Source: a virus. From it: DNA of 63,892 nt. A program made the position numbers and the translations under genes. Position 1 is the first letter of the stretch, and each line of letters begins with the position of its first letter. The notes beneath the pieces are model-generated. The model searched no databases. It saw only the letters and a list, made by a program, of their open reading frames with translations, and was not told the origin of the DNA. This document shows, piece by piece, positions 1 through 63,892 of the stretch. Location of the stretch: positions 1 to 63,892 of IMG/VR virus record IMGVR_UViG_3300046167_000699; one strand, given 5' to 3'.

Positions 1-6
1 ACTAAT

Positions 7-41
7 TTACAAAACTAATACGAACACTAACCGATAATATA
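7..41 (+). promoter_or_regulatory. Early promoter module 1
   Basis: One of 13 near-identical 35-bp modules. It has TTACAAAACTAATACGA, then 8 variable bases, then CGATAATATA, and lies just upstream of the KTSC gene. The stop codon of the ORF that crosses the window ends (TAA at 3-5) is immediately before it. A promoter role is inferred from its repeated position before genes; sigma specificity is unknown. Confidence 0.75.
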
Positions 42-61
42 ATAAACTAAAAACAATTAAT

Positions 62-298
62 ATGCCAACATTTATCAAATCAAACGTTGATGCAACAGTC
101 AACGTCAACTCAGAAGCAATTCAATCAGCTGATTACAACTACGGTAACGAAGCTTTAACACTTACCTTTGCTAACGGCAGCAAGTACGAATATACTCGTG
201 TACCGCGCTTTACATTCCACGGCTTGCAAGAGTCTGCGAGTAAAGGTAAGTTCATCAACAACTACATCATCAACACGTTTAGCTTTAAGCGTGTATAA
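62..298 (+). CDS. KTSC domain protein
   Basis: This 78-residue protein matches the KTSC domain family, small proteins common in phages and bacteria. The core is visible from about residue 25 to 70: a YNYG segment, a hydrophobic strand, a GSKYEY turn, and a GLQESASKGKF helix ending in the KxxxN turn typical of the family. Family members have been linked to nucleic-acid-related fusions, but no activity is established. It is the first gene after promoter module 1, and its TAATG stop/start overlap with the UVR-motif gene implies translational coupling. Confidence 0.8.
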   Translation: MPTFIKSNVDATVNVNSEAIQSADYNYGNEALTLTFANGSKYEYTRVPRFTFHGLQESASKGKFINNYIINTFSFKRV

Positions 299-543
299 TG
301 ACTGAGGACGAGATGAACAAGCTGGCCTCGATTATCACTGATATGATCTTCGAGCGCCAAGCTGAACTCGACGAAGAGTTCATGACTGAGTGGCAAACTC
401 AAATTCTTGTACAAACCGAAATGCCGAACGAGCAAGACGAGCTTAAACGCTTAGAAGAAATGCTTAGTAAAGCTATCGATGACGAAGAGTTTGAGCTAGC
501 CGCGACCATACACCAAAAAATAACTAAACTTAAAAGCAAATAA
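298..543 (+). CDS. Small acidic protein with C-terminal UVR motif
   Basis: An 81-residue acidic protein. Its C-terminal third (about residues 45-80) has the alpha-hairpin pattern of the UvrB/UvrC (UVR) motif, with a DELKRLEEML helix followed by DDEEFELAATIHQKI. In UvrB, UvrC and Clp-associated proteins this motif mediates protein-protein contacts. The N-terminal half shows no known domain. It begins at the ATG overlapping the KTSC stop codon and ends three bases before the DNA ligase start, so it sits inside a tight early operon. It could be an adaptor to host repair or proteolysis; that is inference. Confidence 0.65.
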   Translation: MTEDEMNKLASIITDMIFERQAELDEEFMTEWQTQILVQTEMPNEQDELKRLEEMLSKAIDDEEFELAATIHQKITKLKSK

Positions 544-545
544 TT

Positions 546-1400
546 ATGAATATTAAACCAATGCTCGCATACAAAGCAGGTATCAAGCCTATAGATTTTT
601 CAGAGCAAGTGTATATTCAACCAAAGCTTGACGGCGTACGTTGTTTATTTACTAAAGACGGCGCGTTCTCACGTACCGGTAAACAATTTATGAACGTTAA
701 ACATATTGAAAATGAATTACAACCACTATTTAGCGACTACCCAAATCTTATCCTTGACGGCGAGCTATACAACCACGCCCTCAAAAACGATTTCGAGAAA
801 ATCATTTCGCTCGTCAGAAAGCAAAAGCCTACTGATGATGACCGGAGTGAAGCCAAGTCGCTAGTCGAGTTTCACTGGTACGACATTATTGACGACGACA
901 ATGATATATTATTTATCGATCGCAGTAAGTTTATCCACGAGTTATTACGTGACTTCTTTCCCGGCGCAGATGCGCACCACGTGTTTCCACTCGTAACGTT
1001 GCGTGTTGATTCACTCGAAAAAGCACGTGCTATACACGACGCTAACCTCGCTGGCGGCTTCGAAGGCTCTATCATTCGTCTCAACAAAGTATACGAATGC
1101 AAGCGCTCTTACAACCTGCAGAAGTTCAAAGACTTCAGCGACAAGGAAGCTACGATCATTGGCCACGTTGAAGGCAAAGGCAAACGTGCTGGCACACTCG
1201 GTAAGTTTATCATGCGTGACGAAGCTGGCATTGAGTTCGGCTGCCCACCGGGTAAAGGCTTTACACATGCTGACCTTCGAGTAATCCTTGAAAACATTAA
1301 CCACTACATTGGCAAGACGGCTACGTTCACTTACTTCGAGCGTACCAAAGCAAATAGCTACCGTCACCCACAATTTAAAGCAATTAGAAACTATGAATAA
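546..1400 (+). CDS. ATP-dependent DNA ligase
   Basis: A compact 284-residue ligase that seals nicks using ATP. Motif I with the lysine to be adenylylated is PKLDGVR (Lys27). Motif III is near LDGELY, motif IV is FEGSIIRL, and motif V includes LQKFKDF. A short OB-fold domain follows, with the GKGKRAGTLG segment seen in many phage ligases. No BRCT or other accessory domain is present, as usual for phage minimal ligases. It belongs to the same plus-strand operon as the recombination and replication genes and probably joins Okazaki fragments or repairs nicks. The next gene starts inside its stop codon. Confidence 0.92.
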   Translation: MNIKPMLAYKAGIKPIDFSEQVYIQPKLDGVRCLFTKDGAFSRTGKQFMNVKHIENELQPLFSDYPNLILDGELYNHALKNDFEKIISLVRKQKPTDDDRSEAKSLVEFHWYDIIDDDNDILFIDRSKFIHELLRDFFPGADAHHVFPLVTLRVDSLEKARAIHDANLAGGFEGSIIRLNKVYECKRSYNLQKFKDFSDKEATIIGHVEGKGKRAGTLGKFIMRDEAGIEFGCPPGKGFTHADLRVILENINHYIGKTATFTYFERTKANSYRHPQFKAIRNYE

Positions 1401-1695
1401 GACATCAACACAAATCAAAGACCAACTGGTGCGCAAAGGTGCATCTGAAGTTATTGAGGAAGCCTTGAAAGAGGGTGTGTTCTTTAGCGACGTAGACGAA
1501 ATGCACAACTGGATTGAGGACAACTTCGACTACAATATGCTAGGCCATACCGATAACGAATACGACGAGGTAATGGATATTATGATGGAGGAGGTACACG
1601 ATCGTGTATACGAATTCTTTAACCAAGTGCAAGCAGGTATTTTAGAAAAAGCTTTCCTTGTACAAAAAAGTTTAGCGCATGATACGAATCTATAA
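1393..1695 (+). CDS. Acidic hypothetical protein
   Basis: A 100-residue acidic protein with no recognised domain. The frame stays open upstream into the ligase gene, but the ATG at 1393 overlaps the ligase stop codon in the manner of its neighbours and is the better start. The sequence is mostly predicted helix with a central run of acidic and aromatic residues (DNFDYNMLGHTDNEYDE). It overlaps the next gene by 17 bases. Confidence 0.65.
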   Translation: MNKTSTQIKDQLVRKGASEVIEEALKEGVFFSDVDEMHNWIEDNFDYNMLGHTDNEYDEVMDIMMEEVHDRVYEFFNQVQAGILEKAFLVQKSLAHDTNL

Positions 1696-1870
1696 GCACA
1701 TCAAAAGATTGCGTAACTACCTGAGTACGTTGCACATAGAGTGTATTAATCTCTCTATACAAGCGTCGCGCACAGGTTGGAACAAGGAACTGCAGAAGTC
1801 TATTACTAATAATGCATTGCTAATCCGCAAGTACGAGCGCCGATTGAAACTTATAAAGATGATATCATGA
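1679..1870 (+). CDS. Small basic hypothetical protein
   Basis: A 63-residue, strongly basic protein (about a quarter Lys and Arg) with helical character and no recognised motif. It overlaps the preceding acidic ORF by 17 bases, and its TGA overlaps the ATG of the next small ORF, consistent with coupled translation. Function unknown; its charge would suit nucleic-acid binding, but that is only inference. Confidence 0.55.
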   Translation: MIRIYKHIKRLRNYLSTLHIECINLSIQASRTGWNKELQKSITNNALLIRKYERRLKLIKMIS

Positions 1871-1962
1871 AGAAGTTAATCTACCGCATGTATGAGACCG
1901 ACCAGCTAACACTTGGTGCTGCAATGAAGTTACTTGAATATTTAGATAAGAAAGAACGATGA
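1867..1962 (+). CDS. 31-aa hypothetical peptide
   Basis: A tiny ORF encoding 31 residues, starting in the ATGA overlap with the preceding stop and ending in an ATGA overlap with the next gene. Exact packing between two coupled genes supports it more than its sequence does. It ends in KKER and has no recognised domain. Confidence 0.45.
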   Translation: MKKLIYRMYETDQLTLGAAMKLLEYLDKKER

Positions 1963-2435
1963 ATATATTTTACCTAAGCCACGATCCTGATGAAGCTGCA
2001 CGAGTGCAATACAATAAACACGTAGTCAAGATGATTCTTGAGTCTGCGCAGTTGTTATGCACAGCGCACCACGAGTTGGGTAACCATGATGTACCATACA
2101 AAGCAACGCATAAAAACCATCCGTCAGCTATTTGGGCGCGTTCTAACGACCTCGCTTACCTCTGGCTATATGAACATATGATTGCACTCGGAAACGAGTA
2201 CACACGACGCTATGGTAAGAAGCACTTGACAATTGAAAAGTGTTACAATACGTTAATGGATTTGCCGCCTGGCATTCCATCTCAAGAATGGCAACAACCA
2301 CCACAATGCATGCCTGATGAATACAAATCAGAATGCTCGGTTGACGCTTACTGGAACTACTACGAAGCTGAAAAGCATACCGTAGCTAATGCTAACGAAA
2401 CTAAAATAACTAGATATGCCAACAGCTGTATGTAA
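1959..2435 (+). CDS. Conserved phage protein of unknown function
   Basis: A 158-residue protein of a type I recognise as widespread in marine and other tailed phages but with no firm function. Its hallmark is an early block NKHVVKMILESAQLLCTAHHE (about residues 19-39), followed by an HPSAIWARS segment and conserved aromatic, His and Cys residues. The pattern of His, Glu and Cys would fit a metal-binding or enzymatic fold, but no catalytic role should be assumed. It lies in the early nucleic-acid operon downstream of the ligase. Confidence 0.7.
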   Translation: MNIFYLSHDPDEAARVQYNKHVVKMILESAQLLCTAHHELGNHDVPYKATHKNHPSAIWARSNDLAYLWLYEHMIALGNEYTRRYGKKHLTIEKCYNTLMDLPPGIPSQEWQQPPQCMPDEYKSECSVDAYWNYYEAEKHTVANANETKITRYANSCM

Positions 2436-2532
2436 CCAATACCTAATTAAAGTAATGAATGAGCTTGCTCAAAAAAACGATGATCAAGTTATATATGCAA
2501 CCTTAGGTTCGGAAGAATGCGACGGTAGCTAA
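2416..2532 (+). CDS. Small hypothetical protein
   Basis: A 38-residue ORF that begins within the end of the previous gene and stops 24 bases before the HTH gene. An internal ATG at 2455 is an alternative start, giving 25 residues. No motif is recognised. Support is positional only. Confidence 0.35.
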   Translation: MPTAVCNQYLIKVMNELAQKNDDQVIYATLGSEECDGS

Positions 2533-2556
2533 TTATAATAATATAGTAACAGGCTA

Positions 2557-3177
2557 ATGTCACAATATGAACGAAATATGAAATACCTTAATGACAAGCG
2601 TATTATATATAGACGCAATCCTATTAGCGACAAGCCCTCAGCTAAATTTGAGTGGGGTAATTTCTACGAGCAAGGTACACATGAGTGTTATGCATTGTTC
2701 CAAACGAAAGCCAAGATAAACACATACAAATCGCTGAAGTGGCACTTGTATGTTTTATGGTATCTTAATGATAACCTCGATCAAGATGATTTTAATGACC
2801 TCGCTGCATTTATATGTGATAAGGAAAACGGGTTTGTAACATTTAATATATCAACATCACTCCGGGAAAGCATAGTATACGATGTATCCATGCAAGATTT
2901 AGAGAGACCACCCGCTAATAAAGTAAGAAAGATTATATTCAACGACAACTCTGGGTTAACCATGAGTGAGAAGCTTAGTATAGTCGGAACTATGGTAGGT
3001 AAACAAAAGCTTACCGCTGCAGAAATATATGACGCTATGTTGTTTATGCACGATGCAGGTATGAAGATAACCATTAAAGCGATTGCTGAGCAACTCGGTT
3101 GTTCTACACGAACAGTGCATCGTAATATGGGTAATGAACTAAAGAAAGAAAAGCAACTGCTTAACCAAGAACTATAA
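2557..3177 (+). CDS. Helix-turn-helix protein, probable regulator
   Basis: A 206-residue protein whose C-terminal part (about residues 172-192) forms a clear helix-turn-helix: KAIAEQLGCSTRTVHRNMG, ending in a basic tail. The first 130 residues show no recognised domain. Similar modular proteins in phages act as DNA-binding regulators or replication initiators. It directly precedes the sigma factor gene with a TAATG stop/start overlap, so the pair is likely co-expressed and may together switch phage transcription. A weak -10-like TATAATAATATAG sits just upstream at about 2535-2547, but it does not match the 13-copy early module. Confidence 0.65.
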   Translation: MSQYERNMKYLNDKRIIYRRNPISDKPSAKFEWGNFYEQGTHECYALFQTKAKINTYKSLKWHLYVLWYLNDNLDQDDFNDLAAFICDKENGFVTFNISTSLRESIVYDVSMQDLERPPANKVRKIIFNDNSGLTMSEKLSIVGTMVGKQKLTAAEIYDAMLFMHDAGMKITIKAIAEQLGCSTRTVHRNMGNELKKEKQLLNQEL

Positions 3178-3932
3178 TGAAAAAATATAACATACAAAAT
3201 TACGTAAGGTACAAAAACGATTTAGAGACGGTGCTCTTGCGTAATGAAAATTTAGAGTGGGGCGATATGTCACGCGATCAACTTGTAGCGCAGTTTATGC
3301 CATTGGTTGAGAACTTAGCACGTAAGTTTTCTACATCAGACCAAGCATCCGGCGTTATGAGCATCAATGATTTAATACAGGAAGGCAATTACGGTTTAGT
3401 TGCAGCGGTTGACAAAATCAGCTGGGACAAAATACTTGATTCTGAAGACCCTGAAAAAACAATCAAGTCATTCCTATCAAAAAGAATAAAGGGAGCGATA
3501 CGCCGCGCTATTGATATTAATAGAGGCGACGTACGTATCCCCGAGCATAAGCTTAATGAGATACGCAAGAACCCGGAAGACGAAGCTATGGTTGCTTTGT
3601 TTTTCAATAGTGTGTTCTCAAGTATCGATGCATTTAATGCTGACGACGAAAATCCTATATTCCAAATAGCAGACAACACCGAGCCGTACAATATCGGTTT
3701 AATGAATTCGTATTTGTTAGGTTTGATGCGTGAGCATTTAACACCAGTGCAGTATGATGTATTACGCTTATCTTACGGTCTTGATGAAGCTAAGATACCA
3801 GCAATGCAGATTGCAAATCGCGTAGGCATCAGTGTATCTACTGCTAATGTGCGTATATCGCAGATAAAGAAGGATGCTATTGACACATTAATAGCGAACA
3901 CCGATTCTTCCCAAGTGCTTGATTTTATGTAA
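3177..3932 (+). CDS. Sigma-70 family RNA polymerase sigma factor
   Basis: A 251-residue sigma factor. Region 2 is visible at about residues 35-85, with FMPLVENLARKF followed by DLIQEGNYGLVAAVDK, the core-binding and -10-recognition helices. Region 4 is at about residues 185-235, where LTPVQYDVLRLSYGLDE leads into an HTH reading MQIANRVGISVSTANVR. It lacks the long region 1 of housekeeping factors and resembles phage and stress sigma factors. Such a protein would redirect host RNA polymerase, and it is the obvious candidate to read either the unusual early modules or the late minus-strand genes. Which one cannot be told from sequence. Confidence 0.88.
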   Translation: MKKYNIQNYVRYKNDLETVLLRNENLEWGDMSRDQLVAQFMPLVENLARKFSTSDQASGVMSINDLIQEGNYGLVAAVDKISWDKILDSEDPEKTIKSFLSKRIKGAIRRAIDINRGDVRIPEHKLNEIRKNPEDEAMVALFFNSVFSSIDAFNADDENPIFQIADNTEPYNIGLMNSYLLGLMREHLTPVQYDVLRLSYGLDEAKIPAMQIANRVGISVSTANVRISQIKKDAIDTLIANTDSSQVLDFM

Positions 3933-4004
3933 GTTAAGCACTTAATACTAATTAACTAATATACAATATGTGTAATTATATTAATAACAAACACCACATA
4001 CCTT
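3933..4004 (+). other. Short AT-rich intergenic leader
   Basis: The 72 bases between the sigma factor stop and the ERF start are very A+T rich and contain -10-like words such as AATATACAATATG. They contain no copy of the 13-member early module. A degenerate promoter is possible but not demonstrable. Confidence 0.3.
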
Positions 4005-4547
4005 ATGACCTTAAATGAGAAACTTGCGACTATTCAAACCAAGTTCAAATCCAAAAAGTCGCGTTACAATTCCTTTGGTAAGTACTACTTTCGTAGTGCT
4101 GAAGACATCTTAGAAGCTACAAAGCCCTATCTATTAGAGTTAGGAGTTAGTGTAACAGTCAGTGAGTCCATCATTGCAGCCGAGCCTTTCCCTATTGTGG
4201 AGAGCAAAGCCACAGTGACCGACGGCGAAAGTGCTATACACGCCACAGCTGTCGTTGGTGTTGACCTCGATCAGAAAGGTATGCAAATGCCTCAAAAGTT
4301 CGGTTCAGCATCATCGTACGGGAAAAAGTATGCCCTTGGCAATCTATTCCTTATCGACGACACGCAAGACTCTGACGCTGGTAATAGCCACGGCAAAGCT
4401 AGCAAACCAAAAGCTAAGATAACCTCATCATCGGATGCTGCATTCACTAAGGCAATGGAGTATGTAAAAGGAGGGGGTAAGTTAGATGCTATCAAAGCGA
4501 AGTATGACTTATCCCCTGACGTTGAGAAACTACTAACAACATTATGA
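4005..4547 (+). CDS. ERF family single-strand annealing protein
   Basis: A 180-residue recombinase of the ERF superfamily, which anneals complementary single strands in phage homologous recombination. The N-terminal core (residues 1-125) has the ERF signature: an LNEKLATIQTKFK start, the NSFGKYYFRSAEDILEA segment, and the GSASSYGKKYALGNLF block near residues 100-118. The C-terminal 50 residues are a lysine-rich linker and a short helical tail. It overlaps the following PD-(D/E)XK exonuclease by four bases. The pairing of annealer, exonuclease and SSB is the classic phage recombination module. Confidence 0.88.
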   Translation: MTLNEKLATIQTKFKSKKSRYNSFGKYYFRSAEDILEATKPYLLELGVSVTVSESIIAAEPFPIVESKATVTDGESAIHATAVVGVDLDQKGMQMPQKFGSASSYGKKYALGNLFLIDDTQDSDAGNSHGKASKPKAKITSSSDAAFTKAMEYVKGGGKLDAIKAKYDLSPDVEKLLTTL

Positions 4548-5276
4548 TAGACAAAGAAGCGATTGACAAGCTGCGTGAAGACGAACATTACTACGGGAAC
4601 TTTGGTAAACAATTCCTAAGTAACAGTGACATCTCCACGTTGCTTCGAGATCCATTAGCTCTTGGCAAACCGAGAGAACAAGTACCAGCGTTCCTGGTTG
4701 GCGGTTACTTTCACACCGCTATCCTCGAACCAAACAAGCTCAAGAAGTACAAGATTATCGAGTCTTCGACGAGAAACACTAAAAAGTATAAAGAAATCTC
4801 TAACGGCGAAATGTGTTTGCTGCAACATGAGGTTGACCAACTTGAAGTGATGATCGACAAAGTACTCGCTAACGATGTATGTCGAGGCTTGATCCGGACC
4901 GATCGATGGTGAATACGAATTACCAGGTATCACAGAAATCGACGGTATTGCTTGGAAAGGCAAAGCGGATATTATCAACCGTGACGACGGACTAATCGTT
5001 GACTTGAAGACAACAGCTAAGCTGGACGACTTCAGATGGTCGGCTTCGAAGTACAACTACGACAGCCAAGCGTATATCTACCAAAAGATATTCGGTTACG
5101 ATATGGTCTTCGTTGCGATTGATAAGAAGACGCATCAAATAGGTATATTCGATTGCTCACCACAGTTCATTGAACGTGGCAAAGAAAAAGTCGAACGCGC
5201 TATTGAGGCTTACAAGTTATTTTATGACAACCCAGAATTTGAACCAAGAAACTATTTTATTAACCAAACATTATAA
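4544..5276 (+). CDS. PD-(D/E)XK exonuclease, interrupted by a +1 frameshift
   Basis: This is a RecB-like/exonuclease VIII-type nuclease that would generate single strands for the ERF protein. It is split between two frames. The start frame runs from 4544 to a stop at 4910-4912 (122 aa). The frame carrying the catalytic DGLIVDLKTT motif continues to 5276. Conserved coding resumes immediately after the break (GEYELPG, GIAWKGKADI). Removing one C from the CC at 4894-4895 restores a smooth GLIGPIDGEYELPG join. The cause could be a real mutation, recoding, or a consensus error; see findings. The family assignment is firm, the intactness is not. Confidence 0.75.
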
Positions 5277-5278
5277 GT

Positions 5279-5599
5279 ATGGCATCAATTATTAAAGCAA
5301 GTATCAACCTCAACATGATCGACAAATCAAAGATCATCGAAGGAAAGAAAGGTAAGTATTTACCGCTAACCATTACGCTCAACGACGAAGTTGACCAGTT
5401 TGGTAATCAAGGACCGCTAATCATTGAGCAGTCTAAAGAAGAACGTGAGGCTAAGATGCCGAAGGTTTATTTAGGTAATGCAAAGGTCGTGTGGTCTAAC
5501 GGTCAAAACGTAGACGCTGCACCCAGAACCGATCAACCAGGAGGAATGGCGCCGCCGCCACCACCGCAAGCAGCACCTGTCGATGATCTACCATTTTAA
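5279..5599 (+). CDS. Probable single-stranded DNA-binding protein
   Basis: A 106-residue protein beginning with a beta-rich segment that would suit a small OB-like domain, followed by a Pro/Gly/Ala linker (GGMAPPPPPQAAP) and an acidic tip ending DDLPF. The flexible linker plus DD(I/L)PF tail is the hallmark of SSB proteins, where the tip recruits replication and repair partners. Its place between the exonuclease and the primase-helicase fits this. It is shorter than bacterial SSB (about 170 residues), and its core does not obviously match the classic family, so the call rests on tail and context. Confidence 0.65.
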   Translation: MASIIKASINLNMIDKSKIIEGKKGKYLPLTITLNDEVDQFGNQGPLIIEQSKEEREAKMPKVYLGNAKVVWSNGQNVDAAPRTDQPGGMAPPPPPQAAPVDDLPF

Positions 5600-5603
5600 T
5601 CAT

Positions 5604-5672
5604 ATGTACGAAGAAGATTTCGTACACATCTCGTACGATAAAGATGGAAAAGTAACCTCAGTAGAGGATTAA
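5604..5672 (+). CDS. 22-aa hypothetical peptide
   Basis: A very short ORF four bases after the SSB-like gene, encoding an acidic 22-residue peptide ending in TSVED. It fills most of the gap before the primase-helicase. There is no independent evidence that it is translated. Confidence 0.25.
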   Translation: MYEEDFVHISYDKDGKVTSVED

Positions 5673-5699
5673 TATTAATTAAATCCGCAATTTAATATA

Positions 5700-7409
5700 A
5701 TGCAGACAGTAGAGATCAATGGATTTGTGATTGACAACTTCAATCAGCATGGTCTTGATGAAGGTAAAACGCAGGGGACTTGTCCTCTGTGTTCTTCTAC
5801 AAGAAAACCCGAGAACCAGAAGCAAAAATGTGCTTCTTACGATTGGGAACGTGGTCTCGGTACTTGTCATAACTGTGATAAATCATTTCAGTTACACACT
5901 TACGAGCGCAAAGGTACTTCGGAAAAGACATATGTCAAGCCTGAAGCCTTTGTTGTTCAAGAGGTGGGTAGCAAAGTAGAAGAGTGGTTTAAGACAAGGG
6001 GTATATCCCGCAAAACGTTACACGAGCTACGTGTTACTGAAGGCAGTGAATATATGCCGCAGACCGGTAAAGCCGAGAATGTTATAAAGTTCAATTATTT
6101 CATGGGCGATAACTTAATTAACGTTAAGTATCGTGATGGGAGAAAGAACTTTAAATTATATAAGGGTGCCGAAAAAGTATTCTACAATATAGATAGTATT
6201 GTAGGTTACGAGTATTGTATCCTTGTAGAAGGAGAAATGGATGTGCTAGCGCTGCACGAAGCGGGTATTAGTAACGTAATATCAGTACCTAACGGCGCTA
6301 CACTTAATACTAACAATTTAGATTACTTAGATGCTTGTATTGATTACTTTGAAGATAAAGAGAAAATCATACTTGCTACTGACTCAGACGAAGCGGGAGT
6401 TGCATTACAAACCGAACTTATTCGTAGATTAGGCTCCGAGGTTTGTTTTTTAGCTACGTTTGATGACTGTAAGGACGCTAATGAATATTTAATAAAGCAT
6501 GGACCAGAAAAACTCGTATCTAGAATTACGAATGCAAAGCCCGTTCCGCTTGAAAACGTTACAACCTTCCGTGATATCGAAGACGAAATCACCGACTTTG
6601 TTCGCAATGGCTTTAAGCCCGGCTTTCAGATTGGCCTTAGTAACTTCGATGATATCTTCAGCACTTACACTGGGCAGTTTATTACTGTTACAGGCATACC
6701 TTCCAGTGGTAAGTCGGATTTTGTAGACCGAATGGTTGTTGGTTACAACCGCAACTATGAATGGAAAACGGCATTTGCATCACCCGAAAACCAACCAACA
6801 TATTTGCATGCGCATAAGCTAATGCGTAAATGCTGGGGTGGAATGCCAACCGCGGCTGATATATACAGCGATAGATGGAACCAAATAGCCGACCATTGCA
6901 ATACTAACTTCTTCCATATAGACATGGAACGCTACACGCTTGAAGCAGTATTAAAGAAAGGTGCTGAGCTAGTAAAGCGTAAAGGCATTAAGTGTTTGGT
7001 TATTGACCCGTTCAATAAAGTACGATCAAATGACCAGTCAGGCGATGTTAATGTATATACTCTTGAGTATTTGCAGAAGATAGAAACGTTTGCTAAGAAG
7101 TACGACGTGCTCGTTATTGTTGTTGCTCACCCTACTAAGATGTATAAAGATGCAAATGGTAAGATTGAGGAACCAACTATGTACAATATTAAAGGCGGCG
7201 GCGAGTGGTACGACGCTTCTTACCACGGCTTACTCGTTCACAGAGACTACGAAGCAAAGACTGTTAAATGCAAAGTGCTTAAAGTTAAGTTTCAAAACCT
7301 TGGAGAGAATGGTGCAGAGGCGCATTTTAAATGGCAACCAGACTCTGGTGACTATTTGTCTATAGATAACCCAGCAGACTTGCTCGATGCTAAAATGCCC
7401 TGGGAATAA
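5700..7409 (+). CDS. Bifunctional DNA primase-helicase (T7 gp4-like)
   Basis: A 569-residue replicative primase-helicase. An N-terminal zinc-binding module has paired cysteines C28/C31 and C56/C59 (CPLC and CHNC). A TOPRIM domain follows at about residues 175-260, with VEGEMDVLALHEAG and the metal-binding TDSDEAG. A DnaB/RecA-like helicase domain begins near residue 300, with Walker A GIPSSGKS at about 332-339 and a Walker B strand CLVIDPFN near 436. Length and domain order match T7 gp4-type proteins. It would prime and unwind at the fork. As no DNA polymerase is seen in the window, it probably works with the host polymerase. Confidence 0.92.
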   Translation: MQTVEINGFVIDNFNQHGLDEGKTQGTCPLCSSTRKPENQKQKCASYDWERGLGTCHNCDKSFQLHTYERKGTSEKTYVKPEAFVVQEVGSKVEEWFKTRGISRKTLHELRVTEGSEYMPQTGKAENVIKFNYFMGDNLINVKYRDGRKNFKLYKGAEKVFYNIDSIVGYEYCILVEGEMDVLALHEAGISNVISVPNGATLNTNNLDYLDACIDYFEDKEKIILATDSDEAGVALQTELIRRLGSEVCFLATFDDCKDANEYLIKHGPEKLVSRITNAKPVPLENVTTFRDIEDEITDFVRNGFKPGFQIGLSNFDDIFSTYTGQFITVTGIPSSGKSDFVDRMVVGYNRNYEWKTAFASPENQPTYLHAHKLMRKCWGGMPTAADIYSDRWNQIADHCNTNFFHIDMERYTLEAVLKKGAELVKRKGIKCLVIDPFNKVRSNDQSGDVNVYTLEYLQKIETFAKKYDVLVIVVAHPTKMYKDANGKIEEPTMYNIKGGGEWYDASYHGLLVHRDYEAKTVKCKVLKVKFQNLGENGAEAHFKWQPDSGDYLSIDNPADLLDAKMPWE

Positions 7410-7693
7410 TGGGCAGTGGATTCGGCAAAAGCAAAAATAAGAAAACAGACTTTGGTAACTATTATAGAACACCTGAAGAATTTGAGGCTATGCGCTGGTG
7501 CTTAAAGAACAATATAGTCATTGGACCGTTAGCCGCTGAAAAAGTTAAAACAAACCCTCAATACTTCTATATTGATATTATAATACAGGGAAGATTAAGC
7601 CGTAGCCCTGAAACGTTTCATGCTAAAGAGCTATGGCCGCAAATTTACAAATACTATAAATACTATTATGACAAACATCGAAAAGCAATATGA
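7409..7693 (+). CDS. Hypothetical protein
   Basis: A 94-residue basic protein that starts in the TAATG overlap with the primase-helicase stop and overlaps the start of thyA by 26 bases. It has a lysine-rich, glycine-containing N-terminus, then a mixed helix/strand region rich in tyrosine toward the end (YKYYKYYYDK). No domain is recognised. Its tight placement between replication and nucleotide-metabolism genes suggests an accessory role there. Confidence 0.6.
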   Translation: MGSGFGKSKNKKTDFGNYYRTPEEFEAMRWCLKNNIVIGPLAAEKVKTNPQYFYIDIIIQGRLSRSPETFHAKELWPQIYKYYKYYYDKHRKAI

Positions 7694-8492
7694 GTCACTA
7701 ATCATGGACTTGCTACTTGCGCCACATAAAGACGACCGCACAGGTACAGGTACGCGCTCAGTGTTTGGTAGAATGCTTGTGCACGATATGAGTGAAGGTT
7801 TTCCTTTGCTAACTAACAAGCGTGTGTACCACAAAATGGCCATTCACGAACTACTATGGATTGCAAATGGACGCACTGACATGCAATATCTTCGCGATAA
7901 TGGCGTTACATACTGGAATGCTGATTACGATCGCTCAGGACGCTCTGATGAGACCCTAGGGCCTGTATACGGCAAACAATGGCGAGACTTTAACGGCGTA
8001 GACCAGTTGTTTAATGTTTTAGACGATGTGAGAAACAACCCAACATCACGTCGTATGATTGTTAACGCTTGGAACCCCGCGGATATGCCTGATATGGTAT
8101 TACCACCGTGCCATTATGGCTTTCAGCTGTATGTAAACGACGGGCAACTTGATTTAATGTGGCAACAACGTTCCGCTGATGTATTCTTAGGCTTGCCTTA
8201 TGACATTGCAATGTACGGTTTGCTACTTGAAATGATTGCCAAAGGCAACAACTTAAAACCCGGCAAACTAATTGCACAACTTGGCGACTGCCATTTGTAC
8301 AACGATCACTTAGAGCAAGCTAGAATATACTTAGCTAGAGTACAGCCAGCGCATATGCCTGAGCTTGAACTAGCCAAGGGCATGTATAGCACAATGCACA
8401 ACGAGGTGATCATTCCGGAGTTCAGCGATATAACCATTAAAAACTACAACCCAAAGCCCGCGATACCAGCACCGCTATCGGTTGGCAAATAA
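7668..8492 (+). CDS. thyA: Thymidylate synthase ThyA
   Basis: A 274-residue ThyA, which methylates dUMP to dTMP using methylene-tetrahydrofolate. The catalytic cysteine is Cys148 in PPCHYGFQ. The phosphate- and substrate-binding QQRSADVFLGLPYDIA block and the GDCHLYNDH motif are intact, and the length is close to the bacterial enzyme. An ATG 48 bases upstream keeps the frame open, but the start at 7668 gives the standard N-terminus. It sits with MazG-like proteins and ribonucleotide reductase in a dNTP-supply block. Confidence 0.95.
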   Translation: MTNIEKQYESLIMDLLLAPHKDDRTGTGTRSVFGRMLVHDMSEGFPLLTNKRVYHKMAIHELLWIANGRTDMQYLRDNGVTYWNADYDRSGRSDETLGPVYGKQWRDFNGVDQLFNVLDDVRNNPTSRRMIVNAWNPADMPDMVLPPCHYGFQLYVNDGQLDLMWQQRSADVFLGLPYDIAMYGLLLEMIAKGNNLKPGKLIAQLGDCHLYNDHLEQARIYLARVQPAHMPELELAKGMYSTMHNEVIIPEFSDITIKNYNPKPAIPAPLSVGK

Positions 8493-8498
8493 GACAAA

Positions 8499-9335
8499 AT
8501 GACATACTATATTTATCACATACCGGGTAAAAAAATAGGCGTAACACGTAATCTTAATAAGAGAGTAACGGAGCAGCAAGGCTACGCTCCAGACGAATAC
8601 GAAGTTCTATTTACGGGTGAAGATATCGACGAGATATCACAGTTGGAGATAGAACTTCAAAAGTCTTACGGCTATAGAGTTGACACTGAATTATACAAAA
8701 ACCTTTTTAAACCAAAACAAATGAGAGTAAACATTACCGATCAAACAACAACATTCCCTGTACCATTAAACAAACTAAAAGGTCGTCTTATGGACAACAT
8801 AGGTTTAAGTTGGGTAACACCGCACGGACATCGCGTTACAATAGACAAGCCGTTAGTAAAGTGGATTGTTGACAATGCACTAACATCACGCTTCAACAAT
8901 GAGCGTTGTTACATTTACAACAAGGCTATGTTTGAATTTGACAAAACTCGCCACAATAGTGTCGTGCATTCAAAAGAAGACTTTGGTGAAACTATATTTG
9001 GCGATATCCGCAGATGGGCAGATGATCGGGGTATATACGCTAAAGGCGATACAAAGACACAATTAATTAAATTATATGAAGAAGCAGGAGAGCTTGCTCA
9101 AGCTGTACTTAGGGATGATAACGAGGAGTTTATTGATGCTATTGGTGATTGCGTTGTTGTTCTCACCAACCTTGCCCACCTTGGAGGCGTCCGTATTGAA
9201 GATTGCATTGAGTCTGCTTACGATGAGATCTCTAATAGACGTGGTTCTATGGTCAACGGCTCGTTTGTAAAACAAACAATGCCAAGTAACAATGCATTCT
9301 CTGACTACTTACAATCTAAAACCAGCACACTATGA
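8499..9335 (+). CDS. GIY-YIG-like / MazG-like fusion protein
   Basis: A 278-residue two-domain protein. The first 70 residues resemble a GIY-YIG nuclease fold: a YYIYHIPGKKIGVTRNL start, basic RV, then QQGY and an LEIELQKSYGY helix. The C-terminal part (from about 185) has the MazG/all-alpha NTP pyrophosphatase pattern, TQLIKLYEEAGELAQAVLR followed by EEFIDAIGDCVVVLTNLA with its metal-binding acidic residues. The middle 100 residues are unassigned. MazG-type enzymes hydrolyse NTPs or (p)ppGpp. The GIY-YIG half may be degenerate, since not all catalytic positions can be confirmed by eye. Confidence 0.72.
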   Translation: MTYYIYHIPGKKIGVTRNLNKRVTEQQGYAPDEYEVLFTGEDIDEISQLEIELQKSYGYRVDTELYKNLFKPKQMRVNITDQTTTFPVPLNKLKGRLMDNIGLSWVTPHGHRVTIDKPLVKWIVDNALTSRFNNERCYIYNKAMFEFDKTRHNSVVHSKEDFGETIFGDIRRWADDRGIYAKGDTKTQLIKLYEEAGELAQAVLRDDNEEFIDAIGDCVVVLTNLAHLGGVRIEDCIESAYDEISNRRGSMVNGSFVKQTMPSNNAFSDYLQSKTSTL

Positions 9336-9577
9336 ATCCAATAAAATCACACGATACTATCGTGCCAATGCAATTCCGTGACCCAGTTGTACGCCGTGTA
9401 TGCCAAAAGTTTGTGGGTCGATCAAATGTCGGCTTTGAAAAGTACGGCGTAACGTTGCAAGACGATCCTAGTGAAATGCTTGCTTGGCTTAATCACTTAC
9501 AAGAAGAACTCATGGATGCAGTCTTGTATTTACAAAAAGCCAAAGAAACATATGAAGCACAGAGCTCCGAGGAGTAA
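9332..9577 (+). CDS. MazG-like/all-alpha NTP pyrophosphatase family protein
   Basis: An 81-residue helical protein with a VGFEKYGVTL segment followed by AWLNHLQEELMDAVLYLQKA, a pattern recurring in small phage proteins of the all-alpha NTP pyrophosphatase type (EE and D metal ligands). It overlaps the stop of the GIY-YIG/MazG gene by four bases, and so gives a second potential dNTP or nucleotide housekeeping activity next to thyA. Residues for a complete active site are fewer than in full MazG, so catalysis is not certain. Confidence 0.6.
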   Translation: MNPIKSHDTIVPMQFRDPVVRRVCQKFVGRSNVGFEKYGVTLQDDPSEMLAWLNHLQEELMDAVLYLQKAKETYEAQSSEE

Positions 9578-9578
9578 T

Positions 9579-10061
9579 ATGAAAAAGAAATATAGTAGAA
9601 AGAAAGGACCAGTGAGAGCAAAGAAGGTATCGTATGACGGTATCAACTTTGCCTCAGGGCTTGAAAAGTATATGTACATGGCTTTACGAAAAGCTAAAAT
9701 AGCAGCATTATATGAAGGAGAAACATTCGAATTGCAACAAGCATTTGATTTCCCATTTGAAAGTTACGAGCGCACGGGGAACGGTAAGGGCGAATTTACT
9801 AATAGAGGAAATAAGAAAATCCTCAACATTAAGTACACCCCCGATTTCGTAGGCAAGCACTTTATCATTGAGACTAAAGGACGAGCTAACGAATCATTCC
9901 CAATGCGCTGGAAGCTGTTCAAAAAGCATATAGCTGAAAACAAACTAGAGCCGTTCACATTGTATAAACCACAAAATCAGAAAGAATGCGACGAGACAAT
10001 TCAACTGATCCTGGAGAAACAAAAGCAGTCGCCAGGAAAAAGTACGCAGAGCGAAAGATAG
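9579..10061 (+). CDS. Endonuclease I-like (PD-(D/E)XK) Holliday junction resolvase
   Basis: A 160-residue nuclease resembling T7 endonuclease I, which resolves branched DNA. The N-terminus is basic and the active site is the TPDF (Asp89) and ETKG (Glu98, Lys100) pair, with Glu29 in GLEKYM as a probable further ligand. The open frame extends upstream to 9471, but the ATG at 9579, just after the stop of the preceding gene, gives the natural start. It would debranch DNA before packaging and complement the ERF/exonuclease module. Confidence 0.85.
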   Translation: MKKKYSRKKGPVRAKKVSYDGINFASGLEKYMYMALRKAKIAALYEGETFELQQAFDFPFESYERTGNGKGEFTNRGNKKILNIKYTPDFVGKHFIIETKGRANESFPMRWKLFKKHIAENKLEPFTLYKPQNQKECDETIQLILEKQKQSPGKSTQSER

Positions 10062-10153
10062 AAAAATGGATTAAGTGGTCGTGGGATGTACGCGGCAGAG
10101 TAATTTATAAAGAACTAATAGAACAAATAAACAAATATGAGCGAAAAGAGTAA
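9986..10153 (+). CDS. Small basic hypothetical protein
   Basis: A 55-residue, strongly basic ORF in a different frame, overlapping the resolvase end by 76 bases and the next small ORF by 17. It has a KKYAERKIEKWIKWSWD helix and ends in KYERKE. Coding is suggested by its coverage of an otherwise empty 75-base gap and its neighbour-like overlaps. No family is recognised. Confidence 0.5.
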   Translation: MRRDNSTDPGETKAVARKKYAERKIEKWIKWSWDVRGRVIYKELIEQINKYERKE

Positions 10154-10283
10154 AGGTTGGGCTATCTCAATAGGTTTTTATCCGGGTGTCTTAATAGGCG
10201 CCCGAACTTACCACGCAGAAGATATGACGTCGCACGTGTTCTATCTGCCGTTTTTTGATGTTGCATTTCAAATAGAACGCTAA
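10137..10283 (+). CDS. Small conserved-looking protein upstream of nrdB
   Basis: A 48-residue protein with a central hydrophobic, aromatic-rich sequence (IGFYPGVLIGARTY and YLPFFDVAF) ending in IER. Its stop overlaps the nrdB start as TAATG, the coupling seen throughout this operon. I recognise the type as a companion gene near phage reductase genes but know no function. A membrane-associated or small folded beta protein are both possible. Confidence 0.6.
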   Translation: MSEKSKGWAISIGFYPGVLIGARTYHAEDMTSHVFYLPFFDVAFQIER

Positions 10284-11251
10284 TGGGGTTATTTAACGAA
10301 CGAGTAGCGTACAAACCTTTTGAATATCCAGAATATTACACGGAAGGTTGGCTAAAGCAAGCGCAGGCATTTTGGCTGCACACTGAAATATCAATGCAAA
10401 GCGACATTAAAGACTGGAACGAGAAGCTTACACCTGAGGAAAAAAACTTAGTAGGTAACATACTTTTAGGTTTTGCACAAACAGAATGTGCCGTGTCTGA
10501 TTATTGGACACAAAAAGTTGTTGGCTGGTTCCCAAAGCACGAAATACAGCAAATGGCCATGATGTTCGGCTCGCAAGAAACAGTCCACGCAGTAGCTTAT
10601 AGTTACCTCAATGAGACGTTAGGCCTAGAAGATTATGAAGCCTTCTTACACGAGCCCGCAACAGCCTCTAGGTTTGATAATCTAGTCGCATACGATGGCA
10701 CAGATAAGTTAGGCATAGCTAAATCATTAGCTGTGTTCAGTGCATTCGCGGAAGGCGTTAGTCTATACTCGGCTTTTGCTGTTTTGTATTCTTTTCAACT
10801 GCGCAATTTACTTAAGGGTATTGGGCAGCAAATGAAGTGGAGTGTAAGAGACGAGTCATTGCACAGCAAGATGGGGTGTCAATTGTTTCGCCATATGTGC
10901 GAAGAAGACGCTGAATTAATGGAACAATGCCGGAAAGATGTTATTGATGCCGCATCCACTATGATAAAACTTGAAGAAGATTATATAGATAAGATGTTTG
11001 AGGCTGGTGATATTGAAGGCATAGCCGCTGAAGATTTAAAGAATTTTATTAAAAAGAGAACAAATGAAAAGCTTGTTGAGCTTGGTTATATTGACCTTGG
11101 CAATTATTTCCCTTATGTGGAAGGATCGGCCAAAAAATTAGATTGGTTTTACCATTTAACAGGTGGTGTAACACACACTGATTTCTTTGCGATCAGACCG
11201 ACAGACTATTCTAAAGCTAACGAAGGAGAAGATTTTGAAGACATATGGTAG
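10283..11251 (+). CDS. nrdB: Ribonucleotide reductase class I beta subunit
   Basis: A 322-residue ferritin-like subunit carrying the diiron-tyrosyl cofactor. The ligands fall at the expected spacing: Glu68 (QTEC), Glu99 and His102 (SQETVHAVAY), Glu157 (AFAEG), Glu191 and His194 (RDESLH). The radical tyrosine is Tyr106. It supplies the radical to NrdA for NDP reduction. The C-terminus, ending GEDFEDIW, would dock onto NrdA. It overlaps nrdA by seven bases. All key residues are present, so the enzyme is likely active. Confidence 0.95.
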   Translation: MGLFNERVAYKPFEYPEYYTEGWLKQAQAFWLHTEISMQSDIKDWNEKLTPEEKNLVGNILLGFAQTECAVSDYWTQKVVGWFPKHEIQQMAMMFGSQETVHAVAYSYLNETLGLEDYEAFLHEPATASRFDNLVAYDGTDKLGIAKSLAVFSAFAEGVSLYSAFAVLYSFQLRNLLKGIGQQMKWSVRDESLHSKMGCQLFRHMCEEDAELMEQCRKDVIDAASTMIKLEEDYIDKMFEAGDIEGIAAEDLKNFIKKRTNEKLVELGYIDLGNYFPYVEGSAKKLDWFYHLTGGVTHTDFFAIRPTDYSKANEGEDFEDIW

Positions 11252-12972
11252 AGACTTGGAATAACGAATGGATCAAAGGAACAGACTACCCTGCATGGGG
11301 TGATACTGAAGTATACAGAAAAACAATCTCTGGTGGGTACTTGCTGCAAGGCGAGACCCCAAGAGATGCTTACGAACGTGTAGCTAAAACAGTTGCGCGA
11401 AGATTATATAAGCCAGAACTTGCAGATGTATTTTTTGATTACATATGGAAAGGTTGGCTTAACCTGGCTTCTCCTGTACTTTCAAATACCGGTACCGACA
11501 GAGGCTTACCGATTAGTTGCTTTGGAATTGATGTCGCGGATAGTATCCAAGATATCGGCTCTAAGAACCTAGAAATGATGTTGCTAGCAAAACACGGTGG
11601 CGGTGTGGGTGTTGGCATTAATATGATAAGACCCGCTGGAGCTAAAATTACAGGAAATGGAACATCAGACGGAGTCGTACCTTTTTGCAAAATCTATGAC
11701 TCAACAATCCTTGCAACTAATCAAGGATCTGTTAGAAGAGGAGCAGCATCAGTTAACATCAACATTGAACACCCTGATTTCGAAGAGTGGTTGGAAATCA
11801 GAGAACCGAAGGGCGATGTTAACCGACAATCGCTTAATCTCCATCAGTGCGCAATTGTTGGTGATAAGTTTATGCGACGACTTGAACAAGGCGATAAAGA
11901 AGCGAGAACTCGATGGAGTAAACTTCTTAGAAAGCGAAAAGCAACTGGAGAACCGTACATTATGTTTAAAGGGAACGTTAATAAGAACAATCCGGAAGCA
12001 TATAAGTCAAATGGTTTAAAAGTACATATGACAAACATATGTAGTGAGATTACACTGCATACAGACGAGTCACACAGCTTTGTATGTTGTTTGAGTTCGC
12101 TTAACCTGTCTAAGTACGACGAATGGAAAGGCACTGATCTTATTTACCATGCTACATGGTTTTTAGATGGTGTTATGGAAGAATTTATACAACGAGCAAA
12201 AGGCTTGCGTGGTTTTGAAAATGCAATACGCTCAGCAGTTAAGGGCAGACCATTGGGTCTTGGCGTCTTAGGCTGGCATACTTATTTGCAAGACAGAGGC
12301 ATACCTTTTGAAGGATTATCAGCACAATATGAAACAAGAAAAATATTCTCTCAAATCAAAATTGAAAGCGAACGCGCTTCAAGGGACCTGGCCGATGTCT
12401 ATGGTGAACCTCTTTGGTGTGTCGGCACTGGGATGCGTAACACTCATCTTAGGGCTATTGCTCCTACCGTTAGTAATAGTAAACTGGCTGGGAACGTTTC
12501 TCCAGGTATTGAGCCGTGGGCCGCAAACGTATTTACAGAACAAAGTGCTAAGGGTACTTTCATACGTAGAAACCCTGTTCTTGAAAGTGTTTTAGAAGAT
12601 AATGAGATAAACACTGAAAAGATCTGGAATCAAATCCTAGCCGACGGTGGCTCAGTGCAGAACATCGAAGAACTCGATGGATTGTTAATGGGTGATTGGG
12701 ACGAGCCAGTTAAGAACGTGTTTAAAACGTTTAAAGAAATTAACCAACTGGAATTAGTAAGGCAAGCCGGAATACGGCAGCAGTACATTGACCAATCGGT
12801 TAGTTTAAATCTAGCCTTCCCTTCTGAAGCTACTCCAAAGTGGATTAACAAAGTTCATATGGAAGCTTGGAAGCAAGGTGTCAAAACCTTGTATTATACG
12901 AGGACGGAATCAGTGCTGCGTGGCGATTTAGCCGCTGCTGCAATGGATGATTGCGTTGCCTGTGATGGTTAA
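11245..12972 (+). CDS. nrdA: Ribonucleotide reductase alpha subunit
   Basis: A 575-residue catalytic subunit, shorter than the roughly 760 residues of cellular NrdA because it lacks an N-terminal ATP-cone; it is therefore probably not subject to overall dATP inhibition. Recognisable elements are SNTGTDRGLPISCFG with redox Cys92, the glycine-rich GGGVGVGINMIR, the CSEITL substrate-binding region, a CCLSSLNL segment, and the C-terminal CVAC pair (Cys570 and Cys573) that is re-reduced by thioredoxin-like partners. It is the last gene of the plus-strand operon and ends directly before the convergent terminator. Confidence 0.93.
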   Translation: MVETWNNEWIKGTDYPAWGDTEVYRKTISGGYLLQGETPRDAYERVAKTVARRLYKPELADVFFDYIWKGWLNLASPVLSNTGTDRGLPISCFGIDVADSIQDIGSKNLEMMLLAKHGGGVGVGINMIRPAGAKITGNGTSDGVVPFCKIYDSTILATNQGSVRRGAASVNINIEHPDFEEWLEIREPKGDVNRQSLNLHQCAIVGDKFMRRLEQGDKEARTRWSKLLRKRKATGEPYIMFKGNVNKNNPEAYKSNGLKVHMTNICSEITLHTDESHSFVCCLSSLNLSKYDEWKGTDLIYHATWFLDGVMEEFIQRAKGLRGFENAIRSAVKGRPLGLGVLGWHTYLQDRGIPFEGLSAQYETRKIFSQIKIESERASRDLADVYGEPLWCVGTGMRNTHLRAIAPTVSNSKLAGNVSPGIEPWAANVFTEQSAKGTFIRRNPVLESVLEDNEINTEKIWNQILADGGSVQNIEELDGLLMGDWDEPVKNVFKTFKEINQLELVRQAGIRQQYIDQSVSLNLAFPSEATPKWINKVHMEAWKQGVKTLYYTRTESVLRGDLAAAAMDDCVACDG

Positions 12973-12973
12973 A

Positions 12974-13012
12974 AAAATAAAGGGGATCCAGTAACGGGTC
13001 CCCTTTTATTTA
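12974..13012. terminator. Bidirectional terminator between converging arms
   Basis: An 8-bp stem (GGGGATCC with GGGTCCCC, one T-G wobble) around the 6-base loop AGTAAC. It is flanked by an A tract on the left and TTTTATTTATT on the right, so either strand reads as stem plus U tract. It lies exactly between nrdA (plus) and the last late gene (minus). Confidence 0.88.
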
Positions 13013-13318
13013 TTACATATTGCTAGGATTTACCCGGCGCATTCTTTTTTCCGCCGCCGCTTCAGCTATTGATACAGCTTCTTTAAACCCTGGTTGTCCT
13101 TGTGATATTTTAGCACCTCCAGCTTTTTTAAACTCTTCCGCTTTCATGCTACGGCGAAGAGAATCACTGTCTTTACCAGCTGCCCGCTTTTCAGCGACCA
13201 TCGCAGCTTTTTCTTTGTTACTTTTAGTATCGGCTTTTTTAGCTACTGATTTAGCGCCGTACATTTTTCCCACCGCTTTAGGTGCCCCTAAATTATTAGG
13301 TCCAATTCCTTTTCTCAT
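13013..13318 (-). CDS. Small basic protein
   Basis: A 101-residue Lys/Ala-rich protein with low hydrophobicity, no recognised domain, and several SxR/K and AKK repeats. It is the final gene of the late operon, adjacent to the convergent terminator. It resembles the other lysine-rich proteins near 17 kb, 46.7 kb and 56.4 kb and could be a DNA-binding virion component. That role is inferred from charge and neighbourhood only. Confidence 0.6.
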   Translation of the reverse strand: MRKGIGPNNLGAPKAVGKMYGAKSVAKKADTKSNKEKAAMVAEKRAAGKDSDSLRRSMKAEEFKKAGGAKISQGQPGFKEAVSIAEAAAEKRMRRVNPSNM

Positions 13319-13328
13319 TTTGTTGTTT

Positions 13329-13757
13329 TTATATTGTTAATTTAATGCCTACGTTTAAGTAACTAAGGTCTTTGTTTATTTGCAATACTCTCGCTATAAA
13401 CCAAACTGGTTTATAAATCCTCACACTACCACCCCATTGCCCTAAAAGCAAACTAGGATTATTATTTATTCTATGTAAGCTACCTAATGATAGGTTCAAG
13501 CTTTTATTTAGTTTAAAGTTGTAGCTAGTAAAAATATAAGCAGTGTTGTGATGACCCTCCCCCATTATGTGTGTACCCACCTCGAACGATTTGTATTCCA
13601 TGCTTGCCGCTATCGCCGCTGCGTGAAAACAGCTAGCCCAAGCTATGTTGTACTTAACGTCATTGTTGTATTCCCAATTGGTAACTTTGTGGTAAGGAGG
13701 GCATTCTTGCCCTAATAGCGCTGTGCTAAAAAGCAAAGCAGCTAAAAGTTTAAGCAT
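13329..13757 (-). CDS. Exported protein, possible small beta-barrel
   Basis: A 142-residue protein with a clear signal peptide: a basic start, a hydrophobic stretch LLAALLFSTALL, and a likely cleavage near GQE. The mature part has alternating polar/hydrophobic strands and ends in a strand (LSYLNVGIKLTI), a pattern seen in outer-membrane or periplasmic beta proteins. Two or three cysteines are present. It overlaps the last codons of the fibre gene. A phage-encoded change to the host envelope is plausible but unproven. Confidence 0.65.
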   Translation of the reverse strand: MLKLLAALLFSTALLGQECPPYHKVTNWEYNNDVKYNIAWASCFHAAAIAASMEYKSFEVGTHIMGEGHHNTAYIFTSYNFKLNKSLNLSLGSLHRINNNPSLLLGQWGGSVRIYKPVWFIARVLQINKDLSYLNVGIKLTI

Positions 13758-16599
13758 AAATCATTTGGTTTGAACCAAGAACTGTTAAACCTTTAACGCC
13801 GCCTATTACGTTGACTTGGAATTTAATTATAGCTGTATCGTTAGTGCCTAAGCTTATTACATTTATAGTTGTACCTTCGATTTCAACAATAGATCTTGTT
13901 TTCAGAAAAGTGCTATTGCCATCGCGCACTACATAAGCAGGAATCATGTTAGCACCAGCCGTACTAGACCTATTCAGTTCAACAATAATTTCTTGACCAG
14001 GCGTTGCGACAGCTGGCGGTGCCATTCTAAACCTATTAGTCGTGCTCCCGGAGGCATTAGTGACTGACAATCTATTGTATCCCCCTGATAATGCATGTTC
14101 ATAATCCGCTGTGAATGTGAAGGCATCTGTTGTAGTGGTTAATATTACATAAGTAGCATTCCCGCTAACAAATACTAGGTCAAATCTTACATAACCTGTT
14201 TCGTTAGTTCTTGATTTAATAGTGTACGTAAGGATACCGCTTGCGCCACCACCCACTTGGTTAAGAGTAATTGTTCCACCAACAGCCATGTTCTGGAGCG
14301 CCAGGGCGTTATTTGTTCCGTCAAGTTGGTTATTAGCAACGGTAATTTCCTGCACATTTTGCGCCTCAGCTGAAGTCACGTAGCGAACTCTAACTTTTCC
14401 ATTGCCACTAGGGGCTCCAATTGATCCGCTACTTACACTTTCAACACTATATTGATTAGCCACTGGATTTAAGTTTGTATTGTAAGATATGTTAGTTGCA
14501 CTTGCTGGCCGAGAAAAAGCATTTTCTATAACATAACCGTTAGCATCAACAGCAAGAGAAGATACAGGTGCACCTGAAAAAGGAGCGCTTGACCCATATT
14601 TGTTTAAGCGCAATTGGCCGTTGTTAGCTATTTCTAACTTAGTGTCGGCAACCGTACTGTTAACAGAGGTTGTTTCAATCTCTAATCTTGAAGGGCTGCT
14701 GCTTGGATTGAAACTGCCGTCAGCTACAAATTTTATTTTACCAACTTCTGTTGAAGAATAATACGACTCAATCTCAGATAATAAAGCACCCGAGAATGGG
14801 GTAGTCTGCTGAGCGCTAGCAAGCTTTAAGGAAGGTTGGTTAACAACACCTGCAATGGTTAAAGTGTTTGTGGATGTTGCGTAGTTAAATTCACCTTCTG
14901 CAGCAAAAGCACCGTTACTATTAAATTGTACATCGCCGTTTGATCCAGCTGCTGGAGTAACGTATTGTGGTATATTTAAATTGTTATTTGATAATGTAGC
15001 CGCTCCACTGGTTCCTGTGGTTGTTAAATTTATATTTGTAGGTATTGTGTTTAATGCTGCTAACGCGCCTAATCCATTTACATATTGCGCGCCAGTTCCA
15101 GCGCCTGAAATAGCTATTGTGCCTTGACTTGTTATAGGTGAATTAGAAACGGTAAAGGCTGAAGGCATTGACACGCCTACGCTTTGCACAGCGACGCCTA
15201 AGTATTCCGGTATATTTAATGTTCCAGTAGTGCTGTTAAACTGAGCAGCCCCGGATGTACCGTTAGTGGTTAAAATTATCGCATCTGCCCATTGGTTGTC
15301 GCCACGCAGGAAGTTACCAGCGTCAGGAGTTTGCCCTGTTGCGTTTAATGACGCAGTAATCACAGGTGTTGTGTCTGGGTCAGCTGTAATTACCCGTATA
15401 AATGCGGTTTGACCACCGGTTACTTCGGTTACTGTACCGCTGCCCGCTGGTGTTGCCCATGTATTATCACCTCTTAAGAAAGATGTTGCACTAGGTGTTC
15501 CTGTAGCGCTTAAATCATAAGTTAAATCACCAGTGGCAGTAATGTCTGCACTTGAACTGCTTATAAATGTTCCGTTCAGAGCCCCTACTCTTGTAACCGT
15601 TCCACCCCCGGGGTTTGACGAGTAGTTGGGTACATTCAATACCCCTCCAGCAAGTGTAGCTGGGCCAGTAGTGCCTGTGGTGGTTAATGTTATGCTTGAC
15701 CCAGAATAATCCGGTATGTTTAGTACATTATTGGCAAGAGTCGCAACACCGCTACTATTGTTGGTTGTTATTGCTGTTATAACAGGTAACACTAAGGTAC
15801 CATCTCCGGCGACAAGTCTAGTATTGTCAGGACCCTGCCATGCAATGCTTATATTAGGATTAACAGTGCTATTTGCTACAGTAACGTCAAGTGCGCTAGT
15901 ATTCGGAATGACTTCCGCAGTCACCTCAGTTACTGTGCCACTGCCCGCAGGTGTTGCCCACGTGTTGTCACCTCTTAAATATGTGGTTGAGCTAGGTGTT
16001 CCCGTAGCTGACAAGTCTATCGCACCCGTAGTAACAGCGCCTGTTGCACCGCTATTAGAAACCGCAGCGCTTACAAATTGTCCGTTAACATTGGTAAAAG
16101 AAGTAACTCCCGCGCCACCACCACCACCACCGGTGGAAGCTATTGTAAATGTATTACTACCGTTATCAGTAAGGGTAATGTGATTACCAGCCTGTATAGT
16201 CACAACATCGTTGCTACCGTCTGACCCGGTTAGTGCCATATTTATATTTCCGGCCGCGCCTACAGCACCGTAGTCGTAGCTAGGGTTGCTAGTAAAACCA
16301 TCTGGGTTTGCAGCATCATAAGGCGTAAACCCTAATCCGGATGTTATATCACCGCTAGTCAAAGCTAAGGTTCCACCTAGTGTTAAATTACCAGAAGATG
16401 TTACCGTTCCTGTTAAGGTTAAACCGCTAACTGTTCCAGTACCGGAAACACTGGTTACAACGCCGGTGCCTAATACATAAGCTTTAACGTCGCTTAACTT
16501 AAAATTAACCGTGTCTAAAGAGTTATCCGCGTTAGAGCCCAGTATTAAATCAGTATCTGATAGTACTGTATCTACAATGTAAGTCTGTATTCTTGCCAT
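13750..16599 (-). CDS. Large tail fibre protein
   Basis: A 949-residue fibre with low-complexity Gly/Thr/Ser/Asn repeats. The N-terminal MARIQTYIVD segment closely parallels MARISTYPVD of the protein at 55.6-56.3 kb and probably anchors it to the baseplate. The central shaft repeats units such as LRGDNTWATPAGSGTVTEVT and TTTGTSGAATL, typical of trimeric phage fibres. The C-terminal 250 residues are less repetitive and may form the receptor-binding tip. It lies far from the other fibre genes, at the distal end of the late operon. Confidence 0.85.
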   Translation of the reverse strand: MARIQTYIVDTVLSDTDLILGSNADNSLDTVNFKLSDVKAYVLGTGVVTSVSGTGTVSGLTLTGTVTSSGNLTLGGTLALTSGDITSGLGFTPYDAANPDGFTSNPSYDYGAVGAAGNINMALTGSDGSNDVVTIQAGNHITLTDNGSNTFTIASTGGGGGGAGVTSFTNVNGQFVSAAVSNSGATGAVTTGAIDLSATGTPSSTTYLRGDNTWATPAGSGTVTEVTAEVIPNTSALDVTVANSTVNPNISIAWQGPDNTRLVAGDGTLVLPVITAITTNNSSGVATLANNVLNIPDYSGSSITLTTTGTTGPATLAGGVLNVPNYSSNPGGGTVTRVGALNGTFISSSSADITATGDLTYDLSATGTPSATSFLRGDNTWATPAGSGTVTEVTGGQTAFIRVITADPDTTPVITASLNATGQTPDAGNFLRGDNQWADAIILTTNGTSGAAQFNSTTGTLNIPEYLGVAVQSVGVSMPSAFTVSNSPITSQGTIAISGAGTGAQYVNGLGALAALNTIPTNINLTTTGTSGAATLSNNNLNIPQYVTPAAGSNGDVQFNSNGAFAAEGEFNYATSTNTLTIAGVVNQPSLKLASAQQTTPFSGALLSEIESYYSSTEVGKIKFVADGSFNPSSSPSRLEIETTSVNSTVADTKLEIANNGQLRLNKYGSSAPFSGAPVSSLAVDANGYVIENAFSRPASATNISYNTNLNPVANQYSVESVSSGSIGAPSGNGKVRVRYVTSAEAQNVQEITVANNQLDGTNNALALQNMAVGGTITLNQVGGGASGILTYTIKSRTNETGYVRFDLVFVSGNATYVILTTTTDAFTFTADYEHALSGGYNRLSVTNASGSTTNRFRMAPPAVATPGQEIIVELNRSSTAGANMIPAYVVRDGNSTFLKTRSIVEIEGTTINVISLGTNDTAIIKFQVNVIGGVKGLTVLGSNQMIYA

Positions 16600-16862
16600 T
16601 ATTTATTTTTTTTGTATCGGCTTACTCTGCCTTTAGTATTTTTTTCTTTTTGAGCTCTAGCTTTTTCCGCTGGAGTTAATTCGCTCCACGTAGCGGGCGT
16701 GTCTTTTGAAACGCGCTTAGTAGGTCTAAAAGTATTTTCCCCGCCTTCGTAGTTTTCTTTACCACTAGGTGTTTCCCATTTTTCTTTAAACCAACGTTTA
16801 AGGGCCAAACCTTCTTTAGTCTTTCTGACTTTTTTGAACGGGGAATTACTTTGCGTGTACAT
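16599..16862 (-). CDS. Lysine-rich SPF-motif protein
   Basis: An 87-residue strongly basic protein with the N-terminal NSPFKKVRKTKEG, a motif nearly repeated in the protein at 46.6-46.8 kb (NSPFLKLKKTTKG). A KRWFKEKW segment and a basic RVSRYKKNK tail follow. Such proteins recur in Bacteroidetes and algal-virus genomes without known function. It overlaps both neighbours by one to a few bases. A packaged DNA-condensing role would fit the charge, but this is inference. Confidence 0.7.
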   Translation of the reverse strand: MYTQSNSPFKKVRKTKEGLALKRWFKEKWETPSGKENYEGGENTFRPTKRVSKDTPATWSELTPAEKARAQKEKNTKGRVSRYKKNK

Positions 16863-17005
16863 TACTTTTTCTTTTTGCCCTTATTCTTTCTGCACTTTGC
16901 AATAGCACCAGAAGCATAAGCTGAGGGGAATACATCGTATTGTGCTTTTACCTTATGATAACATGCATCTTTAAGCTTAAAGGGTGATGACATTTTAAAC
17001 GCCAT
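16862..17005 (-). CDS. 47-aa SPF-motif protein
   Basis: A short basic protein with SSPFKLKDACYHKVKAQYD, then PSAYASGAIAKCRKNKG and a poly-lysine end. The YHKVK, PSAYASGA and KCRK blocks are recognisable from a family of small phage and giant-virus proteins. Two cysteines may bind metal. Its stop overlaps the next start (TAATG), and its start overlaps the end of the SPAK protein by 11 bases. Confidence 0.75.
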   Translation of the reverse strand: MAFKMSSPFKLKDACYHKVKAQYDVFPSAYASGAIAKCRKNKGKKKK

Positions 17006-17561
17006 AATATCCTTTTTTGTAGTTTTTAGCTGGCGACTTAGCGTTGTACTTAGCTTTCTGCTTAGCGCGCTTTTCTTTCTTTAGCTCGCTGTAAGTTTTA
17101 TCACTAAACGGTGCTTCAAGAGCTGATGTAAACTTGTCTACAACTTTTGTGCTTTTACCCATCTCTTTATCTTTTAAAGACTTCTCGTAGGCAAATTCGC
17201 CTGCTGTGGTTTGCTTAGCTGGAGATCTTTTTGCTTCGTTTTTACGTGCAATTCTGCCCGCTTTTTCTGCCGCTGCATCGCCTGCACCCATACCTGGTTT
17301 ACTCATCCAAGAGTTTGTGTCATTTCTTAAAGCGTTGTAAGTGTAAGTTGAGTCGCTAGAAATTCTTGTTTGAGCCGCGCGCTGCGCCGCTTTCTTTTCT
17401 CCTGGAGTTTCTGGTGTACGCTTTATCTTCTGCATACTTTTTGTTTGTTTAGCTGGAGATTCTGGTGCGGCTTTAATTGCATCTTGCAAATGCTGCGGCA
17501 ACTTTCCTTGGTTACCTTTTAACGCCTTTAATACAGGCGATTTTGGATTTTGTTTATACAT
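16995..17561 (-). CDS. SPAK-repeat basic protein
   Basis: A 188-residue Lys/Ala/Ser-rich protein with four copies of an SPAK motif (near residues 35, 113, 176 and similar) and an N-terminal block SPVLKALKGNQGKLPQHL. SPxK repeats resemble the minor-groove-binding motifs of histone H1 tails, so DNA binding is a reasonable guess. It is predicted to be largely disordered. It belongs to a run of basic proteins between the exported envelope proteins and the final fibre. Confidence 0.68.
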   Translation of the reverse strand: MYKQNPKSPVLKALKGNQGKLPQHLQDAIKAAPESPAKQTKSMQKIKRTPETPGEKKAAQRAAQTRISSDSTYTYNALRNDTNSWMSKPGMGAGDAAAEKAGRIARKNEAKRSPAKQTTAGEFAYEKSLKDKEMGKSTKVVDKFTSALEAPFSDKTYSELKKEKRAKQKAKYNAKSPAKNYKKGYYGV

Positions 17562-17569
17562 AACTTTTA

Positions 17570-18661
17570 TTATCTAAATTGGTAATTAATACCTGCTTTG
17601 ATTTCAAAGACTTCTTTATCCCAGTATTTCATATACTCGCCTTCTGCGAATATACCCCAGTTCAATCCTATCTTGTAACCTATAACTCCACCGAAGTTGT
17701 AGTCGATCCATTGGCCTGGAATGAAATGATTTGTGTTTTCTAACTCATCAGCAAATTGCTCATATGAAAACATATGATCGCCTATTATATTAGTGTGCCA
17801 GGGCAACATACTTGCCCATGAATGAATCCAAAAGTTTTCAGTATAGTGATAGTAATCGATACCAACTATAGCTGATAACGATCCAAGAACGCCTATGCCT
17901 GCAAGTTGCTCTGCATTGTAAGCATTTACAATATCACCATATATATATTTTCTAAAATCAAGATCAGTGTCAGCTACTTTATTGCCCTCGGGATCCAGCC
18001 AATACCAATCAAAATTGTCTATTTCGTCATCATTATCGTAATCAATGCCATAATAAATATCCTCGTATCCCATATCACGAACTAAATCCCACCATGGGTT
18101 GGTAGCCAAATATTCTGCAATAGGATTGTAACCATAAGCTTGGTGCTGTCTAGCAGCAATACCTAAACTAAAATCTAGTTCGCCAACATGCAACCGGCCT
18201 CTTGCTTCTACCTGAGTATAGTTTAAATTAACTAAGCCCTGATTAAACAGTTCAGCTTTTAGCATCCAATACTTAGCAAGGTATCTAAGAAAGTAACGTT
18301 GGTTTATATAATTATTGCCTTGCTGTCTTCCACGATCAAATTGAAATAGGTACTCAAAACCTTTAACTGCACCAACGGTTGCAAATAAAGATGTAGTGGA
18401 TTGGTTATGGCCATCGTAAAAGGGGTTTTGTCTTTTTTCGTAATCGTAACGAGCAACCCGGCGAATGCCAAATGTATATCTATAATCAAACGGGTTTTCA
18501 ATGGTTATATCCATTAGGTCCCCACCTTGAGAAACAAAGTACTCTGACTGTGCTTCCATTGGCGACGCCCCGTACACACTTGTGTACAACGTGCTGTATT
18601 TTAATAATCCCTGCCCAAATGCTGAGGTTGATATAAAAAATGTTATAAGTAGATTTTTCAT
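17570..18661 (-). CDS. Exported outer-membrane-like beta-barrel protein
   Basis: A 363-residue protein with a signal peptide (MKNLLITFFISTSAFGQG). Its long mature domain is rich in aromatic and alternating hydrophobic strands and closes on FEIKAGINYQFR, typical of outer-membrane barrels. Aromatic girdles (YYHYTENFWIHSW) and acidic loops (DYDNDDEIDNFDWYW) support this. Phage-encoded outer-membrane proteins can block adsorption of competing phages. It may be moron-like, but it lies within the late operon next to the endolysin. Confidence 0.65.
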   Translation of the reverse strand: MKNLLITFFISTSAFGQGLLKYSTLYTSVYGASPMEAQSEYFVSQGGDLMDITIENPFDYRYTFGIRRVARYDYEKRQNPFYDGHNQSTTSLFATVGAVKGFEYLFQFDRGRQQGNNYINQRYFLRYLAKYWMLKAELFNQGLVNLNYTQVEARGRLHVGELDFSLGIAARQHQAYGYNPIAEYLATNPWWDLVRDMGYEDIYYGIDYDNDDEIDNFDWYWLDPEGNKVADTDLDFRKYIYGDIVNAYNAEQLAGIGVLGSLSAIVGIDYYHYTENFWIHSWASMLPWHTNIIGDHMFSYEQFADELENTNHFIPGQWIDYNFGGVIGYKIGLNWGIFAEGEYMKYWDKEVFEIKAGINYQFR

Positions 18662-18663
18662 GC

Positions 18664-19014
18664 TTAAAACTTATTAGCTCCAGTTAGCTGGTCAACTTCT
18701 TTTTGTATTTCACGGTAGTCTATATGACTCAATGATAAATTAATACCCGCTTCCCACCTGGTAATTTCTTTACCATTTTTATACAATACTAATGTAGGTA
18801 CCGATCTTATGCGCTCGTCTTGTTTTAGAGCTGCGTTGCCATCAATAGATGCTTTAAATATTTTAGCATCTTTAATTTTAACAACGTCAACATAATTGTT
18901 TGCAGAGTTGAATTCAGCATTATAATGCACTAATACTATACCTCGCTTGTTAATGGTTTCGGAAGCAAACGAGCAAAGTGTAAATGCAATTAATAAAAGG
19001 ATTGTGTTTTTCAT
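18664..19014 (-). CDS. Exported thioredoxin-fold protein lacking CxxC
   Basis: A 116-residue protein with a signal peptide (NTILLLIAFTLCSFAS). A thioredoxin-like core follows: the VHYNAEFN strand-helix start and the conserved cis-proline segment RSVPTLVLYKNGKEI. The usual WCxxC is replaced by AEFNSANN, so ordinary disulfide chemistry is not expected. It could act as a periplasmic chaperone or binding protein. It sits between the barrel protein and the membrane/coiled-coil gene. Confidence 0.72.
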   Translation of the reverse strand: MKNTILLLIAFTLCSFASETINKRGIVLVHYNAEFNSANNYVDVVKIKDAKIFKASIDGNAALKQDERIRSVPTLVLYKNGKEITRWEAGINLSLSHIDYREIQKEVDQLTGANKF

Positions 19015-19015
19015 G

Positions 19016-19291
19016 TTATTTCATTTCAAATAATCTTTTTTCCATTTTATCAAGCTGCTGCTTAATATCAGCAACATCTTCTTGCGTGTTCATTATTGTT
19101 TCGCGGATTAGCTGATCCTTTAAGTCATACTCCATTCTACCAACTTCTGCTGGCGGTAATAACTTAGCTTCTTCTATGCCTGCTTGTAGGTCAAAATACC
19201 CAAGCGTAATTACCCCTACCCCAGCTATTATAGCACCTAGAGTTTTTAAAGACAATCCTACTACTGTGTTTTCCGAAATTTCTTTTGCCAT
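19016..19291 (-). CDS. Membrane protein with coiled coil, lysis-associated
   Basis: A 91-residue protein with one transmembrane segment (about residues 15-33, LKTLGAIIAGVGVITLGYF) followed by a charged amphipathic helix with heptad-like pattern (VADIKQQLDKMEKRL). It lies immediately downstream of the endolysin gene, two bases away. The architecture suits a spanin-like or holin-accessory protein. No family signature is decisive. Confidence 0.58.
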   Translation of the reverse strand: MAKEISENTVVGLSLKTLGAIIAGVGVITLGYFDLQAGIEEAKLLPPAEVGRMEYDLKDQLIRETIMNTQEDVADIKQQLDKMEKRLFEMK

Positions 19292-19292
19292 G

Positions 19293-19757
19293 CTATTTAA
19301 AGTGCTTGTATTTTGTTTTGCCGTCTTTTTTGTAGGCTATTAATCTTTCTCCACGGTTTGTGCGGTTATCGACATAAGAAACATGCACCCAGTCTGGCTC
19401 TTCTTCTGTGCCAAACTCCCATATTAACTGATCAAAATCAGTATGCTCTGATATATAATGGAATAATTCTTTATTGGTTAATCCGCCGTATGCTTGGGCG
19501 TCTAAGTCAAGAGCTTGACCTTTGGAATGTTGAGAGGTTTTACTTCCACCAATGCGCTCATTAAGAGCTTCACTGCGATATCCGGAAGTTACGCAAATAG
19601 GTTTGTTAAAATAATTACGCGTTGGCTGGAAAATGTTTAGTGCAATTGCCTTTAAATTTTCCAAGTGCTCTATTGTAGGCTCATTATTGATGCCGCATCT
19701 TTTTGCCGTAGTTGATTTGATTACCTCAGCAACACTTAAGTTTTTTGATAATTTCAT
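19293..19757 (-). CDS. Peptidase M15 endolysin
   Basis: A 154-residue zinc carboxypeptidase/endopeptidase of the M15 (Peptidase_M15_3) family, cleaving peptidoglycan stem peptides. Zinc ligands are His77 and Asp84 in SQHSKGQALDLD, and His125 in DWVHVSY; SGYRSEALN marks the start of the active-site region. No signal peptide is seen, so it needs a holin for release. It overlaps the giant internal virion gene by four bases. Confidence 0.92.
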   Translation of the reverse strand: MKLSKNLSVAEVIKSTTAKRCGINNEPTIEHLENLKAIALNIFQPTRNYFNKPICVTSGYRSEALNERIGGSKTSQHSKGQALDLDAQAYGGLTNKELFHYISEHTDFDQLIWEFGTEEEPDWVHVSYVDNRTNRGERLIAYKKDGKTKYKHFK

Positions 19758-22700
19758 CGTGTTTTTCCCCCTCTTGTTTTAACAGTTCTTCCCCTGCTCT
19801 TGGTTTTTTTGTTTGCAGCTCTAGTTTCTTTCGCTTTTTCTATTCCAGCTTCTTTGCGCTCTTTCTTTGCGGCTTCTTTAATAGCTTCCGCGTTTTCCTC
19901 TATAGCACCTACGTCCCATGTTTTCCAACCTAAGCCTAATGCTATACGCTGCCACGCTTTGTTGCGTGCATCGAATGCTTCGCTCACGGAAGTAAGTTCA
20001 TCAACCACACGATCGAGCGGCAAGTTGATAGAAGCTGATAAAACCTTGCCTAGTATTGTCCAATTAGGACCTAAGTCTAATCTTCCGTCTGCTACCACTC
20101 CCCAGCCACGTGCTGCAATTTCATCTTTCTCAAACTTCCTTGTTTGAATTGCGCTGTATACTTTGCGAGCCTTAGAACCGATAGGCGGCGATATATCAAA
20201 TAAAGATAAAACAGTATAGGCATGATCGGACATAAAACCTTTTTTCTCTTGCTTATCGTATTCTCTAATAATGTTTTTAACAGTAGAGAAAACCGCCCCA
20301 TATACACCTGAGCCTTTAAGTACAGTATCGAGCATGCTGTTTAATACTCTAGTTATCTTTTGCTCTTCCTTAGCATTCTTCTTGTCTAGCTCAGCAGCAG
20401 TAAGATCCTCTTCATCATCATCAAACCCAGGCAACATAGCGAACAACGCGCTTTGTAATGCTGAGAATATAAAGTTTTGTATTACACCGTAATAAGCAAT
20501 CTTACTTACGTTTTCTTTCCAATCTCCTCTGTTATTAGCTAAATCTAACGCCGCCTTTTTCATTAAGCGGGTATATTGCATAGGGGTGTTCTGAAAAGCG
20601 AATATAAGACGCCCTAGTGTGCTTCTTTGCAGCTGTGACACCAATGCCGGATCTGAGGACTGCTGGGCTTCATCGGATTTTTTAGAAAAATCAATAAACG
20701 CTTGCGCTTCTGCATCCTTTTGTGACACGCCTTGCTTAATCAGAGCGTTAACGCGGTTGCGGTAATACATAGCGCCACCTGTTGCAATAGCCATACTATC
20801 CGCAATTTGAGTGGGTGTAAAACCTAATTGTAACAACTTAGCTAAAATAGCTTGCGGGCTATTTTTACTTGCGTTAGCTACACTAGCAATTTCATCGGAA
20901 CTTACGTCTTGCTTTAAACCACCCCGACGCTCTTTAAGCTTGTCCGAGTTAAATATCATAGTCCAATCAGACCAATATTGCTTTTGGTTAGCAAACGCAG
21001 CTGCTGCTTTAACGGGGTTATTGTCAGACCAGTTTATAAAGTTAGTAAACGAAAGCATTTGTAACAATGCAGAACGTCTGTTAAAGAACATGATTGCGCC
21101 TGTAGAACCGTTAATCCAGTTTAACCATGCATTAACCTGCTTATTGCCTCCCGCGTTACGGTTTGTGCCGTTCTTCATTGAGTACAAAGAGTCTTCAATT
21201 GCGTCGCGATGTGCTTTACCGTACACCGCCTCAATCTTATTTAGGTTCTCCGTGGTGAATATTGCATCAGCGTTTGCTATAAACTCTTCTAAATATTTTT
21301 TACGACCAATTTTTTCGGTCATGCTGTTAAGGTCCGACAGTAGCGTATTACCAGCCCAGTATTCACTAGGTTCCATCCAAGTATCGCGGCGAGCAACAAC
21401 AAGCATTGCGTCCGCAAAGTCCATTAACTCTGGATTTTCACGAATAGCGTCTTGTAGTATTTTCGTATCTTTCTGAGACAAGCCTGGTACTTTAATACCA
21501 GCTTTACCCCATAAGTAAACTCTAACAGCTTGATCATAGGTAAAACCTGTTTTGCCAATCTCTTTGTTTAGTAACTGGTATTGCTTAGGGAAAGCTTTAA
21601 CAGCAGATTTAAAGTCACGCTTAATTTGTTGACGTATGCCATCAATAGCGGCTACACCTTTAGCGTAAGGCGTCATTAAGTTATCCTCGAGCCATTTCAT
21701 ATCAGCTTCACCCTGTTTGCCCTTACCAGCGAACGCATAGTTAACTAAGCCTCTAAAATCATCAACACTAGGCGCAACAAAGAATTTAAACCTGCCTTTC
21801 TTTTCACCACGCTTTTGCGCTTGTACAGCGGAGAAAGTTTTAAATGATTCAACACCTGTTTTACGTTCAAGTATATTGTTAAACTTTTTACTTAGCTCTT
21901 CCGCTTTTGGTGATTTACTAAATTTAGCTCTTTCAACCTGCTTTACTTCTTCAATAGCTTTAGCAGCTTCTTCTGCATTAATTTCTTTATTAAATTTAAC
22001 CCAACCTTCACCTATAACTTCTCCTTTATTTTTGCCGCCAATAACCTCAAGCGCTTCCATGTTTTTAAAGCCATAGGTGCCTTTGTTATAATATCTAAAT
22101 ACTTCACTGTCTGTTTCTAAATCAAAATTAGAATTCATTTGAGACTGCACCAATATGTTAAAGTTGTCATCCATTTTTACAGGGATAATAGCCACGTTGT
22201 ATTTGTCTCTTAGTTTATTTAAATCTATATTTTTAATTTTGAAATGCTGAGTTAACTTAAGAACCATGTACTCAGTAGGTATCATGTGTTCATATCTTAA
22301 ATTAGCAGTTGGCGCGCCTGTATGGTAATATTTAACAGGGGCAGCAGCCTTAAGCATACTAGACATGTTACTCTTAAGACTCATCATTGTCATGACCCAG
22401 TCTAATTTATTGCCGTTTTCATTAACGTAAGATAGATAATCAGTAAGTACTTCCCAAGCTTCCCTAGCTTCTTTTACTCTTTGGTCATATTGCTCTTCAA
22501 ATGTTTTTTTAGAAATAGGCGCTTTTGCTTTAACACCATCTTTGCTGACCGTTTTTGTAGCTGTCTGAGCGGGTGTTAATGTAAGTTTTTTCCAGTCTTT
22601 AACAGTCTCGCCTTTGTAAGATACATTGGTTATCACCACGCCTGCACCCCCGGTTTTGTATTCTATTTTAACACCTGGTATTGTATTTAAATTGTTATTA

Positions 22701-25700
22701 ATAAAATCCGAAACACCAGCGTATATCTGCATTCGACCACCGCCTATTTTTCCGGAAGTGGTTTGGTGCCCACGCATCCATTTTAGTACCGTTATTAAAC
22801 CTTTTACTCCTTGCTCTTCTATTGTTTTGGTATTAAAATCTAAGCTTAGGCCTCTTTGTCTGTTAACTAAGTTTTTATTTTCAAAAAGAGCTTTATATCC
22901 ACCCTTTAATGATGATTTAGCAATATCCAAAGCAAGCATTAGGTTGCTTTTTTGTTTAGACAGCTCAACACCCTCTTGTACAAACGAGGCAAAATTTACA
23001 TCTTGCGCTTCTGGTTTACTAAGATATCTTTTAACGGTATTAAAAGACTCGTTGGCAAATTTCTTTATTTCTTTTTCAGTAATAATGTCGCTAGGCTCGT
23101 TTTCAAAGGTTTTAATTAAAGCATTGCGCAATCTGGCATTAGTAAGATTTCCGGTATTTTGGCTATCAATAATAATTTTTAAACTACCCATGCGATCGTT
23201 AAACTCTCCGTATTGAGCCGCAGAAAGGCTGTATTTTACATTGCCCCTTTCAATGTCTACTATCGCTTGAGTGGTATAATTATCCACAAGTTCAACCCCC
23301 AGCAAGTCTTGACGCATTTCAAACGCCTGGCGAATTTCACTATTAGGGTCTTGCAAAGCCTCATTAACAATATCAAAAGAAATTTCCTCCGCCATTGCTT
23401 TAGCTAAAGATTCTTTGCGGCCTCGTATAGGCGCTCCAGACGCGTCTAAAATGTTAGATAAGTAATCAGCATCAGATAATCTAGTTGATGCATTAGGTAG
23501 TCTTCTAACAAGCTCTGCACCTGATGTGCGGCCCGCTTTGTCTGTGTCTACAGACTCTCTATCAATTTTCTTACCCTTCCAATCACTTGTCCATACACCG
23601 TTAACTTTTTTCTGGATAGCATTAGGCATAGCCGTCATCAAGTACGTGGTAGTCATGTTCTGCAAAATAGCAGCTTTGTTACGCAAAAGGAATTTACGAA
23701 GTTCACCGTCTTTCTTGCCGCCCATCGCTTTCTTTAAGTCGATGTCAGCTTGTTTGCCCATAGCTTTACGAAGCTCGGCAATATATGGCTTAACAGTAAC
23801 GTTTTTAGATACGGACTCATCCATACGCGTTTTCATAACACGCACGGTTGATTTAACTTTTTCTTTAATTGAATTTACAACTTCGCTGTCTAAAACCCTG
23901 CGTTCTAGCAGAGTTTTGTATTGTGGCTTGTCTTCCTTAGCTGTGGTCTCTTCCTGCGCCGCCATACCTTTAGCAGTGTCAATGTCTTTCTTAATACCAC
24001 CTGTTTTTGCCGATTCAATACCTAATCTAGAGGCTAAGTTGTTAGATCTTAGAAACGCTCTGTTGACCAAGAACTTTTCAATATCCTGCTTGCCTTCTTT
24101 AAATTCCTCAAAAGCTAAAGTTTCAATCTCTGTTCTTAAAGAGTTTTGGAAATCTTCGCGAGATACGTTATTGCGTTGCTCTGGTGCAATCGGATCGTAC
24201 AATGCTTTAGTACGATTAGTAACAATTTTGCCAATAAGGGGGCTTAGTTGTTCTCTAATTTTTGCTTCAAGACGTTGTTGTACGGCGTCAGCCTGAACCT
24301 CAACGCCGAACTTTTCAGCTACTTTTTTAGCCTCCTCAATTCTTCCGGCACGCCTAGACAGCATGTCTATTACGCCAGCGTCTTGCTCAGGCGTAAGCGT
24401 TCTTGATTCTTTTGCAGTTGGCGCTTCTTCATCAGAGCGATCACCAACGGTTTTGTCCTTAATGTTTAAAGCAGGACCTTTGCCGCCGAAGTGTGCTTGT
24501 TTGTTAAAGCCTCTAATAAACTGGTAAGTAGCTTCATCGCTTTTAAGTTGCATTGAAGCGGGCAGCCAACTATTAACAAAAGAACGTGCTTGTAACAAAA
24601 AGTTTTTATCGACCGCTTGGCCGTCTGCAATAACATCAGACATAGCGTTCATCGCCTCTTCGTAATAATCTGCGTCTTTCGTTACTTCCCCGTCTTCACT
24701 TGTCTCAGTGTAGCTTTGGTCTATTCTAAATTTAACCTTAGTGTACAGGTCAGGTTGGTTTTTTTCTAAATAACCAAGAAGCTCCTCACCCGCTTTAGTA
24801 ACATCAGTAGTGTTAAATTTTTGACGGGCTATTGAGTGAAGAAGCTCGTGAGCATAAACACCTATCCTTTTGTTTTTAACGGACATAGGTTTATTAATAA
24901 GTATAATATCTGGCTCCCCGTTTTTACCAGGTATATTTATAGCCTCTACTTCTAGTTTAGGGCCTTCTTCAGATTCTTCAGATTCTTCTGCTACTTCAGC
25001 AGCTTTTTCTTTACTGTACCCTAAATCTAATAGCCTTTGCTCAAAAGCCGCTGAGGCATTATCTCCGTCAAATGTTTCAATGCGTACGTTTATATTGTTA
25101 GCCTTAGCGTAATCTTCAACGTTTTTTGCGCCGCTTTCTATTTTTTCAGCGTACTTTAAATTTTCAAAGTTATCTATCGCGCGCTTCTCAATGGCCTCCG
25201 CTGTTATAGCTTTACCTGGGCCGGCTTCTTTTTCTAATTCAATTTTTGCGGCATTAAACATTTCTGTTTTTTTACCACCACGCATTTTATTCCATTCTTG
25301 CGCTATGCCAACCATGCTTTCATTAAGCATGCGGTCTTGATACATCTCATAACCGGTCTGTGCGTCAAATACAACCTTGTTGCCGCTTGATGCCTTTAAA
25401 TTTTTTGTGCTTAACTGCTCGTTGGTTAATATATCTTCTCGTTGCTCGGCTAATTTATCAAACTTGGCTCTGTATTCTGTTTCTATAGCTTTTAATTGAG
25501 CCGCACCTAAATCAGTGTTCGATGCAAGCTTTACGAAGTCAGCGTTAACTTTGCGCATCTGACGGTTTATATCGCCTACTGCTTTAGCATCCTCTAATGT
25601 TAAATCCACTCCTAAACGAGCGATAACATTGTTTTTTATATCGTTAGCTTCTCCTGTAAGTTCTTCAACGAGGGCTTGCACTTCTTGAGTTTGCTGTGGC

Positions 25701-27790
25701 AAAGGAACACCGTCACCGGCATTTGTAAGGCCTTTAACACCGGTTAAAGACTCTAGTTTAGCTATTATTTCCTTTAGCCTAGCGCTTTCTTTACTTGTGG
25801 CTAGCTCGCTGAAATAGGCTTCTTTAATAGCCCCAAAATTACCGCCTACAGACATGCCGCCACCCATTAAGGCACCTTGTGCAAAAGTTTCTAAACCTTC
25901 TTCAAAAAGCTTTTCGTCAGTAATAGCTTCAAAAAAGTTTTTGTCTTCATCTAATATATAAATATCAGCAAAGTTTTGGAAGGTATTTGTAGCCCACTCG
26001 GATCCACCTTCAACTCTAATGCCTTTAACAACGTCTTTACCTAGCTTAATAGCCGCCTGCTTAATTGTTTTAGGTGGTAAAAGTTTCGCTCCTTGTTTCA
26101 AGCTTTTAAGTAAATACAAAGTACCTGTTCTTTCAAACGCAACTTCTGCTAAACCGTTCCAAACCTGTGCCGTAATCTTACGCCATTCTGGTATGTTTAA
26201 CGTTTTAGAGTCTTTTTGCATTTGCTCTTCAATAGCAGAGCGCTCAAGAGCATCTATATTTGGATTACCATCTAGGAGCTCACGGTTACTAAGCATGCGC
26301 TTTGCCGCGTCTCTTTCAGCAATTGCTGTTTCCACACCAGTGCTACCCGCACCTGTTGCAAAAAACAAAGGCAGTGCTGCTGGTCCCGTAAACGCCATAG
26401 CCAAAGAAGGAATAAGACTGGTGCTAGACGATGCTAGCCACATACCCGCTTCTTGCAGGCTACCTATTTCATCAACCTTTACAGACCTTTGAAACTTTTG
26501 TTGTTCTTCTTTTATGCCAGCTGCCATTTGAAATGCAGCCTCTTTGTATTTCGGGTCGTCTCCTAATAACTGGCCTAACTGAGCGGTAAGGTAATTAGCG
26601 TCTGCAGCCAAGCCTTTAAAATTACTAGTCAACTGCTGTAGTCTATTGTAATTAGCGCCAAAATCTTTAATAGCCAAAGGTAATCCTTTGCTATCTTTCG
26701 CTAGCTCCCTGCCTTCTAATAATGTTTGTTGTAAATTTTCAAAATCAGCAAGCGCAACCAACCTGGTTTCTTCGGTTGGGTTTGATTCAAAAGCATTGTA
26801 AGATTCTTCGTAGGCTGCGGATTGGCTTTCGTATTTTTTATTTAAAGCACCAACGCGTTCTTCCGCTATAGCTTTTTCATTAGCCGCTATAGCTTCTAGG
26901 TCCAACCTAGTCTGGCGGTCAAGATTGTTCGCAAACTTTAATGACTGCTTTGAAGTGTAACCCTCATTGCGGGCATTTTCCCATGCTGTTAACCGCTCTT
27001 TATTAGGCGGCGCTATGTAGCTACCTGCTAAGTATTTTTTATATTGCTCTTCTTCTTCAACGCTTTCAAAGTCGCCGTTCTCAAAAGAAACATCAAAACC
27101 TTTGTTATCTCGGAAGCGTCTAATATTGCTGAACTTTTCCTCACGTTCTTTTTCGTAAAGATTTAAGGCTTCTTTTTCAGAAAGTGGCTCAGGGGTTGTG
27201 GCCGCTTTGTATTCATCATACTTAGCACCTGATCTTTCCTGAGCTTCTGTAAGGTAGTTATCGTTTTTTAACTCCTCTATTTTAAGGTTTATTTCCGCGG
27301 CTTTTTCACTAAGCTCTTCTTCCGAAAGCTCTGGCCCAAACTCGACACCGGTACGAACTGTTTGTATAGCGCCGTAAGGCGAGTAGTTTCTTTTTTCGTC
27401 ACGTTTTCTTATGTTAACAGCGTCCCAAGAATGCATGCCGGTGCCTTCTGTAACGTAAAGTCCCAAGCCAGAAAGCTTCTCGTTAAGCATTTTAGAAACC
27501 TTTTCTTCGCTTCCTTTTAAATCTTCGGCTGTTACGTATTCGTTAATTTTAGGGGCGCTAGCTACGGGTGACTCCAATAAAGTAATGCCCAATCTGGATT
27601 CCCCAGCGGGCGTTGCTAATCCTGGTCCCGTCGGCGGAGTCGTGTCCTCCGGAACCGTTGTCTTTCCCACATCACCAGCAACATACTGCCAGTTGTATTT
27701 TTTTGCAAGCACGTCAAGTTCACTGCCGAATTTAGCGGCAAAATCGCGGGCTTGCTCATCAGATAATTCTTTATCTCCTATAATGTACAT
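19754..27790 (-). CDS. Giant internal virion protein with HExxH motif
   Basis: A 2,678-residue protein, by far the largest here. Size and place after two smaller internal-type proteins match podovirus ejection proteins (compare T7 gp16, about 1,300 residues). Around residue 980 there is a zincin-like HELLH (YAHELLHSIA), suggesting an embedded metalloprotease. Long charged coiled-coil stretches occupy the first 900 residues. Hydrophobic stretches near residues 420-450 and in the last 350 (such as IQNFIFSALQSALFAMLPGF) could enter a membrane during DNA ejection. The C-terminus is highly basic. No lytic transglycosylase motif was clear by eye. Confidence 0.8.
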   Translation of the reverse strand: MYIIGDKELSDEQARDFAAKFGSELDVLAKKYNWQYVAGDVGKTTVPEDTTPPTGPGLATPAGESRLGITLLESPVASAPKINEYVTAEDLKGSEEKVSKMLNEKLSGLGLYVTEGTGMHSWDAVNIRKRDEKRNYSPYGAIQTVRTGVEFGPELSEEELSEKAAEINLKIEELKNDNYLTEAQERSGAKYDEYKAATTPEPLSEKEALNLYEKEREEKFSNIRRFRDNKGFDVSFENGDFESVEEEEQYKKYLAGSYIAPPNKERLTAWENARNEGYTSKQSLKFANNLDRQTRLDLEAIAANEKAIAEERVGALNKKYESQSAAYEESYNAFESNPTEETRLVALADFENLQQTLLEGRELAKDSKGLPLAIKDFGANYNRLQQLTSNFKGLAADANYLTAQLGQLLGDDPKYKEAAFQMAAGIKEEQQKFQRSVKVDEIGSLQEAGMWLASSSTSLIPSLAMAFTGPAALPLFFATGAGSTGVETAIAERDAAKRMLSNRELLDGNPNIDALERSAIEEQMQKDSKTLNIPEWRKITAQVWNGLAEVAFERTGTLYLLKSLKQGAKLLPPKTIKQAAIKLGKDVVKGIRVEGGSEWATNTFQNFADIYILDEDKNFFEAITDEKLFEEGLETFAQGALMGGGMSVGGNFGAIKEAYFSELATSKESARLKEIIAKLESLTGVKGLTNAGDGVPLPQQTQEVQALVEELTGEANDIKNNVIARLGVDLTLEDAKAVGDINRQMRKVNADFVKLASNTDLGAAQLKAIETEYRAKFDKLAEQREDILTNEQLSTKNLKASSGNKVVFDAQTGYEMYQDRMLNESMVGIAQEWNKMRGGKKTEMFNAAKIELEKEAGPGKAITAEAIEKRAIDNFENLKYAEKIESGAKNVEDYAKANNINVRIETFDGDNASAAFEQRLLDLGYSKEKAAEVAEESEESEEGPKLEVEAINIPGKNGEPDIILINKPMSVKNKRIGVYAHELLHSIARQKFNTTDVTKAGEELLGYLEKNQPDLYTKVKFRIDQSYTETSEDGEVTKDADYYEEAMNAMSDVIADGQAVDKNFLLQARSFVNSWLPASMQLKSDEATYQFIRGFNKQAHFGGKGPALNIKDKTVGDRSDEEAPTAKESRTLTPEQDAGVIDMLSRRAGRIEEAKKVAEKFGVEVQADAVQQRLEAKIREQLSPLIGKIVTNRTKALYDPIAPEQRNNVSREDFQNSLRTEIETLAFEEFKEGKQDIEKFLVNRAFLRSNNLASRLGIESAKTGGIKKDIDTAKGMAAQEETTAKEDKPQYKTLLERRVLDSEVVNSIKEKVKSTVRVMKTRMDESVSKNVTVKPYIAELRKAMGKQADIDLKKAMGGKKDGELRKFLLRNKAAILQNMTTTYLMTAMPNAIQKKVNGVWTSDWKGKKIDRESVDTDKAGRTSGAELVRRLPNASTRLSDADYLSNILDASGAPIRGRKESLAKAMAEEISFDIVNEALQDPNSEIRQAFEMRQDLLGVELVDNYTTQAIVDIERGNVKYSLSAAQYGEFNDRMGSLKIIIDSQNTGNLTNARLRNALIKTFENEPSDIITEKEIKKFANESFNTVKRYLSKPEAQDVNFASFVQEGVELSKQKSNLMLALDIAKSSLKGGYKALFENKNLVNRQRGLSLDFNTKTIEEQGVKGLITVLKWMRGHQTTSGKIGGGRMQIYAGVSDFINNNLNTIPGVKIEYKTGGAGVVITNVSYKGETVKDWKKLTLTPAQTATKTVSKDGVKAKAPISKKTFEEQYDQRVKEAREAWEVLTDYLSYVNENGNKLDWVMTMMSLKSNMSSMLKAAAPVKYYHTGAPTANLRYEHMIPTEYMVLKLTQHFKIKNIDLNKLRDKYNVAIIPVKMDDNFNILVQSQMNSNFDLETDSEVFRYYNKGTYGFKNMEALEVIGGKNKGEVIGEGWVKFNKEINAEEAAKAIEEVKQVERAKFSKSPKAEELSKKFNNILERKTGVESFKTFSAVQAQKRGEKKGRFKFFVAPSVDDFRGLVNYAFAGKGKQGEADMKWLEDNLMTPYAKGVAAIDGIRQQIKRDFKSAVKAFPKQYQLLNKEIGKTGFTYDQAVRVYLWGKAGIKVPGLSQKDTKILQDAIRENPELMDFADAMLVVARRDTWMEPSEYWAGNTLLSDLNSMTEKIGRKKYLEEFIANADAIFTTENLNKIEAVYGKAHRDAIEDSLYSMKNGTNRNAGGNKQVNAWLNWINGSTGAIMFFNRRSALLQMLSFTNFINWSDNNPVKAAAAFANQKQYWSDWTMIFNSDKLKERRGGLKQDVSSDEIASVANASKNSPQAILAKLLQLGFTPTQIADSMAIATGGAMYYRNRVNALIKQGVSQKDAEAQAFIDFSKKSDEAQQSSDPALVSQLQRSTLGRLIFAFQNTPMQYTRLMKKAALDLANNRGDWKENVSKIAYYGVIQNFIFSALQSALFAMLPGFDDDEEDLTAAELDKKNAKEEQKITRVLNSMLDTVLKGSGVYGAVFSTVKNIIREYDKQEKKGFMSDHAYTVLSLFDISPPIGSKARKVYSAIQTRKFEKDEIAARGWGVVADGRLDLGPNWTILGKVLSASINLPLDRVVDELTSVSEAFDARNKAWQRIALGLGWKTWDVGAIEENAEAIKEAAKKERKEAGIEKAKETRAANKKTKSRGRTVKTRGGKTR

Positions 27791-27808
27791 TCGCTATTGT
27801 ATTTTATA

Positions 27809-28981
27809 TTATTTGTAAAAAAGACTAGGGTGAGAAATCATAACTTCTTTTAAAGTTTTATAGCTTTTATCCTCACTGAACACTGCATTTAAATAAGTCC
27901 ACTCTTTTCTTTTTGGATCCCACGTAACTTTAATACTACCTGGATCGGTCGTCGGTCCAAGTTCAAATTCCTTTAATTGAATTGGGCCTGGCACGCTGGA
28001 ATTCTCCTCGTTTTCTAGTAGTTGCATAGCTTCAACCGTGTCTACTAGTTTAGGCTTTATAACATTAGTAGCTGTAGTTCCTCCCCCTTGAGGCTTGGAA
28101 GGCTTTTCTTCAATAAGTGCTGCTCCTCTTGTACTTTCTAAACCATTCATTAGTCTATCTAATACAGTTTCACGAAGCTCGTTAATATCAGATTCTGGGT
28201 CTAAGTCGTCAAACTTAAAAATCTCAAATTGATTGTCTGCTATAAAACTTAAAAGATTTTCTTTACTCCCAATGCTGTTATCTAACTTATTTCTTAACGA
28301 CTCTTTAAGAGCTGGGGTTAAAGGGCCGCGCGCGTTAGATTGGCGCTCTACTTCGTTAAATATATTTGCTGCTGCTTGTTTCGCAGGCTTATTAGATGCC
28401 GGCATTTTAAAACCAGTAGACGAGAACTCACCAAGTCCTTCATCAGACCACATAAGTTCGCCTCTATCATTTACACCGGAAAATGGCGTTGCAGACATAA
28501 CAGTAGCTTTAGCTATTGCTTCATCGTTAAAACCTGCTGTAGAATAATCGTTAAGATCTGTTTTAAAGTCAGCTTTTAACTGCTGCCTTCCATCAATATT
28601 ATTTTTTAAAGAAACTAAACGGTTTTTAAACCCGGTCATTTCGTCCATTAAACTTTGGTATTCCGAACTTGTCTTGTCTTCTATTTTAGAAGCCTTATTC
28701 GCTAAATCAGCATATGCATTTCTCCACGTTACCACCTGGTCTTTAACTAGCTTACCTTCTTCGGGAGTAAAAGACATGTAGTCAATATCATCTTTAAACC
28801 CGTCCATTAATGCGTTAGCTTTAGCTATGCCTTCTTTAGCTTTAGCTTCGCGTGCTTTTTTAGCTTCTAAAGATTTATTATAGCCGGTCATAAATTGACT
28901 ACCCACGTCTTGAAACCTGCCCTGCGTATCTGACACTCTACGTGCCGCCGCCACTACTCCTGATCCTTGTTGCTTAGCCAT
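27809..28981 (-). CDS. Probable internal virion protein
   Basis: A 390-residue mainly helical, Lys/Ala/Glu-rich protein between the 223-residue Ala/Gln-rich protein and the giant ejection protein. That is the position of T7 gp15-like core proteins. The N-terminus (GSGVVAAARRVSDTQGRF) and the following heptad-rich region are typical of such proteins. No enzymatic motif is visible. The assignment rests on gene order and composition. Confidence 0.62.
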   Translation of the reverse strand: MAKQQGSGVVAAARRVSDTQGRFQDVGSQFMTGYNKSLEAKKAREAKAKEGIAKANALMDGFKDDIDYMSFTPEEGKLVKDQVVTWRNAYADLANKASKIEDKTSSEYQSLMDEMTGFKNRLVSLKNNIDGRQQLKADFKTDLNDYSTAGFNDEAIAKATVMSATPFSGVNDRGELMWSDEGLGEFSSTGFKMPASNKPAKQAAANIFNEVERQSNARGPLTPALKESLRNKLDNSIGSKENLLSFIADNQFEIFKFDDLDPESDINELRETVLDRLMNGLESTRGAALIEEKPSKPQGGGTTATNVIKPKLVDTVEAMQLLENEENSSVPGPIQLKEFELGPTTDPGSIKVTWDPKRKEWTYLNAVFSEDKSYKTLKEVMISHPSLFYK

Positions 28982-29652
28982 TATCTTTTACCTAATATTC
29001 TACCAGCATCAGCCAACCCAACACCTAGGCTGCCTAGTTTGCCGAGAGTTTCTGTTGGCAATCCCATTGCAGCACCCACTGCATTACCAACACCCCCCGC
29101 GAATTGCCCTGCAGCGTCAGCTCTTGCTGCCCTCGCTGCTTGGATTGCCTCCTCGCTCGATGCTAGTTCGTTTGCATCTATTTGAAATTCTTCACCAAGT
29201 AATTGAGCTTTTAACGCTCTAGACTGCTCCGCACCGGCTCTCTCCATTGATTGGAGCCTACCAGCTTGTCCAGCTGCTGCCATCTGGTTTCTTTGTTCCT
29301 GCTGACCTATACTTGCAGATGCTTGCTGCGCTGATTGCGCTTGCTGATTAGCTAATGATTGTGCTAACGCAGCGATACCACTACCGCCTGCGGCTTGATT
29401 CATAGATCCCATTATATTAGATAACCCTTGTGCTTGCTGCTGCGCCGCAAAATCCGCTGCTTGAGTATTAACAGTTAGGTCTTCCATTGTGTTCTCTAAG
29501 TTAGAGTACAAGTTAGAAGTATCCTGAGAAAAGTACTGCTGCATAGATTGGTCATACGCCCCCTGCGCTTCGCCTCTTCTAGCTAGTCTTTTTTTACCGC
29601 CGATATATGAAGTGCCGAAATTAACAGCACCACTTAAAATATCTCCGAACAT
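28981..29652 (-). CDS. Probable internal virion protein (Ala/Gln-rich)
   Basis: A 223-residue protein with an N-terminal glycine-containing hydrophobic segment, a Gln/Ala-rich helical middle, and a C-terminal hydrophobic Gly/Ala segment (GQFAGGVGNAVGAAMGL). This composition is that of small podovirus internal core proteins such as T7 gp14 that insert into the host envelope during ejection. It overlaps the next gene by one base. Confidence 0.65.
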   Translation of the reverse strand: MFGDILSGAVNFGTSYIGGKKRLARRGEAQGAYDQSMQQYFSQDTSNLYSNLENTMEDLTVNTQAADFAAQQQAQGLSNIMGSMNQAAGGSGIAALAQSLANQQAQSAQQASASIGQQEQRNQMAAAGQAGRLQSMERAGAEQSRALKAQLLGEEFQIDANELASSEEAIQAARAARADAAGQFAGGVGNAVGAAMGLPTETLGKLGSLGVGLADAGRILGKR

Positions 29653-29683
29653 ATTTAATTAGTTTATAAGTTATTATTACGCA

Positions 29684-32600
29684 TTATTCGCTGCTGATAA
29701 ATATTTCAGAGTTCACCGCGAACAGCTCTTTCTTGCTTGAACTTGAAGTGCTAAATACAGCTTCGCCATAGTAGCCTAACAATCCTGATGTATTAACCTG
29801 GCTGTTTTTGGCAAATAACATAAAGTCGGTAGCCACGGGCGGTACACCGGGTATTGTGCTGGTAAGTCTTATAGAGTTATTTACTCTGTCAACAACAAGA
29901 ACCGTGCCTATGACTCTTAATGTATTACCAGGGTCGTTTGAATAAATAACATCACCGGGTTGCAATGAAACATTAATTTCCCCGTTTATGGTTATTGTAG
30001 TACTACCCGCAGAATGTGCCAGCACGTTGCCTATCCCCTGTACACTAAACTCTTTTAAATCTATATTAGCCAGCGTCGTAGCATCGCCCATTATGTAATT
30101 AAAGTATATGCCTTCGCGCTCTTTCCAGGTACTTACCGTTCCACTTTGTTTATTTGTTGCGATAGAAGCAATCCACCCTTCATCCCCTTCGTACGAGAGT
30201 GTCTTAAAGTTTTTAACGCTTGTTGGGGCATCATTGAATAAAGGTGTAACAGTTGTGTCTTTCTGCACTCCATAGAAGTTTGATCTAGTCGCGTTTGAAT
30301 GTTCGTACAGCTCTCCGTTTTTAAACGTGTAATACTCGTTGTTTAATGATATACCAGCTTCAGGATCGTAAGATAACCTAGTGTTCCACCCGTCAGACTT
30401 TTCTTTAAACGACACGCCTTCGCCGCCAACAACAACATTGTAGGAGCCAGCATCGGAATCATACGATCCTATTATATTAGGGTTAACGTTTGTTTTAAGT
30501 GCATCTTGAAAAAAGAACGACATGCCTTTGTCGCTAATGTCCGTGAGACCGTCTCTTGACAGCCTCATTACAGCGCCCCTGGCTTTGTCTGTAAAATACG
30601 ATCTAAAACCAAATGACGCAAAGGACTCTGGATTTTTAGATATTCCGTATTCACCGACGAAAGGTATTGTTTGCCCCAACACATTAGCGCTAGAAGTAAC
30701 GTTAGTACTACCGTCTGCATTAAATAATGCGTCTTTATTGGCTAGTATTTTAAAGCATTTGTCTTCACAAAGAGCTATTAAATCAGTATCTCTAGCATGC
30801 AGCTTCTGTAGCGTACCATAAGAAACATTTAAACTTTTAGTAATGTTTTCAGCGGTTAGGAACTGATTTGTATTGTTTATTCCACTAATAGAATTAAATA
30901 TACCGCTAAAAATCATTTGCGATCCTAAGCGTTCTTGCCTGTAAGGTTCCTCTAATGTAGAGCTAACTCTAACACCTTTGCCTAACACAGGGGCATTAAA
31001 GTCATCACGTATTCTATCTGACTCTACGCCATTTCCAAAGGAATAACAATTAAACCAATTTAAAGTTTGATAATTTCTAGCAAGATTTATGTCAATTGCG
31101 CCAGAAGCTTCATAGTAAAGATCGATGTCTGCTAGTTCCTCAGGCTCAGTTTCAAAAATAGCTGGGTTTTTAGAAGACTGAATAGTTTCAGTTGTCGTTG
31201 TTTGCTCTGTGTATAAAACAATGCCTACGATTTGCGCAGCAGAGGGAGTACCGCCATACTGAGTGTCGTCAAAATTACGATTTAATGTATATTGCTGGTT
31301 TCTTCCTGAACCATTGCTTTGTCCGGTTCTGGGATAGCCACCAAAATTTAACGTGTCGTCTATGCCGATAATAGTGTATTCGCTTTGGCTTTGCGTATTA
31401 TCCGCGTATAAAAATTTAAATTTACTAGGTATTATTAAATTTTGATAATATTGATAAGCCACATCAGGGAAATAAGATCCACTTCCAGTGCCCCCAAATT
31501 GCGCCGGTAAATCATCTGTTCTTGCTATAGCTAAATTAAATAAATCAGACCCAGCGGTAGGCAGCAAAAAATTTGGATTAGCTGGATCAAGAGCATCTTG
31601 CCACGCTACTAAAGTATCCGTGGAAGTAAGAGTAGAACCAAGCGTTGTTGTTATATTTATTGTGCCACTTTCGACTAGGGGCACTGCTAAGTCTGAAAAA
31701 GCTGCTTTAACGCTATTTATAAAAGTTCCGTTAGGATTTATTTTAACAAAAAATCTACCCGTAAATTCAGGAAGCGCTCTGTTTTCGTTTATGTAAACAG
31801 TAGACCTAAATAAAGTATTAAATGTTGACGTTGTTAGCCACACGTCTACCGGGTCCAGATCCTTTACCAATACTATTTCATACACTGAATATGTAATAGG
31901 CGTAGTGCCAGTTGTTGTATAAATTGCGCCAGTAGGCCCACCATAAGCTATTTCATAAGTTAAAGAAGTACCTCCGCCGGTGGAATTTGAAAAAGATATA
32001 TAGTTCCCTTGAATTATGTTTTCATGGAAATTAGCATTAGTGCCGTTTAAATCGGTACCGTCGGTTATTACATCGCTATTTGGCCCGTAAAACCTTATTC
32101 TATTGCTCCCAACAACAAACCCCCTTGGTGTATCAATACTGGAAAAACCTAAAACATCAGCTCTTGCTACCGCTGTTTGAACTTTCGTTAAACTATCTGG
32201 GGCTTCGTTAGATATAGAATTTATTTTATATCTGTTATTTACCTGTACTGGCAAGTCGTTATCATGCTCTTTTTTAAGTATAATAAACTGACCTTCTTTA
32301 ACTTTATTCCTTTCAGAAGAAGGAAAAGAAAGCCAAACATTGCCATCTACAGAATTGTAATAGCGATCAAGCGCTATGTTATAGTATTCTGGAGTATTGT
32401 TTTTTAAATATATTTTAAATGCGCTTGCCCACGAAGGCGTTATACTGGAAGACGCTAGCTTAGCTTGTATTTGATTTTCTTTGTTTGAGTTTTCTTTTTG
32501 TAAAGAAATAGAACCTGATGTTGAGGTAAATACAGGCGACTCTCTGCCAAAATCATCTAGAAAACTAAAGCCTATTTGATATTTTCTATCTGTTTTTACA

Positions 32601-34060
32601 GACGACTTGCCAAATAATGGATCTGTGTGAGCGGTGTTTATTTGATCAACACTAATAGAGATACTGCTGTTAGGTACGTCATAGTTTTGCACGTAATTTC
32701 CGTAAACTATTCTATTGCCTATAAGCTCTTGCGCTTTTGCTTTTTGAGGTACATTATCAAATAACCTAAGAAGTTGTGAGCTTTCAATTATTCTTCCTAA
32801 AGTATCAGAGGTAATGTCTAATGTTAATACAGGCTGAGGGTTTGAAGCAAAATCAAATTCAAAAGATTCTATTAAATATATATTATTAGATCGAGATCCC
32901 TTATATAATACTTCAATTTCCGCAACATTTTTTGGAAACGTGGCACCACCAAGAGAAGGAAAGTTTGTTAAAGATATTTTTCTTATAACATCTTCCATCC
33001 CAATGTTAAACCCATCTCTACTGGCATATTCAAATTTACCTGCAACAAAAGCTGCTTGAGAAAACGGCGCGTAGGTTGAAAATCTACCGTCTGTGTATTT
33101 GTATCTGTATGAAAATCTTGGAAAATCATTTTTAAATATAGGCTCGTCCTCAACAAGCAGCATATTGAAATCTACTACCGTACTCGGTATACTAGGAGTG
33201 ATGCTTTGTATTGTAATAACAGCACTAATTGTGCCTATGCTTGAAAGCAAACCTATTATTTCGTAATTTTCTACTGCACCGTTATTACCTTGAACTTGTT
33301 TTGTAATAGCAACCTTAGGGTTTGTTAATCCTGTCCAAGTAATAGGAGCGGTCCAAGAAATACCTACAGTATCACCTACGGATAAAGTATTCCATGGCAC
33401 TGAGGGCGATGCGTCTAAGATAGGCGTAATACCAGTACCTGGGCCACTGTATATAGATGGCTGAGCAATTGCGGTTAAAGCTGTTAATGGTGTAGCTGTT
33501 ATAACCGTTACATCAGAAGCTATAAAATCTCTAGCAGCGCCATACACATGAGTTTGTGTAACAAAATCAGTAGAACCGGCTTTAAATGTAGCTATGTTTA
33601 TTACCCTAGGCTCATTAAGGTCATCTGTCCAGTAAAGTAGCCCCTCTAATATATTAACACCCGTAATGAGGTTTAACTTATTAAAGTTTAACACGCCATT
33701 TACATCAACTAGTATAGGGGCTACAATGCCTGTGGTTTGATCGTATTCAACAATAGCGTCCGTGCTAGAATCTGCTGAATTTAAAAACCAATATATTTTT
33801 TCGTTCTGTGAGTCTTTAATAACGCCGATACAAACGGGGTTTTGCAACCCAAAGTTTGATTGCCAAAACACATCTGGGCCAGTGCTTCTTAAGTTCTTTA
33901 TAGTGTTACCAAGTATATTTTCTACGGCGCCTACATCAGATCCTTCAGATGTACTTACCTGAATATTCTGGGCATCGCGATATTGTCCGTTAGGTACCAA
34001 CCTTTCATCAAGGTCTTTGTTCATTTTACCCTGGATAAATGTATGCTGTAGCTTAGCCAT
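29684..34060 (-). CDS. Large tail (nozzle/stabilisation) protein
   Basis: A 1,458-residue structural protein. Its start (FIQGKMNKDLDERLVPNGQYRDAQNI, quoted in part: GKMNKDLDERLVPNG) is a strongly conserved opening in Bacteroidetes podophages and crAss-like phages, where such proteins form the tail nozzle or stabilise the connector. The remainder is beta-rich with many Thr/Ser/Asn loops. Gene order (just after the tail-tube-like protein and before internal proteins) supports the call. It follows the preceding gene by three bases. Confidence 0.8.
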   Translation of the reverse strand: MAKLQHTFIQGKMNKDLDERLVPNGQYRDAQNIQVSTSEGSDVGAVENILGNTIKNLRSTGPDVFWQSNFGLQNPVCIGVIKDSQNEKIYWFLNSADSSTDAIVEYDQTTGIVAPILVDVNGVLNFNKLNLITGVNILEGLLYWTDDLNEPRVINIATFKAGSTDFVTQTHVYGAARDFIASDVTVITATPLTALTAIAQPSIYSGPGTGITPILDASPSVPWNTLSVGDTVGISWTAPITWTGLTNPKVAITKQVQGNNGAVENYEIIGLLSSIGTISAVITIQSITPSIPSTVVDFNMLLVEDEPIFKNDFPRFSYRYKYTDGRFSTYAPFSQAAFVAGKFEYASRDGFNIGMEDVIRKISLTNFPSLGGATFPKNVAEIEVLYKGSRSNNIYLIESFEFDFASNPQPVLTLDITSDTLGRIIESSQLLRLFDNVPQKAKAQELIGNRIVYGNYVQNYDVPNSSISISVDQINTAHTDPLFGKSSVKTDRKYQIGFSFLDDFGRESPVFTSTSGSISLQKENSNKENQIQAKLASSSITPSWASAFKIYLKNNTPEYYNIALDRYYNSVDGNVWLSFPSSERNKVKEGQFIILKKEHDNDLPVQVNNRYKINSISNEAPDSLTKVQTAVARADVLGFSSIDTPRGFVVGSNRIRFYGPNSDVITDGTDLNGTNANFHENIIQGNYISFSNSTGGGTSLTYEIAYGGPTGAIYTTTGTTPITYSVYEIVLVKDLDPVDVWLTTSTFNTLFRSTVYINENRALPEFTGRFFVKINPNGTFINSVKAAFSDLAVPLVESGTINITTTLGSTLTSTDTLVAWQDALDPANPNFLLPTAGSDLFNLAIARTDDLPAQFGGTGSGSYFPDVAYQYYQNLIIPSKFKFLYADNTQSQSEYTIIGIDDTLNFGGYPRTGQSNGSGRNQQYTLNRNFDDTQYGGTPSAAQIVGIVLYTEQTTTTETIQSSKNPAIFETEPEELADIDLYYEASGAIDINLARNYQTLNWFNCYSFGNGVESDRIRDDFNAPVLGKGVRVSSTLEEPYRQERLGSQMIFSGIFNSISGINNTNQFLTAENITKSLNVSYGTLQKLHARDTDLIALCEDKCFKILANKDALFNADGSTNVTSSANVLGQTIPFVGEYGISKNPESFASFGFRSYFTDKARGAVMRLSRDGLTDISDKGMSFFFQDALKTNVNPNIIGSYDSDAGSYNVVVGGEGVSFKEKSDGWNTRLSYDPEAGISLNNEYYTFKNGELYEHSNATRSNFYGVQKDTTVTPLFNDAPTSVKNFKTLSYEGDEGWIASIATNKQSGTVSTWKEREGIYFNYIMGDATTLANIDLKEFSVQGIGNVLAHSAGSTTITINGEINVSLQPGDVIYSNDPGNTLRVIGTVLVVDRVNNSIRLTSTIPGVPPVATDFMLFAKNSQVNTSGLLGYYGEAVFSTSSSSKKELFAVNSEIFISSE

Positions 34061-34063
34061 ATA

Positions 34064-34981
34064 TTAGTGTTTAATCCACTTGGATTGGTTTCTCATTACT
34101 TGCGCTAATTCAGATATCTTAAGATTAGACATACGTAATTTAGCGTTACGTTTAGCAGCAACCATTTCTTTTTTAAATCTCGCTACTTGGTACTCAGGCG
34201 TGTTAGCTCTTGTTCCTAAAATTGCATGAGTAATGTACTTATACACCGCTTCTTCAGCAAACTTGTGCACTCGCATTTCTTCTTCTGTGCCAAGGCCGTC
34301 ACTAATGTACTTTAATGTAATTATGCGGTTTACCATATCCGAACTAAAATGCACAATGCCGTGCAGCTGGTCTATGTAAAAAACCCCGTTCATTTGGGCC
34401 GCCTCCGGTTGCAAACCATAGCGTCTCCCGTAGCGGTACATATTAAAAAGCATACCCTCGTTTAACGCATTGTCTTGCGGATTGTTATATGGTGATCCGT
34501 AGTAATCCGAATTAAACTTCTTAAGCGTTTCAGACTCGTGCGCTTTGAGTATATTACCGGCATGGTCAAAAGTGTATTGATAACTGTTATCCTGTGCAAT
34601 AGCAGAAGGATTACTTGAATCACGAATAGGATATATAATTCTTTCAATACCATTAGCGTCTACCCAAGACATACGTACATAATTAACGTAATCCTGTGGT
34701 AATATCATTGACAGCGAAGGCGGTATTTCTATTTCGTATGCCTTTTGCGAAGGTAGTGTGTCAAAGCTAAATTCTTGAATAGCACGCTGTGCGTGAAAAG
34801 CTACGTCTGTTCTTTTGATCTTGCTTATAATTTTATCTTCACCTACATAGGCTATCATAAAATTATTAACCATATCTTTAAGGCTAACAAACTGGTAGTC
34901 ACCGTAATCTTCATCACCACTATTCCAAACGCCGTCGGCGCCAAGGTAGTAAGCTTCGCTAGTTTGATTTAATAATGCCAT
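34064..34981 (-). CDS. Tail tubular/adaptor protein
   Basis: A 305-residue structural protein with an AFHAQRAIQEFSFDTLPSQK helix-loop segment and an LPQDYVNYVRMSW motif. These are shared features of podovirus tail-tube/adaptor proteins (T7 gp11-like role). The C-terminus is rich in Arg/Lys helices. It lies between the smaller connector protein and the 1,458-residue nozzle protein, as expected for a neck/tail-tube component. Confidence 0.72.
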   Translation of the reverse strand: MALLNQTSEAYYLGADGVWNSGDEDYGDYQFVSLKDMVNNFMIAYVGEDKIISKIKRTDVAFHAQRAIQEFSFDTLPSQKAYEIEIPPSLSMILPQDYVNYVRMSWVDANGIERIIYPIRDSSNPSAIAQDNSYQYTFDHAGNILKAHESETLKKFNSDYYGSPYNNPQDNALNEGMLFNMYRYGRRYGLQPEAAQMNGVFYIDQLHGIVHFSSDMVNRIITLKYISDGLGTEEEMRVHKFAEEAVYKYITHAILGTRANTPEYQVARFKKEMVAAKRNAKLRMSNLKISELAQVMRNQSKWIKH

Positions 34982-34984
34982 GTG

Positions 34985-35671
34985 TTAAGATTTTTCTTGT
35001 TGAGTATTGCGCGCTTCTTCTTGAGCGGCTATTTGGTACACTTGCAATTCGCGTGTTGAAATACCAGCAAGCTCTAGTATTTTCATTACTAATTCTGTTT
35101 CTTCAGAAGCGTGAAGAGGAAAATCCTGAGAGGTGGAAGCATTGTATTGAGCAACGCCGTTAAGTGTATTGTAACCCCACTCTACTGTAGCGGGTCTTTT
35201 AATATAATTACACGTTACACCAGCAGTTAACTCAGCTGTACCATATACTTTGTATCCGTCGTCGCTAGCTACAAAAACAGGTCTTGTATCAGTAGGCTTG
35301 GTTAAAGGCGCTTGATTTATGTATAAAAACTCTTTTTGATTAATTCTTTCGACCTCTGTATTATTATAGATAAGTGTGCCTATCCTGTATAAATCAGAAG
35401 GCACGGTCCAATAATTGTTACTGCGGATCATTGCCGCTGTAGCCTCAAATAAGTTTATTTTTTCGTTGAGAAGGTTGAGCATGTCGGAGAACTCCGTATC
35501 GTTCCCATGCATTCTACCGAACTGGTTAATGTCATAGAAGTATTGCTCGAATAGATCCATCTGTGCTTGATTAGCAAACAGATTAAATTCTTGAGGCGTA
35601 ACATACCCTCGTTGCTCTTTATTGAGTATACTTAATACTCGTTGATAAACAGTGTCTACGCTTACGCTCAT
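34985..35671 (-). CDS. Head-tail connector-type protein
   Basis: A 228-residue protein. Its N-terminal half is helical, with a well conserved KEQRGYVTPQEFNLFANQAQ segment typical of a structural protein found next to capsid genes in Bacteroidetes podophages. A beta-rich region follows. By position between the capsid-associated protein and the tail-tube protein it is a neck or connector component. No enzymatic motif is present. Confidence 0.68.
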   Translation of the reverse strand: MSVSVDTVYQRVLSILNKEQRGYVTPQEFNLFANQAQMDLFEQYFYDINQFGRMHGNDTEFSDMLNLLNEKINLFEATAAMIRSNNYWTVPSDLYRIGTLIYNNTEVERINQKEFLYINQAPLTKPTDTRPVFVASDDGYKVYGTAELTAGVTCNYIKRPATVEWGYNTLNGVAQYNASTSQDFPLHASEETELVMKILELAGISTRELQVYQIAAQEEARNTQQEKS

Positions 35672-35690
35672 AATGTTTTATGTTATTAAA

Positions 35691-35716
35691 GTGGAGACCG
35701 CGTTAGCGATCCCCAC
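35691..35716 (-). terminator. Terminator-like hairpin after the capsid-associated gene
   Basis: A perfect 11-bp stem with two wobble pairs and a TAAC loop. Read on the minus strand it is GTGGGGATCGC then TAAC then GCGGTCTCCAC, followed by TTTAATAA. It lies between two minus-strand genes and could lower expression of the downstream tail genes relative to capsid genes. Confidence 0.75.
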
Positions 35717-35724
35717 TATTTGAC

Positions 35725-36588
35725 TTATAGTCGTTTTTCAATTACATTCAGTACTTCCATACCTTCATCTGTTTTGAAGAATGCAGCAAGCGCTGAATAA
35801 GGGTGTTCGTCAAAAGGAACAGTCATGATCTTGCGTTTATTTTCGCCGTACATAAATGTTCTATTGTCACTTGATAATGTTAGCAATCCACGCTCTGTGG
35901 CTTTGATCCCAATATTTCTTAGTTCCACGTTATCGTCATTGGCTAGTTCTAAGAACAAACCAGGTTGTTTACGCGCAAATATAAGTAAATCTCTTTTAAG
36001 TTCCTTAGAAGAGAGCTCAGATACCTTAGATCCGCTCTGGACCCGCATTATAGCTTCAGCTTGATCGACAGCCATGTCTTTAGCAGCATTAAGTGCCTCT
36101 AATTCCATTTCAATCCAATCAACCTCGTCTTCCGCGATTGACTCAGGTTTATACTCTACAATTATACCGGATGTAACAAACGGGTGTACAGATAAAAACT
36201 TTTGCATTGCTACGTTCTCTTTAGGAACTCTTAAAATACCGTTTCTTAAAACAATACGCCCTAGTGTTACTGTTCCTTCTTGCTCATCAACAAATGGAGA
36301 GCGCTGGTTAGTAGCATAGCGTATTTCTCGCTGGTATCCTTTTTCTTTGTCAAAGTGAAGTAACGGGCTTTTTGCAGAGTGCATTGTAGGGACAGTATAA
36401 GCCAACGGTTCTTTGCCGCTAGCTAGCTCGTACAATCGGTCTTTAAAAACCCATTCATCTTTTTTCTTTGTAAATTTTTTTGTTTCAGGTTGAATAGTTG
36501 CAAGAACTTCTGGTTCTGGTTCAACATATGTTTCAACTTTTGCTTTTGGTGCAGCTTTTTTAGCCGCAGGTGTTTTTGCTGTTGCCAT
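35725..36588 (-). CDS. Capsid-associated structural protein
   Basis: A 287-residue protein immediately downstream of the major capsid gene. It begins with a Lys/Ala/Pro-rich disordered tail, then a folded region containing YTVPTMHSAKSPLLHFD and GYQREIRYATNQ. Such a protein follows the capsid gene in many Bacteroidetes phages, but its role (head completion, decoration or internal) is not established. It sits between two strong terminator-like hairpins and so may be expressed as a separate level-controlled unit. Confidence 0.62.
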   Translation of the reverse strand: MATAKTPAAKKAAPKAKVETYVEPEPEVLATIQPETKKFTKKKDEWVFKDRLYELASGKEPLAYTVPTMHSAKSPLLHFDKEKGYQREIRYATNQRSPFVDEQEGTVTLGRIVLRNGILRVPKENVAMQKFLSVHPFVTSGIIVEYKPESIAEDEVDWIEMELEALNAAKDMAVDQAEAIMRVQSGSKVSELSSKELKRDLLIFARKQPGLFLELANDDNVELRNIGIKATERGLLTLSSDNRTFMYGENKRKIMTVPFDEHPYSALAAFFKTDEGMEVLNVIEKRL

Positions 36589-36616
36589 GATATAATATAA
36601 TTAAATAAAGGTAATA

Positions 36617-36645
36617 ATTACCCCCGCCGCAAGGACGAGGGTAAT
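36617..36645 (-). terminator. Terminator-like hairpin downstream of the major capsid gene
   Basis: A 12-bp stem on the minus strand (ATTACCCTCGTC pairing with GGCGGGGGTAAT, two wobbles) around the loop CTTGC, followed by TATTACCTTTATTT. Strong hairpins directly after capsid genes are common and would protect or terminate the abundant capsid transcript. Confidence 0.78.
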
Positions 36646-36658
36646 ATTAAATTAACGC

Positions 36659-38110
36659 TTATGCGTTAGTTGTTTTCTTCAACAATACGAAGTTGTTGGC
36701 TGCTTGAGTACACATTGTACGCTCTGAAAGGAAGTGAACATTCATTTCATCAGCATCACTAGTGTAATTTCCACCAACTGAGCCAGTAACCCAAGACTTC
36801 ATACGACGATCGTCTGCTTCAGAAGCACGGTAACGAACGTGTAAGAAAGGACGTGAGATGTTCTTGCCTAATTGTTGGTCATAAACAGTAGAAGTACCTG
36901 CAGGGATGATTACCCCTTCAATATCGCCGATAGATCCGCGAGTAGTTGAATCGTTCAAGTATTTCCAGTCAGTCTTGTAAAAGTCATAAGAACCACGACG
37001 GAATCCAGAGAATCCTAAGTTCAATGCCATATCTTCAGAGTTGTCAAATACACCGTAAGATGTACCACCCGCTCCGTAAGAGTTCTGAGCAGCAAGCATA
37101 TTGTCGATAGACAAAGAAGTTGCACGATCCAAGAACATCATGTTCTCTTCAATAGCACCTTGCTTATCAAGCTCAGAAAGAATAGTATCAAACTCAGCTA
37201 GTCCGTTACCACCACCGAAGTCAGCGTTGTTGTAAACTAAGCCGCGCTCTTCTAATACAGAGAACAAACCTTGAGTACCTGCAATTACTTGACCGCCGTT
37301 AGCAGCCGGTGCGTTAAACGTTGATACAGCTTTTTCAGCTTCAACCATAGACATTTCTAGGTAGTCTTCAAAACGTAGACGCGACTCGTGCTCAGACTTC
37401 AAGTACCACATGTAACCAGAAGTTCCAGCTTCAGTAGTTACTTCAACCCAACCGATCTGCGCTGTGTCAGAACCGTTAACGCTGTACTTATCACGTAAGA
37501 TAATAGGCTGGTTAGAAAACTGAGTGAACGAAGCGTCCAATGAGTTGCCAGCTTCTTTAGATCCCTTTCCGTACTCATTACCGTATACAAACAAGCTTAA
37601 GTCTGTAGAATTTACCGCAATACCAGCTGGGGCAAGACCCGCTGCTGTTTCATAAGCTTTAAATGCTACAGTTTGAATAGTAGCTGAAGTAGCAGTAACT
37701 CCTGTAACAAACGCTTTGAAAGTAGTGATAGCTCCACCTGCAAGGCTTTGGCTAACTACTAAAGTCATACCTGGGCCAATCAAAGAAGGCTTGGCAGCTG
37801 TTTGAGTAATCTCTAAAGTACTGGTTGTTTTTAGTCTAACATTATCGTAAGCAATGTGTAGACGACCTTGTTCAGACCATACTACTTGATCAGAGGCCAT
37901 AGGCATTTCTGCCCCCACCATACGTAAGAATCCGCCGATCGTACGATTACCGTAACGCTCTACTTCTTTCTCGTATACCTCAGGAAGAAATTGTTGTGTA
38001 AAATCCATATTCGCTAAAGGAATATAGTTGTCACCGAACAAGCCCTTAACAGGACGTGGTGTTAGGTGCGCTAAATTTGCCAGTGTTGCTGGCGCTGTTG
38101 CAAATGCCAT
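36659..38110 (-). CDS. Major capsid protein
   Basis: A 483-residue protein, placed directly after the scaffold and two genes after the portal. The N-terminal arm leads into a QQFLPEVYEKEVERYGNRTIGGFLRM segment (partial: FLPEVYEKEVERYGNRT). A long mixed alpha/beta body has many small residues, and the end is rich in Asn/Thr. Overall pattern and position fit an HK97-fold shell protein. Its own downstream hairpin is consistent with high expression. Fold family is inferred from pattern and gene order rather than from invariant residues. Confidence 0.88.
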   Translation of the reverse strand: MAFATAPATLANLAHLTPRPVKGLFGDNYIPLANMDFTQQFLPEVYEKEVERYGNRTIGGFLRMVGAEMPMASDQVVWSEQGRLHIAYDNVRLKTTSTLEITQTAAKPSLIGPGMTLVVSQSLAGGAITTFKAFVTGVTATSATIQTVAFKAYETAAGLAPAGIAVNSTDLSLFVYGNEYGKGSKEAGNSLDASFTQFSNQPIILRDKYSVNGSDTAQIGWVEVTTEAGTSGYMWYLKSEHESRLRFEDYLEMSMVEAEKAVSTFNAPAANGGQVIAGTQGLFSVLEERGLVYNNADFGGGNGLAEFDTILSELDKQGAIEENMMFLDRATSLSIDNMLAAQNSYGAGGTSYGVFDNSEDMALNLGFSGFRRGSYDFYKTDWKYLNDSTTRGSIGDIEGVIIPAGTSTVYDQQLGKNISRPFLHVRYRASEADDRRMKSWVTGSVGGNYTSDADEMNVHFLSERTMCTQAANNFVLLKKTTNA

Positions 38111-38134
38111 TTGTGTAAAATTTTAAATGGATTA

Positions 38135-39304
38135 TTATTTTTTAAACTTAACCTTAAGCTTAGAGCTGTTAGTTCCACTGTCAACCGCGCGTATTTTCCA
38201 CCCATTAGCCGCTGTTACTTCTTCGTGAACCCCTCTCGGATTCATATCAACGTTTTTTGTGCGGGCCATACTATCCTTTACTGCATCGGCTTTGCCTTGC
38301 TCGTAAAAGTGTTGTGCGACTTGATCAGCGTTCATTGCGGTGAACAGCGATTTATGGTAGCCTTTGGCATCCGACATTTCACCTTTTTCGTTCAAGAACT
38401 TCTTGATAAAGTTATTAATGTCACCTTGGGTTTCCTTAACCTTGCCAGCGTCGTTAACCTTGAAGCGGTACTTTTTGTCCCCAACGCTGTAATCAAACCC
38501 TTGAAAACTTTCGTTGAATACTTTCGCGCTTTCGCGTTTAAACCTACTGGCTTGTTGTTCTGCAATTTTAGCAGCATCCTCACTCTCTTTTGTATAGCGA
38601 CTAAAAAATTCAACCGCTTTTTGCTGGTCAGGGTTTAACCTAGACCCAGCCTTAATTTCATCGTAATATTTAGACTTTAAACTGTCTAAGTGATCTTTAG
38701 CTTCCGACAATGCGCGCTTGCGTTCTATCTTTTTCAAACGAACCTCACGTTCATCGTCAAGATCTTCGTCGTAAGCAAATTTGTCATTTAATAGAAAATC
38801 TATATCTTCTCTATCGTATGCCTTGTATTTTGTTTCGTAATATTCACGAAGCAATTGATCTTCGTTTAATTGGGAGTAATCTGTATTAAGTCGTACGTAA
38901 TCCTCTAAAGTACCGCCTGTCTCATCCATAAAATCAACAACTTTCTGAATGTTTTCAGGTAAGTTTGCGCCGGCTTTTGTGGACTCCTCAATTGCTGTGG
39001 CTACGTCTTCTTCAAGTTGTTCCGCTGCCTCTTCGACTTCTTCGTCTGTAATCTCCTGCAGTGCGGACTCTTGTTCTACTACTTCTTCTCGAACAGGCTG
39101 TTCATCTTGAACGCGCTCTTCTTCTCTGGCAGGTTCTTCAACTGCTGTTTCGATGTTTTGTTCTGGTACTTCTTCGCTAACTGCGGGTTCGTCGCGTACA
39201 GGAACCTCATCTGTGCTTTGCTCTTGAACGGCATTAGCTTGCATGTTTACTTTGATAGTGCCGTCTTCGCCGACACCCACTACCGGGTTAGTTTCTTCAC
39301 TCAT
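38135..39304 (-). CDS. Capsid scaffolding protein
   Basis: A 389-residue highly charged protein. The first 130 residues are Glu/Val/Gln-rich and probably disordered (repeats of PVREE and EQ). The middle is long charged helices, and the basic C-terminus ends SKLKVKFKK, as in scaffold proteins whose basic tail binds the capsid protein. It lies between portal and major capsid genes, the canonical place. Confidence 0.85.
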   Translation of the reverse strand: MSEETNPVVGVGEDGTIKVNMQANAVQEQSTDEVPVRDEPAVSEEVPEQNIETAVEEPAREEERVQDEQPVREEVVEQESALQEITDEEVEEAAEQLEEDVATAIEESTKAGANLPENIQKVVDFMDETGGTLEDYVRLNTDYSQLNEDQLLREYYETKYKAYDREDIDFLLNDKFAYDEDLDDEREVRLKKIERKRALSEAKDHLDSLKSKYYDEIKAGSRLNPDQQKAVEFFSRYTKESEDAAKIAEQQASRFKRESAKVFNESFQGFDYSVGDKKYRFKVNDAGKVKETQGDINNFIKKFLNEKGEMSDAKGYHKSLFTAMNADQVAQHFYEQGKADAVKDSMARTKNVDMNPRGVHEEVTAANGWKIRAVDSGTNSSKLKVKFKK

Positions 39305-39331
39305 GATAAGATATTATAAAATTGTTATTAC

Positions 39332-39339
39332 TATAATTA
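39332..39339 (-). promoter_or_regulatory. Late intergenic motif TAATTATA, copy 1
   Basis: On the minus strand this reads TAATTATAGTAATAACAA, upstream of the scaffold gene and overlapping the stop codon region of the portal gene. The same TAATTATA core with A/T-rich downstream sequence recurs at 45288-45295 and 50031-50038. A late promoter or RNA-processing site is possible. In such A+T-rich DNA the evidence is modest. Confidence 0.35.
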
Positions 39340-41764
39340 CCTAGGTTCAAAGGTACCTAAGCCGAACCCTCCGCCAAGTATATCGTTCCCGGAGGATTCG
39401 AAATTTTTAGGTGGTGAGTCATTTTTTCTTTGATCAATTAACTCGCTTTGTTGAGTCGCTTGCATTTTAGTTCTTTCGTCTTTGCGATCTTCTTTTTGTG
39501 CCTCTTTAGACTTCTGACCATCAACCTCTATGCCTTTAAGTTGCATATTGTACTGGAACTCTAAAGCCATAAGCTCTTTCTTTAATTGAACCTCAGCTTG
39601 CATTTTCTGCTGCTCAATTTGAGCTTTCATTTGTTCAAGCTGCGCTTTTGTTTGGAACAACGCTTGGTCTTTTTGTACCTCAGCTTGTGCCGCTACTTGT
39701 TGTGCCTGTGCGTTTGCTTGTGCCTGCGCTTGTATGTTTTGCTGCTGCATTTCTTGATCGCGCAATTGTTTTTGCTTTCTACGTAGTTTTAACAGCTGGT
39801 TAGCTAGCTTTAGATTCTTAACTTCGCGTATGTCAATTGCATCTGATAAGTCTATAATACCAGCGGATAGTGCGGTTTGTATGTTATTTTCTAGCATACC
39901 TTTTTCTTCGTCATCTGGTGATAACTCTAGGACAATGCCGAAATCATGAAGATACAAATCGTTTAGCTCTTCCAACACGCCTACGTTAAAACCGCCTATT
40001 TTTTGTATAAACGCTTCTTTAGATGGACTGTACTCAAGTATATCTGATATTCTAAGTGATAAAGACTCTGCTGTATCTGCTGTTAAGAATAGACCAGAAT
40101 CCAATATATGTCTTGTAGCGGTATTTGAATTTGCCGCCGCTAATTTTTGTACGCCAACTAAAGCTCTTGCATCAGGGCTTGAACCGTCACGAGCTTCATT
40201 AAGACCCGTTACATCACGGATCATTTGTAGGTAATAGTTGTATGTTTGAATTAATGTTTGCAGCTTTTGGCCACCCGCGCCGGTTTGTAACGGTTGGATA
40301 GGTACTTTACCGGGATTCATATCACCCTCTTGTGTAAATGACCTACCAATAACAGAACCCGTCTGGAAGAACATATTAAGTGCCTCTTGCGGATTGTAGT
40401 TTGTTCCGTTGCCTAAATCAATTTCAGCAAGACCGTCCGCATCCATATAAACACCGTCGGGCATCATTTTAGATAGCACCTGCTGCATCTTTAAATGGGT
40501 AAGCTGTATCATATCAGCAAACCCCGTACAACGGCTCACAATAGATTCAATACGACCTCTGTACATTCTTGGAGCTACAATACTGTAATTCATTTTTACT
40601 TTATTGTAATCACTTTTAGGGCGTACCATATTTTTAGCCATACCCCATTCCAATAGCATACTAGGGCCTAATATCATAGCACCCTCGTATAACACCTCGA
40701 GCGAACGTGATGCTTTAGCAAACCCCTCTGAATCCGCTGGTGGATTAAATTGATCGTCTCTTGGTATAGCTTTTAAGCCACCGGTAGCTGTTTCTTTTAC
40801 TTTGTATACCTCGTTCATGTAGGTCTTGTAATTAAAATACAAAACCTGCACCGTATTAGAATCATAACCACGATCAGCGCCGTCATTAAATTGATTCCAA
40901 GAAGTTGTGTTATTATAAGACCCAGCTGCTTTTATTTTGTCAAGCTGAGCTTGGTCGAGTTGGGGGTATTGCTTTTTTAATTCGTTGATCGGTATGTTCT
41001 TAACTTCCCCAACATAGTATATGTCTTCAAAATAAGGAGACTCAGTGTAAGAGTAAACCAGGTTGGCTGGATCTACGTAGTCAATAACAACACCCTCGGA
41101 TTCTGAGAATGTATTTTTAACCGCACCAATACCAATGGTTGTTAAATCGTAATATACTCTTCTTTTAGTTAAATCATATTTGTTACCATCAAACAAAGTG
41201 TTAATTGCTATTTCCTCAGCTATTTCAATGCCTTGTTTATAACTTAGCTGCATATGCAACTCCAGCTCTTCTTTTGAACCTGGTAAATTTTCTTTATCGT
41301 TTTCGTATAAGTTAATACCAAACGCCTCAGCCGCATAATCGTTAATCTCCTGCGTTTGCATGTCCCTTATAATAGAGTCCATATACGCAGTGCGCTTTTC
41401 AACACCGTAAGGATCCTGCGAATACGCTTTTACGTCAAAAGATCTGTCCGCAATACCGTTAACCACAATATCAACAAACTTAGACAGTATAGGGACAGGC
41501 TTCCAATCTAAATTAAGATAAGACAAATCACCGTTAACTGATAATTCATCTTTATATTTTTGTATCGGCTGTTCGCCTCTAGCATATAATCTTAACCCGT
41601 GAAAACTATTTTGATTGCTTTGAAATCTTACGTTTCCTGAATTGCCTCCCGAACCATTCAGATTGAATAGCTCTACCTACCTGGCGGCCATACTCAAATG
41701 ACATCTTTTCCTGGTCGCTAGCAACCTGGCTAGGGAAAAAATTATTTACAACTGACTCAGCCAT
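39337..41764 (-). CDS. Portal protein, interrupted by a +1 frameshift
   Basis: The portal ring protein, about 808 residues if joined. The main frame (to 39337) contains the whole body: helical, membrane-free, with a Gln-rich C-terminal coiled coil (QAQAQANAQAQQ). The conserved N-terminus starts in another frame at 41764 (MAESVVNNFF) and stops at 41606-41608 after 52 residues. Switching +1 at GGGAGGC (41644-41650) joins EWFG to GNSGNVRFQSNQNSFHG and gives a continuous protein. Portal is essential, so either recoding occurs or one G is an error in the sequence. No start as good as 41764 is visible in the main frame. Confidence 0.85.
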
Positions 41765-41802
41765 AGTTTTATTTTATTATTTTCGATATATCTCCGTCTT
41801 GC

Positions 41803-43983
41803 TTATATCTTGCAATATTGAGATTTAGTTTTGTTCTTTGTAAAGCAGGCATTAGGTCTGTACATATCCTTGTGGCAAGCCATTACAGCTAATCCAGAGC
41901 TAATCGCAGCATCAAATTTTGTTCGATTATTTATATCGAACTTAGACCAATCGTTTAAAGTGTCATTAAAATACATACTGCCGTAAGTGCCATCTTCTTT
42001 TAACCCAATGTACTTATCTATGTACATCTCAATAGCAGCCGCATGCGCTTGCTTAATGTCCTCACTGGAGTTTGGTATACCTCCAATTTCTTTTTCAGTT
42101 ACAGAAAGCTTGTTCCACAATCTGTCAGGTCTATTCATAGAATAACCCCTGTACCCTCTACGCTTAAAGTAATAAAGCAATCTAGGTTTGTTATTCTCAG
42201 CTAATAAAGGCATTCCGTAAAAGACGCAAGCCATTAGCACGTCTTCAAAAAATATCTCCGCAGTTTGAGGCCTAGCTATATATTCTAAAAAGAATGTACT
42301 AGGCGGTGCGTCTTCCATGCTAAACTTTGTTAGTCCATGCAGCGCACCTTTTGAGCCCTTGCCGTCGGTAGTACCTGAAATATCGTAACTATCACAGCCG
42401 AATGCACCTATATGTTCATTCCCTGGATATTTTATACCGTTTTTAACAATTGATCTGTTTTGCACATCAGCATTAGGTATCCAAGACACTTTAAATCTGC
42501 CCTGCGGACTTGGTAAAAACATTACCTTAGTGTCTTTTACGCCTGCTTCCCACTGAAAATTACCGGTGGTTATAATATTAGTATTACGCAGATCGTCGTT
42601 ATAATCAATTTGTTCGTAAATTTTCGCTAAGTTAAAAATACTATTTTTAGTTTCATCTCTAAATGCGTGCTCAGTGGTACGCGGGAACTGTCTATAGTAT
42701 TCATTTAACGCGTCCTGGTCGCCCTTAAGGCCTTCAACTTCATTGTTCCAGTAATCTATAACTCCTGTATCAATAGGATCACCAAACGGATCTAAAATGG
42801 TTTCTTCTTTTGGAGTGTCAAATACAGGCTGTCCATGCTCGTCAATAAAACCTTCATAGTTCCATTCCATAGGAATAAACAAACTGTACAATCCTGATTT
42901 TGTTTGTCCGTTATTATTGCGCTTAGTAACGTCAGAGTCGTTGTAAAGCTTTTTAAAATTTCCGCCTCCTTTTTCTAAAGCGTTTGATGTAGAACCCATC
43001 ATACACTTGCCTATAATGCGACTACCTAACCTAAGACACGTTTTTGTCACGCGCCAATTGTTTAATATATTGTCCGGTCTTTCCCACTTACCACTTTCAT
43101 CGTGCACTAGTAGCTTTAGCTTTTCACCATCATAAGAGTTGTCTCCGGTGTTTTTCCAATCAATAGTTGTATCTAGACCTTCCATTTCAATACGCGTCTC
43201 CTTTGACTGTATAGATTTACGGGTTAGCTTAGAAGCAGGAACCCTATATGCCAGTTCAGTCTTCGGTCTATCCATACCATCTTGTATAGGTTTGAAGAAA
43301 AACGGGTAGTTAAGGGAAATCGGTACAACTTTGTCGGTAAACATTTTCTTGGCGTCACTACCTGATTTTGATAGTATACCGAATCTAGCGTCGCCTGATA
43401 TGGTCGCAAGGTTAACGGTTTCTCCTGATGCCATAAATGAGAATCCACTCCGTCTGTTTTTAAGGTAGCACATTCCGTAAGCTCTCGTGTCCGCTTTAAC
43501 GGCTTCCCAGAATATATAAAACAATCTGTTTGCTTCTCTGTAATCTGGGTGGCCAACGTCGATCTTACTCCACTGCAGGTACATGTAATGAGTGCCAGTA
43601 ATATAAGTTGGGACGTCTTTGTTATAAAACCAATAACCGTTTTCACGATTGTTAAATTCCTCATCTATATAGCCCTCCCATTTTTCTTTAAATTCGTCTG
43701 AATAAGACTGCCAATCGAATATACTTTTAATATTTTTAAGCTCCTTAGGATACTCCTTAACGGTCCATTTGTTAGCTTTTTTATTTAAGTTTTTAGGGAC
43801 CGGCGGTAAACCTATAACCAATCCTTGTATATCTATTATTTCGCCGACTTGGCCTGTCTTACTTATGACAATTAGATCTTGCTCTTTATTATAACCGTAC
43901 TTCCACTTTTTACCCTTATTTAATCGGTGTAGTGTAGTATGCTTTATAGGCTCTACTGTTTTTACTAAATTCTGCTCGTACAT
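41803..43983 (-). CDS. Terminase large subunit
   Basis: A 726-residue packaging motor. The ATPase has a deviant Walker A at LKNRRSGFS (about residues 174-182) and Walker B LLVHDE (291-296). The C-terminal RNase-H-like nuclease begins near GAFGCDSYDIS, with aspartates in metal-binding positions. Length and order with the portal and scaffold are as in other podophages. Which packaging strategy is used (headful or cos) cannot be told; the seamless end joining of the window slightly favours headful or a circular assembly. Confidence 0.9.
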   Translation of the reverse strand: MYEQNLVKTVEPIKHTTLHRLNKGKKWKYGYNKEQDLIVISKTGQVGEIIDIQGLVIGLPPVPKNLNKKANKWTVKEYPKELKNIKSIFDWQSYSDEFKEKWEGYIDEEFNNRENGYWFYNKDVPTYITGTHYMYLQWSKIDVGHPDYREANRLFYIFWEAVKADTRAYGMCYLKNRRSGFSFMASGETVNLATISGDARFGILSKSGSDAKKMFTDKVVPISLNYPFFFKPIQDGMDRPKTELAYRVPASKLTRKSIQSKETRIEMEGLDTTIDWKNTGDNSYDGEKLKLLVHDESGKWERPDNILNNWRVTKTCLRLGSRIIGKCMMGSTSNALEKGGGNFKKLYNDSDVTKRNNNGQTKSGLYSLFIPMEWNYEGFIDEHGQPVFDTPKEETILDPFGDPIDTGVIDYWNNEVEGLKGDQDALNEYYRQFPRTTEHAFRDETKNSIFNLAKIYEQIDYNDDLRNTNIITTGNFQWEAGVKDTKVMFLPSPQGRFKVSWIPNADVQNRSIVKNGIKYPGNEHIGAFGCDSYDISGTTDGKGSKGALHGLTKFSMEDAPPSTFFLEYIARPQTAEIFFEDVLMACVFYGMPLLAENNKPRLLYYFKRRGYRGYSMNRPDRLWNKLSVTEKEIGGIPNSSEDIKQAHAAAIEMYIDKYIGLKEDGTYGSMYFNDTLNDWSKFDINNRTKFDAAISSGLAVMACHKDMYRPNACFTKNKTKSQYCKI

Positions 43984-44255
43984 TATTTAGATCTTTTTTC
44001 AGCAAACCCTGAAAAAGCTTCTTTCTTTTCTTCTTTAGGCTTGTTCTCTAGTATGCGTTCTTCGTCTTGGATACGATTCAATATTTCAAAAGCATCAAAT
44101 ATAGCTAACTTTTTAGTGGCCGCTGCGTTTTTTAATCGATCAGCAGATATATCGTCATCAGAATCAACTATAGCTTCTTTAGCAACTTTAATAAGTTCTT
44201 CAACAGCTTTGTGACCAGCTAGGATTATACTCTTCTTCGTTTCCTTGATATTCAT
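43983..44255 (-). CDS. Small helical protein, candidate small terminase
   Basis: A 90-residue charged helical protein directly upstream of the large terminase, sharing one base with it. The frame is open to 44285, but the ATG at 44255 gives a start (MNIKETKKSIILAGHKAVEE, first 20 residues) resembling similar phage genes. It overlaps the end of the preceding gene by 56 bases in another frame. Small size, helical content and position suggest a small terminase or packaging accessory. No HTH is obvious, so the role is tentative. Confidence 0.6.
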   Translation of the reverse strand: MNIKETKKSIILAGHKAVEELIKVAKEAIVDSDDDISADRLKNAAATKKLAIFDAFEILNRIQDEERILENKPKEEKKEAFSGFAEKRSK

Positions 44256-44796
44256 ATTCGACTGTAATTTGATTGGCGGGTACACGGTATAATCGTTCGC
44301 CCTCTATATTAAATTCGTATTCCATACCAGGCTTAAAACCCACTAGCGCTCCTGCTTCGAAACCTTCGCTAGCATACTTAATAATACCTATCAAAGGTTC
44401 CTCTTTATGTAAGCTAAATTTATCTTTTGCCTTTATAGGTTTTACAAAACAAAAACCAGGCAAAGCATTCCATTCGCTATTGCGTTTGTATGCGTAAACC
44501 TGGTCAGGATATACAAAGAACATATCTTCTTTATAAAACGCTCGGCTGTTTTTTTCTTTGCCTCTAACGTCTCTAAATCTTCTAAACACATTATGATGCA
44601 CTATTATTTCGTCACCTTCCTGTATATCACCGTTAGTAATTTTGGGTACGCTATTAACTACGCCAAGCCTGCTCGTGTAGTGGTGGTTTTGTACTTCTGT
44701 ATTTAACAGCAGCTTTTTGCCGTTTATTTTTTTTTCGCTAGTAGATCGCCCCTCTTTAGGGCTAACTATAAAGTTGTATACGCTTTGCATTACCAC
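44200..44796 (-). CDS. GroES-like-fold structural or assembly protein
   Basis: A 198-residue protein with beta-rich pattern and the phrases NGDIQEGDEIIVHHN and FFVYPDQVYAYK. These resemble the barrel and roof region of GroES-type co-chaperonins (VxxGDxV). Glycines and hydrophobic strands follow the same rhythm. It could be a diverged co-chaperonin or a virion protein with that fold. It lies just ahead of the terminase genes, while a clear GroES is encoded separately at 47.9-48.1 kb. Confidence 0.5.
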   Translation of the reverse strand: MVMQSVYNFIVSPKEGRSTSEKKINGKKLLLNTEVQNHHYTSRLGVVNSVPKITNGDIQEGDEIIVHHNVFRRFRDVRGKEKNSRAFYKEDMFFVYPDQVYAYKRNSEWNALPGFCFVKPIKAKDKFSLHKEEPLIGIIKYASEGFEAGALVGFKPGMEYEFNIEGERLYRVPANQITVEYEYQGNEEEYNPSWSQSC

Positions 44797-45008
44797 TTAA
44801 GATCATATTCAATAGATATTGCCATGTTCTTGTTAAAGTCTTTCCACGGCATTACTAGTTCACCTTTTTGTATATATACAGAGTACTTATCAGATTCCTC
44901 TAGTATATTCACTATAGTATGACCACCATACACTTCCTGTCCAACAGAATAGTGCATGGCGTCATTTTTATAGTCTTTCCCAATACTAATCTTCCTTATT
45001 ATCTGCAT
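44790..45008 (-). CDS. Hypothetical protein
   Basis: A 72-residue beta-rich protein (start chosen at MQIIRKISIGK; an ATG seven codons upstream is alternative). It has GQEVYGGHTIVNILEE in the middle and ends EYDLKW. Both ends overlap neighbours by a few bases. No domain is recognised. It sits within the run of small genes before the terminase. Confidence 0.55.
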   Translation of the reverse strand: MQIIRKISIGKDYKNDAMHYSVGQEVYGGHTIVNILEESDKYSVYIQKGELVMPWKDFNKNMAISIEYDLKW

Positions 45009-45249
45009 TTTCCGCGATAGTTCCGTCAACTAAGCTAACGCTTACATTGCCGTAAGATTTTTCCAGATTAACTTGGAATACATTAAGCTCCTCTTTTGCT
45101 TTGTCTAATTTGCCAAGAAGCTCCATTTTTTGAACTTCTAGCCCGCCAATGCTTAGCTGAGTTTGGTTAATTAATTGCACGATTGCTTGAAGGCTTTCTA
45201 GCTCTTCAGCTTTAATCTTTTCGACTTTGGTTTCTTTTACTTTTTTCAT
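44986..45249 (-). CDS. Small coiled-coil protein
   Basis: An 87-residue lysine- and glutamate-rich protein, predicted to be mostly one long amphipathic helix with heptad-like spacing (VQLINQTQLSIGGLEVQKME). The acidic tail is DGTIAENADNKED. Function unknown. It follows an AT-rich intergenic region that contains the TAATTATA motif. Confidence 0.6.
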   Translation of the reverse strand: MKKVKETKVEKIKAEELESLQAIVQLINQTQLSIGGLEVQKMELLGKLDKAKEELNVFQVNLEKSYGNVSVSLVDGTIAENADNKED

Positions 45250-45287
45250 TTTTTTTTGGTTTAATATAATTAAATTATTGTTACTTT

Positions 45288-45295
45288 TATAATTA
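45288..45295 (-). promoter_or_regulatory. Late intergenic motif TAATTATA, copy 2
   Basis: Minus-strand TAATTATAAAAGTAACAA, about 40 bases upstream of the coiled-coil gene and 24 bases after the preceding stop codon. It shares the core with copies at 39332 and 50031. A promoter role is unproven. Confidence 0.35.
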
Positions 45296-45318
45296 CTTGA
45301 TTTGCCTGATAACTAAGA

Positions 45319-46251
45319 CTATACTGCAGCGCAATAATACGGCACTGGCCCACATAATATAACCGCGTCCGCGTTAAGCGTACCGGGCAAATCGTCATTA
45401 GGTGAAATTGTATTTAAAGTTGCCGATGTTGGCGTCCCGCTAGGATTAGCTGCCGTTAAACCGAATGCATACCAATTGAACAGTGCGGTGGTGGTTGGTG
45501 GATAACCATAATTGTATATTAAATTTGCTGTCGTGGAACTAGAAAAGTAGTACGTGTCTCTCCATATAAAGCTAAAAAATTCACCGTTAACCGCACTTGC
45601 TGTTGCTGCTGTAGAAGCTCCTCTATAGTCACCTAGCGTCAAAAAGTTTATGTAGTACGAGCTGTTAACATCCCATAAAGAATCTTGTGTAAAAGAAGCG
45701 GTAAGTAGCTGCCCGTTCCACCAAAGATTGATATCCGAAGCGTCTAGTACATTAGTTGCCTGGTCCGCTAGTGGTATGCTAAAGAAAATACTTACACCTC
45801 CATTTAAATTGCAATTTCCCGCACATTTTATCCACTTATCATTAACTGAAGTTAATCCTGATATGCTTGAATTTTGAGCAGAATGCAATTCAAATTCAGC
45901 TAAAGCAGTAGTAGGACTACCTGCTAAGTCGCCTTTTAATTCAATTACAAGTTTATTAGCTGCGCTATCGTATTTAAGCTCTACAGTATCGTAAAATTGA
46001 CCGCTAATTTCTTTGCCTAACGACAGTATTGTAAATGACTTTGCAACGGTCTCTTTGTTTGTGAACCAAAAGTCCATGGCATAGTCCATCGTAAATGGTG
46101 CAATAGCGGTGGCTCTTGGGTCCGCCCAAGTTAAGCTATCACCCGTCCCGTCAAGCACTAATGGGCAAGCGTTTGGTGGTGGATTTGGTATAGGCAAAGA
46201 CTGGCTGCAGCTGTCGCACCAATCAACTATATTCATTATCCCAATACTCAT
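45319..46251 (-). CDS. LamG/concanavalin-like adhesin protein
   Basis: A 310-residue protein with a jelly-roll (laminin G-like) pattern: paired beta strands, an FTMDYAMDFWF start to the domain, and WNGQLLTA-type turns also seen in the adhesin at 50.5-51.4 kb (YWNGTELT). Several cysteines occur near the start (WCDSC) and the end. Such proteins form receptor-binding or decoration structures. It follows, with two bases between, the small MGTF protein that is twice frame-shifted. Confidence 0.62.
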   Translation of the reverse strand: MSIGIMNIVDWCDSCSQSLPIPNPPPNACPLVLDGTGDSLTWADPRATAIAPFTMDYAMDFWFTNKETVAKSFTILSLGKEISGQFYDTVELKYDSAANKLVIELKGDLAGSPTTALAEFELHSAQNSSISGLTSVNDKWIKCAGNCNLNGGVSIFFSIPLADQATNVLDASDINLWWNGQLLTASFTQDSLWDVNSSYYINFLTLGDYRGASTAATASAVNGEFFSFIWRDTYYFSSSTTANLIYNYGYPPTTTALFNWYAFGLTAANPSGTPTSATLNTISPNDDLPGTLNADAVILCGPVPYYCAAV

Positions 46252-46252
46252 T

Positions 46253-46539
46253 TTACTTTATCGAAAGAATGTTAGTAGCGCCTGTTCCTGTAGCTAAAAC
46301 GTAATCACAGATGATCGGCAAAAAACAGCCATTACCCACATTTTTAAATACAACTGCGTCCGCAGCGGTAGGGAGCACCTGCGCTAAAGTCTTGTCCTGA
46401 TATAATTACCTTAACGTCGCCTGCAGGTACCTACATAAAGTGCAGCTCCGTTTAGCTTTGTTGTACCGTCTATTGTATCGCTAGGTGTGATAGCCGCGAC
46501 CGCTGTTGCAAATTCGGGTTGATTTGTAAAAGTTCCCAT
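46253..46539 (-). CDS. Small MGTF-type virion protein, two +1 frame breaks
   Basis: About 95 residues if joined. The start frame (MGTFTNQPEFATAVAAITPSD, first 20: MGTFTNQPEFATAVAAITPS) runs to LYVGT. A +1 shift near ACCTGCAGG (about 46421-46432) gives GDVKVIISGQDFSAGAP. A second +1 shift at CCCT (46370-46373) gives TAADAVVFKNVG and the conserved-looking end CDYVLATGTGATN. Homologous short proteins with this order are known to me from Bacteroidetes phages, so one intact gene is the likely ancestral or true state. No intact frame exists as written. Confidence 0.6.
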
Positions 46540-46559
46540 TATATATATTTATTTCTTTA

Positions 46560-46847
46560 TTAACATTTCCATCTACGGCGTGCGGCGCAGATACGTTTAT
46601 CTGGGGTTTTGCTACAATTGATATTGTGCATCTCCATTTGTCCTTTTGAGCGCGCACAATATGACGTGCGACGTTTACCACCGCCTGGCTGAGGTGCTTT
46701 TAGCTTACCGCCTGTTTCTCGGTTGTAAGCCGCGCGGCCCGCTGCTGTCATCCCGGCGCCCTCTTTAGCGCTTAGGAAGTGGCGGCCTTTTCCTTTTGTT
46801 GTTTTCTTCAGCTTTAGAAATGGGCTGTTTTGTTGTACGTATGCCAT
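46560..46847 (-). CDS. Lysine-rich NSPF-motif protein
   Basis: A 95-residue basic protein starting with NSPFLKLKKTTKGKGRHF, parallel to the protein at 16.6-16.9 kb. It contains GRAAYNRETGGKLKAP and a Cys/Arg-rich end (KRICAARRRWKC). The family is common in aquatic phages and giant viruses, without known function. Four cysteines may bind metal. A nucleic-acid-binding virion component is a reasonable guess. Confidence 0.7.
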   Translation of the reverse strand: MAYVQQNSPFLKLKKTTKGKGRHFLSAKEGAGMTAAGRAAYNRETGGKLKAPQPGGGKRRTSYCARSKGQMEMHNINCSKTPDKRICAARRRWKC

Positions 46848-46921
46848 AGTATAATGAAATAGGGGACGGGCAATAAAAATAAGGTAGCGATTCCTTTTCC
46901 TACACGCCCGATATAACCCCG
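46848..46921 (-). terminator. Possible terminator-like structure
   Basis: On the minus strand, GGGG then CGGGC and later GCCCG then CCCC can pair across a 34-base loop that has smaller internal stems. An A/T-rich run follows. It is a weaker and longer-looped structure than the hairpins at 35.7 and 36.6 kb. Confidence 0.4.
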
Positions 46922-47275
46922 TTATTTTTTAGTTTTTTGATATGCTTCTTTTTCCCAAGGGAGATCATGAGCACCTTCCATCATTGTTTGACGGGTGTAT
47001 ACTCTCGCGGGTGAACGAGTGTCTCTCTTCCACATTACTGTATCCGCTGTATAACCAAGTTTACCCTGAGCCATTTGCTCAAGATGCACTTTCTCGTGTT
47101 CAACAGCGTCGTTAATCTTCTTTTGTGGTAAGCCTTTTTGAACAAATATAGTGCCGTCGCGGTTAGCCTCGGCTTGTATGTTATCGCCTAACTGCTTTTC
47201 AAAAACAGGCGTCCCATGGTCTGACGCTTCTTTATTGATACCAAACAGCGTCTCTTTGTTCTTAAGTTTAAACAT
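46922..47275 (-). CDS. Zincin-like metallopeptidase domain protein
   Basis: A 117-residue protein carrying an HExxH motif at residues 60-64 (EHEKVHLEQMAQGKLGY), as in small phage zincin-like domains. The frame is open upstream to 47311, but MFKLKNKETLFG at 47275 is the natural start because the upstream part overlaps the Cys-rich gene. A third zinc ligand cannot be confirmed by eye. It could process virion proteins; activity is inferred. Confidence 0.68.
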   Translation of the reverse strand: MFKLKNKETLFGINKEASDHGTPVFEKQLGDNIQAEANRDGTIFVQKGLPQKKINDAVEHEKVHLEQMAQGKLGYTADTVMWKRDTRSPARVYTRQTMMEGAHDLPWEKEAYQKTKK

Positions 47276-47277
47276 TA

Positions 47278-47433
47278 CTAATCGCAATCGCAATCGCCGG
47301 TGCAGCCGCAATCGTCATCAATTGTTGTAAAATTTGCAGCTACTTTACCTGCTGCGTCAATAGTTACTTCCTGCATTGCGGGGTAACTGTTAATGCTTTC
47401 TTGCACTCTTTTAGTAATAGGTATTACTTTCAT
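47278..47433 (-). CDS. Small Cys/Asp-tail protein
   Basis: A 51-residue protein. Its first 35 residues include VTIDAAGKVAANF, and the C-terminus is a compact Cys/Asp cluster (DDDCGCTGDCDCD) suited to metal binding. The ORF lies tightly between the winged-helix-like gene and the metallopeptidase gene and overlaps the former by four bases. No known family is recalled. Confidence 0.6.
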   Translation of the reverse strand: MKVIPITKRVQESINSYPAMQEVTIDAAGKVAANFTTIDDDCGCTGDCDCD

Positions 47434-47870
47434 CGTTCTTTATCTTTAATCATATCATCAATAGCTTTGTTATAAACTTTATCAGTATACGATTTGTTTT
47501 TATAAAATTTGCTTGAGGGTCCAATAGGCATATCATCGTAGCCTAGCATTATATTATACATTCGTGTTATTAGTCTTCTCGTTTTTTGCGATACTTTAAA
47601 AACACTATACTTAATTGTTGTTTTATTGCGATGACGCCAAACTTCTATCCAGCCTTCTTTACGCAGTCTTTCCCACCGCTTTTTATCCCAAGCGTAGGTG
47701 TAAGATCCATTAATAAAATCATCACGCGTAAACCTGTCTTTGCAATCTAAATATATTAAAAGCTCAAGGTCCGCGTCTTTTATACCATAAGTTTTACAGG
47801 CCCATTTTCTAACAAGCCTGTAATACTTAAGTAAATTTATATCTCTAAGGTCATTAGGTCCTAATCTCAT
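47430..47870 (-). CDS. Conserved phage protein with winged-helix-like region
   Basis: A 146-residue basic protein with DLELLIYLDCKDRFTRDDF and KRWERLRKEGWIEVWRHR, a helix-turn-helix plus wing-like strand pattern similar to MarR-type domains. The C-terminus ends in SYTDKVYNKAIDDMI. The family recurs near chaperonin and terminase genes of Bacteroidetes phages. It may be a late-gene regulator or packaging protein. It overlaps the GroES gene by four bases. Confidence 0.62.
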   Translation of the reverse strand: MRLGPNDLRDINLLKYYRLVRKWACKTYGIKDADLELLIYLDCKDRFTRDDFINGSYTYAWDKKRWERLRKEGWIEVWRHRNKTTIKYSVFKVSQKTRRLITRMYNIMLGYDDMPIGPSSKFYKNKSYTDKVYNKAIDDMIKDKER

Positions 47871-48124
47871 TCTACAATAACAACGTCTTGAGCGGTAATT
47901 ACGTGGAACAAGTTATCATTCCACTCTATACCGTGACCAGCATGTTTATCGTACCTAATCACGTCTCCTTCGCTAACCCCTATTACCAAATGCCCGCAAC
48001 TAATAACTTTAGCTTTTAAGTACCTAACGTCGCTGTTTTGCTTTTCAGTTAATTCTAAGCCAGCTACTGTTTTTGGAGCTTCCTTAAGCTTTTCTATAAT
48101 TATATAATAATTAATTGCTTTCAT
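47867..48124 (-). CDS. groS: GroES co-chaperonin
   Basis: An 85-residue Cpn10. The beta-barrel pattern is clear: KAKVISCGHLV, then GVSEGDVIRYDKHAGHGIEW and a final DVVIVE strand (consensus GDxVxYxxxxGxxI). A mobile-loop region occurs near residues 16-30 (EAPKTVAGLELTEKQ). It overlaps the 3' end of groEL by 14 bases, forming a phage operon in inverted order compared with most bacteria (EL first). It probably caps the phage GroEL or host GroEL for capsid or tail folding. Confidence 0.87.
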   Translation of the reverse strand: MKAINYYIIIEKLKEAPKTVAGLELTEKQNSDVRYLKAKVISCGHLVIGVSEGDVIRYDKHAGHGIEWNDNLFHVITAQDVVIVE

Positions 48125-49676
48125 CCATACGCATATTAGAAATTATACAATCAGCAGACATAATAGTAATAGATACGCTAATAGCGTTTTTAAGAGCGGT
48201 TTTCGTAACTAGTACCGGATCAATTATACCAGCCTTAATCATGTTAACCTGCTTACCTGATATAGCGTCAATACCTTTATTTCGTTTTACAACAAAGTCT
48301 TCATGCTTAATATTAGCGTTAGCCATTATGGTTTCAAAGGGCGCGCGTATTGCTTTAAGCAACGAATTATATCCCGTGCCTTTATTTTTAATTTTTTGAG
48401 AAGCATATAATAAAGCTATTCCGCCGCCTGGTACAATACCTTCTTTTAGTGCCGCTTGAGTTGCGTAAATAGCGTCTTCAACACGATCCTTCTTTTCTTT
48501 AAGCTCAACTCTGGAATCTGCTCCTACGTATATAATTCCTACTTTACCAGTGAGCATAGACAAACGCTGCTCTAATTTGTTTTTAATGTAGCCGTTAGTT
48601 TCAGATGCTACTTTAAGTCGTACGTCTTCAATACGCTCTTCTAACGTCTGCTGATCAACATCAACTTGTAGTATAGTATTTTTATTGTTTGTAACAGCTT
48701 TTGTAACTTCGCCTAAGACTTGCGGGTCTATTAAATCTAAATCGTCACCAAGCTCTTCGTTAATAACGGTGGCGCCTGTTAGCATTGCTAAATCATCTAG
48801 CGTGTCCGCCTTAGTGTTACCAAAGCCTGGTATGTCTATTATGTTTACCTTAATATTACCCTTTACTTTATTCGCTATTAAGGTTTGGTGCGGTTGTTGC
48901 TCTACGTCAGCTATAATTAATAAGCTTCTATTCTTTTTAACAACGTGCTCTAAAACGCTTTGTATTTTTCTTATGCTAGCTATACCCGAAGACACAATTA
49001 ATACATAAGGATTATCCAGTACAGCTACGCCCTTGTCTCTGTCTGTAATAAGATGCGGTGATTTAAGGCCTGAATCAAATTGCGTGCCCTCTACAAAATC
49101 AACGTAAGTTTCATTTGTATCGGACTCTTCCATTAAAACAACTCCATCTTTTCCAACGCGCTCGAAAGCTTCGCCAATCTTTTTTCCAAGAACTTTGTCA
49201 TTGTTGCAGCTAATGTAAGCAACTTGTTGTAACATTTCACCCTCAACCGGAATACTGGAATCATCAAGATGAACCATAATTTCTTTAGCACAGCTTTCAA
49301 CGCCTGCTTTAATTTCTCTAATCTCTTTTTCATCTGCTTCTTTTGTAAGCTCTGTTAGTAAAGCATGAGCAAGGACAGTAGCCGTGGTGGTACCGTCCCC
49401 TGCTTCACGCACAGTATTTCTAGCAGCCTCCTTTACAAGGGTGGCTCCTATGTTTTCGACCGAATCACGTAAGACTACGCTTTCCGCAACGGTTACACCG
49501 TCTTTTGTAATGACCGGTCGGCCTAAGGCATCTTCGTAAATTACGCATTTACCTGAAGCGCCTAAAGTGGACTTCACTGCGTTTGTTAACTTATCGACGC
49601 CGGCCATTATTTTTTTATTGGCTTTATAGCCAAATGTAAGATCTTTAACGATCTCGCTCGGGTTATTAAATTCCAT
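48111..49676 (-). CDS. groL: GroEL chaperonin
   Basis: A 521-residue group I chaperonin, close to full length (E. coli 548). ATP-site residues are conserved: TKDGVTVAESV with Asp59 (E. coli Asp52), GDGTTTATVLA with Asp94 (Asp87), and GGGIALLYAS with the preceding RVEDAIYATQAA. The C-terminal Gly/Gly/Met tail of bacterial GroEL is missing. Apical-domain hydrophobic positions are mostly retained by eye. Encoding both GroEL and GroES lets the phage fold its own capsid or fibre proteins. Confidence 0.93.
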   Translation of the reverse strand: MEFNNPSEIVKDLTFGYKANKKIMAGVDKLTNAVKSTLGASGKCVIYEDALGRPVITKDGVTVAESVVLRDSVENIGATLVKEAARNTVREAGDGTTTATVLAHALLTELTKEADEKEIREIKAGVESCAKEIMVHLDDSSIPVEGEMLQQVAYISCNNDKVLGKKIGEAFERVGKDGVVLMEESDTNETYVDFVEGTQFDSGLKSPHLITDRDKGVAVLDNPYVLIVSSGIASIRKIQSVLEHVVKKNRSLLIIADVEQQPHQTLIANKVKGNIKVNIIDIPGFGNTKADTLDDLAMLTGATVINEELGDDLDLIDPQVLGEVTKAVTNNKNTILQVDVDQQTLEERIEDVRLKVASETNGYIKNKLEQRLSMLTGKVGIIYVGADSRVELKEKKDRVEDAIYATQAALKEGIVPGGGIALLYASQKIKNKGTGYNSLLKAIRAPFETIMANANIKHEDFVVKRNKGIDAISGKQVNMIKAGIIDPVLVTKTALKNAISVSITIMSADCIISNMRMDESN

Positions 49677-49706
49677 TGTATTAAATTTGATTAAATTAAG
49701 TTGGTA

Positions 49707-49991
49707 TTACTCGAATGTCTTAACGACTTTTGGACCTTTAATAAATTCAAGCTTTTTAAGGTAATGATCAACAGAGCTGTCTATTGCTGATTCAGCACCG
49801 GTTAGTGTTTCCCGACGAGTTACGTCTTTCCAGCTTTCTTCCCAAAACAATTCTGTTTGGAAATAGCCATTTGGGAGCTGCACAATACGCCAGTTTGATT
49901 TGGTGGAGGCATGCTTCCAGAACGCTTTGGTTTCTTCGGATACTTGTTGGTTACCACTTGTCGTAGTGGTAGTACGGTAATAAAAAGTCAT
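49707..49991 (-). CDS. Hypothetical protein
   Basis: A 94-residue protein with FYYRTTTTTSGNQQVSEE, aromatic-rich NGYFQTELFWEESW and a positively charged tail. No family recognised. It lies between the holin candidate and GroEL, after an A-rich leader with the TAATTATA motif upstream. Confidence 0.55.
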   Translation of the reverse strand: MTFYYRTTTTTSGNQQVSEETKAFWKHASTKSNWRIVQLPNGYFQTELFWEESWKDVTRRETLTGAESAIDSSVDHYLKKLEFIKGPKVVKTFE

Positions 49992-50030
49992 TTTGGTTTT
50001 TTTAAATTAATAATGGTTTACTTATTATTC

Positions 50031-50038
50031 TATAATTA
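50031..50038 (-). promoter_or_regulatory. Late intergenic motif TAATTATA, copy 3
   Basis: Minus-strand TAATTATAGAATAATAAG, whose first bases include the TAA stop of the holin-like gene. It is upstream of the hypothetical gene and GroEL. It shares its core with copies at 39332 and 45288. Confidence 0.35.
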
Positions 50039-50446
50039 CTTACGCATTAGTTTAGTTAAGTCTTTAGTCTTATCGGTAGAGCCCATTGAAGAGCCAAACC
50101 AATAACCATAAACATCGCCTAATGTACGCAAAAAGAAGCCACTAAACGTGGTTATCAATCCTTTCTGTACTTCACTAAGGTTTTCCCAGTCCAAGAAGTC
50201 TGTGAAGATAGCTGTAGCCAATCCTAACGCGATAACTAATGTTATGTATGTAAGTATGTCAGGCGTTGCTTTATTCTTCCCTAGATTGCGCGCAGCACGG
50301 CGGTCTTCAACTTCTTGCTCGTACGCTTTTTCTATAAAAGCTTTTTTTTCTTCAGGCGTTTCTATAAACTTATCGGCAATATCTACAGCTTTGTCTATGA
50401 GAGAAGCGCTGCCGCCGCCGGTAAGTAAGTTTATTAGTTTGCTCAT
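50036..50446 (-). CDS. Holin candidate
   Basis: A 136-residue protein with an amphipathic N-terminus, a charged helix (PEEKKAFIEKAYEQEVEDRR), then a hydrophobic segment at residues 65-88 (TYITLVIALGLATAIFTDFL) and a second at about 97-115 (LITTFSGFFLRTLGDVYGYW). A basic tail follows. This resembles GTA-type/3TM holin families. It would permit the M15 endolysin to reach the peptidoglycan, although the two genes are far apart here. Confidence 0.68.
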   Translation of the reverse strand: MSKLINLLTGGGSASLIDKAVDIADKFIETPEEKKAFIEKAYEQEVEDRRAARNLGKNKATPDILTYITLVIALGLATAIFTDFLDWENLSEVQKGLITTFSGFFLRTLGDVYGYWFGSSMGSTDKTKDLTKLMRK

Positions 50447-50458
50447 AATTTATTAAAT

Positions 50459-51425
50459 TTATAACTGTACTACACTTTGGCCGTTAGCAGTCTTAAAGTC
50501 GTAATTGCCGCTGTTATCTGGATCGTTTGCAGATGGAACAGATGTTGAGGTATCACCAAATATCAAATTGGTAGTGTAACCCGCGTCGGAAGCAGATATA
50601 GGAGTACCTGAATTATACATAGTGCTGGCATTGGCGCTAGAGGTCACCTGGTCCCACATGTGCATGTACATATAATCAGCAATTCTACTACCACCTGTAT
50701 TATGATCATTACCACAAAAAGTCACCTCTGTTAAAGTCATGTTTGACCTATTGTTGCTGTTTGAAGCAGCTGTGTTTGTAAGCTCCGTACCATTCCAGTA
50801 AAGCTTAAATGCATTCGCTGCGGAAGCTTGAGACGCGTCATAACTTACTACTAAATTGCAAAAACCATCGCTATTAACGTTCCCTCTATTACTAGCAGTC
50901 CACTTATTATTTGAAGAAGTACCCGTGCCTGTTGCTGCATTATTGCTATGTAGCGCCCACTGTCTGTCGAAATTGCTACTGCTGCTTCTATATCTTGTTA
51001 TAAAGCGATTAAAACCATAATCGTATTGGAAGAAAAATCTATTTGATGTTCCTGTGCTCCCGGTCGGTGTTAAATCAAAAATTATTAAGTTTAAATCAGT
51101 AGCAGTCCATTGCGGCCGTATCCAAAGCGAGGCACTAAAGTCCTCAGCGGTAGAAGCCAAAGGCCGGTCGGTTGCATTGTCCCATTGAATGTCATTGCTA
51201 AGATCCCAATAATACTGGCTACTAGGCTGAGCGCTATGGTTATAACCGTACCAATCGCTAATTGCAAAAGGCGCGGTGGAAGACGGATAGCTAGGGCGAA
51301 TTAGTATTGATAGTAAATAGAGCACCTTGAGCCAGCCCCTTTAGCGAGGCCGTCTCAGATGGATTAACTCCCCCCTCTGTTAAAATATCAGATATACTTA
51401 TTACTCCGCTACTTGGTAAAGCCAT
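50459..51425 (-). CDS. LamG-like adhesin, interrupted by a +1 shift
   Basis: A tail-associated adhesin of about 320 residues if joined. The N-terminal frame begins at 51425 ([19 protein letters not shown]) and ends at TAG (51291-51293) after 44 residues. The rest, with [12 protein letters not shown] then a laminin G-like jelly roll ([19 protein letters not shown]), is in the +1 frame. The sites CCC (51294-51296) and TAG form a CCC-U-AG context, which in other phages supports +1 recoding. Joining gives [19 protein letters not shown]. One extra C would equally explain it. Confidence 0.75.
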
Positions 51426-53520
51426 CTAATTTAATTTTTAAATCGTTAATTTGCTCTTGCTGCTCTTTCATAGCTTCAATAAGAACCGCTACAATGTTAC
51501 CGTAGGCCACAGAGTACATACCATCTTCATTTTCATGCACAACCTCTGGTATTACCTCCAACAACTCTTGAGCCACGACACCCATCGAAGATTTGCTTTC
51601 ACCCAGTTTATTATACGTTACGCCGCGAAGTGCTGAAACTTTGTCTAACGCGTTCGGTATGGTTTCTATATTTTCTTTAACCCGCACATCTGAAAAAGCG
51701 GTTATGTCCCCAGTTGCTGTAAAAGCTCCAGCTAAAGCATTACCACTAGAAGATAAGTTTCCTAAGCCAACTTCCCCCGGGGAGTCTATAGTACAATTTA
51801 AAGTAACCGAACCTGAAGTACCACCACCTGACATCCCCGTACCTGCTGTGACAGCAGTTATATCTCCGGTGTTGGTGGTATAACCCGCATCATTGTTAAA
51901 TCCGCTAATGTTTACATCTAACGGATCACCAGAAATGTCAGGCCAGGCTACGCCTGTTATAAAACCACTATCGTTGCTAAATATGCTTAGCCCTATTTCG
52001 TTAGCAGCTTTTCTACGCTCAGCTCCATTGTCTAGTACGATAAACTCATCGGTACCGACCATAGTTTGAGTCATGTCAGCCAACTCAGATAAGTCAAGGG
52101 TAATAGTAACGGAGCCGCTAGTTGCCACGCCGTCTAATCCTGTACCTGTGCTTACCCCTGTTATTGTACCTGTGTTAGTAGTAAAACCAGAATCGTTATT
52201 AAAACCACTTATGTTTATGTTTGCTGGATCACCTGTAATTTCTGTCCAGTCTACGCCTGTTATAAAACCTGCATCGTTAGTCCATTGGTTGTTACTACCG
52301 GACTTATTAGTGAAAGTTTGTGTATTACTTGCTGTTGTAGTACCTGTCCCTGCACCTATAAGGGTTCTTACCTCCGCCCCACTAATACCTGAGTTTAATG
52401 ATGGAGTTGTCCCGTTAGACAAAATTGCAGGCGTACCAGAATCTGTGACCTTCGCGGTATTAGCGGTAATGGCAGTTGCTTGTGCGGAAGTTATAGTGGT
52501 TGGGAAAGAAGCAACATCCCCCTCGCCGTTAATATAGTCGGTGCTGCCACCTGTCCATAAAAAAGCTAAAGTGCCACTACTTGTAATAGGACTTCCACCT
52601 AAAGATAATCCATCACCATCGATAGATGCAGCAACAGATGTAACCGTACCTGATGCAGATGAAGTACCTGCACCTATAAGGGTTCTTACCTCTGCCGCTG
52701 ATATACCACTATTTAATGAAGGCGTTGTTCCATTACTTAATATTGCTGGTGTGCCCGTGTCGGATACTTTAGCAGTGTTCGCGGTTATAGCCGATGCTTG
52801 ACTACTAGATATAGTTGTAGTATTACCAGCCATTGCGGTTGAAGACGTTGTACCTATAGCAAGGCTTGAAGTACCAGCACCGATTAAAGACCTTACTTCA
52901 GCGGCGGTAATACCTGTATTTAAAGATGGTGTAGATCCGTTAGACAACACCGCAGGCGTACCTGTGTCAGATACTTTTGCGTTATTAGTAGTGATGTTTG
53001 ATGCCTGAGTTGAAGTGATTCCAACTTTCGCATTATTGGTTGTTATGTCTGATGCTTGTGTCGCTGTAATACCGACCTTAGCTGTGTTCGCGGTTATAGC
53101 ACTCGCTTGGGCGGAAGAGATAGTTGTAGTATCACCGGCCATTGCGGTAGTTGATGTTGTCCCGATAACCAGCGAAGATGTACCGGCTCCTATAAGCGTT
53201 CTCATTTCGGCTGCTGAAATACCAGTATTCAAACTTGGTGTTGAGCCGTTGCTTAATACGGCTGGTGTACCTGTGTCATTAACAACCCCGAGATTGGAAC
53301 GGGCGGCAGAAGCGGTTGACGCTCCTGTTCCCCCATTAGCAACAGCTAAATCTGTGCCAGACCAATTCCCGTTGTTGACGCTGCTTAGGGCCGCTAATGA
53401 CCCCAAGCTTATCCAATTGACCAAAGTGCCCGTTGAAGAGAGCACTTGGCCGGAAGTTCCTAAATCGCCGTCTTTGTCCTCTACTCCAGCGGTTAGGCTT
53501 ACATCATTTAAAAACTTCAT
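51409..53520 (-). CDS. Tail fibre with C-terminal S74 self-cleaving chaperone
   Basis: A 703-residue fibre. It starts [12 protein letters not shown], an N-terminal form shared with related phage fibres. The middle carries four or more imperfect repeats of an ATANTAKV...[14 protein letters not shown] unit. The last 90 residues are an intramolecular chaperone of the endosialidase (peptidase S74) type: [33 protein letters not shown], and [15 protein letters not shown]. Such domains help the trimer fold and then cleave themselves off; the phage's own GroEL may assist as well. Confidence 0.9.
52357..53290 (-). repeat. Imperfect tandem repeats in the S74 fibre gene
   Basis: Four imperfect copies of a roughly 150-200-bp unit, starting near 52357, 52673, 52879 and 53189. 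They encode GAGTSS-type and [13 protein letters not shown] repeats. They can recombine and so change fibre length or specificity. Confidence 0.75.
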
Positions 53521-53533
53521 ATATTATATTTTA

Positions 53534-55550
53534 TTATCCTATTTTCTGAATCAATACTCTGATGTCGTTTGTTGGCGTTGCTCCAAAAGATACACCTACA
53601 GTATTTGTTGTTGCGCGATCGATATCAGCATACACAGTGTCAAAGGTTACGGTGTCATACAGCTGAACTATAACATCCTTAGTACCTAAATTGTGGGTTA
53701 CTGTTGCGTTAGCAGCGATGGTAGCGGCATGGGTAAGTTCACCGTTAATTGATCCCGCTGCAGTAGCTAGGGGTGCTAAATATTGAGAACCAGCAGTGCC
53801 AGAGTCGGCCATAACAAAATCAGTACCAGTACCAGATGCAATACTACCCAGCGTAAGAGATAGCGCAGCCGTGGAGCCCTCGGAGGCAACGCCGCCTGTA
53901 AGACCGTCACCAACGGTAGTAATAGATTGAACGTAGTTACCAGTAGTCTCAGTGCCTAGTATAACACCGTTGTTCTTTATTGTAACCGCACCTGCTGCGC
54001 TAACCGCAAAGTTATCTGAGCTAAATGAAGCGATACCCGCGACTGAAGTAGTGGCTAGATCAACATTACCCTGTACGGTAGTCCATTCAGCTAAAGTAGT
54101 AGGGCTGTCGTTATTCGCGATAAGCAAGTCACCAACTCTTACTTGTTCAGTAAAGAAAGAACCATCAGCTGTAACTGCCCATTGGAATCCTTGCTGAATA
54201 TCTATTGTTGGTGTGCTGTCAAGGTTCGGTACGTTTGTGCTAGCGTTGTACCCTCCTTGGAAAGACGATGCCCCTGCGACCGCAGTATCAACATAAGTTT
54301 TAACAGCCCCTAAAGCTGCCATTGGTATATCTTCCAATGCTGTTTTTACAACATCTTTGTTAGTAGAACTAGTGTCTGAAAAGGCTATTATGTCTGTGCC
54401 TACAGCTGTTGTTGCAGCTCCACTCGCTAATATATAGTTAGCCGTGGTTGCGTAAGACAAGCTTACTACCGGACTTACAGTGTTAGTACCTGTGATTCTA
54501 ATACCATCACCACTAGTAACGTCTGTTACTGTACCTGTGTTTGTGGTATAACCAAAGTCTGTTACGAAAGTGTGAATTTGATCACCTGTAGCAAGGTTAG
54601 TCCCCGAATCAGCAACAGCAGCAGTGTTAGCAGCAACCGTTGGTGCAGCGGCGGTACCACCGATTGTAATTGTATTTGCATCGCCTGAAGTAACACCTGT
54701 TACCGTACCAGCATTATCTGTGAAAGGTAAATCAATTACTCGACCATATTGCACAACATTTGATGCATCTGAATATGGTATCAAGAAGCCGTCTTCAAAG
54801 GTTGTACCTGAAGAGTTATTACCCACGAGAATGTAGTTGTCTGTTCCAGATAAATCTAAAGCAACACTGCCTGACCCTGTAATAGTGCCACCTGTTAAAC
54901 CATCGCCAAACGCTATGGAAGTAACTGTACCGCCAGAGTTTTGGTCTGTTGCCCATGACGGCACGCCAGATGCTACCTTTAATACCTGCCCATTTGATCC
55001 AACACCTAGCTTAGTTAATGTGGTTGTGGAATCCGCGTAAAGTATATCGCCAACTGTGTAGCCAGTTTGTCCTGTACCGCCATTCGCAGCAATCAATGTA
55101 CCACCTAATGTTAATGTACCACTAGTAGTAATTGCACCACCTGTTAGTGTAAGACCTGTTGTACCACCAGAGCCATCAACACTTGTTACTGTACCGCCTC
55201 CCTGAATTAGATATCGCATCAAATACAGCCTGAGAGTCAACTAAGTAGTTTTGACCATCTGCAACGGCCCCTGTTAAAATTTCAAATTCAGGTATTGGTC
55301 CAGTTGCATTTGCTATTGATAGCTGTACCGCGCTATTACCAGTAGCTCTAACACCGACCTCGGTGATATCACCCTGAGGAGCGACATCTCCCCATGATCC
55401 GTTGGCATATACCCTTAACTTATCTGATGCTGTATTAAAGTATATTTGACCTTCAACCCCTGAGGCGGGGTCAGCAGCCAGGTTTTGAACCTGTGCTGAG
55501 ATCAGTTCGTTTTGGTTCAGGTCAATACCCGACAGAAATTTAATAGCCAT
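53534..55550 (-). CDS. Tail fibre, interrupted by a +1 shift at GGGAGGC
   Basis: A fibre of about 670 residues if joined. The N-terminal frame from 55550 (MAIKFLSGIDLNQNELISAQ, then EGQIYFNTASDKLRVY) runs through DSQAVFDAISNSG. Next it reads RRYSNKC and stops at 55176-55178. Moving +1 at GGGAGGC (55196-55202) instead gives GGGTVTSVDGSGG, the usual fibre continuation, and the frame stays open to 53534. The GGG AGG C context is the same heptamer found at the portal break. The C-terminal half is Thr/Gly/Ser-rich shaft and ends in HNLGTKDVIVQLYD-type sequence. Confidence 0.82.
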
Positions 55551-55564
55551 GTTTTTTGTTTGTT

Positions 55565-56257
55565 TTAGTTTAAATATGCTTTGCCACTGAATGCGGCTGA
55601 AAATGTTAGTATTAAGGAATTTTCATTTATATAGTTTACTTCTCCGTGTACCAGCGTTCCCGCGGAGTCTACTACGGAAACTGATGGGTTTTTGCCTAAA
55701 TTATGCGTTATTGACCAAGTTGCCGCGGGAGTAGATTGATTAAAAGTAAAATTTAAGTCGCCATCTGATGGTAAATTTGGATATACCGCAAAACCATAGT
55801 ATTTATTAGCAGTTATATTGCCATTTGCAACAGTTAAGCTTAAAACAGCGTTAAAATAGCTGTCATCTGCTGGATCTACAGTAAAAGATACTAATTTATA
55901 TACGCCAAAATTATTAGGATTGTCTAATCTAGCTAAAATAACCTGTCTACCGACCAAAGTCGCCAGGTACGCGCTTACATCTACTCCAGCAGCGGATGTT
56001 TTAGTGAACTTTAAGTTTGTTATGTTACCGAAATTAGCGTTTGGGGCAGGCCCGGAGATAATACCGTCGACAGCATCGTCAACTAAGTAGCTATAATTGT
56101 TTTGTCCAACTATTTTTAGGCTACCGGAGGCGTTCATCCAAGAAGAAATACCATTCAATGTGTAATTCTTGGTTATCAGACCAGTTGCATCGGTACCTAT
56201 TACCTTATCCGTACCGGTAACGTCTGTATCTACTGGATATGTGCTTATTCTAGCCAT
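55565..56257 (-). CDS. Short fibre/adhesin with MARI N-terminus
   Basis: A 230-residue protein that opens with MARISTYPVDTDVTGTDKVI, nearly the same as MARIQTYIVDTVLSDTDLIL of the 949-residue fibre. This suggests a common attachment segment. The C-terminus (WSITHNLGKNPSVSVVD) has an HNLG element also seen at the end of the 53.5-55.5 kb fibre. The protein is likely part of the receptor-binding apparatus. Confidence 0.78.
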   Translation of the reverse strand: MARISTYPVDTDVTGTDKVIGTDATGLITKNYTLNGISSWMNASGSLKIVGQNNYSYLVDDAVDGIISGPAPNANFGNITNLKFTKTSAAGVDVSAYLATLVGRQVILARLDNPNNFGVYKLVSFTVDPADDSYFNAVLSLTVANGNITANKYYGFAVYPNLPSDGDLNFTFNQSTPAATWSITHNLGKNPSVSVVDSAGTLVHGEVNYINENSLILTFSAAFSGKAYLN

Positions 56258-56265
56258 TATCGATG

Positions 56266-56508
56266 TTAAGTTTTATAGTTTTTACCGCCCTCTTTCTTAG
56301 TGCCTTCGCCATCATTGCCTCTATTCTGCGCCGGAGTCTCCCACCGCTGGTCTTTATGGTCGTAATCTTTGTTTTTAGCGGCCGCTGGATTTGCTCTAGC
56401 CTCACGTTGTGCATGCGCTTTCTTAGCCCTCCTATCCGGTGTCATGGCATAAGCCTTATCACGTGCCGCTTTAGCGCGACGTGCTTGAGGAGATAGATTT
56501 TGGGGCAT
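56266..56508 (-). CDS. Small basic protein, first late gene
   Basis: An 80-residue Arg/Lys/Ala-rich protein, with SPQARRAKAARDKAY, RRAKKAHAQREARA and a Gly/Lys tail. No fold is recognised. It is the first gene of the minus-strand arm, next to the divergent control region. Its charge resembles the other basic virion-type proteins. Confidence 0.62.
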   Translation of the reverse strand: MPQNLSPQARRAKAARDKAYAMTPDRRAKKAHAQREARANPAAAKNKDYDHKDQRWETPAQNRGNDGEGTKKEGGKNYKT

Positions 56509-56527
56509 GTTATATATTATTAGTTGC

Positions 56528-56546
56528 GGTCATACCTTGTATGATC
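56528..56546. promoter_or_regulatory. Hairpin or operator-like palindrome upstream of first late gene
   Basis: Eight paired bases with one wobble, GGTCATAC with GTATGATC, around the loop CTT. It lies about 20 bases upstream of the first late gene's start. It could be an operator or RNA leader hairpin for late transcription. Confidence 0.5.
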
Positions 56547-56571
56547 ACGCGGTTAAGGCGGTAGTTAATAC

Positions 56572-56615
56572 GCGACAGTAGCCTACTACTATATATTATA
56601 ATAGCCTATCGTCAC
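56572..56615. repeat. Inverted-repeat element, copy 1
   Basis: Arms GCGACAGTAG and CTATCGTCAC flank an A/T-rich centre (CCTACTACTATATATTATAAT). A T-rich tract follows within 30-45 bases. A second copy lies at 59595-59639. On the minus strand the centre offers TATAAT. The two copies bracket a 3-kb block of tiny promoter-ORF cassettes. Confidence 0.65.
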
Positions 56616-57087
56616 GTTTTATAACCGACCTATTCCGAAGGAATTTTTTTTTATTTTTTACAGCCTCCTCACTCAAATTATATTCATATGAATGTAAAAT
56701 CAAACAATTCACACCAATCATATCTCTTTAAATATAAAAAGAAGCGTCGAGCAAAAAATATTTGTGAGATAAATAGAGGTATTGTGTTACACACTTATAT
56801 ACGAACGAATCCCCCGATGTGGAAAGCTGTTTCTTTTGACCAGCCCCCATGCCTGTATCTGTTTTACGTTCCAGGTTACCAGGTTCCTGCTCTGGTCATG
56901 ACTGTGTGCTAACTGTCTGCTGTGCTGTTCCTGTCAGATGTTTGGGGTTTTGCCTGGTGCTGTTGCCTGTTCCTGGTGCTGTTATCTGTTGCTGTCTGCT
57001 GTGTATCCTGTCACGGTCCTCAGATGTTCTGGCATCTGGCCCTGTATCCTGTCACCTGTGCGCTGTCCTGGGCAGGGGTGTATAGCA

Positions 57088-57122
57088 TTACAGACTTAAC
57101 ACGATGGGTGTTCGATAATATT
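57088..57122 (+). promoter_or_regulatory. Early promoter module 2
   Basis: TTACAGACTTAACACGA, 8 bases, then CGATAATATT, 23 bases upstream of the ORF at 57145. The leader GTAACC and A-rich sequence follow. Confidence 0.72.
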
Positions 57123-57144
57123 AGTGTAACCAAAAAGGGATATT

Positions 57145-57294
57145 ATGAGCTACATCGACTACCATAACGCGCACGCAGACCTTTACGCGCAACGCCTGTT
57201 CGGCAAAAATTACGCGGACCTAGACATGTTCACGCAGGACGCTCTTGACGACCACCTTGCAGCTGAGTGTATGGACGAAGGTTTGCAAAAGTAA
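57145..57294 (+). CDS. 49-aa early hypothetical protein
   Basis: The first tiny ORF of the plus-strand arm, with its own module and an A-rich GTAACCAAAAAGGG leader. It encodes 49 mostly acidic residues with HADLYAQRLFGKNYADLDMF in the middle. Its stop TAA lies inside promoter module 3. Function unknown; early phage ORFs of this size often antagonise host proteins. Confidence 0.62.
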   Translation: MSYIDYHNAHADLYAQRLFGKNYADLDMFTQDALDDHLAAECMDEGLQK

Positions 57295-57317
57295 TACGAC
57301 GGGATTACGATAATATT
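57283..57317 (+). promoter_or_regulatory. Early promoter module 3
   Basis: TTGCAAAAGTAATACGA, 8 bases, then CGATAATATT. It overlaps the last codons and stop of the 49-aa ORF and precedes the next ORF by 22 bases. Confidence 0.74.
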
Positions 57318-57339
57318 AATGTAACCAAAAGAGATTAAC

Positions 57340-57519
57340 ATGACAAGATTTGAATACTACCTCGACCGCTCGGAAGACGCATACAGAACAGCTAAGAACA
57401 TCTGCCAAAGCAGACGTGAAAAAGCAGGCATACCAGGACTGTGTGACGCGGACGTTGAAATGGAGTACAGCCTGCTACTGCAAGAGTGGTATGACGACTA
57501 CCGCGAGGAGCGCTGTTAA
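57340..57519 (+). CDS. 59-aa early hypothetical protein
   Basis: A small charged protein with two cysteines in the middle (ICQSRR and GLCDAD) and a tyrosine/acid-rich end (EWYDDYREERC). It follows promoter module 3 and the leader GTAACCAAAAGAGATTAAC, identical over 19 bases to that before the next ORF. An out-of-frame ORF over the same DNA is not supported because it lacks this leader. Function unknown. Confidence 0.6.
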   Translation: MTRFEYYLDRSEDAYRTAKNICQSRREKAGIPGLCDADVEMEYSLLLQEWYDDYREERC

Positions 57520-57520
57520 C

Positions 57521-57555
57521 CTACAGGACTACTACGAACCCTCACTGATAATATA
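57521..57555 (+). promoter_or_regulatory. Early promoter module 4
   Basis: CTACAGGACTACTACGA, 8 bases, then TGATAATATA. It begins one base after the stop of the 59-aa ORF and lies 22 bases upstream of the next start. Confidence 0.7.
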
Positions 57556-57577
57556 AATGTAACCAAAAGAGATTAAC

Positions 57578-57724
57578 ATGACTGATTCAAACTACTCACT
57601 ACTACAAGACCTTTACCTTTGTGTGTCTGCGACCAGACCAAAGAACATGGACAACCTACTGATCTTCTTGGATCAGATGATGGACCTTGAAGAGGATGCG
57701 ATGTATGAATTAGATACTGAGTAA
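57578..57724 (+). CDS. 48-aa acidic early hypothetical protein
   Basis: A short acidic protein (FLDQMMDLEEDAMYELDTE) preceded by the same leader as the 59-aa ORF (GTAACCAAAAGAGATTAAC). It is followed by the 395-base noncoding block, so it may be the last gene of the first early cluster. No family recognised. Confidence 0.58.
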   Translation: MTDSNYSLLQDLYLCVSATRPKNMDNLLIFLDQMMDLEEDAMYELDTE

Positions 57725-58061
57725 CAACCACAATCGGGCTCGTAATCAGGCGGACGCCGCGCCACAACATAACAGGAGCAGTCGCTTAACATTGGAGTAA
57801 GCCAACGAAACAGACTGCAAGCAGGACAGCCTAGTAGCTTAATCCGCGCAGAGGCCAGCAACATAAGAACCTGGTGCCACAGCTGGGCCTGCATCCTGTA
57901 AAGAACACAGATTCAGTCTGACGAGGCTGATCTGTTAGGGGAGTACTAAGACGACAGGATAAGTTACCACCAGCACAGCTGTACGTGGCGCCTGTCGCAG
58001 CCCCGATGTATAGCAACGCGTATAGCATTTAAATACCTAGGGTAATACACTCATCACCTAT
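57725..58061. other. Second gene-free, GC-richer block
   Basis: No supportable ORF is seen. The plus strand is A-rich and T-poor, the mirror of the block at 56840-57075, and both end in GTATAGCATT (57079 and 58019 regions). A hairpin CAGAT(T)CAG with CTGATCTG lies at 57909-57935. GACAGGATA (near 57954) is complementary to TATCCTGTC found twice in the left block. A structured RNA or replication origin is possible. Confidence 0.5.
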
Positions 58062-58096
58062 TTACAAACATAATACGATGTGCATCCGATAATATA
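58062..58096 (+). promoter_or_regulatory. Early promoter module 5
   Basis: TTACAAACATAATACGA, 8 bases, then CGATAATATA, with GTGTAACC downstream, 24 bases before the ORF at 58121. Confidence 0.76.
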
Positions 58097-58120
58097 AGTG
58101 TAACCAAAAGAGATACTATT

Positions 58121-58279
58121 ATGATTAAAGACAAGATGCTATACAACCAATGCAAAATAGAAGTGTACGACACAATCGTGCACGAAGGCCTGTCAAACGT
58201 ACGCTTTAACGAGCTCGACAATTTAACAAAGTTGCTATACAACTATAAGTTAGCTCTCTACAAAACGAATACGAAGTGA
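58121..58279 (+). CDS. 52-aa early protein, KLLYN type
   Basis: A 52-residue protein that contains LTKLLYNYKLALYK near its end. The next small ORF has SKLLYNKKLKDL at a similar place, and both share a GTTGCTATACAAC hairpin in the DNA, so the pair may be paralogues. Its stop is in the spacer of promoter module 6. Function unknown. Confidence 0.58.
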   Translation: MIKDKMLYNQCKIEVYDTIVHEGLSNVRFNELDNLTKLLYNYKLALYKTNTK

Positions 58280-58292
58280 ATTCGATAATATA
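58258..58292 (+). promoter_or_regulatory. Early promoter module 6
   Basis: CTACAAAACGAATACGA, 8 bases (containing TGA of the upstream ORF), then CGATAATATA. Confidence 0.74.
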
Positions 58293-58316
58293 AGTGTAAC
58301 AAAAAAAGAATATAAC

Positions 58317-58457
58317 ATGACTGACAAACAAATAAACACAACACCAATTTGGCCATCAAGACTAATCTTCAACTCAAAGTTGCTATACAACAAGAAGTTG
58401 AAAGACCTAACTGAAACTGAGTTGTTCGAAGTAAGAAAGTATTCCTTACAAAAATAA
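58317..58457 (+). CDS. 46-aa early protein, KLLYN type
   Basis: A 46-residue protein with IWPSRLIFNSKLLYNKKLKD, then TETELFEVRK. It resembles the preceding ORF around KLLYN. The stop TAA is within promoter module 7. Function unknown. Confidence 0.58.
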   Translation: MTDKQINTTPIWPSRLIFNSKLLYNKKLKDLTETELFEVRKYSLQK

Positions 58458-58480
58458 TACGACACTACTACGATAATATA
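58446..58480 (+). promoter_or_regulatory. Early promoter module 7
   Basis: TTACAAAAATAATACGA, 8 bases, then CGATAATATA, 25 bases before the 58506 start. The stop TAA of the upstream ORF is in its first block. Confidence 0.77.
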
Positions 58481-58505
58481 AATGTAACTAATAAAAACAA
58501 ATACT

Positions 58506-58823
58506 ATGACAAAATCTGAATTATTAACTCAAGCGATCGCTAACATGAGCGACGAACAAAAAGCAGAAATCTTTCCACCAATCGAGCGCAAGAACTTTGT
58601 AGTGCGCAAATCATGGCTCGGCCGTAACCAAGTGATTACCTTCACTAACAACAAAGGCCAAACTATAACTTACAACCACGATGAAGCGTTGAAAGTAATG
58701 TTGCCTAAGCTAAACATCTTACCTTGTTGGGCTAAGAGAGGCTACTGGTCTCAAAGTACTAATGCACCTAAAAATGTGTTAGCGAGTGAGGCGATTGTTG
58801 AAGTAGTAGATGCAACTGAATAA
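58506..58823 (+). CDS. Early hypothetical protein
   Basis: A 105-residue protein, larger than its neighbours. Its N-terminal helix (SELLTQAIANMSDEQKAEIF) is followed by a beta-strand segment FVVRKSWLGRNQVITFTNNK and a Trp/Cys-containing loop (CWAKRGYW). No family recognised. Its stop overlaps the start of the 29-residue membrane peptide (TAATG). Confidence 0.62.
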   Translation: MTKSELLTQAIANMSDEQKAEIFPPIERKNFVVRKSWLGRNQVITFTNNKGQTITYNHDEALKVMLPKLNILPCWAKRGYWSQSTNAPKNVLASEAIVEVVDATE

Positions 58824-58912
58824 TGGTTGCTATACTACTCCTAACTGCAACAAGCATCGTGGTAGGCGGTGCAGTTGCTACTCACAAAGATACTACGAAC
58901 AACAAACGATAA
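58823..58912 (+). CDS. 29-aa putative membrane peptide
   Basis: A tiny ORF coupled by TAATG overlap to the preceding gene. Residues 2-20 (VAILLLTATSIVVGGAVAT) are a good single transmembrane segment, with a short charged end. The stop TAA lies within the CGATAATATA element of promoter module 8. It might act in the host inner membrane; translation is inferred only from overlap and composition. Confidence 0.48.
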   Translation: MVAILLLTATSIVVGGAVATHKDTTNNKR

Positions 58913-58916
58913 TATA
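58882..58916 (+). promoter_or_regulatory. Early promoter module 8
   Basis: TCACAAAGATACTACGA, 8 bases, then CGATAATATA, 13 bases before the lipoprotein start. Confidence 0.74.
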
Positions 58917-58929
58917 TTAAACTTACAAT

Positions 58930-59256
58930 ATGAAACTACTAAAATACACCGCAGCAGCACTAGCACTTGCATCATGTGCATCAAACACACAACTGTACGA
59001 AGTAACTCACGTTATAGCTGAAAGTGACTCCACAATCGATGTATGGTCTTCGAATGCTTTCATCCGTACTGACATCCAAGTAACGCCTGACAGCATCCAC
59101 TTCTTTGAAGCACTAGGTGAATTCAATAAAATGATCAAAACCGAATCTATTGACTACACAAATGTTCTTGATATTACAGACAGCACATTGACTATACAAC
59201 AACCTGACCAAGTAACCACTTACTTGTTGTTCGATTTACAAAACCACTACGAGTAA
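58930..59256 (+). CDS. Putative lipoprotein
   Basis: A 108-residue protein with a short signal sequence and a lipobox (LALASC, lipidated Cys16). The mature part is acidic and beta-like (EVTHVIAESDSTIDVW). An early envelope-anchored protein might block superinfection or protect the cell surface. The stop TAA falls in the spacer of promoter module 9. Confidence 0.66.
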   Translation: MKLLKYTAAALALASCASNTQLYEVTHVIAESDSTIDVWSSNAFIRTDIQVTPDSIHFFEALGEFNKMIKTESIDYTNVLDITDSTLTIQQPDQVTTYLLFDLQNHYE

Positions 59257-59270
59257 ACCTTGATAATATA
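59236..59270 (+). promoter_or_regulatory. Early promoter module 9
   Basis: TTACAAAACCACTACGA, 8 bases (containing TAA of the lipoprotein gene), then TGATAATATA, 17 bases before the next start. Confidence 0.74.
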
Positions 59271-59287
59271 ATAAAGAAATAAAAACT

Positions 59288-59476
59288 ATGAGACATTACT
59301 TAGATTTAACAACCGACGAACTTCGAATGCTATACGCTGTAATACCAGTGCAACAACCGTTCGAAAACCTAAAGCCTACCCTTGAGAAACTAGAACGCTT
59401 CCTTGAAATAGCTAAAATGAGCGAACCAAGTGAACTAGTCTATCGAATCCACCGTCCTAGCGAAGAGAAGAAGTAA
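59288..59476 (+). CDS. Early hypothetical protein
   Basis: A 62-residue charged helical protein, starting with HYLDLTTDELRMLYAVIP. No family recognised. Its stop codon lies in the loop of a terminator-like hairpin. Confidence 0.58.
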   Translation: MRHYLDLTTDELRMLYAVIPVQQPFENLKPTLEKLERFLEIAKMSEPSELVYRIHRPSEEKK

Positions 59477-59488
59477 ACTTCTCTTTTT
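59464..59488 (+). terminator. Intrinsic terminator-like hairpin overlapping a stop codon
   Basis: AGAGAAG pairs with CTTCTCT across a 7-base loop containing TAA, followed by TTTTT. A strong candidate for ending transcripts of the second early cluster. Confidence 0.7.
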
Positions 59489-59538
59489 GCTATACACTAC
59501 CGGCCTGATGCTGAAATAACATCGGAAGAGTAGACTCC

Positions 59539-59558
59539 AACCTACACGAAGGTTTTTT
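59539..59558 (+). terminator. Short terminator-like hairpin
   Basis: A 5-bp stem AACCT with AGGTT around ACACGA, followed by TTTTTT. A backup to the terminator 60 bases upstream. Confidence 0.5.
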
Positions 59559-59594
59559 AGTGCTATACACGGGTGCAATGGCCTCACCAAAAGT

Positions 59595-59639
59595 GCGACG
59601 ATAGCCTACTACTATATTTACTTAATTAGCTATTGTCAC
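59595..59639. repeat. Inverted-repeat element, copy 2
   Basis: Arms GCGACGATAG and CTATTGTCAC (nine of ten pairs, one wobble) flank an A/T-rich centre including CCTACTACTATATTTA. It is followed by T-rich sequence and then promoter module 10. It corresponds closely to the copy at 56572-56615. Confidence 0.66.
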
Positions 59640-59735
59640 CTTTTTCGTTTACAACATTTTTTTTTAGGTACACAGAGGAGTAGCTTAATACCTACGACTA
59701 TTTTTTTTTAAGTAAATGAAGTACCTACTTTTGTT

Positions 59736-59770
59736 TTACAAAACTAATACGATTGAGTATCGATAATATA
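59736..59770 (+). promoter_or_regulatory. Early promoter module 10
   Basis: TTACAAAACTAATACGA, 8 bases, then CGATAATATA and GTGTAACAAG, 24 bases before the 59795 start. The first block is identical to that of module 1. Confidence 0.78.
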
Positions 59771-59794
59771 TGTGTAACAAGAAAACAAATTACT

Positions 59795-59998
59795 ATGACT
59801 GAAATGAAATTATACATGCAACGTTGCGAGGAAATTCGGAAGCAGACGATGGCAGAGAGACACGCTGAGGCAACTGACGAGTTCGGGTTTTGCAGTGGCA
59901 CCACTTATAAAGAGTGGAAGACTAAAACCGGTATGAAGGGTGTTAGCCGTAAAGGTAAAACTTTCTCTCACACTAAACTCTGGGATTACAAATACTAA
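59795..59998 (+). CDS. Basic early hypothetical protein
   Basis: A 67-residue Lys/Glu/Thr-rich protein. An upstream in-frame ATG at 59753 falls within the promoter module, so 59795 (context TTACTATG) is preferred. It has EEIRKQTMAERHAEATDEFG and ends KLWDYKY. No family recognised. Confidence 0.6.
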   Translation: MTEMKLYMQRCEEIRKQTMAERHAEATDEFGFCSGTTYKEWKTKTGMKGVSRKGKTFSHTKLWDYKY

Positions 59999-60008
59999 TA
60001 AGAATACT

Positions 60009-60224
60009 ATGAATTTACGAGAATTATACACCTATAGCCGCGGGGTAATTGAGAAGTACCCAGCATTGCGGAATGATGTTATGCGCCACTTTGCGTTGGC
60101 GGAGATGGAGTGTGAAGACGATGCTTCTAGTGAAGAGCACGAAGTTGAGTTGTCACTCACCGATATCGATGACCTTGGTAGCGGACCACGAAATGCAAAT
60201 GGGATTACAAAAGTAATACGATAG
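60009..60224 (+). CDS. Early hypothetical protein
   Basis: A 71-residue protein, acidic in the second half (CEDDASSEEHEVELSLTDIDD). The ATG at 60009 in ATACTATG context is preferred over an upstream in-frame ATG inside the previous gene. Its stop TAG lies in the 8-base spacer of promoter module 11. Function unknown. Confidence 0.58.
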   Translation: MNLRELYTYSRGVIEKYPALRNDVMRHFALAEMECEDDASSEEHEVELSLTDIDDLGSGPRNANGITKVIR

Positions 60225-60239
60225 CGAGTCGATAATATA
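60205..60239 (+). promoter_or_regulatory. Early promoter module 11
   Basis: TTACAAAAGTAATACGA, 8 bases (containing the upstream TAG), then CGATAATATA, 22 bases before the next start. Confidence 0.76.
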
Positions 60240-60261
60240 AACGAATATAAAAACTACTACT

Positions 60262-60672
60262 ATGAAACTTTACCACATTACTAAACAGGGAACATTACAC
60301 TTCCAACTTAAAAACGGCCGCTTAGCTGCGGTGTACCCATCAACCGGCTATGTACGAGTTGCACACTCACTCGACGGCTTCGTTGAAAACCGATTCAGAG
60401 TTAACCTACTCAAGCACTACAGCAAAGCGGTTGAAAACGGTAACCCAGGTAACATTACCATGTGGCCAATTAACAAACGTGTTAAAACGAAAACAATGCA
60501 ACCTGTGTATACGGATTTATACTACAAAGCTTTCGCCTACGACGACGGACGAATGTACAAATACCCTAACAAAGTATTCTACGAAATGGAGTCGTCTAAG
60601 TGCGAGCTATTCCCTAACGATATTGAAGCACTAATGGACCTGCTCACTGAGTTTGAAGCTAAAAACTGTTAA
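60262..60672 (+). CDS. Early hypothetical protein
   Basis: A 136-residue basic/aromatic protein with many tyrosines (YHITKQGTLHFQLKNGRLAA, DLYYKAFAYDDGRMYKYPNK). The beta-strand-rich pattern with alternating residues suggests a small folded domain. No match recalled. Its stop is followed by the repeated leader AACCTTTAACACC. Confidence 0.62.
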   Translation: MKLYHITKQGTLHFQLKNGRLAAVYPSTGYVRVAHSLDGFVENRFRVNLLKHYSKAVENGNPGNITMWPINKRVKTKTMQPVYTDLYYKAFAYDDGRMYKYPNKVFYEMESSKCELFPNDIEALMDLLTEFEAKNC

Positions 60673-60692
60673 ACCTTTAACACCAAAGAGAA

Positions 60693-60914
60693 ATGAAAAC
60701 ACCAATGCAAGAGTTGATTGATATAATCAAGCAACGTATCAATGATGATGATAGTATACCTTATATGTACAACGAAAGAATACTTGAGTTAGCAGAGTCA
60801 TTGCTTGAGAAAGAGAAAGAGGTGATGTGTGAGTTTGCTGAAGAATATGTGGGTAGTTGTCTAATTGACTACCCAAAAATCAAAATAATATTTGACCAAA
60901 CCTTTAATAATTAA
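60693..60914 (+). CDS. Early hypothetical protein
   Basis: A 73-residue acidic helical protein (MQELIDIIKQRINDDD at the start, LLEKEKEVMCEFAEEYVG in the middle). The leader AACCTTTAAcACCAAAGAG, seen again 320 bases downstream, precedes it. No family recognised. Confidence 0.58.
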   Translation: MKTPMQELIDIIKQRINDDDSIPYMYNERILELAESLLEKEKEVMCEFAEEYVGSCLIDYPKIKIIFDQTFNN

Positions 60915-60917
60915 GAG

Positions 60918-60995
60918 ATGACCCCACCCCTTACCCATAAGAACAAGGCGCATAGGTTCTGCAAGGTACACGCAGTTAATGGGGTCTTTTTTTAA
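60918..60995 (+). CDS. 25-aa leader-peptide-like ORF
   Basis: A 25-residue ORF whose coding sequence includes the whole hairpin at 60920-60986 and ends in TTT TTT TAA within the T tract. The ATG follows AATTAAGAG, a degenerate copy of the repeated leader. If translated, a ribosome would cross the hairpin, as in transcription attenuators. Translation is unproven. Confidence 0.3.
   Translation: MTPPLTHKNKAHRFCKVHAVNGVFF
60920..60993 (+). terminator. Structured terminator with internal stems
   Basis: GACCCCA pairs with TGGGGTC over a 53-base interior that contains AGAAC/GTTCT and CTGC/GCAG stems, followed by TTTTTTT. It looks like a terminator or attenuator. The outer stem resembles a 7-bp tRNA acceptor, but there is no tRNA fold. 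Confidence 0.62.
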
Positions 60996-61018
60996 CCTTT
61001 AAAACCAAAGAGAAATGA
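60994..61018 (+). repeat. Repeated leader AACCTTTAA...AAGAGAAATGA
   Basis: The same 25-base leader (one base different) occurs at 60672-60696, and a degenerate form at 60899-60921. Each ends at an ATG. It probably serves as a translation leader rather than a promoter. Confidence 0.5.
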
Positions 61019-61167
61019 GATACGGTAATGTTAAGTGCTTAGAGCGTCACGCTTATGCACCGGAAATGAATAAACTACATATGAACGACGGTACAGTATA
61101 CAACGTACCTCAGCAAAAAACGATTGTTGACGCTATAAACTATATACGATATGAAAATCAACGCTAA
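61015..61167 (+). CDS. 50-aa early hypothetical protein
   Basis: A 50-residue ORF after the repeated leader, overlapping the start of the next gene by 17 bases in another frame. It contains LERHAYAPEMNKLHMNDGTV and ends INYIRYENQR. Function unknown. Confidence 0.55.
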   Translation: MRYGNVKCLERHAYAPEMNKLHMNDGTVYNVPQQKTIVDAINYIRYENQR

Positions 61168-61534
61168 ACCACTAGACTTTATCGAAGTCATTGATTTCGA
61201 CACTAAAGACATTAAGCAAGTGTATAAAGGCCGACTCGATAACTGCCGATGCGGTTGCGCCGGTGACTACTACAAGCTCGACGAAAACGACACCGAAATC
61301 GATATTGCACTTAACTTACTCAAACAATATGCCGATAAAGGTGAAGTAATGTTCTCACGCTTTACTTATGGGGACAAAAGTAAAAACGAATTGTACCTCG
61401 AGTTCGAAACACATATCGAAGAAAGCTGGGATAACGACCTTGACAGTGACGATGATGACGACGGTTTCTACCGCCGCGATAATGAAGAAATGAGTATGGG
61501 CTACGGCTTCTACATTAAAGATATTGAAAAATGA
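61151..61534 (+). CDS. Acidic early protein with Cys cluster
   Basis: A 127-residue acidic protein with a CRCGCAGDY segment at about residues 33-41 that could bind metal. An Asp-rich stretch (DLDSDDDDDGF) and a Met/Gly/Tyr end follow. The last codons overlap the next start by four bases. Function unknown. Confidence 0.6.
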   Translation: MKINAKPLDFIEVIDFDTKDIKQVYKGRLDNCRCGCAGDYYKLDENDTEIDIALNLLKQYADKGEVMFSRFTYGDKSKNELYLEFETHIEESWDNDLDSDDDDDGFYRRDNEEMSMGYGFYIKDIEK

Positions 61535-61752
61535 GAAATACACTGAAAACAGGCGACTCGGTATGGGTACGCGGTGGATTCGGCACTGAACCACGCGCAC
61601 TTGCTACAGTCGAACAAATTGAAATTACTAACGGCGATAAGTACGGCACTGAAGTTGACGAGGTCAAATGGGCACTCGTATACGACCGAAACGTTGTAGT
61701 CTCTTTAGACAACGGACACTGGGCATACGCTTATCAACTTAAAAAATACTAA
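61531..61752 (+). CDS. Early hypothetical protein
   Basis: A 73-residue beta-strand-like protein (SVWVRGGFGTEPRALATVEQ and KWALVYDRNVVVSLDNG). The pattern suggests a small beta-barrel fold such as SH3-like, but no family is recognised. It is separated from the next gene by two bases. Confidence 0.58.
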   Translation: MRNTLKTGDSVWVRGGFGTEPRALATVEQIEITNGDKYGTEVDEVKWALVYDRNVVVSLDNGHWAYAYQLKKY

Positions 61753-61754
61753 AA

Positions 61755-61991
61755 ATGACAAATATACTATCTATTGAGGTGAGCTTGGAAGCTCTGGAAA
61801 ACAAGTGTCGTACACACGACTGGTACTACAACTACTCAGACGACCATCGCAAATGGTCACGTGGCTTCGACCAATACCGCGAAATAAATGCTATACTCGA
61901 GAAACTTAGTCATAGTCGTGAGGCGCTCGAGATATACAATAAATACGCGCCAGAGCGGTTCAAGCGCCCTCTAGATAGTAAGTATTATTAA
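61755..61991 (+). CDS. Early hypothetical protein
   Basis: A 78-residue protein, helical with aromatic residues (CRTHDWYYNYSDDHRKWSRG). It lies between two coupled genes and promoter module 12. No family recognised. Confidence 0.58.
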   Translation: MTNILSIEVSLEALENKCRTHDWYYNYSDDHRKWSRGFDQYREINAILEKLSHSREALEIYNKYAPERFKRPLDSKYY

Positions 61992-62026
61992 ATACAAAAC
62001 TAACACGAGCAAGTGTCGATAATATA
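61992..62026 (+). promoter_or_regulatory. Early promoter module 12
   Basis: ATACAAAACTAACACGA, 8 bases, then CGATAATATA, with TTGTAACAAAAAC leader, 22 bases before the next start. It begins one base after the TAA of the upstream gene. Confidence 0.75.
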
Positions 62027-62048
62027 CTTGTAACAAAAACAAACTACT

Positions 62049-62261
62049 ATGATATGCAAATGCGGTACACGAGAAGTACACCCAATCCGCGTCAAGTACG
62101 GCTACAACACTTGTGTGTCGTGCTCTAACACTGAGCGGTACGGTTGTGCACCAATTACAAACCATAAAACAGGTAACGAAATACAAATTATGTCTCAATC
62201 CCAAGCGGCAGCGATCGCAAAGTCGTCGCGTCGTAAAGGTTATGGTACATGTTTAAGATAA
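62049..62261 (+). CDS. Small zinc-ribbon protein
   Basis: A 70-residue protein with CKC near the start and CVSC (about residues 22-25), a pattern for a C4 zinc-binding ribbon. The rest has KTGNEIQIMSQSQAAAI and a basic end. Related phage zinc-ribbon proteins have no known role. Function unknown but metal-binding probable. Confidence 0.68.
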   Translation: MICKCGTREVHPIRVKYGYNTCVSCSNTERYGCAPITNHKTGNEIQIMSQSQAAAIAKSSRRKGYGTCLR

Positions 62262-62265
62262 CACT

Positions 62266-62457
62266 ATGACTAACAAAGAAGAATACACGGATATTATAGC
62301 GTCAATAGCTAGCTATATGCAGGACCACTTGTACGATACCGTGGCTTGGCAAACCGACCATTTAAAGTTTGATAGCGATGAAGAGTTCAACGAAATGCAT
62401 TCATTTGTCATGCTTGAAGTTGCGGCTGACCTTTTTCGCAAGAGCTTACACAACTAA
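62266..62457 (+). CDS. Early hypothetical protein
   Basis: A 63-residue acidic helical protein. Its stop codon lies in the first block of promoter module 13. No family recognised. Confidence 0.56.
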   Translation: MTNKEEYTDIIASIASYMQDHLYDTVAWQTDHLKFDSDEEFNEMHSFVMLEVAADLFRKSLHN

Positions 62458-62480
62458 TACGAACAGCGAACGATAATATA
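62446..62480 (+). promoter_or_regulatory. Early promoter module 13
   Basis: TTACACAACTAATACGA, 8 bases, then CGATAATATA, 15 bases before the next start; the upstream TAA stop is in the first block. Confidence 0.77.
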
Positions 62481-62495
62481 ATAAACGAATAACAA

Positions 62496-63035
62496 ATGAC
62501 AACAATTAAAAATACCTTCGAGCGTCAGCTACACGAACAGTTCGGCGTAAACGTTATGTCAATGGAAGGCATATACTCGGCTATACTAGTCGACGGCACT
62601 CACGGCACTGACTACGTCAACTACCACGACACTTCACCCGATTGGGTGTTCGGCGTTCACCCTAAGCTACAAGCGTTTATCGACGCACACGGCTGGGAAT
62701 GCGAATGGCGCAATAGCGAAGTGTTAGACTTGTACCCTGGTCACGACTGGACAAGCGACTTCAGCGAAGCACAACTTGCATCGCACTGGAATGCGATGTG
62801 TGACTACATCACTGCGCCGCAAGACCACGTGTATGCTAACGACGATGAAGCTTTCGAAATGTTGCAACTGACTATACGTCAGACGGTTGCAGCGAGTAAT
62901 AACGATCGCTACAACTTTGATGACAAGTGGCTAACACTTGACGGCTACGGTAACCCTATGTCGTTCAACGACCTTACGCAGTTCATCGATGTACCTGAGC
63001 TCGAAGAGTATTTAATTGCACACGCACTAATTTAA
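62496..63035 (+). CDS. Early hypothetical protein
   Basis: A 179-residue acidic and aromatic protein, with HGWECEWRNSEVLDLYPGHD and helical C-terminal segments. No family recognised. It is the largest gene of the right-end cluster and has its own promoter module. Confidence 0.62.
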   Translation: MTTIKNTFERQLHEQFGVNVMSMEGIYSAILVDGTHGTDYVNYHDTSPDWVFGVHPKLQAFIDAHGWECEWRNSEVLDLYPGHDWTSDFSEAQLASHWNAMCDYITAPQDHVYANDDEAFEMLQLTIRQTVAASNNDRYNFDDKWLTLDGYGNPMSFNDLTQFIDVPELEEYLIAHALI

Positions 63036-63048
63036 AACTATATATACT

Positions 63049-63300
63049 ATGAAAAGATTATCACTTTACGAACGTCTTAACCCTGACGTAAAAGCAAAAC
63101 TAATTGCTAACCAGCTAGACTACGAGTTTACCGTAGGCATGGTAATAGCTAAGCTAGATTCAACACTATTCTGGGACGAACTAACCGTTCGCGACATATC
63201 AAACCTAGTTGTATTCAGCGATAGCGACATGCCTGTTGACGCTACCACTATGCTACGCGGCGATTCAAACCTTATTCAACCACAAAACGATGTAATATAA
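63049..63300 (+). CDS. Early hypothetical protein
   Basis: An 83-residue protein, helical at the start (MKRLSLYERLNPDVKAKLIA), followed by DISNLVVFSDSDMP. Its stop overlaps the next start (TAATGG). No family recognised. Confidence 0.6.
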   Translation: MKRLSLYERLNPDVKAKLIANQLDYEFTVGMVIAKLDSTLFWDELTVRDISNLVVFSDSDMPVDATTMLRGDSNLIQPQNDVI

Positions 63301-63686
63301 TGGAAACTAAATTTATACCAACAAACCCCGAAGAGCTAACCGGCTTTGATAGCATACTTAAAGAATTCAACACAATTAACGACACAAACTATAGGTTTAC
63401 CGATAACTATATGGAAAACTACGATGCGTATGTAGGTCCTGAGTCTACCGCTGACGGCTATGAAGTGTGGATAATTAACGTTGACAACGAAGGCCCTATC
63501 TTGGGTGAAAACGTATACTACTACCAACCAGGACCTTACGAGATATTCAACCACCTTAACGGCAGTTGGAACGACGATATGGTTGTATACGTAGAAGATC
63601 TTATGTATGACATTGAAGCGTACATGATCGGCGAACTATGCACTAATTACGATAACTACTTAGCTGAAATTGAAGATGCAGAATAA
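63300..63686 (+). CDS. Acidic early hypothetical protein
   Basis: A 128-residue, strongly acidic protein with many tyrosines, including DNEGPILGENVYYYQPGPYE. Acidic tyrosine-rich phage proteins sometimes mimic DNA, but this is speculation. It overlaps the last gene by 11 bases. Confidence 0.6.
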   Translation: METKFIPTNPEELTGFDSILKEFNTINDTNYRFTDNYMENYDAYVGPESTADGYEVWIINVDNEGPILGENVYYYQPGPYEIFNHLNGSWNDDMVVYVEDLMYDIEAYMIGELCTNYDNYLAEIEDAE

Positions 63687-63892
63687 ACAAGAAATGCCTA
63701 AATGGTTCGACGGACAAGTATACAGCGAAGGCGACACGGTATCAAACCCTTTTACAGGGGAAAGCGTTGAGCTAACCGCCGAAGAACTGAGCATGTACGA
63801 CCTTATTATGGGTGCGCAAATGCTCCAAGCATACGATGTAATGCAGAAAGGCTTGGGCTGGTTCCGCCGTGAAAATGCTGAAGCATATATGG
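63676..63892 (+). CDS. Gene truncated by the window end; completes at positions 1-5
   Basis: A 72-codon open frame runs off the right end at ATGG. The following bases, if joined to the left end, give GAC TAA, a stop after 73 residues (GWFRRENAEAYMD). The protein has an SNPFTGESVELTAEELSMYD segment and an acidic/aromatic C-terminus of a kind common in small phage proteins. Function unknown. The clean closure argues that the window ends are adjacent. Confidence 0.72.
   Translation, partial: MQNKQEMPKWFDGQVYSEGDTVSNPFTGESVELTAEELSMYDLIMGAQMLQAYDVMQKGLGWFRRENAEAYM

Follow-up and report, generated by a model that had tools for sequence, protein, structure and literature searches.

Gene Layout and Regional Features

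The window, that is, the whole stretch of DNA that was analyzed, spans 63,892 bases and represents one complete virus record of IMG/VR. By its terminase, portal, and GroEL proteins, the virus falls near podoviruses of Flavobacterium and Cellulophaga, and its hosts are probably Bacteroidota, those of relatives with its sigma factor likely being Flavobacteriia. The late genes occupy 56,508 down to approximately 13,000 and are read leftward; those for early functions and replication are read rightward, starting at 57,145, reaching the end of the record, and resuming at position 1 up to approximately 13,000. Two noncoding blocks of unusual composition are located at the boundary between these gene sets. 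A preliminary description had proposed a special divergent region here, and the gene layout bears this out, since the rightward early and the leftward late genes meet there. We regard the region as the control region from which the early and late genes of this uncultured phage diverge. The first early genes are three short ORFs on the + strand, encoding 49 aa (57145–57294; DNA 86% identical in the relative L176), 59 aa (57340–57519; conserved in L086), and 48 aa (57578–57724).

Several further elements precede the blocks. A dyad element of 43–47 bp (GYGACNNTAG..CTANNGTCRC), located by pattern search at 56572–56615, also occurs in the distant relative L113. The window contains three copies of it (2519–2563, 56572–56615, and 59595–59639), and the 212 pattern matches on both strands in the loci searched correspond to about 106 distinct elements. 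The element could serve as an operator or as an origin element. Its copy at 2519 extends over the first bases of a gene (2557–3177) whose product has a C-terminal HTH and which precedes the sigma factor gene. A terminator-like hairpin on the + strand, ATTCCGAAGGAAT followed by a T run (56632–56652), was read from the sequence and is kept in L085, L086, L087, and L176. Directly upstream of block 1, a conserved core ATTTGTGAGATAAATAGAGGTATTGTGTTACACAC...GACCAGCCCC (56760–56848) is almost invariant in L085, L086, and L087 and recognizable in L113, L161, and many other relatives; in some of them (e.g., G043 and L169), an element like TTACAAATANATAAGTAAGGGGTTA is tandemly repeated two to three times within the core.

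A blastn comparison of the region with isolates gave no match, and a tRNA search of the window found none. No gathering-level Rfam match was obtained for the whole window, and at a relaxed threshold the interval 56509–58120 yielded sub-threshold matches only, none of them credible. Among the late genes, a protein of 2,678 aa (19754–27790) matches neither Pfam nor PHROGs. The giant late proteins were considered as an RNA polymerase, and this assignment was rejected in the absence of a Pfam or PHROG match.

Composition and Structure of the Two Blocks

Block 1 (56849–57079) is A-poor and CTG-rich on the + strand. The low A content that had been noted earlier is extreme for this virus: the five 240-nt segments of the record with the lowest A on the + strand all start between 56811 and 56851, and the base frequencies over 56840–57087 are 0.10 (A), 0.36 (T), 0.28 (G), and 0.26 (C). 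The + frames of block 1 are open mainly because few A residues give few stops, and its reading frames are of low complexity; block 1 was therefore rejected as a gene. It was likewise rejected as a structured RNA, because it folds no better than its shuffles on either strand (z-scores of +0.95 and +0.24).

In fifteen relatives, the segment that separates the conserved core from the first leftward box (described below) is likewise rich in G and T and poor in A on the early strand, its G+T content ranking no lower than the 97.7th percentile of the relative's own record; this comparison covers the relatives with a usable anchor, and thus not G037. The distant relative L113 is without a G/T-rich block of this kind. 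The words that make up the block vary, CTG being used in the window, L086, L087, and L176, and TGTG and CGATACG in other relatives. It is the base composition of block 1 that is kept among relatives, and not its sequence.

Block 2 (57725–58007, + strand) is noncoding, with stops in all three + frames. Its description as GC-rich and T-poor holds for the interval 57725–58020, where the GC content of 0.544 is reached by no other 296-nt segment of the record and the T content of 0.16 is matched by only 0.5% of such segments. The block is a possible structured RNA with the closing helix ATCGGGCT/AGCCCCGAT. Compared with shuffles, the sequence trimmed to the best closing helix has a folding z-score of −2.64 on the + strand and −0.62 on the − strand; before trimming, the score was −1.94. 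A search for relatives of its 3′ domain (57938–58005), a hairpin adjoining the tandem boxes described below, found one contig only, L176, with 81% identity in the region 12598–12685. There, the helices GACAGG/CCTGTC and CCAC/GTGG can be paired by eye as GCCAGG/CCTGaGC and CCGC/GCGG; a small gene takes the place of the first 210 nt of block 2, and the last 70 nt are kept. Block 2 is noncoding and probably partly structured, and it may be an RNA, with one relative supporting its last 70 nt.

The two blocks had also been proposed to be paired noncoding RNAs linked by 9-base complementary words. The odd composition of both blocks fits such a proposal, and the words do exist. Their significance did not stand, as complementary words of at least 9 bases arise in 123 of 300 dinucleotide shuffles; nor are they conserved, since the nearest relative, L176, has GCCAGGGTA in place of GACAGGATA of the window and breaks the match. 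With block 1 lacking structure as well, base pairing between two such RNAs is extremely improbable.

A Repeated Box Oriented Along Transcription

Both blocks end in GTATAGCATT (57080–57089 and 58020–58029), as had been observed at the outset. This shared ending belongs to a repeated box: TGCTATAC and its reverse complement GTATAGCA, the box extending to TGCTATAC(AC), occur 15 times in the window against 2.83 expected, and none of 100 shuffles reached 15 copies. Three leftward copies flank the first early genes, one at 57080–57087 (− strand; GTATAGCA on the + strand), which would be the phage-sigma promoter for the late genes, and a tandem pair at 58020–58027 and 58008–58015, the tandem form being the 20-mer GTATAGCAACGCGTATAGCA. 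The orientation switches between 58,027 and 58,137. Rightward copies lie at 58137–58144, 58233–58240, 58381–58388, 58828–58835 (intergenic), 59328–59335, 59488–59495 (directly upstream of a small RNA), 59561–59568, and 61889–61896, and further ones at 1028 and 4232. One copy is an exception, being leftward within the rightward region, inside the thymidylate synthase gene (8384–8391). A leftward copy about 4.9–5.2 kb downstream of the sigma start is seen at many sigma loci, perhaps due to protein conservation. A further copy (19940) lies antisense to one of the late genes.

The switch recurs in most of the twelve contigs examined at length, in which leftward tandem copies occupy the first 1–1.5 kb and give way to single copies that point rightward and are spaced about 1.07 kb apart (median). 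The tandem 20-mer is found exactly in 41 viral stretches, often in two to three copies, and has no match in the bacterial and archaeal genomes of the collection. Many of the genomes in which tandem arrays were first described had been found via this 20-mer, and the frequency of arrays among them is therefore selection-biased. The unbiased sample consists of the sigma-selected loci only, as some other relatives were found through the motif. Eighty loci picked via the sigma protein alone contain 351 copies in sense orientation, where 27.6 are expected, and 94 in antisense orientation, where 30.4 are expected; as these loci are mutually related, the copies cannot be counted as independent.

An alignment of 107 dissimilar sites defines a ten-base box, with the 50 upstream bases unconserved except for a weak A at −1. 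The motif is therefore a single element. Boxes inside ORFs fall in all three reading frames (120, 38, and 23 copies), so the selection acts on DNA or RNA and not on protein alone. A literature search for the 8-mer box found no relevant paper among those listed.

In the stretches that carry GTATAGCAACGCGTATAGCA, the typical order is a GC hairpin, the tandem copies, and an early promoter-like repeat. A stem of at least 5 bp follows the tandem leftward boxes of relatives in 13 of 20 cases (4.1 expected), and single rightward boxes show no excess (39/375, with 34 expected). This association of hairpins with tandem boxes suggests that the last 70 nt of block 2 are most likely this phage's form of the box-adjoining hairpin of its relatives; they may work in the 5′ end of a leftward RNA or in the 3′ end of a rightward one. 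Terminator-plus-early-promoter cassettes have been reported in T4-type phages, and the hairpin, GTATAGCA, and the early promoter could by analogy make up a mobile cassette with a regulatory role, placed between early genes, in which the hairpin and GTATAGCA would be a 3′-end signal of rightward RNA. Relatives indeed have an early gene, a GC hairpin, GTATAGCA (often twice), and an early promoter in this order, and the hairpins are specific to tandem arrays. The hairpin, however, lacks a T run in the rightward direction, and the same word occurs in the opposite reading within genes that have no hairpins, which makes such a cassette quite unlikely.

Early Promoter-Like Repeats and a Small RNA

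A second repeat, TTACAAANNNAATACGA-N8-GATAATATA, resembles an early promoter. All of its 13 pattern matches are on the + strand and hence rightward; four of them lie among the first early genes, at 57088–57120 (TTACAGACTTAACACGA-N8-CGATAATA), 57283–57315, 57521–57553, and 58062–58094.

Further downstream, a small RNA of about 45 nt (59502–59546, + strand) forms two covarying stems in the arrangement GGCCUG-stem-GAAAUA-stem-CGGAAGAGUAGACUCCGUCCUAC. Relatives of this RNA were found in L114, L121, L124, L126, L128, L130, L135, L138, L142, L144, L149, L151, L156, L165, L169, L176, L252, L258, L291, L296, L298, L307, L313, and L314. Covariation is pronounced, with 31 double-change cells against 7.5 in shuffles (0/500 reaching the observed value). 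Rfam yields no match at gathering level for it in the window, and it is possibly a new RNA family. The early box GATAATA precedes it in 11 of 29 rows, mostly at a distance of 7–9 nt, and TGCTATAC in another 10, at about 5–10 nt; in the remaining 8 rows, neither box is near its start. The matching distances indicate that the early box and TGCTATAC replace each other in register.

This substitution bears on whether the motif could act in RNA, as a processing or antitermination signal in early mRNAs. Such a role would account for the sense-strand bias within early genes and for copies beside a tRNA 3′ end and the 5′ end of the small RNA. Yet a promoter box substitutes for TGCTATAC before the small RNA, and the leftward copies would require leftward transcripts from promoters further to the right, of which none were seen. 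We consider an RNA-level function of TGCTATACAC very unlikely.

A Phage Sigma Factor Co-occurring With the Box

The gene at 3177–3932 (+ strand) encodes, by profile matches, a sigma-70-family factor, the proposed reader of TGCTATACAC. Its product matches phrog_351 (E = 8e-20), Pfam Sigma70_r2 (24.8 bits, cut-off 24), and FliA/SigA profiles (FliA over residues 27–239, E = 1e-9), and its Foldseek matches are sigma chains. These matches identify it as a sigma-70-family protein encoded by the phage. Although it apparently contains region 4, the boxes show no −35 element, which counts against their being its promoters. IMG/VR contains 132 relatives of this sigma factor, and a tblastn search of the isolate phage collection gave no match.

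The factor was found in 21 of 40 contigs (52–69% identity), and all 21 carry between 4 and 15 copies of TGCTATACAC. Several copies are also present in some contigs with no sigma match; many of these are fragments that had been found via the motif, and the absence of the sigma gene there therefore says little. A reversed-pattern control gave zero throughout. Elemovirus and related isolates, including the sequenced relatives NC_055853 and MW202828, resemble this phage in their terminase (46–66% identity), GroEL/GroES, and a similar divergent early/late layout, but have no sigma match and not a single copy of TGCTATACAC. We infer the pairing of sigma factor and motif from this co-occurrence in related genomes.

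The same comparison weighs against reading TGCTATAC as iteron- or partition-like sites of a replication or segregation protein. The region would then be an origin, with the A-poor, G/T-rich block favoring R-loops or unwinding. Tandem copies 10–13 bp apart close to the divergent point, the conserved dyad element (56572–56615) and core (56760–56848) in the same region, and the G-richness of block 1 on one strand in relatives are all in keeping with an origin. The copies, however, are spread over about 15 kb, strictly oriented along transcription and often within genes; TGCTATAC replaces the early promoter before the small RNA at equal distance; and the isolates with a related terminase and a similar divergent layout have no copies. 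An origin built on these boxes is thus unlikely; a replication origin of another kind, as suggested at the outset, may or may not lie in this region.

Comparison With Known Phage Promoters

The nearest working parallel is phiEco32, whose sigma factor gp36 reads single-element middle/late promoters (tAATGTAtA) with transcription starts 6–8 bp downstream (PMC8948821). Both phages encode a sigma factor, have one short element without a −35 box, and have early genes opposite to the late cluster (PMC8948821). They differ in the element itself, in the many copies within genes, and in the tandem leftward copies among the first early genes of the phage described here. Membership in the phiEco32-like group was rejected, as the enriched motif is TGCTATACAC and not tAATGTAtA, and the sigma factor has no tblastn match in the phage collection.

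T4 also combines a single short box with a phage sigma factor, its late promoter TATAAATA being located at −10 and read by gp55 (PMC1524935). In T4, the sliding clamp and gp33 serve as co-activators of late transcription, and late promoters precede late genes, whereas here the boxes occur throughout the early region. Salmonella phage 7-11 is a podovirus that likewise has a divergent architecture and a phage sigma factor, and tandem putative promoters were predicted in its long divergent intergenic region (PMC4331800). Its promoter as determined by experiment is bipartite, GTAAtg-(16)-aCTA (PMC8948821), and prediction alone can therefore mislead; among the 107 sites studied here, in contrast, no second promoter element was found. 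By the sequence counts given above, the TGCTATACAC motif has far more copies and genomes behind it than that prediction.

Proposed Transcription Program

As is typical of a promoter class, TGCTATACAC is short and conserved, follows the direction of transcription, and is located upstream of middle/late units. Because of this orientation, its single-element form, its occurrence in all three frames, its register with the small RNA, and its co-occurrence with the sigma factor, we conclude that TGCTATACAC is probably the phage-sigma promoter of the divergent control region, with block 1 as the late leader.

According to this model, host RNA polymerase would start the early genes at the early promoter-like repeat. 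The phage sigma factor, a product of the early/middle region, would then redirect the polymerase to TGCTATACAC, a putative single-element promoter with a start some 6–10 nt downstream. Rightward copies would keep the replication genes on, and leftward copies would launch the late operon (56,508 to approximately 13,000). Block 1 directly adjoins the leftward box at 57087–57080 on its downstream side and would, by this position, form the 5′ leader of the late transcript, the leftward direction of transcription being inferred; this leader would be about 570 nt long and U-poor over its first 240 nt. Block 2 sits between the third early ORF and the tandem leftward boxes, and leftward transcription from these boxes would run antisense over early ORFs 1–3 and could help their shut-off.

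The early strand of block 1 being G/T-rich and A-poor, the leftward RNA would have few U residues. This composition could prevent folding of the leader, provide a binding site for a protein, or have its effect in the DNA (R-loop). A more speculative extension, which we put forward tentatively, is that production of the sigma factor would both start the late operon and silence the earliest genes by antisense transcription, with the G/T-rich block having a function, as a long leader or R-loop element, and not being a spacer. A putative regulatory leader conserved in composition, and not in sequence, poses a puzzle of its own.

The transcription plan can thus be read for a phage group that is seemingly widespread in metagenomes and, as its sigma factor has no match in the isolate collection used, seems to be missing from that collection. 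On such genomes, the sequence alone now suffices to annotate putative early and phage-sigma promoters.
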